From Candidatus Thiodiazotropha sp. CDECU1 (GTDB lineage Bacteria > Pseudomonadota > Gammaproteobacteria > Chromatiales > Chromatiaceae), in the NCBI RefSeq assembly GCF_963455295.1, contig NZ_OY734020.1:496001-560000 (forward strand): a DNA stretch of 64,000 nucleotides. The letters run 5' to 3'. Shown here in pieces: positions 1 to 64,000 of the stretch (positions within the stretch are counted from its first letter, which is position 1; the number at the start of each line of letters is the position of its first letter). The notes beneath the pieces are model-generated. The model searched no databases and was not told the origin of the DNA. It saw only the letters and a program-made list of their open reading frames with translations. A program made the translations under genes and the position numbers.

Positions 1-1
1 G

Positions 2-1633
2 GTGGACCAGCCCTACAGTAATCACAACGGCGGGCAGATCAGCTTTGGCCCGGACGGTATGCTGTATATCGGTCTGGGTGATGGCGGTTCGGGTGGCGAT
101 CCCCTGGGGCATGGTCAGAATACGGCGACCCTGCTGGGATCGATGCTGCGTATCGATGTTGGTGATGGCCTGGGTAGTTACGCCATCCCTTCCGACAATC
201 CCTTCGTTTCAGGGGGTGGCGCGGCAGAGGTCTATGCCTATGGCTTGCGCAATCCCTGGCGTTGGAGCTTCGATCGCCAGACAGGGGATCTCTGGCTGGG
301 GGATGTGGGTCAGAACGCCTACGAGGAGGTGGATATAATCCGCCGTGGCGGTAACTATGGCTGGAACCTGATGGAGGCCAGCCACTGCTATCCTGCTAGT
401 GCAAATTGCGATGCAACAGGACTCACGCTGCCGGTGGCGGAGTATGACCATAGTCAGGGTATTTCGGTGACCGGCGGTCATGTCTATCGAGGCAGTGAGT
501 TGTCTCAGTTGGTGGGGCGCTATCTCTACAGCGATTACGGCTCCGGAATGATCTGGGGATTGGTGGATGACGGCGCCGGTGGCTATAGCGCCGAGGAACT
601 CCTGGATACCGATCTCAATATCGTCTCTTTTGCAGAGGACCAGCCGGGGGAACTGTATGTGCTCCACCTGGGGGGCAGCATCCACAAACTGACAGCTGAG
701 ACGACGGGTGGCGGGGGAGCGGTACCCACAATGCTTTCCTCCTGGGGCTGTTTCCAATCCGGTGATGTTGAAAGCTTTTCCGACAACGTCATCCCCTACA
801 ACATAAATGCGCTGTTATGGACAGACTTCGCTGACAAGGAGCGCTTCATGGCGATACCCGATGGCAGCACCATCTCCGTCGATGCCGAAGGACGCTTTGT
901 ATTTCCTTCCGGAAGCGTTCTAGGCAAACATTTTCGTCTCAATGGCGAGCTGATCGAGACCCGTCTGCTGATGCGTCACGCCAATAGCGGCTGGCGAGGC
1001 TACAGCTATGAGTGGAACGAGAGCCTGACCGATGCGGTCCTGCTCGATGCTGCCAAGGACAAGACCATTGGCAACCAGACCTGGCACTACCCGAGTCCCG
1101 CGGAGTGTATGCTTTGCCATACTGGCATCGCCGGAGTTGCACTGGGGCCTGAACTGGGTCAGCTGAATCGCGACTTTCCCTATAGCGCACAAAACGCAAA
1201 CCAGTTGATAACCTACGAGGCGATCGATCTGTTGGCCGATTCGCTCAATGATCTGCAGAAGTCGACCGTCTTCTACGCCATCGATGACACCGTCTACTCA
1301 GCGGAGCGTCGCGCACGCAGCTATCTCCACAGCAACTGTGCCATGTGCCACCAGCCCAATGGTACGGGTGGTGGCAACCTCGATCTGCGCATGGGTGCTG
1401 ACCTGACCGCTACCGGTCTCTGCAACCAGGCGCCGCTGGCAGGCGACCTTGGGTTGATCAACCCGGTCCTGCTGAAGCCGGGTGATCCGGACAATTCGAT
1501 CCTGCTGCTGCGTATGCAGAGCCTGGACAGTCTGCGCATGCCGCCACTGGGTAGCAGTGAGATCGATACCCAGGCGCTGGCAGTTGTGCGGGAGTGGATT
1601 GCAGGGCTTGAGGATTGCGATGGTCCTTATTGA
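2..1633 (+). CDS. PQQ-type sugar dehydrogenase fused to a di-haem cytochrome domain (5' truncated)
   Basis: The gene runs in from the left edge, so its true start lies outside. The first ~235 visible residues are the end of a glucose/sorbosone-dehydrogenase beta-propeller, with GLGDGGSGGDP, NPWRWSFD and GDVGQNAYEEVD motifs typical of PQQ-dependent soluble aldose dehydrogenases. The remainder, about residues 245-543, resembles the SO2930-type di-haem family and carries two haem-binding CxxCH motifs, C369-MLC-H373 and C446-AMC-H450. The inferred product is a periplasmic sugar oxidase that passes electrons from PQQ to its own haems. Its TGA directly abuts the stop of the convergent NhaD gene, with no room for a separate terminator. 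Substrate is unknown. Confidence 0.8.
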   Translation: MDQPYSNHNGGQISFGPDGMLYIGLGDGGSGGDPLGHGQNTATLLGSMLRIDVGDGLGSYAIPSDNPFVSGGGAAEVYAYGLRNPWRWSFDRQTGDLWLGDVGQNAYEEVDIIRRGGNYGWNLMEASHCYPASANCDATGLTLPVAEYDHSQGISVTGGHVYRGSELSQLVGRYLYSDYGSGMIWGLVDDGAGGYSAEELLDTDLNIVSFAEDQPGELYVLHLGGSIHKLTAETTGGGGAVPTMLSSWGCFQSGDVESFSDNVIPYNINALLWTDFADKERFMAIPDGSTISVDAEGRFVFPSGSVLGKHFRLNGELIETRLLMRHANSGWRGYSYEWNESLTDAVLLDAAKDKTIGNQTWHYPSPAECMLCHTGIAGVALGPELGQLNRDFPYSAQNANQLITYEAIDLLADSLNDLQKSTVFYAIDDTVYSAERRARSYLHSNCAMCHQPNGTGGGNLDLRMGADLTATGLCNQAPLAGDLGLINPVLLKPGDPDNSILLLRMQSLDSLRMPPLGSSEIDTQALAVVREWIAGLEDCDGPY

Positions 1634-3073
1634 TCAGGCGCCTGTGAAATAGTGGCTGTTCACTGCCATATGGGAAAAGATACTGGCGATGTAGCCCAGG
1701 GCAATCGCAGGTGTCCATCGCAAATGGCTGAAAAAGGTATACTTCCCTCGCGCCTGTCCCATAAGGGCAACACCTGCGGCAGAGCCGATTGATAGCAATG
1801 AACCGCCGACACCTGCGGTCAGGGTGACAAGCAGCCATTGACCCATAGACATGTCAGGATTCATGGTGAGGACCGCGAACATAACCGGGATGTTATCGAC
1901 AATGGCGGAGAGAACGCCGATAGCCACATTGGCGCTGGTGGCGCCCCATCCTGTGTACATCAGCTCTGATGCCATGCTCAGATAGCCCAGAAAACCCAGG
2001 CCACCCACACAAAGCACAACCCCGTAGAAGAAGAGCAGGGTGTCCCACTCGGCCCGGGCAACGGGATTGAACACATCGAATGCGACAGGCGAACCCATTT
2101 CGCCATCATGTTCAACATTGTCGGGTTTGCCGTGATGGTCCCTACCTGCGGTCTTCTTCAGGTAAAAACCCATCAGTTGTAAATATCCAAGTCCGGTCAG
2201 CATGCCGATGACCGGTGGCATATGAAGGAAATTGTGGAATGAGACTGCAGTGGCAATGGTGGCGATAAACAGAGCGACGATCCGCTTTGCACCTCGCTGC
2301 ATCACTATCTTTTCACCGGATGCGGCAGGTTTGATGTCGGGTATGGCGAAATGCATGATGGCGGCGGGGACCAGAAAATTTACAACCGCAGGAGTGAACA
2401 GGCTGAAAAAAGTACCGAATTCCACAATGCCTTTTTGCCAGACCATCAACGTGGTTATATCGCCAAAGGGAGAAAAGGCCCCACCTGCGTTTGCACCGAC
2501 CACGATATTGATACAGGCCAGGTTGATGAACTTCCGGTTATCGCCACCGACTGACATAACCACCGCACACATCAGCAGGGCGGTTGTGAGGTTGTCGGCG
2601 ATCGGGGAGATGAAAAAAGCCAGGATTCCGGTAATCCAGAACAGTGCGCGAAAGCCAAAACCGCTACGTACCAGCCAGGCGCGAAGGGCATCGAATATAC
2701 GCCGTTCCTGCATGGTGTTGATATAGGTCATCGCCACTAACAGGAAGAGCATCAACTCCGCATACTCCAAAAGATTGTGGCGTACCGCTTCGCCAGCGGC
2801 AGTGGGCATGTCATGGCTTGCATAGACCCAGGCGATGCATCCCCAGATCAGACCTGCACCGATAATGACTGGTTTGGATTTACGCAGGTGAGTGTACTCC
2901 TCGGCCATTACCAGCAGGTAGGCGAGGAGAAATATGCCAATGGAGAGAAAGCCCACCCAGCTTTCGGTCAGGTCCAATGGGTGAGCTTCCGCTTCTACCG
3001 CCATAGCTGCTGCCGGCAGGAGAGAAAAAAGAGACAGAAGGATAAGTTTTAATATCGAAGGTGAACCACTCAT
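1634..3073 (-). CDS. nhaD: NhaD-type Na+/H+ antiporter
   Basis: A 479-residue multi-spanning inner-membrane protein with an N-terminal signal-like segment and about a dozen hydrophobic helices. Conserved NhaD stretches are present: PIADNLTTALLM, GGAFSPFGDITTLMVW, SAIVDNIPVMFAVL and GSLLSIGSAAGVALMG, which carry the polar intramembrane residues expected for Na+/H+ exchange. It is the last gene of a leftward operon, starting 13 bp after the SLC13 carrier gene. The setting suggests it exports the Na+ that enters with a co-transported substrate. That coupling is inference; family membership is well supported. Confidence 0.9.
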   Translation of the reverse strand: MSGSPSILKLILLSLFSLLPAAAMAVEAEAHPLDLTESWVGFLSIGIFLLAYLLVMAEEYTHLRKSKPVIIGAGLIWGCIAWVYASHDMPTAAGEAVRHNLLEYAELMLFLLVAMTYINTMQERRIFDALRAWLVRSGFGFRALFWITGILAFFISPIADNLTTALLMCAVVMSVGGDNRKFINLACINIVVGANAGGAFSPFGDITTLMVWQKGIVEFGTFFSLFTPAVVNFLVPAAIMHFAIPDIKPAASGEKIVMQRGAKRIVALFIATIATAVSFHNFLHMPPVIGMLTGLGYLQLMGFYLKKTAGRDHHGKPDNVEHDGEMGSPVAFDVFNPVARAEWDTLLFFYGVVLCVGGLGFLGYLSMASELMYTGWGATSANVAIGVLSAIVDNIPVMFAVLTMNPDMSMGQWLLVTLTAGVGGSLLSIGSAAGVALMGQARGKYTFFSHLRWTPAIALGYIASIFSHMAVNSHYFTGA

Positions 3074-3086
3074 TACTCAAATACCC

Positions 3087-5135
3087 TCAGAATACCAAAT
3101 TCATCACACCAATCATTACCACTAAGAAGAGTAGTGTCATGACACCGCCAGCCTTCATGAAGTCAGCGACCCGATATCCGGCCGGCCCCATGATCAGGGC
3201 ATTCACTTGATGGGTGGGAATGAGGAATGAGTTGGAGGTGGCGATTGCAACCGTCAAAGCAAAAACTGCAGGATTCGCGCCTGCACCAATAGCGATATTC
3301 ACTGCCAGCGGAACCAGCAGTACGGTTGCGCCTACATTGGACATTACCAGGGTAAAGAAAGTGGCCAGCAGCGCGATTGCAGCCTGGATCACCCAGATCG
3401 GCATGTCACCAACGACGAAAAGCACCTGCTCCGCGATCCATTTTGCGGTGCCGGATGTTTCAACCGCCAATCCCAGGGGGATCAGCGATGCCAGCAGAAA
3501 AACCGTTTTCCAACTCACGGCAGCGTATGCCTCTTCGATCTTCAGCACACCGCTTAGTACCATGCCCATGGCCCCTGTAAGCAGCGCGACAGAGAGTCGG
3601 ATATCGGTAAACAGCACCATGAACAGAGCAATGCTGAAGAATATACCCGCCGGCACTATCTTGTTGGGTCGCAGCTCTTCCTCATGGGGGTACTCGGTGG
3701 TAACAACCACGAAGTCACGATCCTTCTCGATTCGCTCCAGCACATTCCAGGCGGTGTGCACCACAAGTGTGTCGCCGGCTTGAAACGGCATGTTGCGTAT
3801 GTCGTCCCCTTCACGCATGGTTTCGCCATTCCGGTGCAGACCGATCAACGCCAGTCCGTAGGTTTTGCGCATCCAGACATCCCGCGCACTCTTGCCGATA
3901 AGGCTGGAACCCGGTGGAATGACCACTTCACCAATGCCCGATTTGTTGGGTGAGAGCGATTCAGAGAAGGTACGCAATTCTCGGCGTTTCTTGAGGTTGT
4001 ACTTTTCTACGAAGTGAGAGAGATCGTAGGGATCGGCAACAATACCTAAAACCATACCGGTGCGGAATTCTGTATCACGGGCAATGGTGCCTGGGCCTAC
4101 CCTTGCCTCTTCACCGGATTGCTTACTCGCAATAACCCGAACCCTATAGGATGTCTCCACGTCATCCAGGTTCTGACCGACCAGGTCGCTGTCATCCTTT
4201 ACGACGATTTCATTGACGGTAAAATCAACACCATAGACCTTATTGAAGTAGGTCATCGGATCCGCTCCCACAGTGCTGCTTTCACTCTTGGTCTTGGGTA
4301 AAACATAGCGACCGGCTACAACAAAATAGATTATGCCGGTGGCAATCAATGCCACCCCCACCGGGGTCACCGAGAAAAGCTCCCAGGTATTCATCTGCTG
4401 ATCGGCTGGCAGTGCCTTGTTTGAAGTGAGGATCAGATCGTTCAGGAGAATCAGCGGACTGGATCCCACCATGGTCATGGTGCCGCCCAGGATGGCGGTA
4501 AAACCCATCGGCATAAGCAGGCGCGACATGGGCAAACCCGAGCGCGCGGAGATTCTGGAAACCACCGGCAGGAAAAGTGCTGCCGCGCCCACGTTCTGCA
4601 TAAAGGAGGAGATAAATCCCACGCTGGCCGATATGATCGGAATGATGCGTGACTCGGTGGTGCCGCCGATCTTTAAAATAAAGGCTGCCACCTTGCCCAT
4701 GATTCCGGTCTTATCGAGTCCGGCGCCGATGATCATGACCGCTATGATGGAGATCACCGCGTTGGATGAGAAGCCGTCAAACAGATGTTTGTTATCGACC
4801 AGGCCCTGATCTATACCCATCATTGGAGCCAGCAGGGATGTTAATCCCAGCATCACCATTACGGTCGCCGCAGCCACATCCACACCGACCACTTCAAAAG
4901 CGAACAGGTAGATAGTCAGGACCAGGATGGCCCCGACCCAGGCAATTTCAACTGTCGGTACCACGGTGGATAGAAATCCCGCCAAAGCGGCAAAAAGGAT
5001 GGCTGCGATTAATTGCTTGCTAGAGATTATTCCCGGTTTAGTGATAGTTATCTCTTCGTCCGCGAGTTTATTCATGGTCGACCCTGTGTTTGCTGCATGG
5101 TCTGTATTCGGTAAGAAAGTAGTCGTTTGATTCAT
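3087..5135 (-). CDS. SLC13/DASS-family permease with RCK_C (TrkA-C) domains
   Basis: A 682-residue carrier. An N-terminal membrane half (residues ~35-290) and a C-terminal membrane half (~490-682) flank a soluble middle region (~300-480) with the look of two TrkA-C/RCK_C domains, for example around VVIPPGSSLIGKSARDVWMR. Repeated SNVGATVLL and ATSNSFLIPTHQVN motifs are typical of the Na+/sulfate and Na+/dicarboxylate family. It probably takes up sulfate, thiosulfate or a dicarboxylate with Na+; the substrate cannot be read from sequence. It lies 18 bp after the USP-like gene and 13 bp before nhaD, so all three are probably one transcript. Confidence 0.85.
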   Translation of the reverse strand: MNQTTTFLPNTDHAANTGSTMNKLADEEITITKPGIISSKQLIAAILFAALAGFLSTVVPTVEIAWVGAILVLTIYLFAFEVVGVDVAAATVMVMLGLTSLLAPMMGIDQGLVDNKHLFDGFSSNAVISIIAVMIIGAGLDKTGIMGKVAAFILKIGGTTESRIIPIISASVGFISSFMQNVGAAALFLPVVSRISARSGLPMSRLLMPMGFTAILGGTMTMVGSSPLILLNDLILTSNKALPADQQMNTWELFSVTPVGVALIATGIIYFVVAGRYVLPKTKSESSTVGADPMTYFNKVYGVDFTVNEIVVKDDSDLVGQNLDDVETSYRVRVIASKQSGEEARVGPGTIARDTEFRTGMVLGIVADPYDLSHFVEKYNLKKRRELRTFSESLSPNKSGIGEVVIPPGSSLIGKSARDVWMRKTYGLALIGLHRNGETMREGDDIRNMPFQAGDTLVVHTAWNVLERIEKDRDFVVVTTEYPHEEELRPNKIVPAGIFFSIALFMVLFTDIRLSVALLTGAMGMVLSGVLKIEEAYAAVSWKTVFLLASLIPLGLAVETSGTAKWIAEQVLFVVGDMPIWVIQAAIALLATFFTLVMSNVGATVLLVPLAVNIAIGAGANPAVFALTVAIATSNSFLIPTHQVNALIMGPAGYRVADFMKAGGVMTLLFLVVMIGVMNLVF

Positions 5136-5153
5136 GCTGGTACTTCTTGGTTG

Positions 5154-5708
5154 TCAGGCTGCTGATTGCTTGGAAGGGCGTGGGGATGAACGATCTCCTA
5201 TGAGCACCAGCGGTACATCTATGTGCCCACTATGCCCGGGTATCATCTTTTCGACGATTCGCTTGGCTGCAGCGTCATCCGGCATCGCCACGATGGAAAC
5301 GATTGAAGGTTGGTTGTGAATGTAGTTGAGGATGTCACCCACAGGTTCAGCACTTAGCTGGATGGTCTGGCAGTAGAGACCGGTGGACCTGATCCGATCC
5401 TCCAATGCTGTGATCTCTGTTTTATCATCTGCGGAATGAATGAGCAGATCGATTCTTGCCCCTAGCCGTAAACAGGTGTCAATGGCGTAATCGAGGGGTG
5501 CTCCGCGACCTCTGCCGTCACTGATAAATGCGATTCGGTCGGAAGCGGGCTTTGAGACCATCTTCAGGGCGGGTGAGGAACCGGCATCATTCGGTTTTGC
5601 GGTGATACCGAGCGCCTTCATTTTGTCTCGTGTGGATAAAAACTCCCCCGCATCCTGGTATGCCAGGCTGGTCAACATGCGTTTCAGGTCATCGCTTAAT
5701 TTGGTCAT
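5154..5708 (-). CDS. Universal-stress-protein-like protein, first gene of Na+ transport operon
   Basis: A 184-residue soluble protein. Residues ~1-45 are a charged helical extension. From ~55 to ~175 the alternating beta/alpha pattern (RIAFISDGRG, RIDLLIHS, VSIVAMPDD, VPLVLIGD) resembles a UspA fold, although the classical ATP-binding G-x2-G-x9-GS is not obvious. The ATG at 5708 is preferred over the upstream TTG at 5723 because it leaves a short leader behind the sigma-54 promoter at 5746-5760. Adjacent SLC13 and nhaD genes suggest a cytosolic regulator or stress sensor for the transporters. This is inference; the family call is moderate. Confidence 0.65.
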   Translation of the reverse strand: MTKLSDDLKRMLTSLAYQDAGEFLSTRDKMKALGITAKPNDAGSSPALKMVSKPASDRIAFISDGRGRGAPLDYAIDTCLRLGARIDLLIHSADDKTEITALEDRIRSTGLYCQTIQLSAEPVGDILNYIHNQPSIVSIVAMPDDAAAKRIVEKMIPGHSGHIDVPLVLIGDRSSPRPSKQSAA

Positions 5709-5745
5709 GGGTACAGATTCCAAGTATTCGTTGTCACAGGTAATC

Positions 5746-5760
5746 GCAATAGGTGTGCCA
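5746..5760 (-). promoter_or_regulatory. Sigma-54 (-24/-12) promoter of the USP-SLC13-nhaD operon
   Basis: On the minus strand the sequence reads TGGCAC-ACCTA-TTGC, a full match to the core TGGCAC-N5-TTGC of RpoN promoters, preceded by the favoured TT. The -12 GC falls near 5746-5747, so transcription should start near 5735 and give a leader of roughly 27 nt before the ATG at 5708. The divergently encoded response regulator is of the sigma-54-activating class, which makes it the obvious activator. Confidence 0.8.
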
Positions 5761-5821
5761 ATTTATAAGGCATGTAACTTATTGATAGTTGGTTGGTTAT
5801 TATTGCTTTAATGGAGGGGTG

Positions 5822-5838
5822 TGTTGCAAAATGCAATG
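5822..5838. promoter_or_regulatory. Candidate enhancer site 1 (TGTTGCA-N3-TGCAATG)
   Basis: The site reads TGTTGCAAAATGCAATG, with a perfect inner inverted repeat TTGCA-AAA-TGCAA at 5824-5836. It is 17 bp long, like the perfect palindrome at 5913-5929, and matches it at most positions. It sits roughly 85-105 bp upstream of the predicted sigma-54 start, a normal distance for an NtrC-class upstream activating sequence. Confidence 0.6.
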
Positions 5839-5912
5839 CTTATCTGCAGGGTTTGAGGCAATTTCATGGTAAATGCCGGGGGCGTGCGGGAATCAATGCG
5901 ATTTGCTATAGT

Positions 5913-5929
5913 TGTTTCATTTTGAAACA
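5913..5929. promoter_or_regulatory. Candidate enhancer/operator site 2 (TGTTTCA-N3-TGAAACA)
   Basis: A perfect 7-3-7 inverted repeat, TGTTTCATTTTGAAACA. It lies 24 bp upstream of the histidine kinase ATG and about 180 bp upstream of the predicted start of the divergent operon, so it could serve both autoregulation and activation. A weaker relative, TATTGCGATTTGTAATA, follows at 5933-5949. Confidence 0.65.
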
Positions 5930-5952
5930 GTGTATTGCGATTTGTAATAGCG

Positions 5953-7446
5953 ATGACTTTTGATCTCTCCAGTTTGCAGGGCAAGATCACCACTGTGTAT
6001 ATCGCCCTGGTTCTCGGCACCCTGGTGCTTGCGGTGATCGCCTTTCTCGATCTGTTGTTTCTGCAGCGCCAGATCAGGGAGGGTGAGGTGGTATCGGATC
6101 TGCGGAATGCTGTTTCTGAGATGCGCAGAGAGGAGAAAAACCTCTTCCTCTATGCAGACAGGCAGGCGCGCTTGAGGGCAGATGAATATGCCAAGTCATC
6201 CTTGCAGGTTGTGCGCGCCTATGAAGTATCATTGGCCGCGCTTATGCAGCAATCGGCCCCTTCTGACTTGATCGCAACTCTGCAGGCCTACCGCGGCAAG
6301 CTGGGTGATTGGGAGCAGACATCCCGCGTCGATCAACAGCAGATTGAAGACGATATCAGGACACTCGGACACCAGATCTACATCACCGTCGAGTTCCTGT
6401 CCAAGCAGGAACGCAGCATGCTCGAAGCCGCTGTGAAGGAGTCCCGATGGTTTTTACTTATATTCCTGCCCATCATCGGGCTTGCTATCTATATCGTTGG
6501 GCATCGAGCCAAACGTGTGGTTCTGCTGCCCCTGAAAAGATTGGAGTCATACTTGAAACCGATAGCCGATGGGCGTTTCAATCATCTCCAGCCACCGTCC
6601 GATGATCGTGAGTTCATCACATTTACCGATGCATTCAATGGCATGCTCAAGGAGTTGGAGATCCGTCAGAGGCGAATGCTGCAGAGCGAAAAATTGGCGT
6701 CACTGGGGATTCTGGCATCGGGTGTGGCGCATGAGTTGAATAATCCGCTGTCGAATATTTCCTCTTCCACGCAGTTGCTGATGGAGGAGTTTGAAGAAGC
6801 AGACGCCGACCCCGAGCAACTCCGCACCTGGTTGAAGCAGATCGACAGTGAGACTGAACGTGGCAAGAACATCGTTCGCACCATGCTCGATTTCGGCAGC
6901 CAAAAGGTATTTCAAAAGAACAGGATCAAACTGCTGGATCTGGTGAATGAAACCCAATCCCTGATTGGAAAGGCGCTGTTGCAACACTCAGCGAAGTTGA
7001 CTGTGAATATTCCGGATGAGCTGGTCCTGGTGGTGGATAAACAGCGTATTCAACAGATGTTTATCAACCTGATACAGAATGCGCTGCATGCTGCAGGTAA
7101 GGGTGTGCATGTGAAGATCAGTGCCATACAGCGCGATAATGGCGGCTCCATGATACCCGAGGGGGCTGAGGTGGCGGGGAGTCTTACATGTGTTTCCGAT
7201 CACGCTGGTCCCTTTGTCGAGATATTGGTTGTCGACGATGGGCCTGGCATCCCGCAAGAGACCCTGCCAAAGGTATTCGATCCCTTTTTTACAACCAGCG
7301 AACCCGGGAAGGGTGTCGGACTGGGTATGTTCATCATTCAGGAGATAGTGCGGGAACATGACGGCTGCCTGGCTATCGCTTCCCGTGCCGGGGAAGGGAC
7401 CAAGGTAATCGTGCTGTTCCCCGGTGAGGAGCAGGCAAATGACTGA
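5953..7446 (+). CDS. Membrane sensor histidine kinase
   Basis: A 497-residue kinase: TM1 at ~12-36, a mainly helical periplasmic domain at ~37-165, TM2 at ~167-186, a HAMP linker, HisKA with the phospho-accepting His260 in VAHELNNPLSN, then an HATPase domain with an N box (NLIQNALHA), a G1 box (DDGPGI) and a G2 box (GKGVGLGM). The kinase class resembles NtrB/DctB/AtoS-type partners of sigma-54 regulators. The ATG at 5953 is chosen; a TTG at 5935 is in frame but overlaps the operator region. It overlaps the response regulator by 8 bp, so the two are translationally coupled. The signal sensed is unknown; the divergent transport operon suggests an ion or small anion. Confidence 0.88.
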   Translation: MTFDLSSLQGKITTVYIALVLGTLVLAVIAFLDLLFLQRQIREGEVVSDLRNAVSEMRREEKNLFLYADRQARLRADEYAKSSLQVVRAYEVSLAALMQQSAPSDLIATLQAYRGKLGDWEQTSRVDQQQIEDDIRTLGHQIYITVEFLSKQERSMLEAAVKESRWFLLIFLPIIGLAIYIVGHRAKRVVLLPLKRLESYLKPIADGRFNHLQPPSDDREFITFTDAFNGMLKELEIRQRRMLQSEKLASLGILASGVAHELNNPLSNISSSTQLLMEEFEEADADPEQLRTWLKQIDSETERGKNIVRTMLDFGSQKVFQKNRIKLLDLVNETQSLIGKALLQHSAKLTVNIPDELVLVVDKQRIQQMFINLIQNALHAAGKGVHVKISAIQRDNGGSMIPEGAEVAGSLTCVSDHAGPFVEILVVDDGPGIPQETLPKVFDPFFTTSEPGKGVGLGMFIIQEIVREHDGCLAIASRAGEGTKVIVLFPGEEQAND

Positions 7447-8821
7447 GGCATTAACGGAGAAGGCCAGCATCCTCATAGTCGATGACGAGGAGACCGCTGT
7501 TGAAAATCTGGCCCATGTATGCCGCAAGCAGGGCTATGAGGTAACCACGCGCACCAGCGGCGCGGGGGCCGTCGACGCCCTGGAGAAGGATCGTTTCGAT
7601 CTGGTGCTTACCGATCTGCAGATGGAAAAGGTCGATGGTATGGCTGTGCTTAAACGCGCCAAAGAGCTGGACCCGGAGGTTGCCGTGGTGTTGATAACAG
7701 GCTATGCCACCGTAGACTCCGCCGTGGCCGCCATGAAGGCGGGAGCGTTTCACTATATTGCCAAACCCTTTCGCCTGGATGAGGTGCGCGAGGTTGTTCG
7801 CAACGCCCTGGAGCTGGTCAGTTTGAAAAGGGAGAACCGGCAGTTGAAGGAGCAACTCAACAGTAACCATCCCGAGCCGTCCATCATCACCCAGAATGCC
7901 ATCATGCAGCGCCTGATGGAGATGGCGAGACAGGTTGCGCCAAGCGACACCAATATCCTGATTACCGGAGAGAGCGGCACAGGCAAGGAGCTGTTGGCCC
8001 GATACATACATAACCACAGTGGCCGCGACAAGGATACCTTCATGGCCGTCAACTGCGGCGCGCTGCAGGAAGACCTGTTGGCCAACGAACTCTTCGGTCA
8101 TGAGAAGGGGGCCTATACCGGCGCCAATGAAGCGAAGCAGGGGCTGATCGAGGCGGCCCATGGCGGCACGCTGTTTCTCGATGAAATTGCGGAAATGTCC
8201 CTCTCGATGCAGGTCAAGCTGTTGCGTGTGATTCAGGAACGTGAGGTACAGCGCCTGGGCTCGACCAGTGCACGCGCGGTGGATATCCACCTGATAACCG
8301 CCACCCATCGCGACCTGCAAAAAGAGGTTGCCGCGGGCCGCTTTCGCCAGGATCTCTACTACCGCCTCGACGTAGTGGAACTGCACCTGCCGCCTTTGGC
8401 GGAACGCAAGGACGACATTCCTCTGCTCGCCTTCTACTTTATGCGCAAGCATGCGGCCAGAATAGGACGCATGACGGATGATATAGACCCCGAGGCATTG
8501 GCGGTGCTGAACGATTACGATTATCCGGGGAACATCCGTGAACTGGAGAACATCATCGAACGAGCGGTCACCCTCGCCAATGATCGTTTACTGACAACCG
8601 CCAATTTCCCCCCGGCCCTGGTGGATAGAGCGATCCATGTGGTGCGGGAAGAATCGGGGCGCCTGCCCACCCTGGCCGAACGGGAGGTAGACTATATCAA
8701 GTATGTACTCGAACGCAGTGGCCAGAATCGCACCCAGGCGGCAAAGGCGCTAGGCATCGATCGTGTTTCCTTGTGGCGCAAACTGAAGAAGTATGGCATG
8801 GAAGGGGAACAACAGAATTGA
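7439..8821 (+). CDS. Sigma-54-dependent response regulator (NtrC class)
   Basis: A 460-residue three-domain regulator. The receiver domain (~8-125) has phospho-acceptor Asp59 in LTDLQME. The AAA+ sigma-54 activation domain (~145-375) has Walker A GESGTGKE at 177-184 and GAYTGA in place of the usual GAFTGA loop. A Fis-type helix-turn-helix (RTQAAKALGIDRVSLWRKL) ends the protein. The start at 7439 is backed by GAGGAG about 8 bp upstream and overlaps the kinase stop. The regulator presumably binds the palindromes at 5822 and 5913 and activates the -24/-12 promoter of the divergent operon (inference). Confidence 0.92.
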   Translation: MTEALTEKASILIVDDEETAVENLAHVCRKQGYEVTTRTSGAGAVDALEKDRFDLVLTDLQMEKVDGMAVLKRAKELDPEVAVVLITGYATVDSAVAAMKAGAFHYIAKPFRLDEVREVVRNALELVSLKRENRQLKEQLNSNHPEPSIITQNAIMQRLMEMARQVAPSDTNILITGESGTGKELLARYIHNHSGRDKDTFMAVNCGALQEDLLANELFGHEKGAYTGANEAKQGLIEAAHGGTLFLDEIAEMSLSMQVKLLRVIQEREVQRLGSTSARAVDIHLITATHRDLQKEVAAGRFRQDLYYRLDVVELHLPPLAERKDDIPLLAFYFMRKHAARIGRMTDDIDPEALAVLNDYDYPGNIRELENIIERAVTLANDRLLTTANFPPALVDRAIHVVREESGRLPTLAEREVDYIKYVLERSGQNRTQAAKALGIDRVSLWRKLKKYGMEGEQQN

Positions 8822-8823
8822 AT

Positions 8824-9119
<296 letters not shown>

Positions 9120-9199
9120 CACCCGAAAATGAGTATTCCATCCTGGAGCAGATGTTGTATTCTCTCTGCTGAATAGTTTTTTAAGGAAGTGAATTCAAA

Positions 9200-9691
9200 A
9201 TGTACGAAAAGAGCATCGAACTGTTGAATCAGGCCGTGGCCGATGAACTGACGGCGGTCCATCAATATATGTACTTCCACTTCCACTGCGATGACCAGGG
9301 CATCGAACTGCTGTCGGCCCTGTTCAAGCGAACCGCTATCGAGGAGATGATGCATATCGAGCGTCTGGCAGACCGGATCCTGTTTCTCAAGGGGGATGTG
9401 GTGATGCAGGCGGCGCAAAAGGTGGAGCCGATCCAGGATGTGAAGGCGATGCTGGAATGGGCCGACAAATCCGAGCAGTCTGCGATCAAGATGTACAACG
9501 GCTTCGCCCTCGAGTGCGCCAGCCATGCGGACTCCGCCACCAAAAAGCTGTTCGAGGATCTGGTGATGGATGAAGAGCGCCACTTCGGTCAGTTCGACAG
9601 TGAAAGCGATAACGTGAAGCGCTTTGGGGAAAGCTACCTGGCGCAGCAGGTCATGGAGCGGAGCAAGGCCTCGGTCGCCCCGCAAGAGTGA
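9200..9691 (+). CDS. bfr: Bacterioferritin
   Basis: A 163-residue four-helix ferritin-like protein, the normal bacterioferritin length. Ferroxidase ligands are recognisable: Glu16 in VADELTAVHQY, Glu49 and His52 in IEEMMHIERL, and the second Glu-x2-His in VMDEERHFGQF. Met50 in the EEM motif matches the haem-binding methionine of bacterioferritins. It should store iron as a 24-mer and oxidise Fe(II). A good Shine-Dalgarno, AAGGAAG, precedes the ATG. It stands alone between the VOC pseudogene and the EF-hand/LytM gene. Confidence 0.88.
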   Translation: MYEKSIELLNQAVADELTAVHQYMYFHFHCDDQGIELLSALFKRTAIEEMMHIERLADRILFLKGDVVMQAAQKVEPIQDVKAMLEWADKSEQSAIKMYNGFALECASHADSATKKLFEDLVMDEERHFGQFDSESDNVKRFGESYLAQQVMERSKASVAPQE

Positions 9692-9881
9692 GGCAGTCGA
9701 GGGAGCTCGTCCTGCCAAAATTCAGGCGTAGCGGTCTGTGCTGAAAACGACAGAGGGTGTCAGATCAGGCAACCTTGAGTATGTTAGTCACTTGGCTCAT
9801 ATTTCTGTGTGCCCAGATTCTGGATTCCGGCATGACGAACATTCTACAGTCTCAATAAGGCAAGGTCTGAGGTGATACGGG

Positions 9882-10898
9882 ATGGAACAGAATATTACCT
9901 TGAGTTGTAGTCCTTCAACTGCACTAAAGTTACTGTTTATATTCATTCTCGCCTCACTGTCGGCAGAGGTTTGCGCACAAAAGACAGCCGCGGGAATAAT
10001 GTCAAAACTGGATCGTAACGGCGATGCAAGCATCAGCCGCGAGGAGTGGCGCAAGAAACGGATTTTCGACAAGGTCGATCTGGATGGGGACGGTGTCATA
10101 TCCTTTGACGAACTGCAGATCCGTTTGGGTGAAAAAGCGCCTGATCCGAAAAGCGGTATCGAACTGCCGGATGCGGTTTCCATCAGCGCCATCCGCCGCG
10201 GCCGTCATGACAGTGTGCAGGACCTGAAGGATCGTGGTTTGATCGAAACCGGGCTTTACCCTGTGTGGGGTGAGGATGTCTCATGTCGTGGTATCGATCA
10301 CTGGTATGCCATGGATTACTCACAATTCCGCCCCAAGCAGGCCTACCATGGTGGCGTCGATATTCCCGCTCCCTTCGGCACCCCCATCCATGCGGTGATG
10401 GATGGTGAGGTGATTGCAGTCTATGCGGGTAAGCAAAGCCCTCGCGGTATCGAGGTAGTGATGCGACATACTCCCGGAGAGAGTGGTCTGCCCCTCTATC
10501 TCTACAGTCGCTACACCCATTTTCAACGTATGCCCGATGTCCAGGTAGGACAGCGCCTGAAGATGGGCGATGTTATCGGCACCACCGGCAACACCGGGGT
10601 TTTGGGCTGTGAGTTGAAACATGAAATCTGCAGGAAGTCCCGCCGACCGGTACTCCATTTCGATATCCTCTACTCCGGCAGTGAGAAATATTATGACAAC
10701 GGTAATATGGTGATCCCTTTCGATGCGCACTGGATGGACCCGAATGCACTTTTTCGCAAATCCATGCCCGTTGATTCAATAAGCATGTCGGCCCTGCCTA
10801 AGAGTGAGAAGGCTGTTCGAATCTCCTATATGTTGGAAAATGGAGAGTTGCACCCGGCTGACACACGCATGATCTGGCCCTATACCTGTTCCCGTTAG
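9882..10898 (+). CDS. Secreted EF-hand plus M23 (LytM-like) protein with a degenerate HxH motif
   Basis: A 338-residue exported protein with an N-terminal hydrophobic segment at ~15-32. Two canonical EF-hand loops follow, D44-RNGDASISRE-E55 and D66-LDGDGVISFD-E77. A LytM/M23 region occupies ~150-285: the zinc pair is visible as H156-GGV-D160 and a catalytic-type histidine as H213 in YTHF. The usual HxH near the end reads V257-L-H259, so the zinc ligand remains while the first histidine is replaced. It may be a calcium-responsive cell-wall hydrolase, or a non-catalytic M23 scaffold like the EnvC/NlpD activators. No operon partner is evident. Confidence 0.75.
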   Translation: MEQNITLSCSPSTALKLLFIFILASLSAEVCAQKTAAGIMSKLDRNGDASISREEWRKKRIFDKVDLDGDGVISFDELQIRLGEKAPDPKSGIELPDAVSISAIRRGRHDSVQDLKDRGLIETGLYPVWGEDVSCRGIDHWYAMDYSQFRPKQAYHGGVDIPAPFGTPIHAVMDGEVIAVYAGKQSPRGIEVVMRHTPGESGLPLYLYSRYTHFQRMPDVQVGQRLKMGDVIGTTGNTGVLGCELKHEICRKSRRPVLHFDILYSGSEKYYDNGNMVIPFDAHWMDPNALFRKSMPVDSISMSALPKSEKAVRISYMLENGELHPADTRMIWPYTCSR

Positions 10899-10907
10899 CC
10901 CCGCCGG

Positions 10908-10955
10908 CATCTCCACACTTTCTCCTCTATACCTGCATTTTCCCCTCATAGACTC
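10908..10955 (+). promoter_or_regulatory. Direct-repeat promoter-like element with no gene downstream
   Basis: CATCTCC at 10908, TTTCTCC at 10919 (period 11 bp) and TAGACTC at 10949 reproduce the pattern and spacing seen upstream of the Spy-like gene at 30362-30409. The two stretches also share most of the sequence between these blocks. The site points rightward into 113 bp without an open frame and then into the 3' end of the RND gene. Confidence 0.5.
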
Positions 10956-11067
10956 GATCTTGAGCGTACCGGTTAATAAAAAAACACCGAGATAGACTAA
11001 CAGGCCCTAAGTGAAAATAATTGAAAATACCCAAGAATATGCTCTTCTTTTAACAGACTTTCCAGGT

Positions 11068-14000
11068 CTAGAGGGCTGATCCTGACTCAGTGCTGCCAGT
11101 TGCTTTTGGTAAACGACGAAAAAACAGAGCGGCCATGATTAATGCAGGCAAGAACGTCAAGGTAACGAACGCGGTTCCAACCAGCCCGCACAGCACTATT
11201 ACACCAACACCACGATAGAGTTCAGTACCCTCGCCTGGGATCAGGACAAGCGGCGCCAATCCGCATACGGTCGTCAATGTAGTCATGGCGATGGGCCTTA
11301 GGCGTATGGCGACCGCATCGCGCACGGCCTGCCGTGCCGCCATGTTGTGTTCCCGGACATTGACCATGGCCTGATGCACGATCAGGATGGGGTTGTTGAC
11401 CACGGTACCCATAAGGATGAGAAAACCAAGCATAGTGATCATATCGAACGGTTGGCTCATTGCCGGGTAGCCGATGGCTGGCAGCCAGGCGCCGATCTGG
11501 TTCATCAACCAGAGCCCAACAAGTCCGGAAGCGATTCCCAGCGGAATAGTGGTCATGATCAACAAGGGATAACCCCAGTGGGAAAAGATAGCGACCAGGA
11601 CCAGATAGATAATGACGAGGGCCACCAGGTAGTTGGCGGTAAGTGATTCGCGGGTGGCCTGCAATTGGTCGCTGGCGCCGGAGATGATGATTTTTACATT
11701 GCTGGGTACGGCGCCGCTATCCAGCAGGTATGTAACCACGTCGCGTTTGACGATCTCCAGTCCCGTCTCCAAGGCGATGTTGTCTGGCGGTATGATGCTC
11801 AGGGTTACGGTGCGTTTTCCATTCACGCGGCGGATGTTGCTGGTGTCGACTGACTCCACTATTCTCGCCAGCGATGCCAGAGGCACCACGGCATTGGTAG
11901 GAGTATAGACCGGCAGACTATCCAGGCTTTCCAGCGAGGCATTGTTACCCGCACTGCTGTAGAGATAGATATCGATCTTGTCATCTTCAAGAAAGAACTC
12001 ATCGACAAAGGCGCCGTCGGTCATGGCGGCGATGGTGAATCCAATGTCGGCATTGGATATACCGGACTGCGCCAGCCGTTCCCAGTTAGGCTTGATCTCG
12101 ATCAAGGGTTGAGAGAGGGTCAACGAAGCGGGTTGCGAGCGGACCCTCGGTTTTTCGAAAACTTGCTTGGCGCGGGATTCGGCGCTTGCGGCAACCGCAT
12201 AGATGGTCTGCAGGGAGGGGCCTGAGATGTCGAGGTTTATACTGCGAGTACCGCCGCTATTGCTGGTTATGATGGAGCCGCGTGATACGAACGAACGCAT
12301 ACCGACATACTTTTCATACTGCCTATCAATGGCATCCATCAGCGGCTTGATATGATTGGGGTCCTTTGGCTGAGCGATGATGCGCAGGCGGGTGGCCTGA
12401 ATACTCAGATTGAAATAGGCCATGGCCGGCACCTCGGTCTCGCCACGGTCAAATCGGCTCGGGTCGTGCTCCAGGAAGGGCATGAAATACTCCTGCACTT
12501 CATGGCCGATGCGCGTCATGGTTTCGAGATTGTAGCCGGTGGGCGGACTCATGCTGGCAAACAGCTTCGGCTCCTCTCCTTCCGGCAGGTATTCAGCGGG
12601 AGGTGTGAGGTAGACGATGATTGCGCCACAGATACCGATCACCACCGCGATGACGCCCAACTGATGCATGCGTGTCCCGACTATCCATTCGACACGCCTG
12701 ATCAGAAATTCCCTCCAACCCACCTTGGTTGCAGACCGATGGCCCTGACTGCCCCTAAAGACGTGTGCGGCTGCCGCAGGTATCACGGCAATCGCCACCA
12801 GCATGGAGGCAATGATGGAAGCAGAGATGGCGATGGCTACATCGGAATACAACTGCCCCGCCTCTTCGGCGATAAACACGATGGGCACGAATACCAGCAC
12901 CGTGGTCAGGGTCGAGGCGAGCACCGCTGGCCAGACCTTGCGCACCCCGTCAACGGCAGCCTGCCATCGGTCCAGCCCCTTGCGCCATGACAGTTCGATG
13001 CTTTCCAGCACCACGATACTGTTATCCAGAGTCATGCCGATGGCGAAAGCCACCCCGGCCAATGAGATGACATTGATGGTGCGATCCGCCAGGATGAGGC
13101 CCGTAAAAGCGGCGATGGTACAGATTGGTATGCCCATCACCCCGATCAGTGTCGCCTTGCCTGTGCGCAGGAACAGAAACATGACGATACTGGCCAATAT
13201 TGCCCCGATAAGCAGATTCGTCCAGACGTTATGGATCGAGGCCTCTACATAACCCACGTCATCCGCCACTAGAAACATCTGCATGCCCGCGGGTTTGAGC
13301 ACCTCTTCGTTTATGGCCTCAACCTCCGGCATCATGGCGCGCTTGATGTCAATGACATTGGAACCTGCTTGACGTCGTACCGACATGCCGATCACCGGAC
13401 TGCCGTCCGTATAAGAGTAACGGGTGATCTCGAAATGGCCGAGCCGAATCTCCGCAATCTCACCGAGACGGGTCAGGGCATCACCCTCATGGTCAATAAT
13501 CACCTCTTTCAGATCTTCGACGTCACGAACACGCCCGATGGTACGCAGCAGATAACGCCGTTTGCCTGATTCGATCTCGCCGCCGGAGACGTCACGATTT
13601 CGCTGTTGAATGGCATAGCGCACTTGCGCCACGGTGAGATTGCGTTCGGCGAGTCGAGCAGGATCGACCAGTATCTGAATTTGTCGTTCGGCACCGCCGT
13701 AGACAGAGATTTCCGACACGCCTGGCACCGTTTCCATTCGCACGGCCACATGGTCCCGTATGAAATCCTGCATGGGGATCATGTTCAGGTTGCGCGGATT
13801 GCCCGGTAAGGGCGTAACCCGGAAATACATGAAGGAGTTGGCTGAAAAGGAGGTGGCGTAGATGCGCGGTTCATCCACGTTATTGGGATAAGAGGGCACG
13901 CGGCTCAGCGCGTTGATTACTTCGATCAGGGTATCGTTAAGGTTAATACCGAATGGGAACTCCAGTTCGACATGGGCGCGACCAAAGGAGGCGGAGGAGA

Positions 14001-14235
14001 CGATGCGCTGCAGTCCGCGCACGCTGCGCAAGTGCTCTTCCTGTTCGATGAGAACCTCTTTCTCGACATCCTGCGGAGTAGCGCCTGGCCAGTTGGTGCG
14101 GATGGAGATGGTGCGAACCTCCAGATCGGGGATCATTTGCACCGGTATTTTCAAGGCGGCGACGATCCCCAGCACGACCACGATGAGCGTGCCCACAGCG
14201 ATCAGAATTCCGTGTTTGACCATGGCTTCGAACAT
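11068..14235 (-). CDS. RND efflux transporter permease (HAE1/AcrB-like)
   Basis: A 1055-residue inner-membrane pump with the usual twelve helices and two large periplasmic loops (after TM1 and TM7). TM4 contains GMTLDNSIVVLESIE, with a single Asp where AcrB has a pair, as in many divergent HAE1 proteins; TM10-11 show GTVVNNPILIVHQ. It exports hydrophobic compounds, or possibly signals or lipids, by proton antiport together with the adaptor encoded 20 bp upstream. No outer-membrane TolC partner is encoded here. Substrate unknown. Confidence 0.88.
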   Translation of the reverse strand: MFEAMVKHGILIAVGTLIVVVLGIVAALKIPVQMIPDLEVRTISIRTNWPGATPQDVEKEVLIEQEEHLRSVRGLQRIVSSASFGRAHVELEFPFGINLNDTLIEVINALSRVPSYPNNVDEPRIYATSFSANSFMYFRVTPLPGNPRNLNMIPMQDFIRDHVAVRMETVPGVSEISVYGGAERQIQILVDPARLAERNLTVAQVRYAIQQRNRDVSGGEIESGKRRYLLRTIGRVRDVEDLKEVIIDHEGDALTRLGEIAEIRLGHFEITRYSYTDGSPVIGMSVRRQAGSNVIDIKRAMMPEVEAINEEVLKPAGMQMFLVADDVGYVEASIHNVWTNLLIGAILASIVMFLFLRTGKATLIGVMGIPICTIAAFTGLILADRTINVISLAGVAFAIGMTLDNSIVVLESIELSWRKGLDRWQAAVDGVRKVWPAVLASTLTTVLVFVPIVFIAEEAGQLYSDVAIAISASIIASMLVAIAVIPAAAAHVFRGSQGHRSATKVGWREFLIRRVEWIVGTRMHQLGVIAVVIGICGAIIVYLTPPAEYLPEGEEPKLFASMSPPTGYNLETMTRIGHEVQEYFMPFLEHDPSRFDRGETEVPAMAYFNLSIQATRLRIIAQPKDPNHIKPLMDAIDRQYEKYVGMRSFVSRGSIITSNSGGTRSINLDISGPSLQTIYAVAASAESRAKQVFEKPRVRSQPASLTLSQPLIEIKPNWERLAQSGISNADIGFTIAAMTDGAFVDEFFLEDDKIDIYLYSSAGNNASLESLDSLPVYTPTNAVVPLASLARIVESVDTSNIRRVNGKRTVTLSIIPPDNIALETGLEIVKRDVVTYLLDSGAVPSNVKIIISGASDQLQATRESLTANYLVALVIIYLVLVAIFSHWGYPLLIMTTIPLGIASGLVGLWLMNQIGAWLPAIGYPAMSQPFDMITMLGFLILMGTVVNNPILIVHQAMVNVREHNMAARQAVRDAVAIRLRPIAMTTLTTVCGLAPLVLIPGEGTELYRGVGVIVLCGLVGTAFVTLTFLPALIMAALFFRRLPKATGSTESGSAL

Positions 14236-14255
14236 GACTCTTTCCAGTGGCCTCT

Positions 14256-15398
14256 TTATTCCTCACCCTTGATGATCACACGCTGCCCGTCGCGCAACGC
14301 TTCATTGCCTTGCACTACAACGGTGGTATCGGCGGCCAAGCCGTTGGTGATAGTGACCTTGCCGTTGAAACTCAAACCGGTTTGAACCTGTTGTTCAGAG
14401 ACCGTGGCGCTTTCTCCTTTCTGATTGACCGCCCAAACGGTGACACGACCGTCTGGGTAGCGTATCAATGCATCACGATGAATCACGACACCTCGAGTCC
14501 CGGTATTCAATCGCAGCACCGCACTGGCAGACATTCCCGGCGCCAGCTTCACCTGGAGATCGTCCAGCGTTGCCCGAATCAGAAAGGTGCGAGTGCCGGG
14601 GTCGGTGACCGGGACAATAGTTTCGATCACGCCATCAAATGTTCGCCCAGGCAGCGCATCCAAGCTGATTAGGATCTTGGTGGACTTATCCAGTTTGGCG
14701 TAAACGGACTGCGGGACCTGGAAATCGATGCGCAGTCCCTCAGTAGCGATCAATTCGGCGACGGTGTCACCCGGCTGAATCCATTCGCCCTGTTCGACCA
14801 GTCTGCGACTGATGACGCCGGCGAAAGGCGCTATCAGCCTGTGTCGTTTCAGTTGCGCCGCCTGGCGTTGCTGCTCTGCCTGGAAACGCTTTACTCCAGC
14901 ACTGTCAATGCGAACCTCAGCCGCCAGCGACTCGATTTCATTGACCGACACGCTGTGGCGCTTGGCCAGCACCTTGGCATCGTTCAAACGGCGCTTGGCG
15001 TCCTCCAATTCCTGGATCGCACTTTCCGTTGCCGCGCGAGCCGCCGCCAGGGAAAGCCTGTCCAGCTCCGAGTTGAGCTGCAGGATTTCATCACCGGCCC
15101 GCACCTGGTCGCCTATCTCGATTGAGATACGCTCAACGATACCGCTCACCTCAGTCGATAGTTTGGCAATACGTGCCGAGACTACGCTGCCGGTTATTGG
15201 AACCTCTTCGATTAGAGCGACCTCCTCGGCTGAATCCACCAGAACCATCGGACCGCTCTGTTGAGCAAATGCTGGGTTCGCGCAAATGAATGCCATTAAC
15301 GCCAAGAATCGTCTCAAAACAAAGAGACCTGTCTGGTACCGATTTTGTTGCGGAATATCCATATGACCTTGGCCGGGGGAACAATGATATGACTTCAT
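14256..15398 (-). CDS. RND periplasmic adaptor (membrane fusion protein)
   Basis: A 380-residue adaptor with an N-terminal export segment (FLALMAFICANPAFA), a lipoyl/barrel-sandwich half (ISIEIGDQVRAGDEILQL), an alpha-helical hairpin at ~100-170, the second lipoyl half (RLIAPFAGVISRRLVEQGEW), and beta-barrel and membrane-proximal domains. It links the adjacent RND pump to an outer-membrane channel. The ATG at 15398 has GGTGAT upstream; an in-frame ATG at 15362 (368 residues) is also possible. It is first in a two-gene operon. Confidence 0.87.
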   Translation of the reverse strand: MKSYHCSPGQGHMDIPQQNRYQTGLFVLRRFLALMAFICANPAFAQQSGPMVLVDSAEEVALIEEVPITGSVVSARIAKLSTEVSGIVERISIEIGDQVRAGDEILQLNSELDRLSLAAARAATESAIQELEDAKRRLNDAKVLAKRHSVSVNEIESLAAEVRIDSAGVKRFQAEQQRQAAQLKRHRLIAPFAGVISRRLVEQGEWIQPGDTVAELIATEGLRIDFQVPQSVYAKLDKSTKILISLDALPGRTFDGVIETIVPVTDPGTRTFLIRATLDDLQVKLAPGMSASAVLRLNTGTRGVVIHRDALIRYPDGRVTVWAVNQKGESATVSEQQVQTGLSFNGKVTITNGLAADTTVVVQGNEALRDGQRVIIKGEE

Positions 15399-15581
15399 AA
15401 ATATATCACCGAAGCTCGAAAATAGAGCCTTGTTTTGCTAATGGAATAATTTGATTTCTCATGGACTTAATCGTTTTAAATATCTCCCGTCTGCTGAAAT
15501 CAGCTGAGTCCAGCTGACATTTGTGTCTAGTATGACGCACCACACTAGATTGCTCCCTGGCCGATGAAAACTTGAGGCAAA

Positions 15582-16328
15582 TCAGTGCAGCTTCTCCTTC
15601 AGGAATTGGCTGAAAAGCGCCCATGATTTGCGGTCTGCCTCCTCCCGGTATCGATCGGATCCAAATACAGTGAAAGCGTGCGGTGCTCCGCTGTAGGTAA
15701 CCATTTGGTGACTGATTCCTGCCGCTTCCAACTCATTTGCCAGTGACGCAAACTGGTCCATGGGGATATTGCTGTCGGCACTGCCATGCATCACCAGAAT
15801 CTCACCCCGGGTAGTCGAATAGTCCTGGCCGCTCGGTGTTTTCAATCCGCCATGAAAAGTGGCAAAACCCTTCAGACCCACTCCGGACCGGGCCAGCTCC
15901 AACACGGCCGCACCGCCAAAACAATAACCCATCGCAACGGCATTGTCCGTATTTGCTCCAAGTTCGGTAGCTTTTTCCAGAGCGCTGTTCATCAGCATGC
16001 GCATTTTCTTCCGGTCTTTATAGAGTTCTCCGGTATGTTGGCGTTTATCCGTCACTTCTTTTGGCCTTACCCCTGCACCGAACAGATCAGCGGCAAATAC
16101 TGCATACCCCATATCGGCCAGCATGTTGGCCCGTTTGATTTCATAGTCAGTTAATCCATCCCAGTCATGGATGAGCAGTACCATCGGGGCGTCAGATTCA
16201 GGAGAGATGTAGTATCCCTCATAGGGTTTTTCATCGACATGATAGATCATGCTTTCACAATAGGCGGCATTGGTTAACATCAGCGACAGAAAAAGCGCCT
16301 CAACTGTATTTTTAATCTTATTGCGCAT
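15582..16328 (-). CDS. Secreted dienelactone hydrolase family protein
   Basis: A 248-residue alpha/beta hydrolase with a cleavable-looking N-terminal signal (ALFLSLMLTNAAYC). The catalytic set of dienelactone hydrolases is visible: nucleophile Cys in GYCFGGAA, Asp in MHGSADSNIP and His in SGAPHAFT. An oxyanion-side LLIHDWDGL motif is near the N-terminus. Periplasmic location suggests hydrolysis of esters or lactones; the natural substrate is not known. It is monocistronic and separated from the RND operon by about 180 bp. Confidence 0.85.
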   Translation of the reverse strand: MRNKIKNTVEALFLSLMLTNAAYCESMIYHVDEKPYEGYYISPESDAPMVLLIHDWDGLTDYEIKRANMLADMGYAVFAADLFGAGVRPKEVTDKRQHTGELYKDRKKMRMLMNSALEKATELGANTDNAVAMGYCFGGAAVLELARSGVGLKGFATFHGGLKTPSGQDYSTTRGEILVMHGSADSNIPMDQFASLANELEAAGISHQMVTYSGAPHAFTVFGSDRYREEADRKSWALFSQFLKEKLH

Positions 16329-16422
16329 AACTTCTCCTCCTTAAATTAAGAATAAGCTGACGAAATATTCCTTTTCACGACCGAAGCGGTTATTTAGGTG
16401 AATCTCAGTGGGTTCCCGACAG

Positions 16423-16500
16423 CGGACGTTAACGGCCGCCTTCACAGGAGGCAAACTCGGAACCTGGCCGAATTTTACCGTCCTTAGTGTATGGCATTGT
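16423..16500 (-). other. Degenerate attC-like palindrome
   Basis: Read on the minus strand this begins CCTTAACAATGCC and ends GGCCGTTAACG, with partial complementarity between the ends and a GGACG/CGTCC pairing inside. The boundaries resemble attC core sites (RYYYAAC and GTTRRRY), but each has mismatches. It lies beyond the antitoxin gene, on the opposite side of the toxin-antitoxin remnant from the well-formed attC-like site. Confidence 0.3.
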
Positions 16501-16519
16501 TAAGGCTTTTTGTCTAGCC

Positions 16520-16538
16520 TGTACGGCAATACCGTACA
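16520..16538. promoter_or_regulatory. Operator of the YefM-type antitoxin
   Basis: TGTACGGCAATACCGTACA is a perfect 7-5-7 inverted repeat ending 17 bp before the antitoxin ATG. YefM-family antitoxins bind TGTACA-containing palindromes, and this one has TGTAC half-sites at each end, so it is a good autoregulatory operator. Confidence 0.65.
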
Positions 16539-16555
16539 TTTCGAAGGCGCCTACA

Positions 16556-16873
16556 ATGGACACCACCACAGTAAATAAATTTAGAGAAGGATTAAAATCC
16601 TTTGTAGAACAAGTTGTTAACCACCACTTTCTGCTACGTGTAACCCGCCGAAGCGGTGCAGATTTTGTAGTGATGAGCGCAGAAGATTGGGAACGAGACC
16701 AGGAGACATTGTACGTTTTGCAAAATACCAGCCTTATGCGCCAGATCGCTGAATCAAGTACAACCAATAAAGCAGGTAAAGGATATACCCCCACGGAAGG
16801 GCAGATGGATGAGATCCTTAGTATTTTAAGGAAAAACATGGCTCGTATACGAAGATTTGCGACAACACGATAA
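16556..16873 (+). CDS. YefM/Phd-family antitoxin (toxin partner is dead)
   Basis: A 105-residue protein with the YefM N-terminal DNA-binding fold (MDTTTVNKFREGLKSFVEQ) followed by RVTRRSGADFVVMSAEDWE, the classic phd/yefM strand-turn. The ATG at 16556 has GAAGG upstream and sits just behind a palindromic operator. The reading frame overlaps the toxin start by 65 bp, more than usual for such pairs, so the C-terminal tail (ILRKNMARIRRFATTR) may be a read-through extension after loss of an earlier stop. The antitoxin is intact while the toxin is not, so it could act only as an orphan repressor or anti-addiction factor. Confidence 0.75.
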   Translation: MDTTTVNKFREGLKSFVEQVVNHHFLLRVTRRSGADFVVMSAEDWERDQETLYVLQNTSLMRQIAESSTTNKAGKGYTPTEGQMDEILSILRKNMARIRRFATTR

Positions 16874-17078
16874 ACGTATGCACAAAAAACCTGCGCAATT
16901 TTGAAAGAAATGTTGCGCGATGATCCAACGACAGGTTTGGGGGTAGCCAGAAGCCCTTCGTCATAATCTCACTGGCTTTTGGTCGAGGCGAATTAGCCAA
17001 AAAGACAGGCTCATATATAAGTTTGACGATACATATATTTATATTTTTGCCATCGGCGGTCACTACGACACTTTATGA
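16809..17078 (+). pseudogene. YoeB/Txe-family mRNA interferase toxin, inactivated
   Basis: Reading from ATG 16809 gives MRSLVF, then TAA at 16827-16829 where relatives have Glu, then GKTWLVYEDLRQHDKRMHK. The frame then shifts near 16887-16897 to ILKEMLRDDPTTGLG, and shifts back near 16940-16949 to EALRHNLTGFWSRRISQKD and, after RLIYKFDDTYIY, IFAIGGHYDTL-stop. The two shifts cancel and the total is 270 bp, the size of an 89-residue YoeB-type toxin. The catalytic residues of the family (Glu before ALRH, Arg in SRRIS, terminal His-Tyr) are all still spelled out, so decay looks recent. Confidence 0.88.
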
Positions 17079-17092
17079 GACATAACGGTTTA

Positions 17093-17213
17093 GTTCAACG
17101 CCAAGCTCACCGGATTATTTTACGGAGAGCGTTTTTGTGAAAAAATGTAGCGCAGCGGAATGCACAAAAATGAGCGTAGTAAAATAATTCCGCGTGCAGC
17201 TTTTTTGTTAGGC
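17093..17213 (-). mobile_element. attC-like integron recombination site
   Basis: On the minus strand the site starts with GCCTAAC (17213-17207, consensus RYYYAAC) followed by AA, and ends with GGC-GTTGAAC (17099-17093, consensus GTTRRRY). Between them are imperfectly complementary arms, including ATTATTTTAC paired with GTAAAATAAT and GCTGCAC opposite GGTGAGC. The length is about 121 bp, within the known range. The stop codon of the GrpB gene lies inside the GCCTAAC box, as is common for integron cassettes. No integrase gene is present in the window. Confidence 0.65.
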
Positions 17214-17735
17214 ATTTTTACGCCACGCTACTGCATATTTTTCATGCGTCTTTACAAACTCGTCTTTGCCGTCACAGTATGCTCCAATATCATTATTGCA
17301 ATTTTTAGCAACGTCTAATTTAAGACCTGCATACTCTTTCGCGACCGTAGGATGTGCAATTAAATATTCTTTGAACGCTATGTGTCTAATAGTATTTTCT
17401 GAGTTCTTGCTAAATGCATGAATTTGGTGCGACCGTTTACTTTCACCTTTCTGAAAATAGCGGCGTCCCGAAATACCAAATTCTCCCTTACACTCGTAAC
17501 CGATGGACTCAAATATTTCATTGTAGCCGTCCAGTATTTCAATTTCTTCTACCTCTAGCAATATATCAATAATTGGTTTAGCCGCAAGGCCACTTACAGC
17601 TGTGCTGCCTATATGGTGAATCCATAAATTTTTTATAGGCAGGCTTGAGATTATCAATTGCTTTTCTATCTCAAATAGACGAGGCCAATCGTCGTTATAT
17701 TCAACAACTTCTATAATTCGCATAGTCTGCTTCAT
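17208..17735 (-). CDS. GrpB family (UPF0157) protein in an integron-like cassette
   Basis: A 175-residue protein of the GrpB branch of the nucleotidyltransferase superfamily, with the conserved EYNDDWPRLFEIEKQLI start and HHIGSTAVSGLAAKPIIDIL core. Its reaction is not established for the family. Packaging is cassette-like: the ATG follows GTTAGGT (17743-17737, matching GTTRRRY) by one base, and the TAA is embedded in GCCTAAC of the attC-like site. GrpB genes are frequent passengers in mobile integrons. The gene is clearly more AT-rich than its chromosomal neighbours, which supports horizontal origin. Confidence 0.85.
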   Translation of the reverse strand: MKQTMRIIEVVEYNDDWPRLFEIEKQLIISSLPIKNLWIHHIGSTAVSGLAAKPIIDILLEVEEIEILDGYNEIFESIGYECKGEFGISGRRYFQKGESKRSHQIHAFSKNSENTIRHIAFKEYLIAHPTVAKEYAGLKLDVAKNCNNDIGAYCDGKDEFVKTHEKYAVAWRKNA

Positions 17736-17743
17736 TACCTAAC

Positions 17744-18440
17744 ATTACCTTAGACCGCTTCTTCACTATTACTAATAGTGTAGTTGCGGCCTATCATGCG
17801 ATTGAACGAATCGGTCTAGCAAGAGAAAAAATCTGGTTGATCTGGGCAGGCTGCACGAGGCTTTGATAATGAGAGTAAATATAAACGGTTTTCCCACCAT
17901 CGTCCCTGACCTCATTTAATGATTGCTCTATAACTAATAGAAATGTCTATAAATACTTGATACTTATATAGACGCATATGTGCAGAGTAAAGATTATCGA
18001 TGCCCTAATTAAGGCCTAGAACAAACAGGAAATCAAGCGGTTATTTGGATCTGAAATCGAACGACAGTTGGAAATGATAGGCTGCCAAAATCGTCACTCG
18101 GGCTCTGCGATTCAGAACTGTATAGATGCTATACGGATTTTCTAAAGGAAGTAACTTACAAGCAACTGACCGCCATAGGATCGATTCTCAGTGTTGGTAA
18201 CTCACAGGCAGAGTTCTGTGGGTCTATCACATGCCCACGTTCTTTTCGTGCGCTGCGCATGTCGCTTGAGTAAATGGTTATATCAGCTTTTCTTATTCTA
18301 CCGTCGTCGTTATCTCATCGATGACTACGTCTGCTATGGCCGAAAAGAGTCTAATGCATTGCAATATAATCATGTTCTAGAGCCACCCTGCTTCTCGCAC
18401 GGGTGGCATTTATCGACGAGGGCACTCGGATCTCAGGCGA
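17744..18440. other. Gene-poor AT-rich stretch with palindromes
   Basis: About 700 bp with no convincing gene. It holds an imperfect long palindrome (TAGACCG at 17751-17757 against CGGTCTA at 17812-17818, with TTC/GAA continuing inward) and a perfect ACTATTA-C-TAATAGT hairpin at 17765-17779; both lie where the upstream attC or attI of the GrpB cassette would be expected. Near the right end GCCACCC (18382-18388) pairs with GGGTGGC (18401-18407). Short frames between ~17976 and 18150 are broken by stops and match nothing I recognise. Confidence 0.5.
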
Positions 18441-18887
18441 TCAGTGCGCATCATTGTTGTCTGCAGGCTTGTTTGCCATGAACTCGTCGAACTCTTCCTG
18501 GTCTTTACGCCGTTTCGCATCGAAGCGAAATGAACGGAATGCCTCCGTCCGCTTCTTGATCTCCTCCTTGATCTCGCGGATGCGATCGTACTGTGTCTGC
18601 TGATACTCGTTGAATACGATGTTTTCACTATCCTTGTATGTTCCCGCATTGTTTTTTCGGAACATCTGATTCCACTTGTCGCGCACCCAACCGGGAAGCT
18701 CCTGGATTGGGTGACCCAGGATTGTCCACAACAGGACTATAAAGCCCAATGGCGGAAATAGGATGAATCCCAACACCATTGCTACGATATTCGCACCGCT
18801 CCAGTGACCGCGCCCGCACGACCCCATATGGCCATTGAAACAGTACCCGCGTGACCTGTCTGCTGCTGAATAGTCAGTTGACGACAT
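18441..18887 (-). CDS. DUF2852-family membrane protein
   Basis: A 148-residue protein with one hydrophobic hairpin at ~32-57 (ANIVAMVLGFILFPPLGFIV) and a charged, probably coiled-coil C-terminal half (IREIKEEIKKRTEAFRSFRFD). This arrangement fits DUF2852, whose function is unknown. The N-terminus has several Cys and Gly residues (GYCFNGHMGSCGRGHW). It is divergent from a TetR regulator, with a palindromic candidate operator (18924-18941) between them, so it is a plausible target of that regulator. Confidence 0.6.
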   Translation of the reverse strand: MSSTDYSAADRSRGYCFNGHMGSCGRGHWSGANIVAMVLGFILFPPLGFIVLLWTILGHPIQELPGWVRDKWNQMFRKNNAGTYKDSENIVFNEYQQTQYDRIREIKEEIKKRTEAFRSFRFDAKRRKDQEEFDEFMANKPADNNDAH

Positions 18888-18923
18888 TGTCAGTATCCTC
18901 CATTAATTTAGGGATTACAGTGG

Positions 18924-18941
18924 CTTGGAACATATTCCAAG
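18924..18941. promoter_or_regulatory. Candidate TetR operator
   Basis: CTTGGAACATATTCCAAG is a perfect inverted repeat with 7-bp arms and a 4-bp centre. It sits 36 bp upstream of the DUF2852 start and about 110 bp upstream of the TetR start, in the shared divergent promoter region. Size and place fit a TetR-family dimer site; binding is inferred. Confidence 0.5.
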
Positions 18942-19049
18942 GCCAGATGTAAACGCTGTTAACTTACAATTTAGATGAAATCGCGGAGTATTTCAAGGAT
19001 TCCGGGAGAAAATGTTAACAATGATCACTTTTAGTGCTACATATAGATC

Positions 19050-19652
19050 ATGAAGAAGAGAAACAGTCGCTACCATCACGGCCACCTGGCGGAGTCACTG
19101 CTCGATGCCGTTGACGAGATCGCCTCGCAGTTCGGTATTGAGGCGGTCACGCTACGGGGGTGCGCCAAACGCATCGGGGTTTCACCGGCATCCGCCTTCC
19201 GGCACTATACGGACAAGCGTGCGCTGTTGACTGTGTTTGCGACCCGGGCATTGAATCAGCTCGCCGATGCGATGGAAGCGGCTATGCTGCAGGCGCAGGA
19301 AAAGGGTGACGATGCGCTGCATGCTGTCTGCATGGCATATGTCCGCTTTGCCTTGACCAAGCCGGCTTTTTTCAGGGCAATGTGGCGCGAGGAGATGATC
19401 TACTCAAGGGATTCGGACTACCTCGTTGCGACGGAGCGTCTGGCCGGTTACCTTCAGGAGGGTTTCGTCAGGACCATCGCCGATGAGGATCCATCCGACT
19501 TCAGTCCGCATGAGTTACTGGCCTGGTCCACAGTGCATGGATTGGCCTGTCTGTTTGTCGACGGCCCGGTCGCCAGGGAGAAAGATCGTGAAGATAAGCT
19601 ACAGTTGGCGAACGCCGTATTGACACAGGTTCTCCCTGTGTTTCCGCAATAG
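19050..19652 (+). CDS. TetR/AcrR family regulator with WHG-type C-terminal domain
   Basis: A 200-residue regulator. Residues ~5-60 form a TetR helix-turn-helix (VTLRGCAKRIGVSPASAFRHYTDKRALL). The C-terminal domain has FALTKPAFFRAMWREEM and a WSTVHGLACLFVDG motif typical of the WHG/TetR_C_33 group. The ligand is unknown. It is divergent from the DUF2852 gene. Confidence 0.88.
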   Translation: MKKRNSRYHHGHLAESLLDAVDEIASQFGIEAVTLRGCAKRIGVSPASAFRHYTDKRALLTVFATRALNQLADAMEAAMLQAQEKGDDALHAVCMAYVRFALTKPAFFRAMWREEMIYSRDSDYLVATERLAGYLQEGFVRTIADEDPSDFSPHELLAWSTVHGLACLFVDGPVAREKDREDKLQLANAVLTQVLPVFPQ

Positions 19653-19834
19653 TTACCTTCGCGAACCGGGTAATGGAGGAATGAACACTCTGCATATCCA
19701 GCTCCGGACGGGATTTGCCGGAAACGGCTGAATAGTTGCGTCCCCCCTTTAACTGGGCAAACTAACGTCGGGTTCAGTGAATAGATTGCAAGCGGGTTAA
19801 GAACACGTTTGGCCAGGTCGGGCGATTGGTCGTA

Positions 19835-20068
19835 TCAGAAGTGCTCCTCCACGCGTACCGAGTCAAAGCCGATATCCAGCCCCACCTCGGTGGCGTGGTC
19901 CAGGCTGTGATAGACCCGTTCTCGTCCAGAGTGATCGGTCAACACCAGTGTTTCGCCGTTTACGGTATGTAACAGCAGCCGCCAGCCTTCGCTCTGTTCC
20001 GAGGGTTCCGTTACCGCCTCACTGAGTCGGCCCGCCTCGAATTCCGCTTTGATGTGCATCAGGTCCAT
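19835..20068 (-). CDS. Small conserved-looking hypothetical protein
   Basis: A 77-residue soluble acidic protein with no signal or membrane segment. The ATG is preceded by GGGAG at good spacing, and the composition is protein-like (LLLHTVNGETLVLTDHSGR, YHSLDHATEVGLDIGF). I do not recognise a named domain. It is isolated, facing away from the zinc operon. Confidence 0.6.
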   Translation of the reverse strand: MDLMHIKAEFEAGRLSEAVTEPSEQSEGWRLLLHTVNGETLVLTDHSGRERVYHSLDHATEVGLDIGFDSVRVEEHF

Positions 20069-20420
20069 AAAGTCTCCCTGCGAAATATTGCCTTACTCTT
20101 AACTTCAAGTGTAGCTCGTCCCTAATAGTGCCTGAGATACGGCTACCACCCCTGTAGGTTGGTAACAGTTTGTCCTATCTGGTTTTTTTTATAGAGGCGA
20201 ATTTCCGCTTGGTCTGAATGAGACCGAAAGCGTCTCGACACATAAAAATGCGACAAAGGCGGATAAACCGAGAGCGAAATGTGTTCATGAAACTGTCACA
20301 TTCCAATTACAGCTCTCAATGCGTAGTGGTCTCTTTCGCACTTGTGGTACCAAATGCTGTATCTGAACGATAATGTTATGTTATAACATTTTAATCCATT
20401 AGACATGAGGCCTTGGCAAT
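20069..20420. other. Intergenic region upstream of the zinc operon
   Basis: About 350 bp without a gene. It contains the leader of the small hypothetical gene on the left, a bulged hairpin at 20206-20232 (CGCTT-GGTCT paired with AGACC-GA-AAGCG) and the Zur-like box at 20372-20390 on the right. Confidence 0.5.
20372..20390. promoter_or_regulatory. Zur box upstream of the zinc operon
   Basis: AATGTTATGTTATAACATT has 8-bp perfect arms (AATGTTAT/ATAACATT) around a 3-bp centre and closely follows the gammaproteobacterial Zur consensus GAAATGTTATANTATAACATTTC. It is 30 bp upstream of the ZrgA-like ATG. It predicts repression by Zn-loaded Zur and expression under zinc limitation. Confidence 0.8.
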
Positions 20421-20987
20421 ATGAAAAAAATCAATCCTGGAGCTATTGTATTTTCAATCTCCCTGCTTGGCAGTTCAATCCAAATACATGCAGCTGAGTC
20501 GGATCACGAACAGCATGAGGCTCATGTCCATGGTGAGGCGCAGTTAATGATCGCCGTAGAGGGCGATGCCCTCGAAATTGAATTTCACACGCCGGCCATG
20601 AACATCGTGGGCTTTGAACACAGGCCGGCCGATGAGGCTCAGATCCAGGCAGTCGAATCAGCCATTGGCACCCTGAAGCAACCGGACCTGGTATTCAGCA
20701 TCCCCTCCACGGCCAAATGTGAACCTGTTTCTATCGAGGTAGAGTCACCTCTTGCGGAACATGCGGAACATGCGGAACATGCGGATCACGATCATGAAGA
20801 AGAGACTCATTCCAACTTCACGGGACACTATCACTTCCGATGCGCGGAGATCTCACATCTGGAGAAGATTGACATCAAGCTCTTTGAACAGTTTCCAGGT
20901 ACCGAGGTCATCGAGGTGCAGAGCATTTCAAAACGGGGGCAACAGAAGATAGACTTGACCCCGGGACAGAGTGCTCTGGAACTCTAG
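20421..20987 (+). CDS. ZrgA-like periplasmic zinc-binding protein (DUF2796)
   Basis: A 188-residue exported protein with an N-terminal signal (IVFSISLLGSSIQIHA) and the DUF2796 pattern HEAHVHGEAQLMIAVEGD plus EFHTPAMNIVGFEH. A histidine-rich segment at ~112-127, made of three Ala-Glu-His triplets followed by ADHDHEEETH, would bind zinc. It is the first gene behind a Zur box and is followed by an ABC ATPase, an ABC permease and a DUF3299 gene, an order like the Zur-regulated zrg operon described in Vibrio. The probable role is high-affinity zinc capture in the periplasm. Confidence 0.82.
   Translation: MKKINPGAIVFSISLLGSSIQIHAAESDHEQHEAHVHGEAQLMIAVEGDALEIEFHTPAMNIVGFEHRPADEAQIQAVESAIGTLKQPDLVFSIPSTAKCEPVSIEVESPLAEHAEHAEHADHDHEEETHSNFTGHYHFRCAEISHLEKIDIKLFEQFPGTEVIEVQSISKRGQQKIDLTPGQSALEL
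20754..20789 (+). repeat. In-frame 9-bp tandem repeat encoding Ala-Glu-His
   Basis: GCGGAACAT occurs three times in a row (20754, 20763, 20772), followed by the related GCGGATCAC. The unit is in frame, so copy number changes would alter the number of metal-binding histidines without disrupting the protein. Confidence 0.85.
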
Positions 20988-21023
20988 GGGTAATTAACAC
21001 CGTGCAAAAACCTGATTAACCTG

Positions 21024-21737
21024 ATGGCGCAAACAGCTGCGATAGAGGTTAAGGATCTCCGATTCAGATGGCGCAAAGAGCTTCCTGAGGTGTTGCACAT
21101 CGATGCGCTTGAGGTGGCTCGTGGCGAGCGTATCTTTATTCGCGGCGCCAGCGGCAGCGGCAAGAGTACACTGCTGGCGCTGCTCGCCGGCGTGAATCTG
21201 CCAACCGGGGGTGATGTGGCGATCCTTGGGGAGACCATCAACCGTCTCTCCAGCGCCAGGAGGGACCATTACCGGTCCGATCATATCGGTTTTATATTCC
21301 AACTGTTCAATCTTATTCCCTATCTCTCTGTGCTTGACAACGTTACCCTGCCTTGTCGTTTCTCGCGTTTGCGCAAAGAGAAAGCGACAGTATCGGGAAA
21401 CAGCCTCCAGGATGAAGCCATGCGGTTACTGGCACACCTGGATATGGCGGATGAGGATCTCATCGATCGCCCGGTAACCGAACTGAGTGTCGGCCAGCAG
21501 CAACGTGTTGCGACGGCGCGGGCCTTGATCGGCGCTCCCGGGATCATCATTGCCGATGAACCGACCTCTGCCCTCGACAGCGATATGCGACAGGCATTTC
21601 TCCGGCTGTTGTTCCAGGAGTGTGAAGAGACAGGCTCGACCCTGCTCTTCGTCAGCCATGACCGCCAGCTCGAGACCCTGTTCGAGCGTCATATCACCCT
21701 GGACGAGGTCAACCGGGCAGGGCAGGGGGCGATCTGA
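21024..21737 (+). CDS. ABC transporter ATP-binding protein of the zinc operon (LolD/MacB type)
   Basis: A 237-residue ATPase with Walker A GASGSGKST, a Q-loop, signature LSVGQQQRVATARAL (LSVGQ rather than LSGGQ), Walker B GIIIADEPTSALD and the H-loop FVSHD. It belongs to the LolD/MacB/FtsE-like group that pairs with FtsX-fold permeases rather than with importers. Its stop overlaps the permease start by one base. The partner and Zur box imply a zinc-starvation role, perhaps handling of an envelope complex rather than ion import. Confidence 0.88.
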   Translation: MAQTAAIEVKDLRFRWRKELPEVLHIDALEVARGERIFIRGASGSGKSTLLALLAGVNLPTGGDVAILGETINRLSSARRDHYRSDHIGFIFQLFNLIPYLSVLDNVTLPCRFSRLRKEKATVSGNSLQDEAMRLLAHLDMADEDLIDRPVTELSVGQQQRVATARALIGAPGIIIADEPTSALDSDMRQAFLRLLFQECEETGSTLLFVSHDRQLETLFERHITLDEVNRAGQGAI

Positions 21738-22996
21738 TGGCGATTCTCTCTCTTGCATTCAAAAGCCTATTGAATCGCCGCTTTACCGCGGGCCTGGTGT
21801 TGTTGAGTATCGCTCTCAGTGTCTCATTGCTGCTGGGGGTGGAACGACTGCGGGTGGAATCCCGCAACAGCTTCGCCAACACCATCTCCGGTACTGACCT
21901 GGTCGTCGGCGCGCGCAGCGGCGCTATCAACCTGCTGCTCTACTCGGTATTCCGCATCGGAGACGCCACCAATAATATTTCATGGAGGAGCTATAAAAAG
22001 TTTGCCGACCACCCTATGGTGAAATGGACCATCCCTATCTCACTGGGTGATTCTCACTTGGGCTACCGGGTGATGGGGACCAGCCGGGACTATTTCCAAT
22101 ACTACAAGTACGCGAATAAGCGATCCTTGTCATTTCGCCAGGGGCAGCCTTTCGAAAAGGTCTATCAAGCCGTACTGGGGCATGAGGTGGCTGGGGAACT
22201 CGGTTATCAAATTGGCCAGGAGATCGTGATCGCCCACGGCGCCGGCAAGACCAGCTTCACCCTGCACGATGACAAGCCGTTCAGGGTGGTGGGGATACTC
22301 AAACCCACGGGCACGCCGGTGGATCGTACCGTGCATGTACCGCTCGAGGGCATACAGGCGATCCATGCGGATTGGGTTGCCGGGAGACAGGTGAGAGGCC
22401 TCAATGTCAGTGCTGAAGAGGCCCTTGAGAAGGACCTGACGCCGAAGGCGATCACTGCCTTCCTGGTGGGGCTGAAAAGCAAGATCGCCACCTTTCGGGT
22501 GCAGCGCGAGATCAACGACTACCGCAAGGAGCCCCTGCTCGCGGTGCTGCCAGGGGTGGCGCTGCAGCAGCTCTGGGACCTGATCGGCGTGGCGGAAAAC
22601 GCCCTGCTTATCATTACCGTACTGGTGGTGGCCGTTGGTCTGATCGGCATCCTGACGGTGATGCTTGCGAGTCTCAACGAGCGCCGGCGCGAGATGGCGA
22701 TCCTGCGCTCGGTGGGGGCGCGTCCGGGACATATCCTGCTTCTGGTCACCGGTGAGAGTCTCTTGCTCAGCCTGATCGGGATCACCCTGGGCTTGCTGCT
22801 GCTGTATGCCGGGCTGCTTCTTGCTCAGACCTATGTCGAGACCCAGTATGGCCTCCACCTGCCAATCGGCCTTCCATCGATGCGGGAGTGGTTGATCCTG
22901 GGGCTGGTCGGAACTTCCGCTCTGGTCATTGGCCTAATACCCGGTTACCGCGCCTACCGCTACTCACTTGCCGATGGCATGAGCATACGAATCTAG
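21737..22996 (+). CDS. FtsX/MacB-like ABC permease of the zinc operon
   Basis: A 419-residue permease with TM1 at ~17-35, a large periplasmic domain at ~45-280, and three C-terminal helices at ~290-315, ~335-370 and ~385-405, the MacB/FtsX topology. It contains the typical ERRREMAILRSVGARPGHI loop. It partners with the preceding ATPase. In Zur-regulated operons of this type the complex is thought to aid zinc acquisition, but the transported species is not established. Confidence 0.86.
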   Translation: MAILSLAFKSLLNRRFTAGLVLLSIALSVSLLLGVERLRVESRNSFANTISGTDLVVGARSGAINLLLYSVFRIGDATNNISWRSYKKFADHPMVKWTIPISLGDSHLGYRVMGTSRDYFQYYKYANKRSLSFRQGQPFEKVYQAVLGHEVAGELGYQIGQEIVIAHGAGKTSFTLHDDKPFRVVGILKPTGTPVDRTVHVPLEGIQAIHADWVAGRQVRGLNVSAEEALEKDLTPKAITAFLVGLKSKIATFRVQREINDYRKEPLLAVLPGVALQQLWDLIGVAENALLIITVLVVAVGLIGILTVMLASLNERRREMAILRSVGARPGHILLLVTGESLLLSLIGITLGLLLLYAGLLLAQTYVETQYGLHLPIGLPSMREWLILGLVGTSALVIGLIPGYRAYRYSLADGMSIRI

Positions 22997-23006
22997 AGGA
23001 CCATTT

Positions 23007-23528
23007 ATGAAATTCTGGGTTATTGTACTGTTATTTTTCTCACTCCTGTCCCTGACACCCGTGCATGCCGAGCCTGCCCAGGAACTGGAGTGGGATGCCA
23101 TGATTCCCGAGGACTATCGTCCGGATAAGATCATGCAGCAGTTTGGCGATATCAACGCACTTGAAGACGATGATCCCAGGGCGCAGAAGATACTGGAGGA
23201 ACTGGAGGCGGCCTGGGCGGAGGCGCCAGTGGTTGAAAGCCTGGATGGCAAACGGGTCAAGCTTCCCGGTTTCGTGGTGCCCATTGAAGGAGACGGCAAG
23301 AAGCTGACCGAGTTTCTGCTGGTACCCTACTATGGCGCCTGTATCCATGTACCTCCCCCCCCAGCCAATCAGACCGTCTATGTGAAGGTGCCCAAGGGTG
23401 ACGCGAAGATACGTCAGGCCTTCGATACGGTCTGGGTATACGGGATTCTGAGTGCCAAATCCTTTGACAGTGACCTGGCGACCGCCGGGTATCAGATAGA
23501 GGCGGAAGAGGTGACACCCTACGAATGA
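23007..23528 (+). CDS. DUF3299 exported protein
   Basis: A 173-residue protein with a signal peptide (VIVLLFFSLLSLTPVHA) and the DUF3299 core (VKLPGFVVPIEGDGKKLTEFLLVPYYGACIHVPPPPANQ). The single Cys and His in GACIHVPPP could bind metal. It lies 10 bp after the permease gene and overlaps the next small gene. DUF3299 proteins commonly travel with ZrgA and this ABC pair; the biochemical role is unknown. Confidence 0.8.
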   Translation: MKFWVIVLLFFSLLSLTPVHAEPAQELEWDAMIPEDYRPDKIMQQFGDINALEDDDPRAQKILEELEAAWAEAPVVESLDGKRVKLPGFVVPIEGDGKKLTEFLLVPYYGACIHVPPPPANQTVYVKVPKGDAKIRQAFDTVWVYGILSAKSFDSDLATAGYQIEAEEVTPYE

Positions 23529-23821
23529 GTATGGCCTGGCGATCATTCGCCGTTACAATAATCCTGTGTGGTGTTAGTTACTCCCAGCTTCATGCCAGGG
23601 AAGTGGTTTGCCATATCCATGCGCCGGATGACTACACACCATTCAGTGACCAGCCTCTTGTCATACCGGCAGTGGGGGATCGGAAAGGGTGTGAAGAGCT
23701 GAATCAGCTGCGCTTCGGCTCAAGGGGAAGATGCCATTGCGTAGAAGATTCAATCGGTATGGATAGACCCGGTCCTATGGATCTTATGCAATTCAAGGCA
23801 CAAGAAGGTCAACTACCCTGA
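23525..23821 (+). CDS. Small secreted cysteine-rich protein ending the zinc operon
   Basis: A 98-residue product coupled to the DUF3299 gene by an ATGA overlap. An N-terminal hydrophobic stretch (SFAVTIILCGVSYSQLHA) looks like a signal peptide. The mature part has CHIHAPDD, a mid Cys and RCHCVED, giving several Cys and His residues suited to metal binding or disulfides. I do not recognise a family. Position at the end of a Zur-controlled operon suggests a zinc-related periplasmic role (inference). Confidence 0.6.
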   Translation: MSMAWRSFAVTIILCGVSYSQLHAREVVCHIHAPDDYTPFSDQPLVIPAVGDRKGCEELNQLRFGSRGRCHCVEDSIGMDRPGPMDLMQFKAQEGQLP

Positions 23822-24073
23822 AAGAGATTGGTTTATAAGTGAAGGCGCTTGGAATCGATCGTGTTTGCGTATGCTGAAAAGATCACAGTAAATTTCATAA
23901 TAGGCGACTTGGTGTGTACTCTGATGTTTGCTTGAATGCTATTTCTTGGCTTGTGCAGAACATTGCGTGGTTCGTATGACGGGGGTGTCGGTGATGGCTG
24001 TTGTCTGTATACAGATATTCTGTATCTATTACCCGATAGATTGTTTCTCCGTAATTAAGAGTAATTAGTTAAA

Positions 24074-25534
24074 ATGTTTACTAAAAAAAGATTGTTGTAT
24101 CTGCTGTTTGCATTGCTCTGGATAGGCCTGACGATTATCGGATACTTTGGGCATGATGCCATAAAGTCGATCTATGAAGGTAATGCATCTATTTTTAACC
24201 GGCTGATTGGTGGCCAGGATACCATCCCTCTTAGTGTTTATTACAACGCGTTTGATGAATCCTACCACCTGCTCTTGCTTCTCTGTGTCATCTTCACACT
24301 GGTTACACCAGGACTCTACAAACTGCTCTCATTGGAAAGCAATATTAAGCAGTTTGAGTTGAAGGATTATTTACTGTTCACTTTTCTTGCGATTATGTTT
24401 TTATTGACAGCGTCTGCGTCATGGCAAGGCTATGTGGACAATAACAATTGGCGTATCGCCGATTGGCTCATCAATTACCAAGGAGGGTTTGTGCGCCGGG
24501 GGCTGCTTGGCGAGGTCTATTTCAGATTATGGAATATAACCGGTATCAAGCCAGGTTCATTCGTATTTATTACCCAGGTGATGTGTTATTTTATTTTCTA
24601 TCTATTCACGGGTTTATTACTCAGAAGGCAGAATAATCTGCTTGCGTATATTGTGCTGATTATTTCACCATTCATCTTTACCTATCATTTGCATGATATA
24701 CAGGGTGGTTTCAGAAAAGAGATTCTATATCTGGCGTTGTTTTCCTCTTATGTCTGGTTGATGCTGACGACAAAGCCCGGCACGCAAAAAATAGCCTCCA
24801 TCTTAGTGCTCCTTATCTATCCGGTTTTGGTGTTATCCCATGAAATGCTGGCGGTGTTTTTGCCATATTTTCTGATGTTGTATTTCTATAAATCTGAGTA
24901 TTTTGAGAAAAAGGATCTATTTTATGTGTCGATTTACGTAGGATTGTCGGTTTTTGCATTTTTCCTCGCACTTATCTACACAGGCTCAGAGCAACATGTG
25001 AGTGAAATTTGTAATTCGTTGAAAGAGCACGCGGCCGTAAATTGTGAGAGTCTTGGGGCTATTGCGGCGCTTTCTGAATCCACGGGTTATGGTAGAGATA
25101 TCGTGCAAAGCAATATTGCCAGGAACGACTATATTTGGAAATATTTAATCTGCTCTCTACTTGCGCTGATTGCATATATTCCAATCGCAAACAGGTTTTC
25201 CATCATTTCATCCAGTGTGGCTGTCAAAATGCTATTCCTGAGCACTGTCATAGGGACGATACCGTTATTTTTTGTTGCTGTAGATTGGGGGCGGTTTATC
25301 TACATTCATTTGGTATCGCTAATGATTGTTTCAATGGCCAGTCCGTTAGCTGCAGATGCTACAGGGGGTATTACTGCTGGAATTAAAGATTATATCCAAA
25401 GCATAACTTTCGGTAACAAAATAATAAAATATTCTCTATATATGGGGGTGGTGGCGTTGCTGTTCATTTATGCTCTGACATGGCATATTCCTCATAGTGG
25501 CCACAAAGAGATCATGCTGCATTATCTGTTTTGA
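24074..25534 (+). CDS. Large polytopic membrane protein, possibly a GT-C-like enzyme
   Basis: A 486-residue protein with about eleven hydrophobic helices and short loops. A loop after the third or fourth helix carries NWRIADWLINYQGGFVRRG, a motif I associate with uncharacterised membrane proteins of polysaccharide loci; periplasmic loops are rich in acidic and aromatic residues. It is convergent with the arabinose-donor operon, the gap being 30 bp, and codon use there is similarly AT-leaning. It could be a polyprenyl-phosphate-sugar-dependent glycosyltransferase, but no diagnostic catalytic motif is certain. Confidence 0.6.
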   Translation: MFTKKRLLYLLFALLWIGLTIIGYFGHDAIKSIYEGNASIFNRLIGGQDTIPLSVYYNAFDESYHLLLLLCVIFTLVTPGLYKLLSLESNIKQFELKDYLLFTFLAIMFLLTASASWQGYVDNNNWRIADWLINYQGGFVRRGLLGEVYFRLWNITGIKPGSFVFITQVMCYFIFYLFTGLLLRRQNNLLAYIVLIISPFIFTYHLHDIQGGFRKEILYLALFSSYVWLMLTTKPGTQKIASILVLLIYPVLVLSHEMLAVFLPYFLMLYFYKSEYFEKKDLFYVSIYVGLSVFAFFLALIYTGSEQHVSEICNSLKEHAAVNCESLGAIAALSESTGYGRDIVQSNIARNDYIWKYLICSLLALIAYIPIANRFSIISSSVAVKMLFLSTVIGTIPLFFVAVDWGRFIYIHLVSLMIVSMASPLAADATGGITAGIKDYIQSITFGNKIIKYSLYMGVVALLFIYALTWHIPHSGHKEIMLHYLF

Positions 25535-25564
25535 AATTAGGATATTGTGAAGCTTAGGTATACA

Positions 25565-26302
25565 TTACAAAGATAGTCGCTTGAAAACAAACTCGGGTAT
25601 TGATTTGATAATGGCCATTATATAGCGCCAAAACCATGGAATATAAACAACATCTTTTTGACTATTGATCGCTTTGTTTAACTTGTCTGCCACTGTGGCC
25701 GGTGAGGCCCATAATAACCCTTTGTCGAAGGCGGCCGTCATCGGGGTGTCAACAAACCCGGGTTTTACCGTCAGAACATTCACTCCAGACTTATACAAGC
25801 GATTTCGTAGTCCCTGCAGGTATATCGATAGTGCTCCTTTCGCGGAGCCGTATAGATAGTTACTTTGTCGTCCACGATCTCCAGCTACAGACGATATGAC
25901 AGCGATCGTTCCGCTGCCCTCATCCTCGAAGTGGTTAGCCAAATGTGTTAATAGGGATATGGTACTTAACGCATTGACCTCAAACTCCTTGTGACTGAGC
26001 TCAAAGGATTGTTCGCATGCGCTTTGGTCAGGCAGGGTGCCGTGGGCTATGAGAGCCAGATCAAGTCCATCGAGGGTCTCAACGGCGGCATGAACTACTG
26101 CTTTATGCCGGGAGTACTCTAGTACATCAAGGATCTCGGTCGAAACAGTCGCCGCACCACGCAGCTTCAAATCATCTGCGATAATGTCCAGTTTGTCTTG
26201 ATTGCGGGCCACAAGAAATAATGCGTCCCCAGCCTCTGCAAACAAGCGTGCGGTGGCCTCGGCGATCGCTGATGTTGCTCCGATGATAAGTACCTTTTTC
26301 AT
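25565..26302 (-). CDS. DprE2-like SDR ketoreductase (arabinose epimerase subunit)
   Basis: A 245-residue short-chain dehydrogenase with the nucleotide motif GATSAIAEATARLF, an NAD(P)-binding Rossmann fold, a catalytic Ser in ISSVAG and YGSAKGA as the YxxxK motif, ending in FVFKRLSL like DprE2 proteins. DprE2 reduces decaprenyl-phosphoryl-2-keto-ribose to the arabinose epimer after oxidation by DprE1. Its start overlaps the stop of the DprE1-like gene by 4 bp. It is the last gene of the operon. Confidence 0.85.
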   Translation of the reverse strand: MKKVLIIGATSAIAEATARLFAEAGDALFLVARNQDKLDIIADDLKLRGAATVSTEILDVLEYSRHKAVVHAAVETLDGLDLALIAHGTLPDQSACEQSFELSHKEFEVNALSTISLLTHLANHFEDEGSGTIAVISSVAGDRGRQSNYLYGSAKGALSIYLQGLRNRLYKSGVNVLTVKPGFVDTPMTAAFDKGLLWASPATVADKLNKAINSQKDVVYIPWFWRYIMAIIKSIPEFVFKRLSL

Positions 26303-27621
26303 GATGCCTCCGTTACCCGCCGCCAGAAACTCGATGAAATATTTGGATCCATATATTGTTCCATCTTAACCCAATTCGGATAGCTGTTTCTGAAATCCTC
26401 CCCTGACATGCGTGCGTCCTTGGATGGATTGATGCGTCCGTCAACCGAACGGGTGACTTCATCCAATTGACTAAGTAGCTGCAGTGTCTGTGCTCCCTTG
26501 TTCGGGAAGTCAAGTGCCAGGGTCGCACCAGGCATGGGGAATGACAGTAACCCTGGCGATGGCTTGTTGCCGAACAGCTTCAGCACCGTTAGGAATGAGC
26601 CAAGACCGGCCCTGCTGATGCGTTGCAGGATCTCGTGTATAGCATCTTCCATCTGCTCTGTCGGTATTGCGCATTGATATTGGAAGAATCCCTTTGATCC
26701 ATAGATGCGATTCCAGCTATGTATTGCATCCAGGGGATAGAAAAATGGTTGGTGGTGTATCTGACCCTGAATCCTGTCTGTGCGCTGTTTATTGAAATAG
26801 AGTGTGTTGAATAGTTTGAGTGACAGGTGGTTGACCAATGTAAAAGGAGGATCGAGCGGGAAAGATATCCTTTTTGAAAAGTGTCTTGGGGTTTTTGCGC
26901 CGATAGTCTCTGCGTAATTGCCGCGGATGAACAGGCCGCGGCCAATCTGTTTATCTTTTGCCAGACAGTCGATCCAGGCAACCGTATGCTCAAAGTCCTG
27001 GTCGGATTCTCGAGCGAGTGCGAAGAATTCACTGAGATTGTTATAGCGAATGATCTCCTGATCGATATATGCGTTTTTTATGGGATGAAGCTGGATCTCC
27101 GCCCAGGTGATGATGCCCGTGAGACCCAAGCCGCCGATAGTGGCTTGGTAGTACTCGCTATTTTCATTTGTTGAGCAAATAAGCCGCGTACCGTCAGACC
27201 TTAACAGTTCAAAACTGCGCACATGTTGGCCGAAAGTTCCGGCTTTGTGATGATTCTTACCATGCACATCGTTGGCTATGGCGCCGCCTACAGTGACAAA
27301 CTGGGTACCAGGCGTGACTGGTAAAAACCAACCCTTGGCAACTGTCAGCTGAAGGATCTCTGAGAGTAACACGCCTGCTTCACAACGTAGGAGTCCAGTT
27401 GCCTGGTCGAACTGAATGAAGTGGTCCAGGTGGCGGCAATTCATAACTATGCCACCGTCATTCAGACATACATCTCCATAACTTCTGCAATTACCAATCG
27501 GGAGAAAGGATTTTCCTGACATGGCTTGTGTCGGGAGAGAGTCATCACGCCAATAGAGGTTATGTGCGTTTTGTGTGACTTTGGGGTAGCGTCCCCAGGA
27601 CTGATAGCGTTTTTCTGTCAT
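26299..27621 (-). CDS. DprE1-like FAD oxidoreductase
   Basis: A 440-residue FAD_binding_4 oxidase closely following mycobacterial DprE1: RSYGDVCLNDGG, then VGGAIANDVHGKNHHKAGTF with the HGKNHH element, GGLGLTGIITWAEIQL and FFQYQCAIPTE. It should oxidise polyprenyl-phosphoryl-ribose at C2. The position equal to Cys387 of M. tuberculosis DprE1, target of benzothiazinones, is Ala here (GATLALDFP). The ATG at 27621 is preferred over a start at 27654 because it follows the preceding stop directly (TAAGATG). Confidence 0.88.
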   Translation of the reverse strand: MTEKRYQSWGRYPKVTQNAHNLYWRDDSLPTQAMSGKSFLPIGNCRSYGDVCLNDGGIVMNCRHLDHFIQFDQATGLLRCEAGVLLSEILQLTVAKGWFLPVTPGTQFVTVGGAIANDVHGKNHHKAGTFGQHVRSFELLRSDGTRLICSTNENSEYYQATIGGLGLTGIITWAEIQLHPIKNAYIDQEIIRYNNLSEFFALARESDQDFEHTVAWIDCLAKDKQIGRGLFIRGNYAETIGAKTPRHFSKRISFPLDPPFTLVNHLSLKLFNTLYFNKQRTDRIQGQIHHQPFFYPLDAIHSWNRIYGSKGFFQYQCAIPTEQMEDAIHEILQRISRAGLGSFLTVLKLFGNKPSPGLLSFPMPGATLALDFPNKGAQTLQLLSQLDEVTRSVDGRINPSKDARMSGEDFRNSYPNWVKMEQYMDPNISSSFWRRVTEAS

Positions 27622-27622
27622 C

Positions 27623-29053
27623 TTATATGGCCAACCATAACAATACTGCACCAATCACTACCAGCCACAGGCTATGACGGTCGCGAATAACGAATACCAC
27701 AGGATCTTCGTCAAGTTCTCCCCTGTGCACCAATAGCCAGATCCTCGTCATAAGATAGAGTACAAGCGGGCACAGCATCCAGATCAGTTCCGGGTGGGAA
27801 TAGAGTTTTGTCACGTCATCACTGTTGATATAGAGTGCTAATACAAGTACCGCGGTGTACGCGCTGGCGCTTCCAAATTGGGCAAGGGTATGGAGATCTA
27901 TTGTCGAATAACCACGACCACGTGTCGTGGTCTGATGCTGGTGTTGTAGCTTCAATAATTCTGTAAAGCGCTTGACCAGCGCCAGGCTTAAGAATACGAA
28001 CATGGAGAAGGCCAACAACCAAAATGATGGCATGATTGAAACTGCCGCCGCACCGGCGATAACGCGAATTGTATAGAGGCCGGCCAGAGTTAATATATCG
28101 ATTGGGGCGAAGCGTTTAAGGTAGAGAGAATATGCGATTGTGATCGCATAATAGAGTGCGAGTACGCCGGTAAACTCAAGCGGTAAAAGCAGTGAAAGAC
28201 CGAATGCTGCAATCAAAAGCACGGGGATGAGCAGGGTGCCTTTGAGAATGGAAATGGTACCGGCAGCAAAGGGTCGATGACGCTTGGTGGGGTGTTGTCT
28301 GTCGTCGGCCAGATCTAATAAATCGTTCAGTAAATAGACACTTGAAGCACACAGCCCAAAGGCAATAAAACCTACAAAAACCTGAGAAAGCAGTTGCAGG
28401 TCATAAAACTTGTGAGCCATCAAGAGTGGAATGAATATTAGAAAGTTTTTTAGCCACTGGTGAAATCGCAATGCCTTGATATAGTTTTTGACGGAGTTGA
28501 GGTCAGGGGTTTCAAATACGAGGGGATTTTCAACATGATCCTGGACTGCCTCTATCACGCCAGGCTCCGGATTGACGAGCACGGCCGAGTCAGCCCCCTC
28601 CCAGACTCGAAGGTCGACCATCGCGTTGGCAGCATAAACGAAATCCTGGTTGCCAAGTGCCCTTTGTAGCCCTTCAAGTTTATGTTGCCCGGAGAGGTTT
28701 GTCTGGTCATCGCTTGCCAGCACATCGGCGAAGATTCCCAGGTGGTGCGCTATGGAATGTGCGAATTTTTCGTTTGACGCGGTGGCTAAAATAAGTCTGC
28801 GCCCATTGGCATGCTCTGCCTTGAGGTACTCAAGAAATTTATCCTGGTAAGGTAACAGGCTTGCATCGATATCAACCCGTGATGCTATTTCTTGTTTGAG
28901 CTTGGCTTTGCCCTTGAGAAGCCAAATGGGAAGTAGGAATACATAGAGGAGATTATGTTTTATCAAAGCAAGCACAGATTCAATGAGTAGATCGGTTTGA
29001 ATCAGTGTCCCGTCCAGGTCCACGACTAGTGGTTTTTTATTGGTTGTTGTCAT
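27623..29053 (-). CDS. HAD phosphatase-UbiA fusion: polyprenyl-phosphate phosphoribosyltransferase
   Basis: A 476-residue fusion. Residues ~1-185 are a HAD-type phosphatase (VVDLDGTLIQTDLL motif 1). Residues ~195-476 are a UbiA-fold membrane transferase whose NDLLDLADDRQHPTKRHRPFAAG segment (split here as ND..D and HPTKRHRP) matches decaprenyl-phosphate phosphoribose synthase of actinobacteria. One protein could therefore attach 5-phosphoribose to a polyprenyl phosphate and remove the 5-phosphate. It precedes the epimerase subunits by 1 bp and follows the flippase-like gene by 38 bp. Confidence 0.87.
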   Translation of the reverse strand: MTTTNKKPLVVDLDGTLIQTDLLIESVLALIKHNLLYVFLLPIWLLKGKAKLKQEIASRVDIDASLLPYQDKFLEYLKAEHANGRRLILATASNEKFAHSIAHHLGIFADVLASDDQTNLSGQHKLEGLQRALGNQDFVYAANAMVDLRVWEGADSAVLVNPEPGVIEAVQDHVENPLVFETPDLNSVKNYIKALRFHQWLKNFLIFIPLLMAHKFYDLQLLSQVFVGFIAFGLCASSVYLLNDLLDLADDRQHPTKRHRPFAAGTISILKGTLLIPVLLIAAFGLSLLLPLEFTGVLALYYAITIAYSLYLKRFAPIDILTLAGLYTIRVIAGAAAVSIMPSFWLLAFSMFVFLSLALVKRFTELLKLQHQHQTTTRGRGYSTIDLHTLAQFGSASAYTAVLVLALYINSDDVTKLYSHPELIWMLCPLVLYLMTRIWLLVHRGELDEDPVVFVIRDRHSLWLVVIGAVLLWLAI

Positions 29054-29091
29054 GAATCCTCCATGCTTACAGTATATTCATCGCATTTGTA

Positions 29092-30087
29092 TTACTGAGG
29101 GGGATTGGAAGTCTGATTGCCATTGTTCTTATTATTGACTTCTACGGCGGCAATGACAATGCCGCCGATGATGACGGCAAACCACAGTGTAGCCAAGCGG
29201 CAGATCAATGTGGCAGCGACAGCCGTCGGGGTATCTGCGCCAACAAGCTTCAATAGCAGGATCATAACCGCTTCTGCTCCACCCAGCCCGCCGGGTATGA
29301 GGGACAGTGCTCCGGCCAAGATGCTGACAGAATAGATTCCTACTGCTAATTTGATAGTCGTATCGATATCGAGTGACTGCAGGATTACATAAAAAGCTAT
29401 GCCTTCAGCGCCCCATGCGATGAGCGCTAGAATAACACCTGTGTAGAGAGGGCCTGATCGTAACAAGGAGCCAGCTGAGCGTAACAGCTCCAATACGTGT
29501 AGACCGATTCCTCGAATCTTCTCTGAATGTAGTTTGTTTAACTGCTTTTCGAGGGCACTGTGGAAGAATTTTGCATGTATAACAGGTAGAAGTGCCAAAA
29601 TAATAGCAGTGATCACCATTACCAGCCATTGATAATCGGGGAACATCACGGCTGCGGTCAGGGCCAGCAAGACCATGGCGATGAGATCTGTAAATCGCTC
29701 GGTGAAGAAGGCAGCTAAGCTGTTAGTGTAGGAAACGCCATGTCTTTTCAGATACAGGGATCGTACAGCTTCGCCTGCCTTTCCGGGGGTTGTGGTAAAC
29801 GCAAAACCACCCAGGTAGTAGGCCAGGCTCTGCAGTGTAGGTATTCGGCTGTTGAGGCGGTGTAGATAGATTTCCCAACGGACAAATCGCAGGCAGTAAT
29901 TACACAGTGACAGGCCCAGGACAATCAACCAGCCTTCAAGACTGAGCTTAGTGAGTGAGTTGATAAAACCTTCGAAATCACTGGCGATTACAAACCCGCC
30001 ATATATCGCCATAGCTGCAAGGATCGACCATAGTAATGGGCGAATAAGGCGCTGCATGGATGCATCATTTTTATTCATTGCCGTCAT
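29092..30087 (-). CDS. Flippase-like (LPG synthase TM-domain) membrane protein
   Basis: A 331-residue protein with about eight hydrophobic helices, of the AglD/MprF transmembrane family. It contains the family motif YYLGGFAFTTTPGKAGEAVRS, then FFTERFTD, and LSLIPGGLGGAEAVM near the C-terminus. Family members act as lipid or lipid-sugar flippases. As the first gene of the arabinose-donor operon it is a candidate to flip polyprenyl-phosphoryl-arabinose across the inner membrane. Confidence 0.82.
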   Translation of the reverse strand: MTAMNKNDASMQRLIRPLLWSILAAMAIYGGFVIASDFEGFINSLTKLSLEGWLIVLGLSLCNYCLRFVRWEIYLHRLNSRIPTLQSLAYYLGGFAFTTTPGKAGEAVRSLYLKRHGVSYTNSLAAFFTERFTDLIAMVLLALTAAVMFPDYQWLVMVITAIILALLPVIHAKFFHSALEKQLNKLHSEKIRGIGLHVLELLRSAGSLLRSGPLYTGVILALIAWGAEGIAFYVILQSLDIDTTIKLAVGIYSVSILAGALSLIPGGLGGAEAVMILLLKLVGADTPTAVAATLICRLATLWFAVIIGGIVIAAVEVNNKNNGNQTSNPPQ

Positions 30088-30477
30088 GGCAAAATTGCAT
30101 ACAAATAATTATCTGATGATAGGTGATTGAACAATACCATATGTTAACTCCATGAACACTAAGCCGGGTAGGGGGGATAACATATTGCAGTAAATCCTTC
30201 ATCATGTGGGTCAAAGAGCAGCTGGTCACTGCTTCTTCGAAGTATATTTTCATGCATATGTCAAGCTATTTCACTGGTTCAATCCTGAAGATTTTCCGGC
30301 CCTGAGATATCTACTATTCCTTGTTGCTGCACTGATGTCTGGTCCTGCCTGATCTCTACAATTTCTCCACATTTTCTCCTCTATCCCTGCGATATCGCTG
30401 CTTAGACTCAGTAGTGAACGGGCCTGTTTGATCGGTTCAATAGATTGCAGTAATTCAGTATGAGCTTGGAGTGACAG
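30088..30477. other. Divergent intergenic region with a direct-repeat promoter
   Basis: About 390 bp without a gene between the leftward arabinose operon and the rightward Spy-like gene. The right third carries the TTTCTCC direct-repeat promoter (30362-30409). I see no further structure. Confidence 0.5.
30362..30409 (+). promoter_or_regulatory. Direct-repeat promoter of the Spy-like gene
   Basis: TTTCTCC at 30362 and again at 30373, 11 bp apart, followed after 23 bp by TAGACTC at 30403. An 11-bp period is characteristic of OmpR/PhoB-family response regulator sites, and TAGACT is placed to act as a -10 element. The same pattern with identical spacing is found at 10908-10955. Confidence 0.6.
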
Positions 30478-30822
30478 ATGAAGAATAAAGCACTTTTTAC
30501 AACTTTAGTTATTTTTATTTTTGTGGCGAGCTCAGCCGCTGCCATGTCACCCCTTGGTGGTTCCTGCGGTGGATCCGATAGTAAGTCTCTGCAGCAGCGG
30601 TTGGAACTTACCGATGAACAGATGGCTTCCCTGGAGACCATACTGGAAGAGCGGTTACAGGGTCGCGTGTTATTGCACAAGCGCCATCATGATGAATTGG
30701 AGCAACATCGTGTGGAAACCCGGGAACGGCTCTCTACTGTGCTGACCCAGGCACAGATAGAGCAGCTCGAGGCATATCGTCTTTGGCATGAAAGAGCAGG
30801 CCGCCCGGGTCGCCGGCGTTGA
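30478..30822 (+). CDS. Spy/CpxP-like periplasmic protein
   Basis: A 114-residue protein with a signal peptide (TTLVIFIFVASSAAAMS) and a helical mature part with the LTDEQMASLETILEER motif and a second LTQAQIEQLEAYRLW, variants of the LTxxQ signature of Spy/CpxP-type envelope chaperones. A His-rich KRHHDELEQH stretch might bind metal. The Shine-Dalgarno TTGGAG precedes the ATG. Expression is probably driven by an envelope-stress or metal-responsive OmpR-family regulator encoded elsewhere. Confidence 0.72.
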   Translation: MKNKALFTTLVIFIFVASSAAAMSPLGGSCGGSDSKSLQQRLELTDEQMASLETILEERLQGRVLLHKRHHDELEQHRVETRERLSTVLTQAQIEQLEAYRLWHERAGRPGRRR

Positions 30823-30863
30823 AAAACCAAGTCTGTGAGTGAGATTGGTACCGAGGTTAAGGG

Positions 30864-31118
30864 ATGGTAACAGTGGAAATATGCAAAGTTGATTTTACCG
30901 GCTATTGTCTCATCTGCTTGCTGTCAATAGCCCTGGCAGGTTGCGGTGGCGGTTCGTCGAGTGAAGATGAGACAGTGAGTGCAGAAATTGTGGAACAGGG
31001 CGGGTCACAGGAAGGCTATAACCTAACCTATGTAACTGATGGCTACTATTTCGACATCAGTCCGCAAGGAGATGCCGCGCGTATCTACAACTATGTTCGA
31101 TTGGTGCGGGATATGTAG
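30864..31118 (+). CDS. Small lipoprotein
   Basis: An 84-residue product with a lipobox (SIALAGC) after a hydrophobic segment; Cys at ~28 would be lipidated. The mature part is short and acidic, ending DAARIYNYVRLVRDM. An in-frame GTG at 30873 is an alternative start. It lies 41 bp after the Spy-like gene and may share its transcript. No family recognised. Confidence 0.55.
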   Translation: MVTVEICKVDFTGYCLICLLSIALAGCGGGSSSEDETVSAEIVEQGGSQEGYNLTYVTDGYYFDISPQGDAARIYNYVRLVRDM

Positions 31119-31247
31119 AGTGTGGTTCCTGGCTCCGAGGGTTCATATCTGCTTCCCGGGATAGGTATCCTCAGGATTAGCGACTCCATCATCCCAGGGG
31201 AGTGGGAGAGGGGAGAAAGGGTTGGCTGTGTCTTGTGGTTAAACAAC

Positions 31248-31955
31248 TTATTCTTTGAGTTTGATTTTAAGCTCGCCCTCTTCGACTCGAATATCCTCAA
31301 CACCTTTGGCAAATCCGCTCCAAAAGCCCTGGTCATCACCAAATTCGCTGATCAGGTCGATATTCTTAAGGCCGCCCAACCAGGCGTTGGGTATGGGTAC
31401 GCCCATGATGCTGACACCCTTCAGGATCACCACCGGTTTGGCTTCGCGGAACGCCATCTCTACACCCGTGGAGACACGCAGGGTCTTGCCGCCGAAGATG
31501 GGGAAGTCCTGATCGACCGGCACCAGCAGTCTTGCGCTCACCAGGTCGTCACCCAGGTCGATGGCGAGCTTCCTGGCCAGGTCCTGATTGTTCGCCACCA
31601 TGGCATTGAGTTCCCTCTCGCTGAAAAAGACCTCGCGCTTTGCCCCCTTCTCATTGTAGCGTTGCGGTTTCAGCCACTCCTCATCTGTCTCCTTTTGTTG
31701 AGGTTTGGCGTTGGACTCGGAGGCCGGGTTTGGTTCATAGCCCAACTGCTTGAGTTTGCCGTTGAGTACCTGTTGTTCGGCATGACTCAGTTCCACCGGA
31801 GTAAAATCCTTGGCATAGATATAGGTACGCACCACCCAGTATGTGATAGCGGCGGTGACCAGGATGGTAGCCAGTACGATCCATAGGATATGGATGCCGC
31901 GAAAACCGTTTTTAGTTGCTTGCCCCTCTAATTGCTCTGTACCTGTTGTCATCAT
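31248..31955 (-). CDS. Conserved-looking single-span membrane protein
   Basis: A 235-residue protein with one N-terminal TM (ILWIVLATILVTAAITYWVV) and an extracytoplasmic domain of ~180 residues. It contains FFSERELNAMVANNQDLARKLAIDL and a beta-rich C-terminus (VVILKGVSIMGVPIPNAWL), reminiscent of membrane-anchored lipid-binding or sporulation-like domains. I do not recognise a named family. It is monocistronic. Confidence 0.6.
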   Translation of the reverse strand: MMTTGTEQLEGQATKNGFRGIHILWIVLATILVTAAITYWVVRTYIYAKDFTPVELSHAEQQVLNGKLKQLGYEPNPASESNAKPQQKETDEEWLKPQRYNEKGAKREVFFSERELNAMVANNQDLARKLAIDLGDDLVSARLLVPVDQDFPIFGGKTLRVSTGVEMAFREAKPVVILKGVSIMGVPIPNAWLGGLKNIDLISEFGDDQGFWSGFAKGVEDIRVEEGELKIKLKE

Positions 31956-32163
31956 GGCTACCCGGTGAGGTTGGTTGATTGAGTGGTGTCAGTCAGGCTG
32001 CTATTTTAGCTTCCATAAGTGATTATATGCCTTAAATGACCCTGTGAATGTTTAATTTTGTGGCTTTATATAGGCCTAAAGGGTGGATTGGCGTATCCTC
32101 ATGGTAAGCTACCAGTATGGCCTTTCACGTCGAATCAAAAAGATCCTCATAAGGACACTTCCT

Positions 32164-33555
32164 ATGCAGATTGAATTCTATGGTGCAACCAGCGGCATAA
32201 CCGGTTCCTGTCATATCCTGCGTGCCAATGGAGAGACAATATTGCTCGATTGCGGATTGATTCAGGGTCGCAGGGAGGAGATGGAGAAAAACCACCGTCC
32301 CTTTCCCTTCTCTCCCGACGAGATCAGCGCGGTTGTCCTCAGTCATGGCCATATCGACCATTCGGGGCGCATCCCGCTGCTGGTCAAGCAGGGCTATCAG
32401 GGGCCGATCTACGCGCAGAATGCCACCATGGAGTTGTGCGATATCCTGCTGCAGGATTCCGCCTTCCTGCAGGAGAAGGATGCGCAGTATGAAAACAAGT
32501 GGCGAAAGCGTAAGGGGAAACCATTCGTCGAGCCCCTCTACACCGTACCCGATGCCCGTGACGCGTTGAATAACCTCGTTGGCCTGAAATACAGGGAGAA
32601 GCGGGAGATCCTGCCGGGGATCTCGATCCGCTTTCAGGACGCGGGGCATATTCTCGGTTCATCCAGTGTCGAGGTGTGGCTGAATGAAAAGGGCAAACAA
32701 CGGAAGATTGTCTTCAGTGGCGACCTGGGTCAGTACGACACCCCGATCCTGAACGACCCGGCGGTGATCGATGAGGCGGACCATGTGATTGTGGAGAGTA
32801 CCTACGGTAACCGCCGTCACAGGGATCGTCAGAACACGATTGAGGAGATCGGTGAGATCATCAGTGCAGCGGCCCATGGGAAGGGCAACCTGTTGATTCC
32901 GGCCTTTTCCATAGGCCGTACCCAGGAGATTCTCTACTACCTGGGAAAATATTACGATGAGTGGGACCTGGGGCGTTGGCAGGTGTTCTTGGACAGCCCG
33001 ATGGCGATCAGGGCGAGCAAGGTCTACTGGGAGTATCCCCACCTCTATGACGAGGAGGCGACCAAGTTGCGCAAGCAGATCAATGAGATGCCCCATCTAA
33101 GGAACCTCAAGTTGACCGAGTCACCCCAGGAGTCGATGGGGATCAACCGGATCAAGAGCGGCGCGATTATCATCTCCGCCAGTGGCATGTGTACGGGTGG
33201 CAGGATCATGCACCATCTCAAGCACAATATCTCCCGTTCAGGCGCGCATATCATGATCGTGGGCTATCAGGCCCATGGCACACTGGGGCGTGCCCTGGTG
33301 GATGGTAAATCCCGGGTTAAGATCCATGGTGATGAATATCGGGTTAAGGCGAGTATCCACACCGTGGGCGGTCTCTCGGCACATGCGGATGTGGATGACC
33401 TGACCCGTTGGGTGGGTAATTTCAGGAAGAGCTCACCACAGATGCACGTGGTACACGGCGAGCCCGAGTCAAAAAAGGACTTGCGTGATCTGCTGGAATC
33501 GGAGTTGGGCCTCAAGGCATCTGTGCCGGATATGGGTGACGTTCTAGCGCTCTGA
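32164..33555 (+). CDS. Beta-CASP metallo-beta-lactamase RNase
   Basis: A 463-residue protein of the CPSF73-like bacterial group. The metallo-beta-lactamase motif SHGHIDHSG holds H61, H63, D65 and H66; DAGHILGSSS and the beta-CASP insertion at ~230-350 follow, with ISASGMCTGGRIMHH and, near the end, HTVGGLSAHAD supplying further zinc ligands; an RMMBL domain is C-terminal. It probably processes or degrades RNA. The start at 32164 is chosen for the conserved MQIEFYGATSGITGSCH opening and an AAGGA site upstream. Confidence 0.87.
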   Translation: MQIEFYGATSGITGSCHILRANGETILLDCGLIQGRREEMEKNHRPFPFSPDEISAVVLSHGHIDHSGRIPLLVKQGYQGPIYAQNATMELCDILLQDSAFLQEKDAQYENKWRKRKGKPFVEPLYTVPDARDALNNLVGLKYREKREILPGISIRFQDAGHILGSSSVEVWLNEKGKQRKIVFSGDLGQYDTPILNDPAVIDEADHVIVESTYGNRRHRDRQNTIEEIGEIISAAAHGKGNLLIPAFSIGRTQEILYYLGKYYDEWDLGRWQVFLDSPMAIRASKVYWEYPHLYDEEATKLRKQINEMPHLRNLKLTESPQESMGINRIKSGAIIISASGMCTGGRIMHHLKHNISRSGAHIMIVGYQAHGTLGRALVDGKSRVKIHGDEYRVKASIHTVGGLSAHADVDDLTRWVGNFRKSSPQMHVVHGEPESKKDLRDLLESELGLKASVPDMGDVLAL

Positions 33556-33570
33556 TAGCTACCCGCTCTC

Positions 33571-34299
33571 CTATTGTCGGTGACCGGTACTGCGGTAGTT
33601 GGGAAAATCGGGGTTACGCCAGTCAGCGGGTGCGAGTTTCTCCTCGGGAGGCTGTAAGCGCGAGATATAGTCCATCACAGCACTGATGTCACGGGATTGG
33701 AATCCCTGGATCTGTTTCACCATTTTCTTGTCGGCGTTGCGTCTTCGCCCGTCTCTGATCCAAAAGAACTGACGCATGAGATAGCGGTAGTGCTGACCTT
33801 GTAACAAGGGAATATGGTCGTCGACAACCCCTTCAGCACGGGGGCCATGGCACTCGGCACAATAGTCTTCATAGATCTTTTTTCCATGTACAAGGTCGGT
33901 ACCTGGACCGACCCCGTTGTGGCGGGTCATTGGCAAATTGGCGATATAGGCACTGACATCCGCGATCTCCTGCAGTGACAGCAGTTCGAGCCTGGTGAAC
34001 GGGAGCATGGTTGGGTTGTCCCGATTTCGCGCACGGATGTCAGCCAGTTGTTTGATGATGACTGTTCTTATCTGACCGGCTACCTGAGGGTAGTAGCCGC
34101 TCTCCTTGCCCCAGGCCTCAGGTTGATGACAGACCGCACAGGTGCGGTAGACCTTCTTGCCGTTTTCAATGTCCGGTGTGAGGAGGAGGGCCCCTTCCAG
34201 CTCCATAGCCGCCTGCAGCGCGTTATCGGCAACAGCCAGGCTGAACTGGCCAGCGCCAAGCGTGATCAGTAACAGATAGATAATTGAACGGTACACCAT
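33571..34299 (-). CDS. Di-haem cytochrome c4-like protein
   Basis: A 242-residue periplasmic protein with a signal peptide (IIYLLLITLGAGQFSLAVA) and two class I cytochrome c domains, with haem motifs CAVCH and CAECH. MLPFTRLELLSLQEIADVSAYI and its C-terminal counterpart (IQGFQSRDISAVMDYI) supply the usual helices, and nearby Met residues could be axial ligands. It should carry electrons to a terminal oxidase or reductase. It is convergent with the beta-CASP gene, 15 bp apart. Confidence 0.85.
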   Translation of the reverse strand: MVYRSIIYLLLITLGAGQFSLAVADNALQAAMELEGALLLTPDIENGKKVYRTCAVCHQPEAWGKESGYYPQVAGQIRTVIIKQLADIRARNRDNPTMLPFTRLELLSLQEIADVSAYIANLPMTRHNGVGPGTDLVHGKKIYEDYCAECHGPRAEGVVDDHIPLLQGQHYRYLMRQFFWIRDGRRRNADKKMVKQIQGFQSRDISAVMDYISRLQPPEEKLAPADWRNPDFPNYRSTGHRQ

Positions 34300-34473
34300 G
34301 TTATTCCCTGCAGGTTTTTAATATCAATCCTTAGTTAGAATGACGCTCCGTCACAGCTTTCAATACAAGCATGGTACCGCTATCTCCCAGCGGTCGCGAC
34401 AATTTAAATATAGTCTGAATGTCAGTTGATTTCTTTGCGCAAAATCATCTGCATGGCATATTCGGTGGCCTGG

Positions 34474-35625
34474 TTAAGAATGGATTGCCTTGCCATTCCG
34501 ATCGAAAAAGCACAGATTCTCTACCCCGATATGCACATAGAGTTGTTCACCAATTCTGAAGTTCTGGTGGCCGGTCAATTGGACCAGTAAATGAGGCGCA
34601 TCACCCGGGGTCTTGGCTTCACCGGCCTTGGCGCTTGTGTGCATGATCAGATCTGTATCCAGATGCAGGATTGTCTCATGCCCCATTGCTTCAACCGCGC
34701 TAATCCGGGCAGCCAGGTTTTGCTCTGACTGCGTATTGGCCAGTTGGATTGCATGGGGACGAATCCCCACTAGCAGTCTCTCTTCGTAGCGAGAAGCAAG
34801 ACCTGGAAAATTCGCCACTAGCTGCTGCGGGAGCGGGAGGCGTATAGGCCCCAGTTCGAGCAGGCTCTCGCGGTTATCCCGGCGTAGCGATGCGCAAAGC
34901 AGGTTCATGCCGGGGGAGCCGATAAATCGTGCAACGAAGGCATTGGTGGGACGCTCATAGATCGCTTGAGGCGTCCCCACCTGTTGCAACAGTCCGTGAC
35001 TGATCACGGCCACCCGCTGACCCAGGGTCATGGCCTCTGCCTGGTCGTGGGTGACATACAGGGTGGTGGTGGCGAGTTCGCTTTGCAGGCGGGCGATCTC
35101 GGAACGAATCTGAACCCGTAGTCGGGCGTCCAGGTTGGAGAGCGGTTCATCCATCAGAAAGATGTCGGCCTCGCGGATGATCGCGCGGCCCATCGCCACC
35201 CGTTGGCGCTGTCCTCCCGACAAGGCCTTGGGTTTGCGTGCCAGGAGCGGTATGAGATCGAGCATTTCTGCGATTCCCATCACCTTCTCCTCGATGGCGG
35301 CGACTGACTGTTTCTGCATACGCAAGGGAAACGCCAGGTTGTCGCGTACCGTCATGTGGGGGTAGAGGGCATAGTTCTGAAACACCATGGCCAGATTGCG
35401 TTGCTGTGGGGGGATGTGGTTGACCACCCGGTCATTTATACGGATCTCGCCTGAACTGATCTCCTCCAAACCTGCCGTCATGCGCAACAGTGTGGATTTG
35501 CCGCAACCGGAGGGGCCGACAAGCACCATGAGTTCACCATCATTGACCTTGAGGTTCAGTTCATGGATTGCGTCAATAGTGCCACCGAAGCTTCTACTGA
35601 CGTTGTCGAACTCGATAGTAGCCAT
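34474..35625 (-). CDS. Carbohydrate ABC importer ATPase (UgpC/MalK type)
   Basis: A 383-residue ATPase with Walker A GPSGCGKST, signature LSGGQRQRVAMGRA, Walker B IFLMDEPLSNLDA and a C-terminal TOBE/OB regulatory domain at ~240-383. The ATG at 35625 matches the MATIEFDNVSRSF opening normal for the family and lies 2 bp after the permease stop; upstream in-frame codons are not plausible. It powers the importer encoded by the three preceding genes. Confidence 0.92.
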   Translation of the reverse strand: MATIEFDNVSRSFGGTIDAIHELNLKVNDGELMVLVGPSGCGKSTLLRMTAGLEEISSGEIRINDRVVNHIPPQQRNLAMVFQNYALYPHMTVRDNLAFPLRMQKQSVAAIEEKVMGIAEMLDLIPLLARKPKALSGGQRQRVAMGRAIIREADIFLMDEPLSNLDARLRVQIRSEIARLQSELATTTLYVTHDQAEAMTLGQRVAVISHGLLQQVGTPQAIYERPTNAFVARFIGSPGMNLLCASLRRDNRESLLELGPIRLPLPQQLVANFPGLASRYEERLLVGIRPHAIQLANTQSEQNLAARISAVEAMGHETILHLDTDLIMHTSAKAGEAKTPGDAPHLLVQLTGHQNFRIGEQLYVHIGVENLCFFDRNGKAIHS

Positions 35626-35627
35626 AC

Positions 35628-36458
35628 TCAGCCCTTTATAGCCGAACTTGCCACGCCGGCAACGAACCAGCGTTGAAAGATGACAAACACCAGCAATACC
35701 GGAGACACCATCATCATTCCAAAGGCGAGGATATCGCCCCATTGCAGGGGTGGCAGGGTATAGAAGCTGGCGATAGCAACCGGTAAGGGGCGCACTGTAG
35801 GGCCAATGGTTACCATCGTGGGCCAAAGGTAGCTACCCCACCAAGTGAGGAAGGTGAGAATGGCGACACTGGCGAATGCCGGTTTGGCATTCGGCACGAT
35901 GATGCTGAAAAAGATACGCAGGGTTGAAGCGCCATCGAGACGGGCGGCCTCTTCGAGTTCTTTGGGCATGCCGATGAAAAAGCTGTAGAAGAGATAGATG
36001 GCGAAGGCGTTGGCAATAAACGGGATGATCTGCACACTGTAGCTATCGCGCAGACCGAGCAGGGAAGCGCCATAGAACAAGGGCACGGCGATTGCCTCGA
36101 AAGGCAGGATCATCAGTGCCAGAACCAGATTGAAGAGCAGATCCCGCCCACGCCACTGCAGGCGCGCGAAGGCATAGGCGGCGAGTGAATTGACCAACAG
36201 GCCACAGATGACAATGCAGCTGGTGATGAACAGCGAATTGAAAAAGAAGCGCAGAAAATCGCTGCGTCGAAACACGTCGTTATAGTTTTGCAGAGATAGG
36301 TCGCTTGGTAGAAATGCTGCCAGTGAACCACCCTCCAACAATACTCTATGATCCGGTTTGAGGCTGCCGGAGAACATCATGATCAATGGGGCGATGAACA
36401 GCAGCGCCATGCCGACAAGTAGTAGATAACTGAACAGAATGCGTGGGGCAGGTCTCAT
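35628..36458 (-). CDS. Carbohydrate ABC permease (UgpE/MalG type)
   Basis: A 276-residue permease with six helices and the EAA loop (ELEEAARLDGASTLRIFFSII) that contacts the ATPase. The SLxxYAFAR segment and C-terminal FVAGVASSAIKG are typical of MalG-like subunits. It overlaps the upstream permease gene by 4 bp (ATGA). Confidence 0.9.
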   Translation of the reverse strand: MRPAPRILFSYLLLVGMALLFIAPLIMMFSGSLKPDHRVLLEGGSLAAFLPSDLSLQNYNDVFRRSDFLRFFFNSLFITSCIVICGLLVNSLAAYAFARLQWRGRDLLFNLVLALMILPFEAIAVPLFYGASLLGLRDSYSVQIIPFIANAFAIYLFYSFFIGMPKELEEAARLDGASTLRIFFSIIVPNAKPAFASVAILTFLTWWGSYLWPTMVTIGPTVRPLPVAIASFYTLPPLQWGDILAFGMMMVSPVLLVFVIFQRWFVAGVASSAIKG

Positions 36459-37357
36459 GCCACCTCCCGCTCATGGTGTGTGAAACGGCGCTGTAGCCAG
36501 GTGACTGCGAGCACGAGTAGAAAGAACACCACCGTCATGGCACTGGCAAGGGCTACCTGTTGGCGGGCGAAGGCCGCCTGCACCGCCTCATACATAACGG
36601 TTGTGGTGGCATTGTCGGGACCTCCCCGGGTCATGATCTGCACCTGGTCAAACAGGCGAAAGGCGAGAATGGTGGTGATCAGCATAACGAAGATCAATGG
36701 ATTGCGCAGTTGTGGCAGGGTGATGTGCAAGAGTTGCTGGCGACGCCCGGCACCATCAAGGGTGGCGGCTTCATAGAGTGTCTGCGGAATATTCTGCAGG
36801 CCGGCGAGCAGGATCACCATCTGAAATCCCACGCCCTGCCAGATCGAAAGCAGCATGATGCCCGGCAGGGCAAATATGGGATCACGTAAGAAGTCCCTGG
36901 CCTCCCACAGACCAAAGCTCGCCTGTGTGAGAAAGGTGTTCATCATGCCGTTCGAACCCGGGGCATAGATCAGTGACCAGATTACCGCAACCAGGGACAT
37001 GGGGAAGACAACAGGCATGAAGAAAAGGGTGCGAAACGCGACAGTTCCAGGGAGTCCCTGATTCAGCAACAGGGCCAATGCGAGGGCGAGCGCGGTTTGC
37101 ACGGGGACCACGATTAACGCGAACAGGAGATTGTTGAGTAGCGCTCGCAAGAAGCCGGGATTGTCGAACAGATGCAGGAATTGATCGAAGCCAACAAAAT
37201 TCACTGGCAGTGGCGAGCCGAGGCGCAGGTCGGTAAAGGCTAATACCAAGGCTGTGGCGAAGGGAAGGAGGATAAAAAGCAGCAGTCCCGCCAATGCGGG
37301 AATCGCCATGATTACGGCTGTTGTTGTTTGATCACGTAAACGGCGTTGCTTGCTCAA
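36455..37357 (-). CDS. Carbohydrate ABC permease (UgpA/MalF type)
   Basis: A 300-residue permease with six helices, conserved FTDLRLGSPLPVNFVGFDQF after TM1 and the EAA loop LYEAATLDGAGRRQQLLHIT. It forms the channel with the UgpE-like subunit. Its start overlaps the binding-protein stop by 4 bp, giving tight translational coupling. Confidence 0.9.
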   Translation of the reverse strand: MSKQRRLRDQTTTAVIMAIPALAGLLLFILLPFATALVLAFTDLRLGSPLPVNFVGFDQFLHLFDNPGFLRALLNNLLFALIVVPVQTALALALALLLNQGLPGTVAFRTLFFMPVVFPMSLVAVIWSLIYAPGSNGMMNTFLTQASFGLWEARDFLRDPIFALPGIMLLSIWQGVGFQMVILLAGLQNIPQTLYEAATLDGAGRRQQLLHITLPQLRNPLIFVMLITTILAFRLFDQVQIMTRGGPDNATTTVMYEAVQAAFARQQVALASAMTVVFFLLVLAVTWLQRRFTHHEREVA

Positions 37358-38661
37358 GGTTTTGCTACTCCTTGCCAGGGATAGCCCTGATTGTCCTCAA
37401 TCTCACGATCGATTACCTCCACTGCGCTGTCCAGCACACGCTGTACATCGCCCCCGCTGCGAATGCGATCGACAATCTTTTGAAACTCAGCCGTGATGAT
37501 CGGATAAGCCGGGGTTCTCGGTCGTGGCACACCATGCCCCTGGTTGAGCTGTGCAACAAACAGATGGAGTGGCCCATCCTGGCGATAGAGAGGGGAGGCA
37601 TCGATGGCCGATCGGGTGGCGGGTACGGCACTGTTGGCATTCGCCATGGACAACACCTCTTCGGTGCTGAGCAGGAATTCGAGAAAACTGGCTGCCGCCT
37701 CGGGGCGCTCGCTGTCAGCCGTAATCGACCAACACCATGAACCCAGGCCTGTCTTGCTGCCGGTACCGAAATCGGGCAAGGGCAGTAGCAGCAGGTCATC
37801 GCCCAGGTTCGAGTGGTATTGCTGGTAGTTCCAATGCCCTCCCAAGGCCAAGGGTACGCGGCGACTGGTAAAGGCGGCATCATCGATATTGGGATCGACC
37901 AGGTTGTCTGCTATCCACCCTTGCAACCTGCTTAGGATGGCTATGCTATGTGGCCCATTGAGTACCCCATCGGCACTGTCGTGACGCTCTCGCTCGATGA
38001 GATCACCCCCTGCCGACTGCAGCATTGGCGACAGGCCATAGGTATACCATTCGCCTGCATAGTTGAGCTTGAGATCGAGTACCTGTCCGTCCGGGTCCTG
38101 GCTGGCCAGTTGCTTCAATGCAGCTTCGAACTCATCCAACGACCAGGGTTGCTGCAGCGAGGGGATGCGGAGTTCTGCCTGAAGCAGCTTGGAGCGATCG
38201 GCATACAGACCGAGGCCCGAGTCATAGATGCCGACCGCCCAGAGCCGATCTGCATAACTACCCTGGGCAGTGATCGATGGAAGTAGATCGGCAAGCAGTT
38301 TATTGTCGAGTAGGTTCGCCAGCGGGCGTAAGTGTCCCTGCCAGGCATAGGCGGAGAGAAAGGGACCATCCAGCTCGAGCAGGTCAGGCAGCTCGCCGGC
38401 AATGGCTGCGGCCTGTATCTGGGCGTTGTAGCTCCCTTCGGGGATCAGGGTGAGTTGAACCTTGGTGTAGGAATCTGTTTGGTTGAAACGATCGACCTGT
38501 TGTTGCAGAACTGTGCGCTCGCTCTCCTGTCCGGCATGGGCCCAGACCTTGAGCATGATGCCGTCTGCCGTTGAATCTGTCCCTTTTCCGCAACCACCCA
38601 GGAGGATTGTGAGCAAGAGGCCGATAAACAGAAGCTTATCTGTATGATTCCTATATCTCAT
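37354..38661 (-). CDS. Carbohydrate ABC substrate-binding lipoprotein
   Basis: A 435-residue type 1 extracellular solute-binding protein, a lipoprotein by its lipobox (ILLGGC). The pattern IQAAAIAGELPDLLELDG near the N-terminal third and the WxWSITADSERPEAAASFLEFL region are typical of UgpB/MalE-like proteins. The ATG at 38661 puts the signal right at the N-terminus; an ATG at 38688 adds nine residues. It is the first gene of a four-gene importer operon; no glycosidase or regulator neighbours it, so the sugar cannot be deduced. Confidence 0.88.
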   Translation of the reverse strand: MRYRNHTDKLLFIGLLLTILLGGCGKGTDSTADGIMLKVWAHAGQESERTVLQQQVDRFNQTDSYTKVQLTLIPEGSYNAQIQAAAIAGELPDLLELDGPFLSAYAWQGHLRPLANLLDNKLLADLLPSITAQGSYADRLWAVGIYDSGLGLYADRSKLLQAELRIPSLQQPWSLDEFEAALKQLASQDPDGQVLDLKLNYAGEWYTYGLSPMLQSAGGDLIERERHDSADGVLNGPHSIAILSRLQGWIADNLVDPNIDDAAFTSRRVPLALGGHWNYQQYHSNLGDDLLLLPLPDFGTGSKTGLGSWCWSITADSERPEAAASFLEFLLSTEEVLSMANANSAVPATRSAIDASPLYRQDGPLHLFVAQLNQGHGVPRPRTPAYPIITAEFQKIVDRIRSGGDVQRVLDSAVEVIDREIEDNQGYPWQGVAKP

Positions 38662-39028
38662 GATTATGCTATTGAAGTCTGTAGCCAAATTGTGTGATTT
38701 GTTTTATCGGTTGGCACTGGGTAATAGCCTAACACACTGGTCATTTTTCAAGCGCCATTTATCGTAACCATATTTGGCCGCATTTTGCAGTCTATATCTA
38801 TCCACAGGATAGGGTGGCTTGTTAATATCGCTATATAGGCAGCAAGTGTCTCAAGGTGATGGCCGCTTTGCTTCAACAAAATGCCAAGTGGTGAAACTGG
38901 GATGGCGTGACTATAGAATATGGCCGTTTACAGGCGGCCAGTATTGTAAACTCTCTCGGACGATAGTGGTGTCGATGGTTCCTCACAATACTTTTAGCCT
39001 CTGGTGAGTTGTAGCATCAAGATAAGAA
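38662..39028. other. Intergenic region upstream of the ABC importer
   Basis: About 365 bp without a convincing gene. It holds the divergent leaders of the importer and of the small gene at 39029, and a short hairpin built on GGCCG and CGGCC around 38931-38949. Nothing else is apparent. Confidence 0.4.
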
Positions 39029-39307
39029 ATGAAATATAAAATAGGCAACAGAGTACATATCGAAGGTCACTGGAATTTTCCTAACGACTGCACAGGAACA
39101 ATTTCTAAACCTCCCAAATTGGCCGCTCATCATGCGGCTGATCATGCGTCATGGAGAGGTGCAAGGAGAGTCGTTAAGGGAAAAAAGGGATCGATTGTAT
39201 TTTATTGGGTTAAATTCGATACGCCACAAATAGATAATGACGGTGATGGGCCCTATGCCGAAGCTGAGGTAGAGGCGGAGTATATAGAACTTATCGATCT
39301 CGAATAA
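39029..39307 (+). CDS. Small SH3-like hypothetical protein
   Basis: A 92-residue soluble protein starting MKYKIGNRVHIEGHWNFP and ending EAEVEAEYIELIDLE, a beta-rich pattern resembling small SH3-type barrels (KIGNRVHI, GSIVFYWVKFD). Function unknown; it is more AT-rich than most neighbours and stands alone. Confidence 0.6.
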   Translation: MKYKIGNRVHIEGHWNFPNDCTGTISKPPKLAAHHAADHASWRGARRVVKGKKGSIVFYWVKFDTPQIDNDGDGPYAEAEVEAEYIELIDLE

Positions 39308-39363
39308 GACAGGCTATTGGCTGAAACTGCAGTAGATTAATAATAGTATGGAAAAGTGAATAA

Positions 39364-39975
39364 GTGACAGACGATCCGCAACAATATCACGCGTTACAGA
39401 TCCAACTCGATTTACATCAAGGCATCCCCTTCACCCCAAATTGGACCGCTGAGTCAGATTTCATACAGATCATTGTCGATGCCTGTCTGAAAGCCACACC
39501 CAAACTTATTCTGGAGTGCAGCAGCGGTTTGACAACATTGATGCTGGCCCGCTGCTGTCAGATCAATGGTGCCGGGCATGTGATCAGTCTTGAGGATGGT
39601 CAGCAGTATGCCGACCATACACGAAGCTATATCGATCGATATGATCTCGGTGACTATGCAAGCGTGATCCATGCGCCGCTGCAGGAGACGCTTGTGGATG
39701 GATTAACTTATGCGTGGTACTCGACAGACGCCATTCCTGAATCAGGCATAGATATGCTGGTGGTCGATGGGCCTTCCGGTTTTATTCAGAAGCGCTCGCG
39801 CTATCCTGTGCTGCCCGTCTGCCGTACACGTCTGGCCGAAAGCTGTGAGATCTATCTGGATGACGCCGCCCGCGAGGATGAACAGGCGATCGTGGACATG
39901 TGGCAGGCCCGCTTCCCAGAGCTGAAACATGAGTTTCGCAACACTATCAGGGGTTGCTCCATCCTCTCCTTTTAA
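39364..39975 (+). CDS. SAM-dependent methyltransferase-like protein
   Basis: A 203-residue Rossmann-type protein. ILECSSGLTTLMLARCC resembles motif I, HVISLEDGQQYADHTR motif II and IDMLVVDGPSG motif IV of class I methyltransferases, near the CmcI-type group. The start is GTG. There is no clear partner; the gene lies 56 bp after the small SH3-like gene. Substrate unknown. Confidence 0.7.
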   Translation: MTDDPQQYHALQIQLDLHQGIPFTPNWTAESDFIQIIVDACLKATPKLILECSSGLTTLMLARCCQINGAGHVISLEDGQQYADHTRSYIDRYDLGDYASVIHAPLQETLVDGLTYAWYSTDAIPESGIDMLVVDGPSGFIQKRSRYPVLPVCRTRLAESCEIYLDDAAREDEQAIVDMWQARFPELKHEFRNTIRGCSILSF

Positions 39976-40005
39976 TCGGATGCGCCTGGCCTTTGCACTG
40001 TTCCA

Positions 40006-40332
40006 TTAACCCATGTCGCCAGGCATCGGCAGCATTTCGGATACCTCCAGCGTGCCACCGTATTCCAGGTGTGGACAGGTTTTTAGCAGCTCCAACGCCG
40101 TCTCCATGCTCTCGGCTTGAAGAATGGAGAATCCCATAATCGGATTTGAGGAGGGTTCTTCGGAGACGCCGCCAGGGGTCAATACCTTGGTTATGCCCAC
40201 CGGTGTGCCTGGATTGGTCAGGGCCGAACCCAGTCTGTCCGCCCAAGCCTGCCATTCGGCCATCCCTTCAGCGCCCTCTTCCGGTGTTTCGGGCATCTTG
40301 CCGCCGTGATAGGTAAAGATATATTCAGCCAT
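40006..40332 (-). CDS. YCII-related domain protein
   Basis: A 108-residue ferredoxin-like-fold protein of the YCII/DGPF family, with the recognisable MAEYIFTYHGGKMPETPEE opening, ESMETALELLKTCPHL and SEMLPMPG ending. Such proteins often accompany SRPBCC proteins and ECF sigma factors; here the SRPBCC gene is 19 bp upstream. No enzymatic function is established. Confidence 0.8.
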   Translation of the reverse strand: MAEYIFTYHGGKMPETPEEGAEGMAEWQAWADRLGSALTNPGTPVGITKVLTPGGVSEEPSSNPIMGFSILQAESMETALELLKTCPHLEYGGTLEVSEMLPMPGDMG

Positions 40333-40351
40333 GCTTTGTTATCCTGTGGAT

Positions 40352-40795
40352 CTAATAAGAGTTGGGCCTGCCGCCGACCCCGTCGAGGTGTTGCTTTAGA
40401 CTGCTGGCGATATAGTGATCCCAACCAGCTTTGCAGATGTCATAACACTGCAACTCGGGGGTTAAGCCTATATGGGTAAGGGTGATGGTGCTTTGATCAT
40501 CCTGTTCGGTGATCTCAAACCTTAAGCGTGTTCCCAGCCACTCTTCGGGATCATCCAAAGAGTCTGAAACCATATGGGACTTGCAACATTCGAGTTCAAT
40601 CATATGCGGTTTGCTCAAGGACACCGCTTCGAATACCCAGTAGGATACGCCGCCGAAGTTGGTTTTGGCTCTATCGCCGACTTTTTCGAATCGCCCGCTC
40701 ATCGGTGTCCACCATGCCGACATCTCTTGGGTAATCGCCTTATAGGCACGCTCGGCAGAGACTGAACAACAAATAGAAGTTAGGTAGTTGGACAT
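40352..40795 (-). CDS. SRPBCC/AHSA1-like domain protein
   Basis: A 147-residue START/Bet v1-like protein: an N-terminal strand (ICCSVSAERAYKAITQEMSAWW), middle strands with LRFEITEQDDQSTITLTHIGL, and a C-terminal helix with GWDHYIASSLKQHLDG, the pattern of activator-of-Hsp90-homologue domains. Ligand unknown. First in a two-gene operon with the YCII gene. Confidence 0.78.
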   Translation of the reverse strand: MSNYLTSICCSVSAERAYKAITQEMSAWWTPMSGRFEKVGDRAKTNFGGVSYWVFEAVSLSKPHMIELECCKSHMVSDSLDDPEEWLGTRLRFEITEQDDQSTITLTHIGLTPELQCYDICKAGWDHYIASSLKQHLDGVGGRPNSY

Positions 40796-40856
40796 TTCGT
40801 GGTTATCTCTACCAATCCCATTGCTATATTGCTGTTTTTTGCATTAGAGGTTAATT

Positions 40857-41771
40857 TTAGGATGTTTTTGTCACACCGTTCTCAAGCACCATCGACTCCA
40901 TCAGATCGATGAACTTCTGCTGATAGCGGCGCAGGTATTTGTCCTTGTGGTAGGCCACCCAGGTGGTCTCCCAGGGGAGCATGTTGCCGAGATCCCGGAT
41001 CGCCATATCCCTGTCCTGTTCTTTTGAATAGGCCATGCTGGCGATGAGCCCGACGCCAAAGCCCTCCCGTACATAGGTCTTGATCACATCGGTATCCGCG
41101 GCGGTCAAAACCACGTTGGGCTGCAGTCCGGCCCGGGCGAAGGTGTTCTGCATATGGCTGGCACCGGTAAAGCCGAAGGTGTAGGTGATAAGCGGGTAGT
41201 CGCAGATACGCTCCAGGGAGAGGGATTTCTCCGCCAGCACCGGGTGGTCCTTGAGGGCGATGAGACTGCGGTTCCAGCGATAGCAGGGGATGGCATTGAG
41301 CGCGGAGTGATCCCCCAACTCCTCGGTGCAGATGGAGAAATCGACCCGGTCGTTGATGGACATCTCCACCAGCTCCTTGGGTGTGCCCTGGTGAATCTGC
41401 AGGTTGACGGTGGGGAAGAGGGGGCGAAAGGCGCGGATCACCGCAGGCAGTACATAGCGTGCCTGGGTATGGGTGGTGCCGATGCGCAGTACGCCACTGC
41501 TCTCCTCCACATGGTCACGGCCGATGGCAAGGATATTTTCACGGATCGAGAGGGCCTGCCGCGCATAGTTCAGAACCTCCTCCCCAGCCGCCGTCAGGGC
41601 GATCAGCCGTTTCCCCTTGCGCACGAAGAGCTGGGTGCCCAGCTCCTTTTCGAGCTGGGCCAGGTGCTGGGAGACCGCCGACTGCACCAGAAAGATCTGT
41701 TTTGCCGCCAGGGTGACGTTGAAGCCCGACTCTGCCAGGGCCACCAGTGAATTGAGCTGCCTCAGTTCCAT
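40857..41771 (-). CDS. cysB: CysB/Cbl-type LysR regulator of sulfur assimilation
   Basis: A 304-residue LysR protein. The N-terminal helix-turn-helix is at ~5-65, and the effector domain contains stretches diagnostic of CysB-type regulators: TTHTQARYVLP, PCYRWNRSLIAL, PLITYTFGFTG and ADTDVIKTYVREGFGVG. The ATG at 41771 is preferred over an in-frame TTG at 41783. It is divergent from cysJIH with a T-N11-A palindrome between, so it probably activates sulfite reductase genes when O-acetylserine or N-acetylserine is present. CysB versus Cbl assignment is not certain. Confidence 0.88.
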   Translation of the reverse strand: MELRQLNSLVALAESGFNVTLAAKQIFLVQSAVSQHLAQLEKELGTQLFVRKGKRLIALTAAGEEVLNYARQALSIRENILAIGRDHVEESSGVLRIGTTHTQARYVLPAVIRAFRPLFPTVNLQIHQGTPKELVEMSINDRVDFSICTEELGDHSALNAIPCYRWNRSLIALKDHPVLAEKSLSLERICDYPLITYTFGFTGASHMQNTFARAGLQPNVVLTAADTDVIKTYVREGFGVGLIASMAYSKEQDRDMAIRDLGNMLPWETTWVAYHKDKYLRRYQQKFIDLMESMVLENGVTKTS

Positions 41772-41797
41772 ATCTCTTTTCAAGATTAAATATCAAA

Positions 41798-41820
41798 ATA
41801 TATAACTTCACAAGATATAT
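41798..41820. promoter_or_regulatory. LysR-type (T-N11-A) site between cysB-like gene and cysJ
   Basis: ATATAT at 41798-41803 and ATATAT at 41815-41820 flank 11 bp, an ideal T-N11-A arrangement. It lies 26 bp upstream of the regulator ATG and 60 bp upstream of cysJ, suited to both activation and autoregulation. The AT-rich arms make chance occurrence possible. Confidence 0.45.
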
Positions 41821-41880
41821 CACCTCTACCAAGATTGCTACCCAACACAAGCGCAAAATTTAACCTGGAGTCGATTCGCC

Positions 41881-43665
41881 ATGGAAAACAGTGCCAAGAC
41901 CCTAGCGGGGTTTCCATCCCACCCCCTGGATGGCCTGCAGCTCACCCGTCTGCAGCAGGCGGTCGAGGGGTTGAACAGCCAGCAACTGAATTGGGCAAGC
42001 GGCTATCTTGCGGGACTGGGTGCGGTGCAACCCTCAGTGAGCAAGGCGGCCAATGAGGCCTCAGGCGTGACCATCCTGTATGCCACCCAGGGTGGCAATG
42101 CCCGCAGCGTGGCGGAGACCCTGGCTGAAAACGCCACGGCCAGGGGGCTTGCCCCACGCCTGGTCTCTGCCGACAGTTACCGCCCCAGGGAGCTTGTCAG
42201 GGAGCGACTGCTGCTGGTGGTGATCAGTACCCAGGGTGAAGGGGAGCCCCCGGAGAGCGCACACGAACTGTTCAAATATCTCCAGGGCAAGCGGGCGCCT
42301 CGACTGGAGCAGCTTAAATACGCCATCTTCGGCCTGGGGGATTCCAGTTACGAGCAGTTCTGCCAGGCGTCCAGGGAACTGGATGAGTTGCTAAACGGGC
42401 AGGGTGCCCAGGCGCTGCTCGAACGTGTCGATGCGGATGTGGATTTCCAGCAATCCTCTTCGAGCTGGCAGGGTGAGATCCTGCAGACCCTGGAAAAACT
42501 GCAGCCGTCGGATCAGGCAACCATCATTCCCCTGCAGCGGGGGCCGGCGACAGTCAGGCATGATCGCAACAACCCGTTTCAGGCCGAGCTGTTGGAACGT
42601 CGCCGTATCACCACCAGCGATGCGGTGTGCAATGTGCAGCATCTAACCCTGGAGATCGATCCGCAAGTGATCAGCTACCGGCCGGGGGATGCTCTGGGAC
42701 TCTTCTTCAGGAACGATCCAGCCCTGGTCGACGAGATTCTCTCCCTGACAAGGCTGGCAGCCGAGACGCCGGTCGGCCTCAATGGCGAGAGTCTGACCCT
42801 GGCCGAGGCCCTGAGAGAACGTCTGGAGCTGACCCAGCTCCATCCCAATGTGGTCAAGGCCTGGGCGGCGCTCGATGCTGCCGCGGATCTAACTACCCTG
42901 AGCCAAGACAACGAACAGTTACGGGCCTTTGTCAGCGACCGCCAATTCATCGATCTGCCACAGCAGCATCCCGCCGAGGTGGATGCCCAGGGGTTGGTTG
43001 AGCTGCTGCATACCCAACAGCCCCGGCTCTACTCCATCGCCTCCAGCCAGGCAGCCTACGCAGACGAGATCCATCTGACTGTCGCCGCTCTGCACTACAG
43101 GGGCCATGGACGGGACTATCTGGGTGGTGCCTCCGGTTATCTGACCCAGCGTATCGCCGAGGGCGATCCTTTGGCTGCCTATGTGGTGGAGAACCCGTGT
43201 TTCAAGCTGCCGCAAGGGGCAGATACACCGATCATCATGGTCGGTGCTGGGACGGGTATCGCGCCCTATCGCGCCTTCCTGCAGGAGCGCGAGGCCTCAG
43301 GTGCTGCCGGCGAGAACTGGTTGGTGTTCGGCAATCGCCATTTTCACCGGGACTTCCTCTATCAGACCGACTGGCTCAGCTACCGCAGGGCCGGTCTACT
43401 GGATCGTATCAGCCTCGCCTTCTCCCGGGACGGGGGTGAGCGCAGCTATGTACAGGCCAGGCTCTACGAAGAGCGGGCGGAACTCTATCGCTGGCTACAG
43501 GAGGGCGCCCACCTCTATATCTGTGGCGGGGTGGAGATGGCGCATGGGGTGCATCAATCCCTGTTGGCCGTGGCCCAGGATCAGGGTGGCCTGAAAGAGG
43601 AGGCCGCCGTCGAATATATCGAGTCCCTGCGTCAGCAGGGGCGTTACCAGCGGGACGTCTACTGA
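41881..43665 (+). CDS. cysJ: Sulfite reductase [NADPH] flavoprotein alpha subunit
   Basis: A 594-residue diflavin reductase: a FMN flavodoxin domain at ~60-200 (TILYATQGGNARSVAETLAE), an FAD/connecting domain at ~225-440 (RLYSIASSQ as the FAD-binding RxYS) and an NADPH domain at ~450-594 (GAGTGIAPYRAFLQERE, ending RYQRDVY). It passes electrons from NADPH to the CysI haemoprotein. CTGGAG sits 9 bp before the ATG. Its stop overlaps the cysI start by one base. Confidence 0.95.
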   Translation: MENSAKTLAGFPSHPLDGLQLTRLQQAVEGLNSQQLNWASGYLAGLGAVQPSVSKAANEASGVTILYATQGGNARSVAETLAENATARGLAPRLVSADSYRPRELVRERLLLVVISTQGEGEPPESAHELFKYLQGKRAPRLEQLKYAIFGLGDSSYEQFCQASRELDELLNGQGAQALLERVDADVDFQQSSSSWQGEILQTLEKLQPSDQATIIPLQRGPATVRHDRNNPFQAELLERRRITTSDAVCNVQHLTLEIDPQVISYRPGDALGLFFRNDPALVDEILSLTRLAAETPVGLNGESLTLAEALRERLELTQLHPNVVKAWAALDAAADLTTLSQDNEQLRAFVSDRQFIDLPQQHPAEVDAQGLVELLHTQQPRLYSIASSQAAYADEIHLTVAALHYRGHGRDYLGGASGYLTQRIAEGDPLAAYVVENPCFKLPQGADTPIIMVGAGTGIAPYRAFLQEREASGAAGENWLVFGNRHFHRDFLYQTDWLSYRRAGLLDRISLAFSRDGGERSYVQARLYEERAELYRWLQEGAHLYICGGVEMAHGVHQSLLAVAQDQGGLKEEAAVEYIESLRQQGRYQRDVY

Positions 43666-45353
43666 TGGATATCAAGCTCAATCCCAACGAACTCATCAAG
43701 GCCAACAGCCGCTATCTCCGGGGTACTCTGAGGGAGAGCATGGCCGATCAGGCGAGCGGTGCCCTGTCACCGGACGATGCCCAGATCAGCAAGTTCCATG
43801 GCTTCTACGAACAGGACGACCGGGACCAGCGGCTGCAGCGTCAGCAGCAGTTTCTGGAGCCCTACTACAGCTTCATGTTAAGGGCCCGGCTTCCCGGTGG
43901 TGTGTGCACGCCCCAGCAGTGGTTGGACATCGACGCGGTCGGGCGGGAGCTGGGTAATGGCAGCATTCGCCTCACCACCCGTCAGACCTTTCAATACCAC
44001 GGTATCCTGAAGCGCAATCTGAAGCCCCTGATCCAGCGCATCAACCAGGCCATGATCGACTCCATCGGTGGCTGTGGCGATGTCAATCGCAATGTGCTCT
44101 GCAATCCCAATCCGGAGCGTTCAACCCTGCACGAAGAGGTCTATGGCTGGGCCCGACGTATCAGTGAGCATCTGTTGCCCAAGACCCGTGCCTACCATGA
44201 GATCTGGCTCGATGGTGAGCAGGTAACGGGCGGCGAAGCGGAACCCATCTATGGGGAGACCTATCTGCCGCGCAAGTTCAAGACCGCGGTGGCGATACCG
44301 CCCCACAACGACGTGGACGTCTACACCAACGATCTCGGGTTTGTGGCTATTGTGGATGGCGACCGGCTGCTGGGTTTCAATGTTCTGGCCGGTGGCGGCA
44401 TGGGTGCCACCCACGACGACCCTTCCACCTTTCCACGCCTGGCGGATGAACTCGGTTTCATCCCTCCCGAGCAGACCCTGGCGGTTGCCGAAGCGGTGGT
44501 CAGTGTGCAGCGGGATTACGGCGACCGGGTCAGCCGGCGTCACGCGCGGCTCAAATACACCATTCAACGCATGGGTCTGGCCACCTTCATCAGCGAGGTG
44601 GAGCAGCGTGCCGGCCTGCGCTTCGAACCTTCTCACAGGGTCCAATTCACCAGCCAGGGCGACCGCTATGGCTGGGTAGGGGACGCTGGGGATCGTTATC
44701 ACCTGACCCTCTATATCGAGAACGGCCGGGTGGTCGACACCCCGGATGCGAGCCTCATGAGTGGCTTGCGGGAGATCGCCGAAATCCACCAGGGGGACTT
44801 TCGTATCACCCCGAGTCAGAACCTGATTGTGGCCGGCGTGGCACAGGACCAGAAAGGGACTATCGAGGGGATTGCCCGCCGCCACGGTCTGTTGGCCGAG
44901 GATCGCAGTCCCACCCGTCTGGCCAGTATCGCCTGTGTGGCCTTCCCCACCTGCCCTCAGGCCATGGCCGAGGCCGAACGCTATTTTCCCGAGCTGTTGC
45001 AGACCATCGAGGAGATGGCACAGCGTAACGGCATCCACCGGCAGGCCATCGTCATGCGCATGACCGGCTGCCCCAATGGTTGTGCCAGACCCTATGTGGC
45101 GGAGATCGGCCTGGTGGGCAAAGGTCCGGGACGCTACAACCTGCACCTGGGCGGTGACGGTACCGGCTTGCGGTTGAATCGCCTCTATCGCAAGAATCTC
45201 AATGAGAGCGAGCTGCTGCAGACCCTAGATGAGCTATTCCAAAGCTATGCAGCCGAGGGTCAATCCCAGGAGCGTTTCGGTGAATTCGTGGTGCGCCATG
45301 GTCTGGTGAGGCCGGTGATCGATCCCGCGGAGGACTATCATGAATCCCCTTGA
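43665..45353 (+). CDS. cysI: Sulfite reductase [NADPH] haemoprotein beta subunit
   Basis: A 562-residue sirohaem/[4Fe-4S] enzyme reducing sulfite to sulfide. The cluster-sirohaem cysteines are present: C424 and C430 in [17 protein letters not shown]469 and C473 in [10 protein letters not shown]. Paired ferrite-reductase domains ([13 protein letters not shown] and KYTIQRMG) surround them. It overlaps cysH by 14 bp. Assimilatory function is indicated by the cysJ and cysH partners. Confidence 0.95.
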
Positions 45354-46062
45354 AGAGATCACCCTGGTGCCCCAAGGCGTTCCCGGGGAGCTCGAAGGTA
45401 TTAACCGTAAGCTTGAGGGAGTGAGCGCGGAACAACGTGTCGAGTGGGCCCTGGGCCATCTCCGGGGTGAGCATATCCTGACCTCGAGTTTTGGTATCCA
45501 AGGTGCCGTCATGTTGCATCTGGTAACCCGCATCATGCCCGATATCCCGGTGGTGCTGGTGGACACCGGCTACCTCTTTCCGGAGACCTACAGTTTTATC
45601 GATCAGTTGACCGAACGTCTTAACTTGAATCTTCAGGTCTACCGTGCCGAGTACTCCCCGGCCTGGCAGGAGAGCCGTTATGGCCGTCTCTGGGAGCAGG
45701 GATTGCCGGGCATCGAACACTACAACCGGATCAACAAGGTGGACCCCCTGCAGCGCGCCTTGAAGGAGCTCCGGGTGGGCAGCTGGTTCGCCGGTCTGCG
45801 CCGGCAGCAGTCCCAGAGCCGGTCCACTCTGCCAGTGGTACGGATCCAGGATGGCCGCTTCAAGATCCATCCGGTGGTCGACTGGCACAGCCGGGATGTG
45901 CACCGCTATCTGCAACAGCACAATCTTCCCTACCATCCCCTGTGGGACCAGGGCTACGCATCGGTGGGGGATATCCACACCAGCCGTCCATTGGAGCTGG
46001 GCATGCACGAGGAGGAGACCCGTTTCTTCGGACTGAAGCGGGAGTGCGGCATACATGAATGA
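45340..46062 (+). CDS. cysH: Phosphoadenylyl-sulfate reductase (thioredoxin)
   Basis: A 240-residue PAPS reductase with a P-loop-like [13 protein letters not shown], an [12 protein letters not shown] motif and the C-terminal ECGIHE with catalytic Cys236. The CC and CxxC cysteines that bind an Fe-S cluster in APS reductases are absent, so PAPS is the expected substrate, consistent with cysC downstream. It completes a tightly overlapping cysJIH operon. Confidence 0.94.
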
Positions 46063-46405
46063 GTGATTGGGTGTTCGCTGCGTTCACGGGTTCAATATCC
46101 CCCCTCTCCCTGTCCCTCTCCCGCGAGGGGAGAGAGGACGTTCTTATAGAGTGTATCCAAAGTTTCATGTCAGTTGGTAGACATGCTTTCTGTTCAAGAA
46201 CAGCCTTGATCCGTGCATTCCCTCTCCCCTCGCGGGAGAGGGCCAGGGAGAGGGGGAACCAACAATCGGTGAGCAAAGCGAAGACATTAACTAAAAACTA
46301 AAAACTAAAAACTCAAAACTTTTTAAAAGCGGTTGCTTATGCAGCATCACGCAATGAAGGTACCTGAACAAATTTTCTAAATCTGAGATAAGGAGCAATT
46401 TTAAA
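46063..46405. other. Intergenic region with nested repeats between cysH and cysC
   Basis: About 340 bp without a gene. It contains a pair of 35-bp inverted arms (46100-46134 and 46222-46256), an outer imperfect pair GTGTTCGCTGCGTTCAC (46071-46087) and GTGAGCAAAGCGAA (46269-46282), then a run of AACTAAA-type units (46289-46320) and the cysC ribosome-binding site AAGGAG. Confidence 0.6.
46100..46256. repeat. REP-like inverted pair (REPIN-type element)
   Basis: The left arm 46100-46134 and right arm 46222-46256 are 35 bp each and complementary with one mismatch, separated by 87 bp. Each arm also contains its own hairpin, CTCTCCC-GCGAG-GGGAGAG. The CCCTCTCCC...GGGGAGAG core is a frequent intergenic palindrome in proteobacteria. 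Confidence 0.75.
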
Positions 46406-47032
46406 ATGAGCAGCAATATCGTCTGGCATTCCCACCCGGTCGACCAGGAGACCAGGTCGCAGCAGAAATTCCAGCGCCCGCTTGTGATCTGGTTCACCGG
46501 CCTCAGCGCCTCCGGTAAATCCACCATCGCCGGGGCCCTGGAGCAGATCCTCACCGGGCAGGGCTATCACACCTACCTGCTGGACGGCGACAATGTCCGG
46601 CACGGTCTCTGCCGGGATCTGGGATTCAGTGACGATGACCGTCAGGAGAATATCCGCCGGGTGGGCGAGGTGGCGAAGCTGATGGCCGACGGCGGTCTGA
46701 TCACCCTGGCTGCCTTCATCTCCCCCTTTCGTGACGACCGCCGGCTGGTGAGGGAGATCATGCCCGAGGGACAGTTCGTGGAGGTCTTCGTGGATGCGGA
46801 TCTGTCGGTCTGCCGCGAGCGTGATCCCAAGGGGCTGTATGCCAAAGCGGATCGAGGCGAAATCAAGCAGTTCACCGGTATCGACAGCCCTTATGAGGTG
46901 CCTGAGAAAGCGGAGGTACATATACCCGCCGGTGAGATCTCGGTGGCGGAGGCGGTCAACCAGCTGTTGGCCTATCTGCATGAAATCGGTGCCTTGCAGG
47001 CGGGTTACCAACCGGTTGCCCTGGAAGCCTGA
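46406..47032 (+). CDS. cysC: Adenylyl-sulfate kinase
   Basis: A 208-residue APS kinase with P-loop GLSASGKST at 32-40, [15 protein letters not shown] and the ISPFRDDR motif, then [22 protein letters not shown]. It phosphorylates APS to PAPS. It stands apart from cysJIH by a repeat-filled 343-bp gap and precedes a DUF2061 gene by 15 bp. No sulfate adenylyltransferase (cysDN or sat) is in the window. Confidence 0.94.
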
Positions 47033-47047
47033 GGCGGATAACGACTG

Positions 47048-47374
47048 ATGCTGCTATCTTTTGCGGACAAAAAAGCCGAGAAGCGGTCGCAACAGGCCGT
47101 CACCTCGGATCGCCCCATACGCAGTCTCGCCAAGGCGGTTTCCTGGCGTGTCACCGGCTCCATCGACACCATCCTGCTCTCCTGGTTCTTCACCGGCAGC
47201 CTGAGCACGGCGGCGGCCATCGGCCTCACCGAGGTGGTGACCAAAATGGTGCTCTATTACCTGCATGAGCGGGCCTGGAATCGGATATCTCTGGGTAGAT
47301 CAGGGGTTGATTGCACCCATGGCGCGGAGGTATTGCAGGTGGATTGTAACCATGTCCTGAAAGAGACAGGTTAA
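47048..47374 (+). CDS. DUF2061 membrane protein
   Basis: A 108-residue protein with two hydrophobic segments (SWRVTGSIDTILLSWFFTGS and AAAIGLTEVVTKMVLYYLHERAW) that define DUF2061. These proteins are often next to or fused with cysC, suggesting a membrane role linked to sulfate activation. Function is unknown. Its stop overlaps the stop of the convergent sulfotransferase gene. Confidence 0.82.
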   Translation: MLLSFADKKAEKRSQQAVTSDRPIRSLAKAVSWRVTGSIDTILLSWFFTGSLSTAAAIGLTEVVTKMVLYYLHERAWNRISLGRSGVDCTHGAEVLQVDCNHVLKETG

Positions 47375-47901
47375 ACCGATGCGTTGTAGCGGATCTGCCA
47401 CTCTGCAAGGGCCTTATCCAGTTCACCCTGGGCGCCTATCCAATTCCAGAAATCGACAAAGTCACTGCTGGCGTTTTCCAGGTTGAACATCATTGTGTGA
47501 TCCTTGCCTTTGAGGAAGAGTGAGATATTTCGCGAAACGGTATTCATATAATCGGAAGCGATCTCCAGCGCCGATTGCTGTTGTCCACCCATGAGGATAC
47601 CTTCCCTGTATGCCCGCATGATGCCGTAGTCCATGCGCTTGACGAAGCTCTCCACCGACGCTTGGCGATCCCGGGTTAGGTGAACATAGTAGGCGTCGTT
47701 GCCATATTTCTGGTCGAGTCGTCCGAGCATCCAGCATAACCGGTTGTCCGCCTCGATATGGTTGTCGGGGTAGGCCAGGCGCAGATCTCCAGTCAGGGTT
47801 GAACGGGACTCATGGGCCGCGGAAAAGTTGCTGATGTGTTTGCAGGCCTGAACGAAGGTTGAGGATCCACACCTACCTGCATTGAGAATAAAGATATTCA
47901 T
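47371..47901 (-). CDS. PAPS-dependent sulfotransferase-like protein
   Basis: A 176-residue small sulfotransferase-fold protein. The 5'-phosphosulfate loop is seen as LNAGRCGSSTFVQAC at the N-terminus and the 3'-phosphate motif as HLTRDRQASVESF in the middle; a C-terminal helix holds ENASSDFVDFWNWIGAQ. It overlaps the upstream glycosyltransferase gene by 4 bp, so sulfation of a glycan or glycosylated product is likely. It faces cysC, which makes the donor. Confidence 0.75.
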   Translation of the reverse strand: MNIFILNAGRCGSSTFVQACKHISNFSAAHESRSTLTGDLRLAYPDNHIEADNRLCWMLGRLDQKYGNDAYYVHLTRDRQASVESFVKRMDYGIMRAYREGILMGGQQQSALEIASDYMNTVSRNISLFLKGKDHTMMFNLENASSDFVDFWNWIGAQGELDKALAEWQIRYNASV

Positions 47902-49739
47902 AATAGTTGTGTAAGGAGCTGCCGCCAGTTTTCACGGTCCTCGGTGTATGACTGCAATGCCTGCAGGATCTGTTGCCTGCGCCGCTGTCGATGCTGGATT
48001 GAACGAATCATGGCATAACCGGGAGAGCCTTCACCGAAGTTGCCGGCCATGTTGCCTATGAATTGTCGAATATTCTCAATTGCATCTGTGGTTGAGGAAC
48101 AGTGCAACCACCAGCGGTCTCGATTATCGATCTGTTGCTTGAGGGTTTCCAGCTTGGCCATGATTTCTTGCTGCATTTGCTTGTAGCGATCCAGCATGCT
48201 GGATTCGGTAGTGATCAGGATCTGCGCTATCCGTTCGTCGGTGATCTTTTGCTGCGGGTATCCATGCTCAATCAATGCCTGCAGGCTGAACAGCATGATA
48301 TCGCCGAAGAACTGACGTTCGAATTCACCCGATATATCTATGCCTGTCCGGCCTTTGTCGATACCCGGTCTGAATTCGGATTCGCCGGTCTGATCCCGGG
48401 TGCGCTTATGCAGTAGCGGCAGATTGGCGGATACGAATCGACTACCCAGTTCGGATTTCAAAATGCGTCCCAGTTGCGGACCGGCCATGCGCAGCTTGAG
48501 TGTCGCGAAGGGGATAAAGTAGTCCAGTGCCTGGGGACTGAGAAGATAGTTACCGGTGTAAAGGGTACGTGCCGGTGCGAGTTCCATCGCCGCTGGCGGG
48601 TTGGTGTAGACGTTTTGCCGGGTCAGGTGTTCGCCATCGAAAAAGTGACTCAACAGCTGGGAAAAATCGTTGAAACAGGCAACTTGATCGTGCTCGCCCT
48701 GAAGCCGGCAGCTGTAACGGAAGTATTCCTGTTGATCATGAAAACCAAACAGATCAGCCATGTCATGGTAGGCCGCGTCTCCGCCCTGGGTGGTTGCCGT
48801 CTGATGAAATTGGCATGCGTGCTCAGGTTGCAGTCTGGCGCAGTCAGAGACGAATCCCAGGACATCCTGCAGGAAATTAGCGGCCATCACCGCGGGCGAC
48901 ACCGGGGGATCGCCAACCACCTTGCCGGTCAAAACCAGGGTCTCTGTGGAGGCGTAGATGCGATCGATGCGATGAAAGTAGTTGATGGCATAGATGCCAT
49001 CCCGATGGCGGTGACTGTTGACCCGGAACTCCTGGTCGCTGTCGATGAACCAGATCAATGTCTGGCTATCGCCAGCGATAAGCTGTTTCAGTTTCAAGTA
49101 GCTTAGGTTGCGAGTGATAGACGCCCCTTTGTGATAAAAGGCCGTTGCTGGTTGATCGCCGAGAATCCTGACTAGATTTTCCCGTTGACTATCGCTCAGT
49201 TTATCCAGTTGTTGCAGTTGTTCATCCTGACCGAAGTAGATGGCCTCGAGACCGAGTTGGCAAAACTGTTGTTGTATCTTGCGGTTCAAGTTCCGGTTGT
49301 CCGGATCTTTACTGTCATCCGCAATCAGCACCCTTATCTTTTGGAATTTCTGTTGTGCGAAGCCGCCATAATTGAAGCGTCGGCAGAGGGTGTACAGGCT
49401 GTCCAAGCAGGTTTGAAGATGCTGTGGTCTGTCAGCGACGGGTATCACGATAATGAAGTTATGTCGGTCATCTATTGATTGATTGGCGATCAGTGACTCC
49501 AACTCCAGAAACAGCTGTTGATGAAGGTCGAGTAGATCATCGGGGTAGCCGCTGCGGTGCAACTGGTGTTCAAGGTACATGCTTGCAGTGTCAGTCAACT
49601 CGACCAGTGCAGTGGTATGTTTGCTGGTCAGGTCGGTGTTCGATAGCTTTTGCCAATGCTCGACGGCATTGTGCAACGATGGATGGGAGGCGTGTTGGGT
49701 GAAAAACCTTTGCAGTGCTTGAAGTTTGTCTGAGGCCAT
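47898..49739 (-). CDS. GT-A-fold glycosyltransferase-like protein
   Basis: A 613-residue protein. Residues ~95-330 resemble a family 2-type GT-A domain: FIIVIPVADRPQHLQTCLDSL as the first strand, VLIADDSKDPDNRNL, and FIDSDQEFR as a DxD-like metal site. Flanking helical regions at ~1-90 and ~520-613 are rich in Gln and Leu and may be coiled coils. Adjacent ThDP enzyme (26 bp upstream) and sulfotransferase (overlapping) form one operon. Substrate unknown. Confidence 0.65.
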   Translation of the reverse strand: MASDKLQALQRFFTQHASHPSLHNAVEHWQKLSNTDLTSKHTTALVELTDTASMYLEHQLHRSGYPDDLLDLHQQLFLELESLIANQSIDDRHNFIIVIPVADRPQHLQTCLDSLYTLCRRFNYGGFAQQKFQKIRVLIADDSKDPDNRNLNRKIQQQFCQLGLEAIYFGQDEQLQQLDKLSDSQRENLVRILGDQPATAFYHKGASITRNLSYLKLKQLIAGDSQTLIWFIDSDQEFRVNSHRHRDGIYAINYFHRIDRIYASTETLVLTGKVVGDPPVSPAVMAANFLQDVLGFVSDCARLQPEHACQFHQTATTQGGDAAYHDMADLFGFHDQQEYFRYSCRLQGEHDQVACFNDFSQLLSHFFDGEHLTRQNVYTNPPAAMELAPARTLYTGNYLLSPQALDYFIPFATLKLRMAGPQLGRILKSELGSRFVSANLPLLHKRTRDQTGESEFRPGIDKGRTGIDISGEFERQFFGDIMLFSLQALIEHGYPQQKITDERIAQILITTESSMLDRYKQMQQEIMAKLETLKQQIDNRDRWWLHCSSTTDAIENIRQFIGNMAGNFGEGSPGYAMIRSIQHRQRRRQQILQALQSYTEDRENWRQLLTQLL

Positions 49740-49765
49740 TGTTTATGGATTTTTCAGACGGATCG

Positions 49766-51433
49766 TCAACGCTTGGAGGAGTAGTTGGGAAAGGCATCCT
49801 TGTCGATAGTGATATCGATCAGGTTGATTGCCTGGCGTAAATCATAGGTTTCGAACAGGTGATCCAGGTCCTCCGGCGCTGTTATCTGTTTATAGTTAAT
49901 GCCGAAGGTCTGGGCAAGATGGCTGTAGTCGGGATTGATGAAATCGCAGTTGATGAAACGCTGCTGATAGAGTTGATGTTGGTTTTTTCGAATCAGTCCC
50001 ATGGTGCCGTTATTGAACAGTACCACATTCAGCGGCTGCTTATAGTTGACCGCAGTCATGATCTCCATGCAGCACATCTGAAAACCCCCATCCCCAAGCA
50101 CGGCGAAGCTGGGCATCTGCGCGGTGAATTGGGCGCCGATGGCAGCGGGAATGGCGTGCCCCAGGGATGAGATGCCGGAGTTGGGGTAGTATTGGGTGCC
50201 GTTGGAGACCTCATAGAAGTTCTGGGCGAAGATCATATTGTCATCGAATACCCGTATCCCTTGCGGGAAATGTTCAGCCAGCTTGTTAAAGAATGCCGCA
50301 GCGAGGGAAAAGCCCGATTTGAATATGGTGTAGTCACCTTCGCTGGATGACTTGAGGTCGGTAATATTGTTCTCTGTTTCAGTGATACGCGTCTGAGCCT
50401 CACGCTTCACGCTCAACCTCGCCATGAGAGCGTTTATCACTTCGCCGATATCGCCGCAGATTGCCAGATCTGCCTTGAATACCTTCTCCAGTTGATGCGG
50501 GTCGTTGTCAATCTGAACGATTTTTCGATCCCGCAGCAGGGAGTGATCCCAAACATAGCTGGTACGTTCATTGAAACCGGCGCCCAGAATGATCAACAGA
50601 TCTGCTTTTTCCACAATGAACTTGTAGGCATTGCCGCTGGATGTGACGCCCAGGCTGCCGAGGGAGAGTGTGGAGTCTTCACTGACGATCCCTTTGCCCT
50701 TGAGACTTGAGGCGACAGGAAGTTGCAGTAATTGGCTGAAGGCGCTGACTGCGTCCCGGGCGCCCGAACGAATAGCCCCGTAACCGGCGACGATGACCGG
50801 CTGGCTTGCCTCCTGGAGCAGAGTGCGGAAGTGATCCAGTTTGCTTTCCTGCACCGGGTTGAAGATCGGTTCAGGCTTGATGGTCAGATCCTCAAGCAGT
50901 GCCTCCTCGATCAACTCGCTTTGCACATTGAATGGAATACTCAGCAACACAGGTCCGGGGTTGGGTTCAAACAGTGCCTTGCTCGCCTGAATCAATACTT
51001 GAGGCAGATAGTCGGTCCTCTCCACCGTTTTACTGTATTGGGTGATCTGTTTGAACAGTGCGGCCTGGTCGATGCTGCCGCCTTCACCGGAACTCTCCTG
51101 CAATCCCCCTTTGCCGAAGATATAGGTGGGGGCCTCGCCGGTGATGGCCAGAACGGGCTGTTTGTCCGCGTAGGCGTTGGCAATGCCGGTGATCAGGTTG
51201 GTGGCGCCCGGTCCCGCGGTGGCGATACATGCAGCCACCTTGCCGGATGCCTTGGCATAACCCCCGGCCATGAAGGCCGCCCCCTGTTCATGTTTGGCCA
51301 AAACGGCCTGAACAGTCGAGTCGTAGAGGGCATCGTAGATCGGCAGAACATGCGCCCCCGGCATACCGAAAATGGTATCTATGCCAAGGCGTTCAAGGTA
51401 TCTGACGATAAATTCACTGACTTTTATCTTCAT
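49766..51433 (-). CDS. ThDP-dependent enzyme, acetolactate-synthase-like
   Basis: A 555-residue protein of the three-domain ThDP family. The N-terminal Pyr domain has the catalytic Glu in AKHEQGAAFMAGGYA and ATAGPGATNLITG; the central domain spans ~190-330; the C-terminal PP domain has the ThDP/Mg motif GDGGFQMCCMEIMTAVNYKQ...NN. The loop GKGGLQESSGEGG differs from the usual acetolactate synthase sequence, and there is no regulatory subunit gene, so decarboxylation or carboligation of another 2-oxo acid is likely. It heads an operon with a glycosyltransferase and sulfotransferase. Confidence 0.78.
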   Translation of the reverse strand: MKIKVSEFIVRYLERLGIDTIFGMPGAHVLPIYDALYDSTVQAVLAKHEQGAAFMAGGYAKASGKVAACIATAGPGATNLITGIANAYADKQPVLAITGEAPTYIFGKGGLQESSGEGGSIDQAALFKQITQYSKTVERTDYLPQVLIQASKALFEPNPGPVLLSIPFNVQSELIEEALLEDLTIKPEPIFNPVQESKLDHFRTLLQEASQPVIVAGYGAIRSGARDAVSAFSQLLQLPVASSLKGKGIVSEDSTLSLGSLGVTSSGNAYKFIVEKADLLIILGAGFNERTSYVWDHSLLRDRKIVQIDNDPHQLEKVFKADLAICGDIGEVINALMARLSVKREAQTRITETENNITDLKSSSEGDYTIFKSGFSLAAAFFNKLAEHFPQGIRVFDDNMIFAQNFYEVSNGTQYYPNSGISSLGHAIPAAIGAQFTAQMPSFAVLGDGGFQMCCMEIMTAVNYKQPLNVVLFNNGTMGLIRKNQHQLYQQRFINCDFINPDYSHLAQTFGINYKQITAPEDLDHLFETYDLRQAINLIDITIDKDAFPNYSSKR

Positions 51434-51734
51434 CGAACTGCTTCAACTTTACAGGCGCATTGCGGCTTGAGCCGTACAATGGGCTTCTGGGTCTCTTTGC
51501 AAGGCGGCCTGTTTATCCTGGTTTCATTCTGAGTTCTTCTCGGTCGGGACAAGGCACGCGATTTATTGAGACACAAGAGCGCAGAGGATAGCCATATTCC
51601 CAATCAATGTCATCCTGCTGCCCAATGGGAGTAGTTTGATAAGCTGGGGTGCACAGGAGGTGTTAGTCAATGTCGGTAACACTATCTGGATGTTGCTAGG
51701 CGCCTACTTATGTTCATATAGTTGATGGGGGAAA
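51434..51734. other. Intergenic region with no clear feature
   Basis: About 300 bp without a gene, between the leftward ThDP operon promoter side and the 3' end of the MFS gene. A 20-codon hydrophobic frame near 51663-51725 is noted but not called. No terminator-like hairpin with a T run was found. Confidence 0.35.
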
Positions 51735-52931
51735 CTAGTTAATACCGATATTGGAGTAGGCGAGCCGGCTCTCCCGGCCCATGGTCGGCGTTTCCGGCAC
51801 CAGTAGAGAGAGGGCGAAGGATACACCCGCCATGGCGGCGCCCGCATAGAAGACCAGGGCGGGGTCTGTCAGCCAGATGATGCCGAACAGGGCGGGGATG
51901 ACCACTGCGGCGATATGGTTGATGGAGAAGCTGACACCTGCGCTGGAGGCGATATCCTCGGGTGCGGCGATCTTTTGGAAATAGGTCTTCAGGGCGATGG
52001 CCAGGGCGAAGAAGAGGTGATCGATGACGTAGAGACCGGCAGCGACCCAGGCGGTCTCCACCAGGGCGTAGCCGCAAAACACCAGAACCAGCCCCGCGTA
52101 TTCGATCAACAGTGCCCGGTGTTCCCCGATCCGGCCTATCAGCCGGCCGATGCGTGGGGCCAGGAAGACATTGATCGTGGCGTTGATCAGAAACAGCAGG
52201 GCAATCTGAGAGACGCTGTAGCCAAACTTCTCCACCATCAAAAAGCCTGCAAACACGACAAAGATCTGCCGCCTTGCCCCCGACATGAAGGTCAGGGTGT
52301 AGTAGAGCCAGTAGCGTTTGCGAAACACCATGTGTTTATGCTGTTCGGTCTTCTGCGGGAAGAGCGGGAAGGCCAACCAGGCAATCAATACGATCACCAG
52401 GGTGAGTCCGCCCATGATCAAATAGATCCATTGGAAATCGAGGCCCAGCAGATCGTCTAACAGCCAGATCAGGCCGAAGGTGATGATAGAGGCGAAAGAG
52501 CCCGCGGCGATCAGGCGTCCAAGGGTCTCCGGGGAGCGGGCTTTATCGATCCACTGCAGGGCGAGTGATGTCTGCAGGGTTTCATAGTAGTGAAAGCCTA
52601 TGGACATGATGACGGTGGTGATATAGAGACCGATCACCGATGGAAAAAGCCCGGTGATGGCGGTGCCGACCCCCAGCAGTGCCAGGGAGATATAGGCCAG
52701 TCGCTGTTCGCGGATCAGCAGCAGAAGAAATACCACGGCAAAGGCAAGAAAACCGGGGATTTCACGCAGGCTCTGGAGTATGCCAATCTCCCTGCCGGTG
52801 AAAGCGGCCCGCTCGATGGCAAAGTTATTCAACAGGGTCTGCCAGGCCGCGAAGCTGAGTGGCACCGCAATGGCCATCAACAGCAGGAGGATTTCGGGAC
52901 GCCTGAGTTTTGCTAGAGAGAAGCTTTGCAT
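51735..52931 (-). CDS. MFS transporter
   Basis: A 398-residue protein with twelve predicted helices and a MFS loop after TM8 (NVFLAPRIGRLIGRIGEHRALL). A preserved HYYETLQTSLALQWI segment in TM4-5 is unlike sugar porters. It is divergent from the AraC regulator with only 43 bp between the starts, so it is the likely target of that regulator. Substrate unknown. Confidence 0.82.
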   Translation of the reverse strand: MQSFSLAKLRRPEILLLLMAIAVPLSFAAWQTLLNNFAIERAAFTGREIGILQSLREIPGFLAFAVVFLLLLIREQRLAYISLALLGVGTAITGLFPSVIGLYITTVIMSIGFHYYETLQTSLALQWIDKARSPETLGRLIAAGSFASIITFGLIWLLDDLLGLDFQWIYLIMGGLTLVIVLIAWLAFPLFPQKTEQHKHMVFRKRYWLYYTLTFMSGARRQIFVVFAGFLMVEKFGYSVSQIALLFLINATINVFLAPRIGRLIGRIGEHRALLIEYAGLVLVFCGYALVETAWVAAGLYVIDHLFFALAIALKTYFQKIAAPEDIASSAGVSFSINHIAAVVIPALFGIIWLTDPALVFYAGAAMAGVSFALSLLVPETPTMGRESRLAYSNIGIN

Positions 52932-52974
52932 AGTGTGATTATGGCCCCTTTTCTTTTGGCGTAATAGCTATAAT

Positions 52975-53805
52975 ATGACAATGAATATCGAGAAAAAGAC
53001 AGTTGATCCCTCGGTCCATGTGGGACATGTCGTCGATGCCCGGAGACCTGTACTTTCTGTTTCCATGGAGAGACCGGGGGCTGAGTTGGTGACCCGGCAT
53101 GCCCATTTGCGGGGGCAACTGCTGTATGCCATCCGCGGCGTAATGAGGACCACCACGGACAAGGGGGCCTGGTTGGTACCCCCGGCCCAGGCGGTCTGGA
53201 TCCCCCCCGGGGAGATGCACGAGGTGGAGATGACGCAACCGGTATCCCTGCGTTCGATCTATATCGATCCCGCCTATCTGACCGGGCTGCCTGAGAGCTG
53301 CTGCGTGCTGAGAGTGACACCGTTGTTGCGGGCCTTGATCCTGGAGGCGAGCCTTATCGGCAACCAATATCGGGAAGCGAGTGCGGAGTGGAGGTTGATG
53401 CTGGTGATCCTGGACCAGATGCAGAAGATCGAGCAGTTCCCCTTCCATCTGCCCTTTTCGGACGAACCCCGAATCCGCAGGATCATCGATACCCTGGTGG
53501 AAAATCCTGCGGATAACCAGACCCTGGCCCAGTGGGCGACCCACGCCGGTGCCAGTGAGCGTACCCTCGGACGGCTGTTCCTCAGCAATTTGGGGATGAG
53601 TTTTGGCGCTTGGCGGCGGCGATTGCGTCTGTTGGAGGCCATGAACCGGTTGGCGGATGGGATCTCGGTTAGCGAGGTCGCATTCGAGTTGGGGTATGCC
53701 AGTCCAAGCGCATTCATCGCCATGTTCCGTGAAAACCTGGGTGAACCGCCGGCCCGGTTTTTCAGCGAGTCGAGTCACCATAAGGCTACCGATTCCCGAG
53801 AATAG
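52975..53805 (+). CDS. AraC-family regulator with cupin sensor domain
   Basis: A 276-residue regulator. An N-terminal cupin at ~25-110 ([17 protein letters not shown] and [11 protein letters not shown]) precedes a double helix-turn-helix domain at ~165-265 ([20 protein letters not shown] and [27 protein letters not shown]). It belongs to the group that controls an adjacent MFS gene; here the MFS gene is 43 bp away and divergent. Confidence 0.87.
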
Positions 53806-53912
53806 TGCTGAAAAAACGCAGCATGGAGTTGGCTTTAATGGATGCATGGTTTATTATCTGCTTCCTTTTTTCCGGTCGAAGACCTAATTTCGCCCCCCTG
53901 TGGAGAGCATCG

Positions 53913-54185
53913 ATGGCACGTGTCACAGTAGAAGATTGCATGGACTATGTGGATAACCGTTTTGATCTGGTTCTGCTGGCCACAAAACGGGCGCGTCAAT
54001 TGGTGAATGGCGTTGAACCGCTGCTTCCCTGGGAGAACGACAAACCCACAGTGATGGCATTGCGCGAGATTGCTGAGGGATTGATCTCTCACCAGGATAT
54101 GGATAGGCAGGAGGCTGAGGAAGAGATGCTGGTGGATGAGGCCATGATGGATATCGATATCACTCCCATGGAGCCTGGTAAGTAA
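53913..54185 (+). CDS. rpoZ: RNA polymerase omega subunit
   Basis: A 90-residue omega subunit with the canonical [20 protein letters not shown] opening, LATKRARQL and [15 protein letters not shown]. It assists RNA polymerase assembly and forms part of a ppGpp site. The ATG at 53913 is chosen for homology and a GGAGAG site. It lies upstream of spoT, the usual order, though separated by 264 bp. Confidence 0.95.
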
Positions 54186-54449
54186 TTACCCTGTCGCTCC
54201 TGCCATAACCGTTTCCGACCGGCAGCCCAGGGCTGCCGCACCCGACTCTCACACCGACAACATCAACCCTTGCAACTCAAGGTTGAATAGGCACAGAATT
54301 CCCCCTATTACTGAGTCTGCTTCTTGACCCGTCAGGGCTGTTGAGGGAAGCTGCATTCGATCCCCTATGGTAAGTCCCGGATTCAGGCCAAATCGATTGA
54401 TATCACAGGCTGACCATAAGGCAGGGCTAACCAGGCACTGGAGAGGTGA
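54186..54449. other. rpoZ-spoT spacer with two hairpins
   Basis: The spacer holds a perfect 9-1-9 palindrome at 54220-54238 (CGGCAGCCC-A-GGGCTGCCG) and a bulged hairpin at 54263-54286 (TCAACCCTTG against CAAGGTTGA). Neither has a following T run, so a standard terminator is not indicated. Confidence 0.55.
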
Positions 54450-56621
54450 ATGAACAATCCCTTAGGCATATTGGAAGATGATCAGGATGCCCCGCGTTTC
54501 CTGATCAGCGACCTGTGTGCCTATCTCGAGTCTTACCTCTCACCCGACCATATCCGGGAGGTCTATCGAGCCTATCTGTTCGGCGCTGAGGCCCATGTGG
54601 GACAGCATCGCAAGACCGGCGAGCCCTATATCTATCACCCGGTTGCTGTGGCACGCATTCTGGCGGATATGCGGATGGACTATAAGTGTCTGATGGCGGC
54701 CATTCTGCATGACGTCATTGAGGATACCCCCACCGCCAAGGAGCAGCTCGCGGATACATTTGACGCTGAGATCGCGGAACTGGTCGATGGGGTGAGTAAG
54801 CTCTCAAAGATCGACTTCAACTCCCAAGCGGAGGCCCAGGCCGCCAGTCTGCGCAAGATGTTACTGGCGATGACCAAGGATATCCGGGTGATTCTGATCA
54901 AGCTTGCGGACCGCTTGCACAACATGCGTACCCTGGGAGTGATGAAACCGGAAAAATCACGCCGTATCGCAAAAGAAACCCTGGATATCTTCGCCCCCAT
55001 CGCCAATCGGCTGGGTATCAACAGCATGCGCCTGGAGCTGGAGGAGCTGGGCTTCGCCGCTTACTGGCCGATGCGTTACCGGGCCCTGAAGAGCGCCGTT
55101 ACCGATGCCCGAGGACATCACCGGGAGTTGGTGGAGAATGTGGAGTCGGTGATCCGCGCCCGGATTGAACAGGAAGATATGAGGGGGCAGGTATTCGGAC
55201 GCCAGAAACATCTCTACAGCATCTATAAAAAGATGCTGAAGAAAAAGGTGAGCTTTTCCGAGGTTGTGGATGTGTTCGCCTTTCGTATCGTGGTGGATTT
55301 GGTGGATACCTGCTATCGCGTGCTCGGTGCCGTACACAATCTCTATAAACCGATGCCGGGACGCTTCAAGGACTATATCGCGATACCCAAGGCAAATGGT
55401 TACCAGTCCCTGCACACAGTGCTTTTCGGACCCCAGGGTATCCCCATCGAGATCCAGATTCGCACCGAGGAGATGGATAAACTGGCCGAATCGGGTATTG
55501 CCGCCCACTGGATGTACAAGACCGGTGAGGCAAGTGGCCAATGGGTCAAGTCCCGTGCCTCGGACTGGCTGCAAAATCTGTTGGAGATGCAGCAGGGTGT
55601 CGGGGACTCGGTGGAATTCCTCGAACATGTCAAGGTCGACCTGTTTCCCGACGAGGTTTACGTGTTCACCCCGCGGGGACGCATCATGGTTCTGCCAAAA
55701 GGTTCTACCGTGGTCGATTTCGCCTACAGCGTACACACCGATGTAGGCAATACTTGTGTTGCCGCGCGAGTTGACCGGCGCTTGGTGCCGTTGCGCACCC
55801 GTCTGCACAATGGTCAGACCGTGGAGATTATCAACTCCGAAACCGCAGGACCGAGTCCGGCCTGGCTCAACTTCGTGGTAACCGGTAAGGCGCGTGCCAA
55901 TATCCGCTCCTATTTGAAAAACCTGAAGACCCAGGAGGCGGTCAACCTGGGGAGACGTCTGTTGGAGCGGGAACTCAGTCTATTATCACTGACCCTCGAT
56001 CAGGTAGATCCTGAAAGGATAGATCAGATATTGAGTGAGTTCCGACTGGAACAACCCGACGATCTGCTGGCGGGGATAGCCCTTGGCAACCATATGCCGA
56101 TGTTGCTTGCCCGCCGGTTGGCAGGAGAGGAGTTGGCGCCGCAAAGCAACGAATCCACCCCACAGCAGGAGATCCCTGCCGGCTCGCTGGCCATCAAAGG
56201 CACAGAAGGGATGGTGGTGAACTTCGCCAAGTGCTGTCGTCCCATTCCTGACGATGCCATAGTCGGTGTCTTCAATCCCGGTAAGGGCATCGTCATACAT
56301 CGGCAGGGCTGTCCAAATCTCGGGGACTATAAAAAGCACGGCCACAAGTGGATCGAGGCGGAGTGGGAGGCGGATGTGGCTGGGGAGTTCGCCACGATGA
56401 TACGGGTCGAATCCGGCAATCAAAGAGGCGTGCTGGCCTCCGTGGCCTCGGTTATTTCCCAACAGGGTTCAAATATTGAGCATGTAGGCTCTGAAGAAAG
56501 GGATGGACTCTCGTCCACCCTTGTCTTCGTCATTACGGTGAAGAATCGTAAGCATCTGGCGAAAATTCTGCGCCATGTGCGCTCCCTGCCTTCGATCATG
56601 CGCATCAACAGAATCAAATAA
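54450..56621 (+). CDS. spoT: Bifunctional (p)ppGpp synthetase/hydrolase
   Basis: A 723-residue Rel/SpoT protein: an HD hydrolase domain with H87-D88 in ILHDVIEDTP, a synthetase domain at ~235-345 (HLYSIYKKM and RFKDYIAIPKANGYQSLHT), a TGS domain at ~395-455 (VYVFTPRGRIMVLPKGSTVVDFAY), and C-terminal helical, zinc-finger and ACT domains (FAKCCRPIPDDAIVG, MIRVESGNQRGVLASVASVI). It sets alarmone levels under starvation. It is followed by ridA and recG, a common gammaproteobacterial arrangement. Confidence 0.95.
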   Translation: MNNPLGILEDDQDAPRFLISDLCAYLESYLSPDHIREVYRAYLFGAEAHVGQHRKTGEPYIYHPVAVARILADMRMDYKCLMAAILHDVIEDTPTAKEQLADTFDAEIAELVDGVSKLSKIDFNSQAEAQAASLRKMLLAMTKDIRVILIKLADRLHNMRTLGVMKPEKSRRIAKETLDIFAPIANRLGINSMRLELEELGFAAYWPMRYRALKSAVTDARGHHRELVENVESVIRARIEQEDMRGQVFGRQKHLYSIYKKMLKKKVSFSEVVDVFAFRIVVDLVDTCYRVLGAVHNLYKPMPGRFKDYIAIPKANGYQSLHTVLFGPQGIPIEIQIRTEEMDKLAESGIAAHWMYKTGEASGQWVKSRASDWLQNLLEMQQGVGDSVEFLEHVKVDLFPDEVYVFTPRGRIMVLPKGSTVVDFAYSVHTDVGNTCVAARVDRRLVPLRTRLHNGQTVEIINSETAGPSPAWLNFVVTGKARANIRSYLKNLKTQEAVNLGRRLLERELSLLSLTLDQVDPERIDQILSEFRLEQPDDLLAGIALGNHMPMLLARRLAGEELAPQSNESTPQQEIPAGSLAIKGTEGMVVNFAKCCRPIPDDAIVGVFNPGKGIVIHRQGCPNLGDYKKHGHKWIEAEWEADVAGEFATMIRVESGNQRGVLASVASVISQQGSNIEHVGSEERDGLSSTLVFVITVKNRKHLAKILRHVRSLPSIMRINRIK

Positions 56622-56744
56622 TAATTGTGAATTTTGAATTGATTTGTGTGTGCTTCGCACACCTTTGTCAGAGATTAAAAAGTGTGAGCCTTGCGAACAC
56701 AACAATAATTCAACATTCAAAATTAACCAAACCAGGAGCTGAAC
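56622..56744. repeat. AT-rich inverted-repeat element between spoT and ridA
   Basis: The outer arms are AATTGTGAATTTTGAATT on the left and AATTCAACATTCAAAATT on the right, and the inner arms are GTGTGTGCTTCGCACAC (56646-56662) and GTGAGCCTTGCGAACAC (56684-56700). The layout resembles the elements at 46063-46320 and 58545-58675. The ridA ribosome-binding site AGGAG follows. Confidence 0.6.
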
Positions 56745-57128
56745 ATGAGCCGTGAAATCATCCGCACCGATCAGGCCCCGCAGGCCATAGGTACCTACTC
56801 CCAGGGGGTCAAGGTTGGCGCCACAGTCTACCTATCAGGTCAGATACCACTGGTGCCTGAGACCATGCAGATGGTGGATGGAGATGTTGAGCAGCAGATC
56901 CGTCGTGTTTTCGATAATCTTCAGGCGGTAGCCATGGCTGCAGGCGGCAGTCTGGCCGATGTTGTAAAGCTGAATGTATTCCTCACCAACCTGGGAGACT
57001 TTCCAGTGGTGAATCAGGTGATGGCGGAATATTTCTCGGAACCCTATCCGGCCAGGGCCGCTATCGGGGTGGTGGCCTTGCCAAAGGATGCGGCTGTGGA
57101 GATGGATGCGATTATGCAGTTTGGGTGA
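56745..57128 (+). CDS. ridA: RidA family 2-iminoacid deaminase
   Basis: A 127-residue RidA/YjgF protein with the [20 protein letters not shown] opening, the catalytic Arg in [11 protein letters not shown] and the terminal VEMDAIMQ motif. It hydrolyses reactive enamine/imine intermediates from PLP enzymes. It lies downstream of spoT, separated by a 123-bp repeat element. Confidence 0.93.
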
Positions 57129-57224
57129 TGAATCGTGAATTTCGCCTATGATTAGCATCATATGGCGACAGTTCCACCAAGATTGAGCTGCTTGCCTGTG
57201 GGAGCTACAGCTAAGGTAGGTGAG

Positions 57225-57980
57225 ATGGATAGACAGTTCGAACAGATGATGCAGGTAAATATCCAGGGGCGGGTGTTTATAATCTGCCAGGCCCATGGTG
57301 TCACGGATCCAACCATCATCGGGTACTACACGGATATTATGCACCAGGCGATTAGCGCTATGCTCCATGATGAGAGCACACCCGCCGATTTCCACCAACT
57401 GCTCAACCAGCAGGCTGAATGGTTGGAGTCAGAAATCGGCCAAGTCAGTGACCCCGCTGAAAGTGAAGAGTCGAGTGCCGCATCTGATGAAAACGAGGAT
57501 GATGAGGTTGATAGCGACGAGCAAGCGCCAAAAATATTGAATGCCAACAAGAAGGCCACCGGTTATGTGCCAGATGCCAAGTCGATGCCGGAGCGCCTCA
57601 AGGATCTACGCTCGGATATGGAATACTTGATTTTGAATGACTGCGTGACCCTTAAGCTGGTATCCCCCAATCAGGCCAAGAAGTTGAAGCATGGATTGGT
57701 CGGCAAGATCCCGGAAAAGGCTGAAGAAGAGGTGGTCGCCCTACTGCGCAACGCCCTGCACGCGCAGATACGCAAGTTTATTCGAAAGCACAACGGTGGT
57801 CCCTGGGCAACAGCCACACTACAGACAGAGATACGTATGGATATCACCCGTACGCGATCTGTACGCTCACTGGTCTCTCTCTCCCGGCAGCTTTTGGAGG
57901 AACGGGAGGAGTGGTTGTTAAAAACCAAGAACAGTCTCACCGGTCGCTTCTTCGGCGGTAAGGTGAAAATGGATAAATAA
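57225..57980 (+). CDS. Hypothetical acidic cytosolic protein
   Basis: A 251-residue protein with no membrane segment. The N-terminal part (~1-75) is helical; residues ~80-105 are a low-complexity acidic linker rich in Ser, Asp and Glu; the C-terminal part (~110-251) is basic and helical, with PERLKDLRSDMEYLILNDCV and a SLSRQLLEEREEWLLK segment suggesting protein interaction. ATG 57225 is preferred for its AAGGTAGG site over an upstream ATG at 57162. I do not recognise the family. Confidence 0.6.
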   Translation: MDRQFEQMMQVNIQGRVFIICQAHGVTDPTIIGYYTDIMHQAISAMLHDESTPADFHQLLNQQAEWLESEIGQVSDPAESEESSAASDENEDDEVDSDEQAPKILNANKKATGYVPDAKSMPERLKDLRSDMEYLILNDCVTLKLVSPNQAKKLKHGLVGKIPEKAEEEVVALLRNALHAQIRKFIRKHNGGPWATATLQTEIRMDITRTRSVRSLVSLSRQLLEEREEWLLKTKNSLTGRFFGGKVKMDK

Positions 57981-58004
57981 CAGCTTTTTTACAAGTAGAA
58001 CTCA

Positions 58005-58544
58005 ATGGGTAAACAATACGATCAGATCAGCGATAAACATATCGATTTTATCATTCGACAACAGCTCTTCTTTGTTGCCACCGGGACGAGTGAAGGGCGG
58101 ATCAATCTCTCACCCAAGGGATTGGACAGTCTGCGTATCATAGATCCCCAGCAACTGGTATGGCTCAATCTCACCGGGAGCGGGAATGAAACGGCAACCC
58201 ACCTGATGGAAGATGGGCGCATGACCTTGATGTTCTGTGCCTTCGAGGGGGATCCCAAGATTCTCAGGCTGTATGGCAAGGCAACCAGTCATCACGAAGG
58301 GAGTGAAGTCTGGGATGCCCATATCGGTCGTTTCCCGCTACTGCCGGGAGCCCGGCAGATTATCCTCATGGAGGTGGACCTGGTCGCGACTTCCTGCGGC
58401 TTTGGTGTGCCGTTGTTTGACTATCTAGGACAGCGTGATGCACTTGTGGAGTGGGCCGAGAATAAAGGCGAAAAGGGTGTCAAAGAGTTCAGGGAGAGAC
58501 GCAATAGAGTGAGCCTCGATGGCAAGCCCACGGATCTGGCTTAA
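58005..58544 (+). CDS. Pyridoxamine 5'-phosphate oxidase-like flavoprotein
   Basis: A 179-residue split-barrel protein: FFVATGTSEGRINLSPKGL, VWLNLTGSGNETATHLMEDG and MTLMFCAFEGDPKILRLYG are typical of the PNPOx-like FMN-binding family. It lacks the C-terminal PNPOx dimerisation domain, so it is a general FMN reductase-like member and not PdxH. It begins 24 bp after the hypothetical gene and may be co-transcribed. Confidence 0.82.
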   Translation: MGKQYDQISDKHIDFIIRQQLFFVATGTSEGRINLSPKGLDSLRIIDPQQLVWLNLTGSGNETATHLMEDGRMTLMFCAFEGDPKILRLYGKATSHHEGSEVWDAHIGRFPLLPGARQIILMEVDLVATSCGFGVPLFDYLGQRDALVEWAENKGEKGVKEFRERRNRVSLDGKPTDLA

Positions 58545-58673
58545 GAGTTTTTAGTTTTTAGTTATTAGTTATCGGGGCCAGATTTGTGGCGCATGAGAAT
58601 TGGGATGAGTGGAGCTAAAGAATCGTGAGCGAAGCGAACCCATCCACTCAAAACTCAAAACTCATAGTTGTAT
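58545..58673. repeat. AT-rich inverted-repeat element between PNPOx-like and YjbQ genes
   Basis: GAGTTTTTAGTTTTTAGTT at the left faces ACTCAAAACTCAAAACTC at the right, with GTGAGCGAAGCGAAC (58625-58639) just inside the right arm. The same GTGAGCrAAGCGAA core followed by ACTAAAAACT-type units occurs at 46269-46320. It sits between convergent genes and may also act as a bidirectional terminator because T runs follow both arms. Confidence 0.6.
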
Positions 58674-59090
58674 CTATTCTCCATATAGGGTGATCGTCAC
58701 CTTGCGCTGGTGAGGATGGGTGCGATGCTCCCACAAATAGATCCCCTGCCATGTCCCCAGGGCAGGTCTGCCGTGGCTGATCGGCAGGCTCAAATCCATA
58801 CTGGTCAGAATTGAGCGAACATGGGCAGGCATGTCGTCAGGCCCCTCGAGGGTGTGATCGAATAACGGATCCCCATCCGGTACCAGGCGGGCCATGATCC
58901 GCTCCAGATCGGAACGCACGCTGGGGTCGGCATTTTCACACAGAATCAGTGAAGCGCTGGTGTGCTGGATGAAGAGTTGGCAGATTCCTGTCTGCAGTCC
59001 GGCACGGGTGATGACTTCCGCCACCTGGTCGGTGATGTTGTAGGTGCTGCGTCCCCGGGTCTGAATCTGTAACTGTTCCTGGATCACCAT
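58674..59090 (-). CDS. yjbQ: YjbQ (UPF0047) family protein
   Basis: A 138-residue protein of exact family length from ATG 59090. Conserved features are the NITDQVAEVITRAGLQTGICQLFIQHT segment with its His, ENADPSVRSDLERI and HGRPALGTWQGIYLWEHRT. Members show weak thiamine-phosphate synthase activity; the physiological role is uncertain. It is divergent from recG. Confidence 0.9.
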   Translation of the reverse strand: MVIQEQLQIQTRGRSTYNITDQVAEVITRAGLQTGICQLFIQHTSASLILCENADPSVRSDLERIMARLVPDGDPLFDHTLEGPDDMPAHVRSILTSMDLSLPISHGRPALGTWQGIYLWEHRTHPHQRKVTITLYGE

Positions 59091-59159
59091 CTTTGCCTTT
59101 CTCCCATCTGTTCTGGCATGCTGTGGTAGAGCTGAATAGTACAACGAAAGCGAGTCCCA

Positions 59160-61262
59160 TTGATAAAGGAAAGTGCATCGAAGAGTCTGGCCGAACAGCC
59201 CGTTACGGTATTGAAAGGGGTCGGGGCAAGGAGTGCCGAAAAACTCGCCAGATTGGGCATTGTGAGCCTGCAGGATCTACTGTTCCATCTGCCGTTACGC
59301 TATCAGGACCGTACCCGGATTCAGCCTATCGGCAGCTTGCGACGAGGTGATCAGGTGGTCATCGAGGGTGAGATCGACCTGGCGGAGATCAAGTACGGGC
59401 GCCGCCGTTCATTGATGGTGCACCTCGCCGATGGTACAGGTAGCCTGTTTCTGCGGTTTTTCTATTTCAGCAATGCTCAGCGGCAAGCATTGAATCGTGG
59501 CGTTCGGCTGCGCTGTTTTGGTGAAGTACGCAACGGCCCCCACAGTCTGGAGATGGTCCATCCCGAGTATCAGCGTATCGATCCGGATCAACCGATGGCA
59601 GTGGAGAGCTCGTTGACGCCAATCTACCCCACTACCGAGGGGGTGCATCAGTTGACCCTGCGTGGTCTCATGCAACAGGCCCTGGAGAGGCTGCAACGGG
59701 AGCCGGAGGGGTTGGTCGAGTGGCTGCCCCCATCGATATTGGCGCGTTTCCCTGAATTGAACCTGGCACAGGCAGTCGGTTTTCTCCACTCTCCCCCTCC
59801 CGATGCCGATCAGCAGCTGCTGCTGGCCGGGATCCATCCGGCACAGCAGCGTCTCTCCTACGAGGAACTGCTGGCCCATCAGATCAGCCTGCGCAGTATG
59901 CGGGCTCAGCATCAAAGTATTGGTGCCACCCTTTTCAAATCGGAGCATGGCCTGAAGCAGGCATTTCTGGCGGCCCTGCCCTTCCAGTTGACCTCAGCCC
60001 AGGCTCGGGTGGTGGCGGAGATCGAGTGGGATCTGGAGCGCTCCCAGCCGATGCAGCGTCTGGTACAGGGTGATGTGGGTTCGGGTAAGACCGTGGTCAG
60101 TGCCATGGCGGCACTGCAGGCCATCGCTGCCGGCAGTCAGGTGGCGTTGATGGCCCCTACGGAGCTGCTGGCGGAACAGCATCTGCGTAACTTTTCTCAA
60201 TGGCTGCGGCCGTTGGGGATCGACATCGGCTGGCTCACCGGGCGACTCAAGGGACGTCCACGGGACGCGGTAGTCGAACGGATAGCCTCGGGAGAGATAC
60301 AGTTGGCGGTGGGTACCCATGCCCTGTTTCAACAGGATGTGGTGTTCAATGATCTCGGTTTGGTGGTCATCGACGAGCAGCATCGCTTCGGTGTCCATCA
60401 ACGGCTGGCGTTGCGCGAGAAGGGCAACAGAAAGGGACATACACCCCATCAACTGATCATGACCGCCACACCGATCCCGCGTACCTTGGCGATGACTGCC
60501 TATGCCGACCTCGATCTGTCGGTTATCGATGTTCTTCCGCCAGGGCGTAAGCCGGTCGTCACAGCGGTGATATCCGAGGCCAGGCGCGATGCGGTGGTTG
60601 AACGGGTTCGAGCCGCCTGTGCAGAGGGACGCCAGGCCTATTGGGTCTGTACCCTGATCGAGGAGTCGGAGGTGTTGCAGTGCCAGGCCGCGGAGGATAC
60701 GGCCCGACTCCTGGCGGAGGCGCTGCCGGAGTTGAAGGTGGCACTGGTGCATGGCCGGGTAAAGCAGGAGGAGAAGGAGCGTGTGATGCAGGATTTTCAA
60801 TCCGGTGCAGTCGACCTGATGGTGGCCACCACGGTGATTGAAGTGGGGGTGGACGTGCCCAATGCGAGCCTGATGATTATCGAAAATCCCGAGCGCCTGG
60901 GATTGGCGCAACTGCATCAGCTGCGGGGCAGGGTAGGTCGCGGCAGTGCAGAGAGTCACTGCGTTCTGATGTACCATGCACCGCTCTCGGCCAACGCCAA
61001 ACAGCGTCTGGCGATTCTGCGTGAGACCAGCGATGGCTTTGTCATCGCGCAGAAAGACCTGGAGATGCGGGGGCCAGGTGAGGTATTGGGTACCCGCCAG
61101 ACCGGTGAGATGCAGCTGAGAATCGCTGACCTGGTCAGGGATCAGGGGATGCTCGACGAGGTACGGGAGGCGGCGGAGATGTTACTGCATCGCTACCCTG
61201 ATGCGGCTGCCCAGTTGGTCAATCGTTGGTTGGGGGAACGTGTCGAGTATGTCAAGGCTTAG
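59160..61262 (+). CDS. recG: ATP-dependent DNA helicase RecG
   Basis: A 700-residue helicase: a wedge/OB domain at ~50-165, RecA-like helicase domains with Walker A GDVGSGKT at 304-311 and DEQH at 405-408, motif III TATPIPRTLA, and a C-terminal domain with LRGRVGRGSAESHCVL. It regresses stalled replication forks and branch-migrates Holliday junctions. The start is TTG at 59160, since no ATG or GTG gives a better N-terminus. Confidence 0.95.
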   Translation: MIKESASKSLAEQPVTVLKGVGARSAEKLARLGIVSLQDLLFHLPLRYQDRTRIQPIGSLRRGDQVVIEGEIDLAEIKYGRRRSLMVHLADGTGSLFLRFFYFSNAQRQALNRGVRLRCFGEVRNGPHSLEMVHPEYQRIDPDQPMAVESSLTPIYPTTEGVHQLTLRGLMQQALERLQREPEGLVEWLPPSILARFPELNLAQAVGFLHSPPPDADQQLLLAGIHPAQQRLSYEELLAHQISLRSMRAQHQSIGATLFKSEHGLKQAFLAALPFQLTSAQARVVAEIEWDLERSQPMQRLVQGDVGSGKTVVSAMAALQAIAAGSQVALMAPTELLAEQHLRNFSQWLRPLGIDIGWLTGRLKGRPRDAVVERIASGEIQLAVGTHALFQQDVVFNDLGLVVIDEQHRFGVHQRLALREKGNRKGHTPHQLIMTATPIPRTLAMTAYADLDLSVIDVLPPGRKPVVTAVISEARRDAVVERVRAACAEGRQAYWVCTLIEESEVLQCQAAEDTARLLAEALPELKVALVHGRVKQEEKERVMQDFQSGAVDLMVATTVIEVGVDVPNASLMIIENPERLGLAQLHQLRGRVGRGSAESHCVLMYHAPLSANAKQRLAILRETSDGFVIAQKDLEMRGPGEVLGTRQTGEMQLRIADLVRDQGMLDEVREAAEMLLHRYPDAAAQLVNRWLGERVEYVKA

Positions 61263-61342
61263 CCCGTCTTAGCCGCGGCGCCTGAATTTCTTCACTCGAT
61301 CCTAGGGTGTGCGATAATAAGCATTTTTCGGGATAACTTGGT

Positions 61343-61927
61343 TTGAGTCAGCAGAGAAGCAGCAGCACTAACCCTGAGCCGAATTGGTGCGATTGGCGTC
61401 AACGTTCGCACACGAAGATACCGCCGTTAGTGGCTTCCTGGCTGGGTGATAGGGGTTCGTTGACGCAGCGTGTCATCCAGTGTTGCGCTGCTGGCGAGTT
61501 CAGGGTGCGCCTGTTACATCAGGGTTGGGGAACTCCCCTCACCAGTGAATGCCGTATATTGAGGATGCGCCGGGGAATGGTGGCCCTGGTGCGGGATGTG
61601 GAGTTGCAATGTGATAACAGCCCATGGGTTTTTGCCCGCACCCTGATACCGATCTCAAGTCTCAAAGGGGCGGCGCAACGGCTCACCCAGTTGGGGGAGA
61701 AACCCTTGGGTGCGGTGCTCTTTTCCGATCCCAAGGTGGTTCGGGGGGCAACCCAGATCGCGCAGTTGCTGCCGAGACAGCCTCTATTCGAAACGGCCTG
61801 CAATAATCTGCGGGATAAACCGGATCATCTTTGGGGACGACGCACCCTGTTTTATGTAGAGAAAAAGCCATTGCTGGTAAATGAGATTTTTCTCCCCACC
61901 CTGCCACTCAAGGGAGGTTGCAGCTGA
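61343..61927 (+). CDS. ubiC: Chorismate lyase
   Basis: A 194-residue chorismate pyruvate-lyase making 4-hydroxybenzoate for ubiquinone. Family landmarks are SWLGDRGSLTQRVIQ, REVEL-like VALVRDVEL, WVFARTLIP with the active-site Arg, and GRRTLFYVEKKPLLVNEIFLP. The start is TTG at 61343. Its TGA overlaps the ubiA ATG, so the two ubiquinone steps are translationally coupled. Confidence 0.92.
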   Translation: MSQQRSSSTNPEPNWCDWRQRSHTKIPPLVASWLGDRGSLTQRVIQCCAAGEFRVRLLHQGWGTPLTSECRILRMRRGMVALVRDVELQCDNSPWVFARTLIPISSLKGAAQRLTQLGEKPLGAVLFSDPKVVRGATQIAQLLPRQPLFETACNNLRDKPDHLWGRRTLFYVEKKPLLVNEIFLPTLPLKGGCS

Positions 61928-62835
61928 TGACCAGTCAACAGGTTGACATGATGCCTCCCGATGCCGGTCCAGTGGACTGGTTGGAGCGTCTGCGCCGCTA
62001 TGCCCTGTTGGTGCGGTTGAATCGCCCCATCGGTATTCTGCTGCTGATGTGGCCCACCTTGTGGGCGCTGTGGATTGCCGGTGAGGGCTCACCTGCCTGG
62101 CATATCGTGGTGGTGTTTGTCGCCGGGGTGGCGTTGATGCGATCCGCCGGCTGCGCTATCAACGACTATGCCGATCGCGATTTTGACGCCCATGTGGCGC
62201 GCACACAAGGCCGGCCCATCGCCACTGGCCTGGTCACGCCAGGTGAGGCGCTGGGGGTCTTTGTCGCGCTCTCCCTGATAGCGGCCTCACTGCTGATTTT
62301 TCTCAATTGGCCAACCCGCTATATGTCACTGGTGGCGCTGTTGCTGACTGGGGTATACCCCTTCATGAAACGCTATACCCACCTGCCTCAGGTCGTGTTG
62401 GGTGCCGCATTCGGTTGGGCGGTACCGATGGCCTTCATGGCCCTGAACGAAACCGTAGCACCGGTCGCCTGGCTGATATTCTGCGCCGCCCTGATCTGGG
62501 CGTTGATCTATGACACTCAATACGCCATGGTGGATCGGGAGGACGATATCAGGATCGGGGTCAAGTCGAGTGCGATCCTGTTTGGCAGCCACGACAGGCT
62601 GATGATCGGACTGCTGCAAGTGACCATGATAGGGTTACTGCTGGTGATTGGCGTCCTGGTTGAAAGGGGAGCCATCTACTATGTGGGGGTGGTGCTGGGC
62701 AGTGGGTTGTTTGCCTATCAGCAGTGGCTGATTCGGGCCAGGGAACCCAAGGCCTGCTTTGACGCCTTCCTCAACAACAACCAATTCGGCATGGTGATCT
62801 TCATCGGTCTCGTGATCGACTATCTGGTGACTTAG
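61927..62835 (+). CDS. ubiA: 4-hydroxybenzoate polyprenyltransferase
   Basis: A 302-residue integral membrane prenyltransferase with Asp-rich motif NDYADRDFD at 79-87 and a second YDTQYAMVDREDD near 195-207. RLNRPIGILLLMWPTLWAL is the standard N-terminal segment. It attaches the polyprenyl tail to 4-hydroxybenzoate in ubiquinone synthesis. ATG 61927 overlaps the ubiC stop (TGATG) and has GGAGG 8 bp upstream. Confidence 0.95.
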   Translation: MTSQQVDMMPPDAGPVDWLERLRRYALLVRLNRPIGILLLMWPTLWALWIAGEGSPAWHIVVVFVAGVALMRSAGCAINDYADRDFDAHVARTQGRPIATGLVTPGEALGVFVALSLIAASLLIFLNWPTRYMSLVALLLTGVYPFMKRYTHLPQVVLGAAFGWAVPMAFMALNETVAPVAWLIFCAALIWALIYDTQYAMVDREDDIRIGVKSSAILFGSHDRLMIGLLQVTMIGLLLVIGVLVERGAIYYVGVVLGSGLFAYQQWLIRAREPKACFDAFLNNNQFGMVIFIGLVIDYLVT

Positions 62836-62838
62836 GAT

Positions 62839-63231
62839 TTATTGCGTCTGCATGCATTGTTGAACAACGATCTTGTTATAGGATGCCGCGTACTCCGCTG
62901 CGCGCTGGATGAGAAGTAGATGGGTTTCGCCAAACACAGTGTCGGTGGAGCCTTCTAAATAGCGGATCCCGCAGATACTCTTGGCCTTGGATAGCAACTC
63001 CGGTTGTATGCCGGGTATGCTGGTCGAGCGGGAGGCCATGGCCATCAAACGTTTGTCGCCCTTTTCCAGTGCCTGTGCCGCATGCTTGTTCGGATCGGCA
63101 TCCTTTACCCATAACAGGGATTCCACGGCTTTTTTCTCTTCAGGGGAGAGTTGACTCATATCGATACCCTCCATCTCCTGGCAAGCGCTGAGTAAGTAGG
63201 CAAAAAAAAGCAGAAATATGATTGGCTTCAC
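62839..63231 (-). CDS. Small lipoprotein
   Basis: A 130-residue product with lipobox LLSAC at ~13-17. The mature part is helical and includes IDMSQLSPEEKKAVESLLW and LLLIQRAAEYAASYNKIV, plus two more Cys (KSICGIRYL and QQCMQ). No family recognised. It sits 9 bp after the rhombosortase gene and could be co-transcribed with it. Confidence 0.6.
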   Translation of the reverse strand: MKPIIFLLFFAYLLSACQEMEGIDMSQLSPEEKKAVESLLWVKDADPNKHAAQALEKGDKRLMAMASRSTSIPGIQPELLSKAKSICGIRYLEGSTDTVFGETHLLLIQRAAEYAASYNKIVVQQCMQTQ

Positions 63232-63240
63232 TCGGTTTCC

Positions 63241-63840
63241 TCAGCTACGGGTATGGGTCGTGGCAATGCCAGTGTAAATGGTCACCAGACCCCATAGTAT
63301 GCCGCCACTGACCGCGCCGTAAAGGTGTGCGTCGACGATGACGCTTCCATCGGCCAGTGATTCGCTGCCTGGTAGCGGGCCTTGCCATTGCTCCCATAGC
63401 AGCTTAATGACTATCAGGATCAGGATCGACAAGGAGACTGTGGGGTGGCTCCTCAGTTGGCTCAATAACCCCCAGCACAACAGGCCATGCAGGATACCCG
63501 ATAGTCCCCGGTACCAGCTCACTTCAGGAGAGAATAGCCACAAACCGGCACTGGTGCCCAGCATCAGCAGAAATAACAGGATCAGACAGCGCCCAGGTTG
63601 CTGGATGTTGGGAAACAGCAACAGGATGAGCCAGAAACCCGCCAGGTTCATGCTTAAATGTCCCCAACCCAGATGTGTCATATGGGCGCTGAGGAGGCGC
63701 CACCATTCACCTTCGAAGATCTGAGCCCGATGGTACTCCAGCTTGGCCAGAAGGGTTTCAGGAAGCAGTGCGATCAGGAGGCAGGCAAGGCCGAAGAGCA
63801 ATCCACAGAGCAGGCGCCATGGGATCGATTCAGCCCTCAC
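63241..63840 (-). CDS. rrtA: Rhombosortase (GlyGly-CTERM protease)
   Basis: A 199-residue rhomboid-family intramembrane serine protease with six helices. The catalytic Ser114 is in RGLSGILHG and His172 in DAHLYGAVSGG, the forms seen in rhombosortases, which process proteins with C-terminal GlyGly-CTERM signals in type II secreting bacteria. The start is GTG at 63840, 6 bp after the MoeB/ThiF stop. Substrates must be encoded elsewhere. Confidence 0.87.
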   Translation of the reverse strand: MRAESIPWRLLCGLLFGLACLLIALLPETLLAKLEYHRAQIFEGEWWRLLSAHMTHLGWGHLSMNLAGFWLILLLFPNIQQPGRCLILLFLLMLGTSAGLWLFSPEVSWYRGLSGILHGLLCWGLLSQLRSHPTVSLSILILIVIKLLWEQWQGPLPGSESLADGSVIVDAHLYGAVSGGILWGLVTIYTGIATTHTRS

Positions 63841-63846
63841 CCCGCA

Positions 63847-64000
63847 TCAACCTGGCGTACCGCAAACCGGGCAGGCGGGATCAGGGATGAGACGCAAGCT
63901 GCGCCACTCCATCTCCAGGGCGTCCAACAGTAGCAGCCTGCCGTGGAGTGTGTTGCCGGCCCCGGTCAGCTGCTTGATGGCCTCGGTAGCCTGCAGGCTG
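63847..64000 (-). CDS. MoeB/ThiF/HesA-family adenylyltransferase (C-terminal fragment at window edge)
   Basis: The last 51 codons of a leftward gene are visible: LQATEAIKQLTGAG, then GRLLLLDALEMEWRSLRL and DPACPVCGTPG-stop. This is the end of an E1-like adenylyltransferase, with the CPVC half of the structural zinc site. MoeB and ThiF cannot be separated from this part alone. The rest is outside the window. Confidence 0.82.
   Translation of the reverse strand, partial: SLQATEAIKQLTGAGNTLHGRLLLLDALEMEWRSLRLIPDPACPVCGTPG

Follow-up and report, generated by a model that had tools for sequence, protein, structure and literature searches.

A putative NtrC-type sigma-54 switch linked to exchangeable carrier genes in Candidatus Thiodiazotropha and its relatives

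Related systems and layout of the locus

Among the closest described counterparts of the locus is TspS/TspR from the sox-II cluster of Acidithiobacillus caldus. Like the system described here, it is an NtrC-type sigma-54 two-component system that adjoins its target, has a palindromic upstream activating sequence (UAS) and belongs to a sulfur-oxidizing autotroph (available part of PMC6335251). But the TspR UAS reads TGTCCCAAATGGGACA as opposed to TGTTGCA-N3-TGCAACA at our locus, and its target is the sox genes instead of anion carriers (same part of PMC6335251); neither this UAS nor a sox target is found here. Moreover, TspS carries an sCache_3_2 domain (available part of PMC12194929), whereas our kinase has a helical, NarQ-like sensor region. 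A second likeness concerns the inorganic carbon transporters SulP, SbtA and DAC, through the occurrence of SulP at carboxysome loci and the stated sodium dependence (available parts of PMC12628692 and PMC10880623). The SulP protein adjoining the carboxysome locus of Thiomicrospira pelophila carries inorganic carbon, and SulP and Sbt require sodium according to the authors (PMC12628692, same part). The terms 'two-component' and 'sigma' had no match in the available text of either paper, nor had 'SLC13' in that of PMC10880623. The Desulfovibrio sigma-54 regulome paper (PMC4641369) gave no match for TauE, sulfate permease, TGTTGC, universal stress, sulfite or bicarbonate, and a literature search for BicA with an antiporter found no parallel. 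Overall, no switch of this kind was found described in the literature searched, in line with the initial annotation, which did not know it as a described system.

The features of the locus are collected in Table 1. The three genes of the target operon are separated by gaps of 18 bp (USP-like gene to SLC13) and 13 bp (SLC13 to nhaD). The first had been annotated as USP. Its product had no match in Pfam and NCBIfam searches; a distant relative of it reached 18 of the 24 bits required for the Usp sequence family. Its predicted model matched a tandem USP best in Foldseek (E 6e-4), with other Rossmann-like proteins scoring close. We call the protein USP-like on the strength of this weak fold match only. 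TeaD (3hgm), the USP of the TeaABC carrier, was among the structural matches (15% identity in that match) and is a USP-fold protein encoded alongside a carrier of a different class.

Table 1. Positions of genes and DNA elements in the window (the whole 64,000-nt stretch of DNA that was analysed)
Feature	Position	Strand	Remarks
NhaD Na+/H+ antiporter	1634..3073	-	last operon gene; NF038006 659.7 bits (cut-off 80)
SLC13/CitMHS-type carrier, inserted TrkA_C domain, 682 aa	3087..5135	-	PF03600 E 4.4e-75, PF02080, PF00939
USP-like 184-aa protein	5154..5708	-	first operon gene; weak fold match
sigma-54 -24/-12 element TGGCAC-ACCTA-TTGC	5746..5760	-	sequence read; USP-like/SLC13/nhaD operon
IHF-consensus site TATCAATAAGTTA	5775..5787	-	between promoter and enhancer; exact match to WATCAANNNNTTR
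Enhancer (UAS) site A, TGTTGCAAAATGCAATG	5822..5838	.	candidate; centre 5830, ~-96, 84 bp from -12 C
Extended -10-like TGCTATAGT	5904..5912	+	putative kinase-regulator operon promoter
Site B, perfect palindrome TGTTTCATTTTGAAACA	5913..5929	.	overlaps expected kinase start site; kept in 4/4 genus loci
Site C, weaker palindrome TATTGCGATTTGTAATA	5933..5949	.	20 bp from B, directly ahead of kinase ATG
Sensor histidine kinase, helical NarQ-like sensor region, HisKA, HATPase_c	5953..7446	+	domain searches, predicted structure
NtrC-type response regulator: receiver, AAA+ with GAYTGA loop, Fis-type HTH	7439..8821	+	domain searches

The initial annotation described a divergent NtrC-class activator with a GAYTGA loop. 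The translation of the regulator bears out class and loop, but the gene adjoining the operon encodes the kinase, and the regulator gene comes next. Among NCBIfam models, the regulator matched AtoC and ZraR best, which share its domain order and GAFTGA-type loop; its scores stayed far below both equivalog cut-offs (449.5 of 714 and 415 of 760, respectively), and those of the kinase were far under the cut-offs of its best models (VirA-like, 155 of 647; AtoS, 150.4 of 646). The predicted sensor region matched structures of the nitrate/nitrite sensor NarQ best (Foldseek E 1e-3, TM ~0.5), at 16% identity. R58 and R59 of the kinase are invariant across 17 aligned sensors, and this Arg pair may bind the ligand. 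At the sequence level, the receiver, AAA+ and Fis-type HTH domains, the adjoining kinase gene, the conserved GG-N10-GC, the palindromes at set distances upstream and the presence of rpoN (one gene per genome in the five genomes checked) place the system in the sigma-54-dependent NtrC-type class.

On the minus strand, positions 5760-5746 read TGGCACACCTATTGC, which has the GG-N10-GC form and agrees with the TGGCAC-N5-TTGC element annotated ahead of the operon. This motif occurs exactly once in the window; at one mismatch, 7 matches compare with 5.84 expected, so the hexamers by themselves are no proof. The expected +1 is 5734, ~12 nt past the -12 C. Two palindromes had been placed about 95 and 185 bp upstream of the start, where we indeed find site A, with 2 mismatches to TGTTKCA-N3-TGMAACA, and site B (centre 5921, ~-187). 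At up to 2 mismatches, the palindrome occurs three times in the window, the third time at 43198, against 0.76 expected, and 4 of 100 shuffles reach three. The match to the IHF consensus (WATCAANNNNTTR), site C and the -10-like element with its possible autoregulation are additions to the earlier annotation. The form TG-N-TA-N3-T of the -10-like element is kept, by eye, in 10 of 12 aligned loci (absent from L116 and L117), and the site C form TATTGC-N5-GCAATA stands ~27 bp ahead of the kinase in several Nitrospirae loci. With sites B and C lying across the likely promoter of the kinase, the regulator probably keeps its own production in check.

Conservation and distribution of the module

Relatives of the module occur in Proteobacteria and Nitrospirae, among them Thiobacillus, a genus with cultured members. 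Our survey covered the best 80 of 266 relatives and is hence a sample. Leaving out 2 loci at contig edges and 7 duplicates, 89 of 98 loci remained, with 70 representatives (<80% HK-sensor identity), 51 of them non-Nitrospirae; 25 Nitrospirae loci were assigned, all but one by record title. Expected values are from first-order random sequences for the IHF and composite counts and from dinucleotide shuffles for the locus scan for promoter and palindromes.

Within the genus, 4 of 21 members own the module, and all four keep the promoter and both palindromes. GG-N10-GC is likewise present in these four loci and in 11 of 12 aligned SLC13-type loci, which are a part of those found; in the twelfth, L117, it is gone and the enhancer is retained. 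A -24/-12 element (up to 2 mismatches) with the palindrome (up to 4 mismatches) behind it was found in 42 of the 51 non-Nitrospirae representatives, compared to 0.4 expected in randomised sequence, and the palindrome-promoter distances in these 42 were 74-76 (6), 83-87 (26), 97-101 (5) and 116-117 (5). The composite test failed in the other nine (G024, G340, G357, L117, L135, L149, L154, L158, L161). On visual inspection, a promoter-like element is present in G024, L135 and L149, together with a palindrome that is one central base longer. Among the 25 Nitrospirae loci scanned, promoter and palindrome near the kinase were found in L146 and L183 alone. The IHF consensus is exact in 20 of 61 loci (0.38 expected) and present with up to 1 mismatch in 46 (8.04 expected), in 41 of these at 14-19 bp from the promoter element; the 61 include related loci, and the 42 representatives gave 14 exact matches and 31 at up to 1 mismatch.

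The regulators are conserved as well. GAFTGA or GAYTGA was found in 77 of 82 regulator alignments, and partly or not at all in the remaining five. Each position of the recognition stretch LGIDRVSLWRK is at least 90% identical in 79 module regulators, whereas among 25 paralogues values of 80% or higher are confined to L, G and the second L, with 0-69% at all other positions. In G000, the five pattern matches outside the locus are all inside ORFs, which makes the switch look dedicated. A strict composite pattern matched 22 of 369 class genomes (reversed-pattern control, 2). Six of its 23 sites were the module, and 9 of 15 module genomes were missed; it misses G000 because one half-site is degenerate there. 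Six extra palindromes were examined in G000, G009 and G019, five of them inside ORFs; the sixth, 3' of an SLC13 paralogue in G009, had no promoter element (up to 1 mismatch) in the fetched stretch.

Taken together, promoter and palindromes passed the conservation check in homologues, in the four genus loci as well as in wider relatives, and the conservation of elements and gene layout strongly supports the annotated combination of sigma-54 promoter, enhancers and two-component system. We put the probability that the locus has the architecture of a dedicated NtrC-type two-component sigma-54 switch at roughly 85%.

Carriers and metabolic context

The carriers behind the switch vary and include SLC13 (with NhaD), two SulP types and a TauE/SafE-type. 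In other lineages, SulP or TauE/SafE-type carriers are preceded by this regulator and operator, frequently along with the USP-like gene, and L122 has USP-like, SulP and SLC13 genes in one string. Of 14 SLC13-type representatives, 9 have nhaD within 5.2 kb. The gene is absent from the operon on the 17.7-kb G009 contig, is separated from it by a 536-aa ORF in G003 and was not found in SulP- and TauE/SafE-type representatives. The initial annotation spoke of a Na+-transport operon. The NhaD antiporter is present, but this title is too narrow: nhaD can be missing, and the carriers elsewhere are SulP or TauE/SafE-type; for the same reason, we rejected a dedicated Na+ switch. What the loci share is a carrier for anions rather than a link to Na+. 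SulP type A scored 271.9 bits to solved sulfate/SLC26 carriers and 84.3 to 6ki1, which we take to be BicA, and type B scored 281.3 and 244.6 as opposed to 122.3, although 6ki1 is the shorter chain. Both types thus match the solved sulfate/SLC26 carriers better, which counts against bicarbonate.

Gene tallies cover the 15 of 17 module genomes whose kinase matches were strong; the two weakest, G183 and G100, were left uncounted, and G183 is included in the background. As background for RuBisCO, dsrA and soxB, we sampled 59 of the 354 other class genomes systematically; for aprA, we used all 354. The RuBisCO family, for which PF00016 counts RuBisCO-like proteins too, was present in 15/15 module genomes compared to 31/59 in the background (p 5.6e-4). 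The distance between RuBisCO and the SulP-type module is ~5 kb in G149, ~10 kb in G066, ~9 kb in G207 and ~20 kb in G068. By family test, the G149 module locus has CsoS2, CsoSCA, a BMC protein and DabA (alpha-carboxysome/DabA), and tblastn found similar genes in G207 and G068. CbbQ/CbbO-like genes are near the module in L157, L159, L163, L177, L178 and L189. In the fetched flanks of 98 loci, a carbon-fixation or DIC gene was found in 10 and a sulfur gene (aprA, aprB, dsrA, soxB) in one, an uneven comparison with 12 carbon and 4 sulfur references; of the ten, L135 is weak, at 34% to a protein resembling NuoL, and two others, L177 and L178, nearly duplicate each other. The tested carbon-fixation genes were absent from the fetched flank of SLC13-type loci (~8 kb or less).

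Possible function of the switch

We propose that the kinase would detect, outside the inner membrane, a small ligand that is probably an oxyanion, and would phosphorylate the regulator. The regulator would bind site A, located ~8 DNA turns ahead of the promoter, with B and C perhaps assisting, and IHF would bend the DNA in between. The AAA+ domain could then open sigma-54 RNA polymerase at the promoter and turn on the USP-like/SLC13/nhaD operon, while occupation of B and C may curb synthesis of the regulator. SLC13 would act as a Na+-coupled anion carrier, possibly gated by its USP-like partner, and NhaD would restore the Na+ gradient. Because the module sometimes stands beside carbon-fixation genes, we propose inorganic carbon as the most likely anion: that bicarbonate is the substrate, taken up when scarce, has in our estimate a little less than an even chance.

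The same switch could instead serve carriers of a sulfur oxyanion (sulfate, sulfite, thiosulfate), for example to export sulfate formed in sulfur oxidation, with the kinase sensing the anion. The species list and the dsrA and soxB tallies at first favoured this view, which was demoted because of the RuBisCO, carboxysome and DabA genes beside some modules; it is the chief rival, though rather unlikely in our estimate. dsrA (13/15 module genomes compared to 16/59, p 3.9e-5) and soxB (14/15 compared to 21/59, p 6.5e-5) show an association with the module no weaker than that of RuBisCO, followed by aprA (9/15 compared to 94/354, p 0.008), and since module genomes carry both kinds of genes, RuBisCO presence alone cannot separate carbon from sulfur. 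By their names, the SLC13, SulP and TauE/SafE families all include sulfur-anion members, the nearest solved relatives of SulP include sulfate carriers, and in G332, aprA and the module are ~7.5 kb apart. The flanks argue against sulfur, with a tested sulfur gene in one locus and a carbon gene in ten. A switch for Na+/pH homeostasis, with NhaD as the real target and SLC13 incidental, is quite improbable: it would fit the proximity of nhaD in most SLC13-type representatives as well as L131 and L176, where nhaD alone is divergent from the kinase, but these two loci are without a clear sigma-54 element, and nhaD was found neither in the G009 operon nor in the SulP- and TauE/SafE-type representatives. 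We give hardly any weight to the idea that a repressor or some other protein uses the palindromes as operators and that the -24/-12 match is decorative. Although B and C occupy the likely kinase promoter and one-mismatch promoter matches are common by chance, joint conservation, clustered spacing, the IHF consensus and the co-inherited NtrC-type regulator across dozens of loci speak against it.

In its widest and, as a whole, doubtful form, the bicarbonate proposal would make one widespread sigma-54 switch a missing regulator of inorganic carbon uptake in carbon-fixing sulfur bacteria, with exchanged carriers: SulP at carboxysome loci, SLC13 with NhaD in marine symbionts, and the TauE/SafE-type in Thiobacillus and Nitrospirae. 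SLC13 and the TauE/SafE-type would then be new kinds of bicarbonate carrier, and the NarQ-like kinase would sense bicarbonate. With its operator, promoter and sensor defined and its targets open to testing, the locus is a concrete candidate. Should the substrate be carbon, the CO2-concentrating toolkit would gain two carrier families; should it be a sulfur anion, the switch would still be a widely conserved regulator dedicated to an exchange step in sulfur oxidizers.

Organization and conservation of the locus

The source genome consists of a single contig of 4.46 Mb, with the window at G000:C1:496001-560000. By its kinase sensor, the closest named relative among the matches listed is a symbiont of the clam Ctena orbiculata (L110, 98% identity); a second C. 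orbiculata symbiont is 72% identical (L111), and records titled Candidatus Thiodiazotropha are more distant. The intergenic region splits the minus-strand operon from the plus-strand kinase-regulator pair.

Coordinates of the features at the switch locus
Feature	Position	Strand	Remark
nhaD	1634-3073	-	operon member
SLC13/TrkA_C carrier	3087-5135	-	operon member
USP-like gene	5154-5708	-	operon member
Intergenic region	5709-5952		
-24/-12 element	5746-5760	-	
Site A	5822-5838		palindrome
Site B	5913-5929		palindrome
Site C	5933-5949		palindrome
Kinase	5953-7446	+	pair with regulator
Regulator	7439-8821	+	pair with kinase

We read the window DNA again and found the promoter and palindrome sequences as given in the initial annotation. 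By themselves they would be modest evidence, since one-mismatch matches to TGGCAC-N5-TTGC are at chance level in the window (7 found, 5.84 expected; the exact sequence occurs once) and the palindrome with at most two mismatches is found 3 times where 0.76 are expected. The third palindrome-like match, with two mismatches, lies at 43198-43214. Across the whole genome, TGTTKC-N4-TGMAAY has eight matches: three represent sites A and B (B on both strands), and the remaining five are located inside ORFs, two of them in NtrC-type genes by coordinates.

The proposed link between two-component system and operon was strongly supported by comparison of homologous loci. An orthologous regulator (79-100% identity) is encoded in 4 of 21 genus genomes, the best match in the others being at paralogue level (~40%). 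Among 39 relatives searched, matches to the USP-like protein were confined to the same four genomes, and in all four the USP-like and SLC13 genes are divergent from kinase and regulator. The USP-like proteins are 54-60% identical and the surrounding sequence has diverged; despite this, the -24/-12 element and sites A, B, and C are kept as conserved blocks, as is an extended -10-like motif upstream of site B. SLC13 copies outside the module occur in 19 of the 21 genomes. The second SLC13 of G000 (80% identical; L059 6957-9035, G000:C1 about 3,987,000) adjoins a LysR-looking gene and does not belong to a module. In genome G009, the kinase frame is broken near its start (L057 8367-8507), which is either real or an assembly error.

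Promoter architecture and regulator in the wider family

In profile searches, 12 of 369 class genomes had a match to the USP-like protein and 17 had one to the kinase sensor; scanning genome contigs with the sensor alignment gave 378 matching stretches and 266 relatives. Our wider survey took the best 80 of these 266, with titles including lucinid and tubeworm symbionts, Sedimenticola, Thiogranum, Thiohalomonas, Thiobacillus, Sulfuricella, Sulfuritalea, Tepidiphilus, Hydrogenophilus, Magnetococcales, and Nitrospirae. We scanned 420 bp upstream of the kinase at 96 survey loci, with related loci kept separately. The -24/-12 element (at most one mismatch) was present at 55 loci (1.05 expected), the palindrome (at most two mismatches) at 74 (0.9 expected), and two or more palindromes at 41 (0.0 expected). 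After collapsing survey loci at 80% kinase-sensor identity, 42 of the 51 non-Nitrospirae representatives carried a -24/-12 element (at most two mismatches) with a palindrome (at most four) behind it, compared to 0.4 expected. The promoter-palindrome spacing in these 42 was 74-76 (6), 83-87 (26), 97-101 (5), or 116-117 bp (5); the first two classes are one helical turn apart, and the last two come less close to whole turns. Between promoter and palindrome, the IHF consensus was found exactly at 20 of 61 survey loci, related loci included (0.38 expected), and with at most one mismatch at 46 (8.04 expected), 41 of these 46 being 14-19 bp from the promoter element. Among the 42 representatives, the corresponding numbers were 14 and 31.

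By eye, the pre-kinase palindromes of G024 (L058), L135, and L149 resemble GTTTC-N6-GAAAC, with an extra central base relative to the common form. Genome G195 harbors two composite enhancer-promoter matches 11 kb apart (G195:C11:7310-7412 and 18566-18669; L190, L212) and has no kinase-sensor match.

In 79 module regulators, the stretch LGIDRVSLWRK shows at least 90% identity at every position, whereas among 25 NtrC-type paralogues it reaches at least 80% only at the structural L, G, and L, its other positions being at 0-69%. Since the stretch is shared by module regulators and not by paralogues, TGTTGCA-N3-TGCAACA is very probably the site of the module regulator. Second related kinase-regulator pairs lie a few kb from the module at L104 (364-2467) and L150 (10926-15990), the latter with a SulP-looking gene in between.

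Carriers and their possible substrate

Carriers were labeled by the Pfam labels of reference proteins. The 51 non-Nitrospirae representatives of the best-80 survey comprise SulP type A (17), SLC13 (14), SulP type B (7), TauE/SafE-type (4), and SLC13 plus SulP (1), with none found or a contig edge in 8; nhaD is at most 5.2 kb away in 9 of the 14 SLC13-type cases. At many loci, the USP-like gene is located between kinase and carrier. A TauE/SafE-type gene lies within 5.2 kb in 17 of the 19 Nitrospirae representatives of this survey. The sigma-54/palindrome mechanism is at best a possibility for this group: only L146 and L183 among its 25 loci scanned have promoter and palindrome near the kinase, and L175, L181, and L182 have candidates 2.7-3.1 kb from it.

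Locus L122 (1-3664) joins two carrier types, with USP-like, SulP, and SLC13 genes in one string under the module switch. At L131 (4039-5535) and L176 (6110-7558), a module-type kinase was found divergent from nhaD alone; these loci have palindromes and no clear sigma-54 element. In Sulfuricella and Sulfuritalea (L141, L150, L161, L173), genes for NuoL/Hyf-looking membrane subunits lie downstream of SulP, possibly as another exchanged target; in L161 a Proton_antipo_M domain was confirmed.

In the class sample, module genomes were compared to background for the RuBisCO family (15/15 vs 31/59, p 5.6e-4), soxB (14/15 vs 21/59, p 6.5e-5), dsrA (13/15 vs 16/59, p 3.9e-5), and aprA above cut-off (9/15 vs 94/354, p 0.008). 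Module genomes have both carbon-fixation and sulfur-oxidation genes; therefore, presence cannot separate carbon from sulfur. By p value the sulfur genes lead, and genomic location tends toward carbon. In G149, the module SulP is followed by genes for a BMC-domain protein, a NUDIX protein, RuBisCO large subunit, CsoS2, and CsoSCA, and further on by a LysR-type gene nearest CbbR (below the CbbR cut-off), a NuoL-like membrane protein, and DabA. RuBisCO is about 5 kb from the module in G149, 10 kb in G066, 9 kb in G207 (same genus as G066), and 20 kb in G068; by a hand estimate, chance would place it within 20 kb of ~1 module in 75 for a 3-Mb genome. Carboxysome-/DabA-like genes were assigned by tblastn with G149 proteins in G207 and G068 and by eye in G066. 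Six loci (L157, L159, L163, L177, L178, L189) have CbbQ/CbbO-like genes no more than about 8 kb from the kinase, three of them also a relative of the BMC protein; this label denotes resemblance to the two genes adjacent to RuBisCO in G000, the proteins being sub-threshold GvpN by NCBIfam and VWA domain only by Pfam. Overall, a tested carbon-fixation/DIC gene was in the flank of 10 of 98 survey loci (weak at L135), and a tested sulfur gene in that of one.

Of the substrate readings, bicarbonate has the best support, though its lead is not large. RuBisCO, carboxysome, DabA, and CbbQ/CbbO-like neighbors of some modules argue for it, but no tested carbon-fixation/DIC gene was found in the fetched flanks of any SLC13-type locus, and the SulP proteins score closer to sulfate/SLC26 carriers than to structure 6ki1, which we take to be BicA. 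At L177 and L178, a TauE/SafE-type carrier under the module switch has CbbQ/CbbO-like genes nearby, an odd setting if it were an exporter of sulfite.

Sensor, USP-like partner, and related systems

The kinase sensor was modeled as a helical bundle (pLDDT 83.9) with NarQ nitrate sensors as best structural matches, and R58, R59, E61, and N63 are invariant across 17 aligned sensors. An oxyanion is plausible as the ligand, but no more than that. The USP-like model (pLDDT 76.4) weakly matches Usp-fold proteins, including TeaD and the KdpD USP domain; that the protein gates the carrier would be a guess. We found no description of the switch in the open-access papers searched, and a term search for module features gave no match in PMC4641369. 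The closest described system found is TspS/TspR, which, as described in PMC6335251 and PMC12194929, differs from the module in operator, sensor, and target. As judged from sequence comparison, the module is a sigma-54 switch that is well conserved and belongs to a known class, but is apparently undescribed so far.
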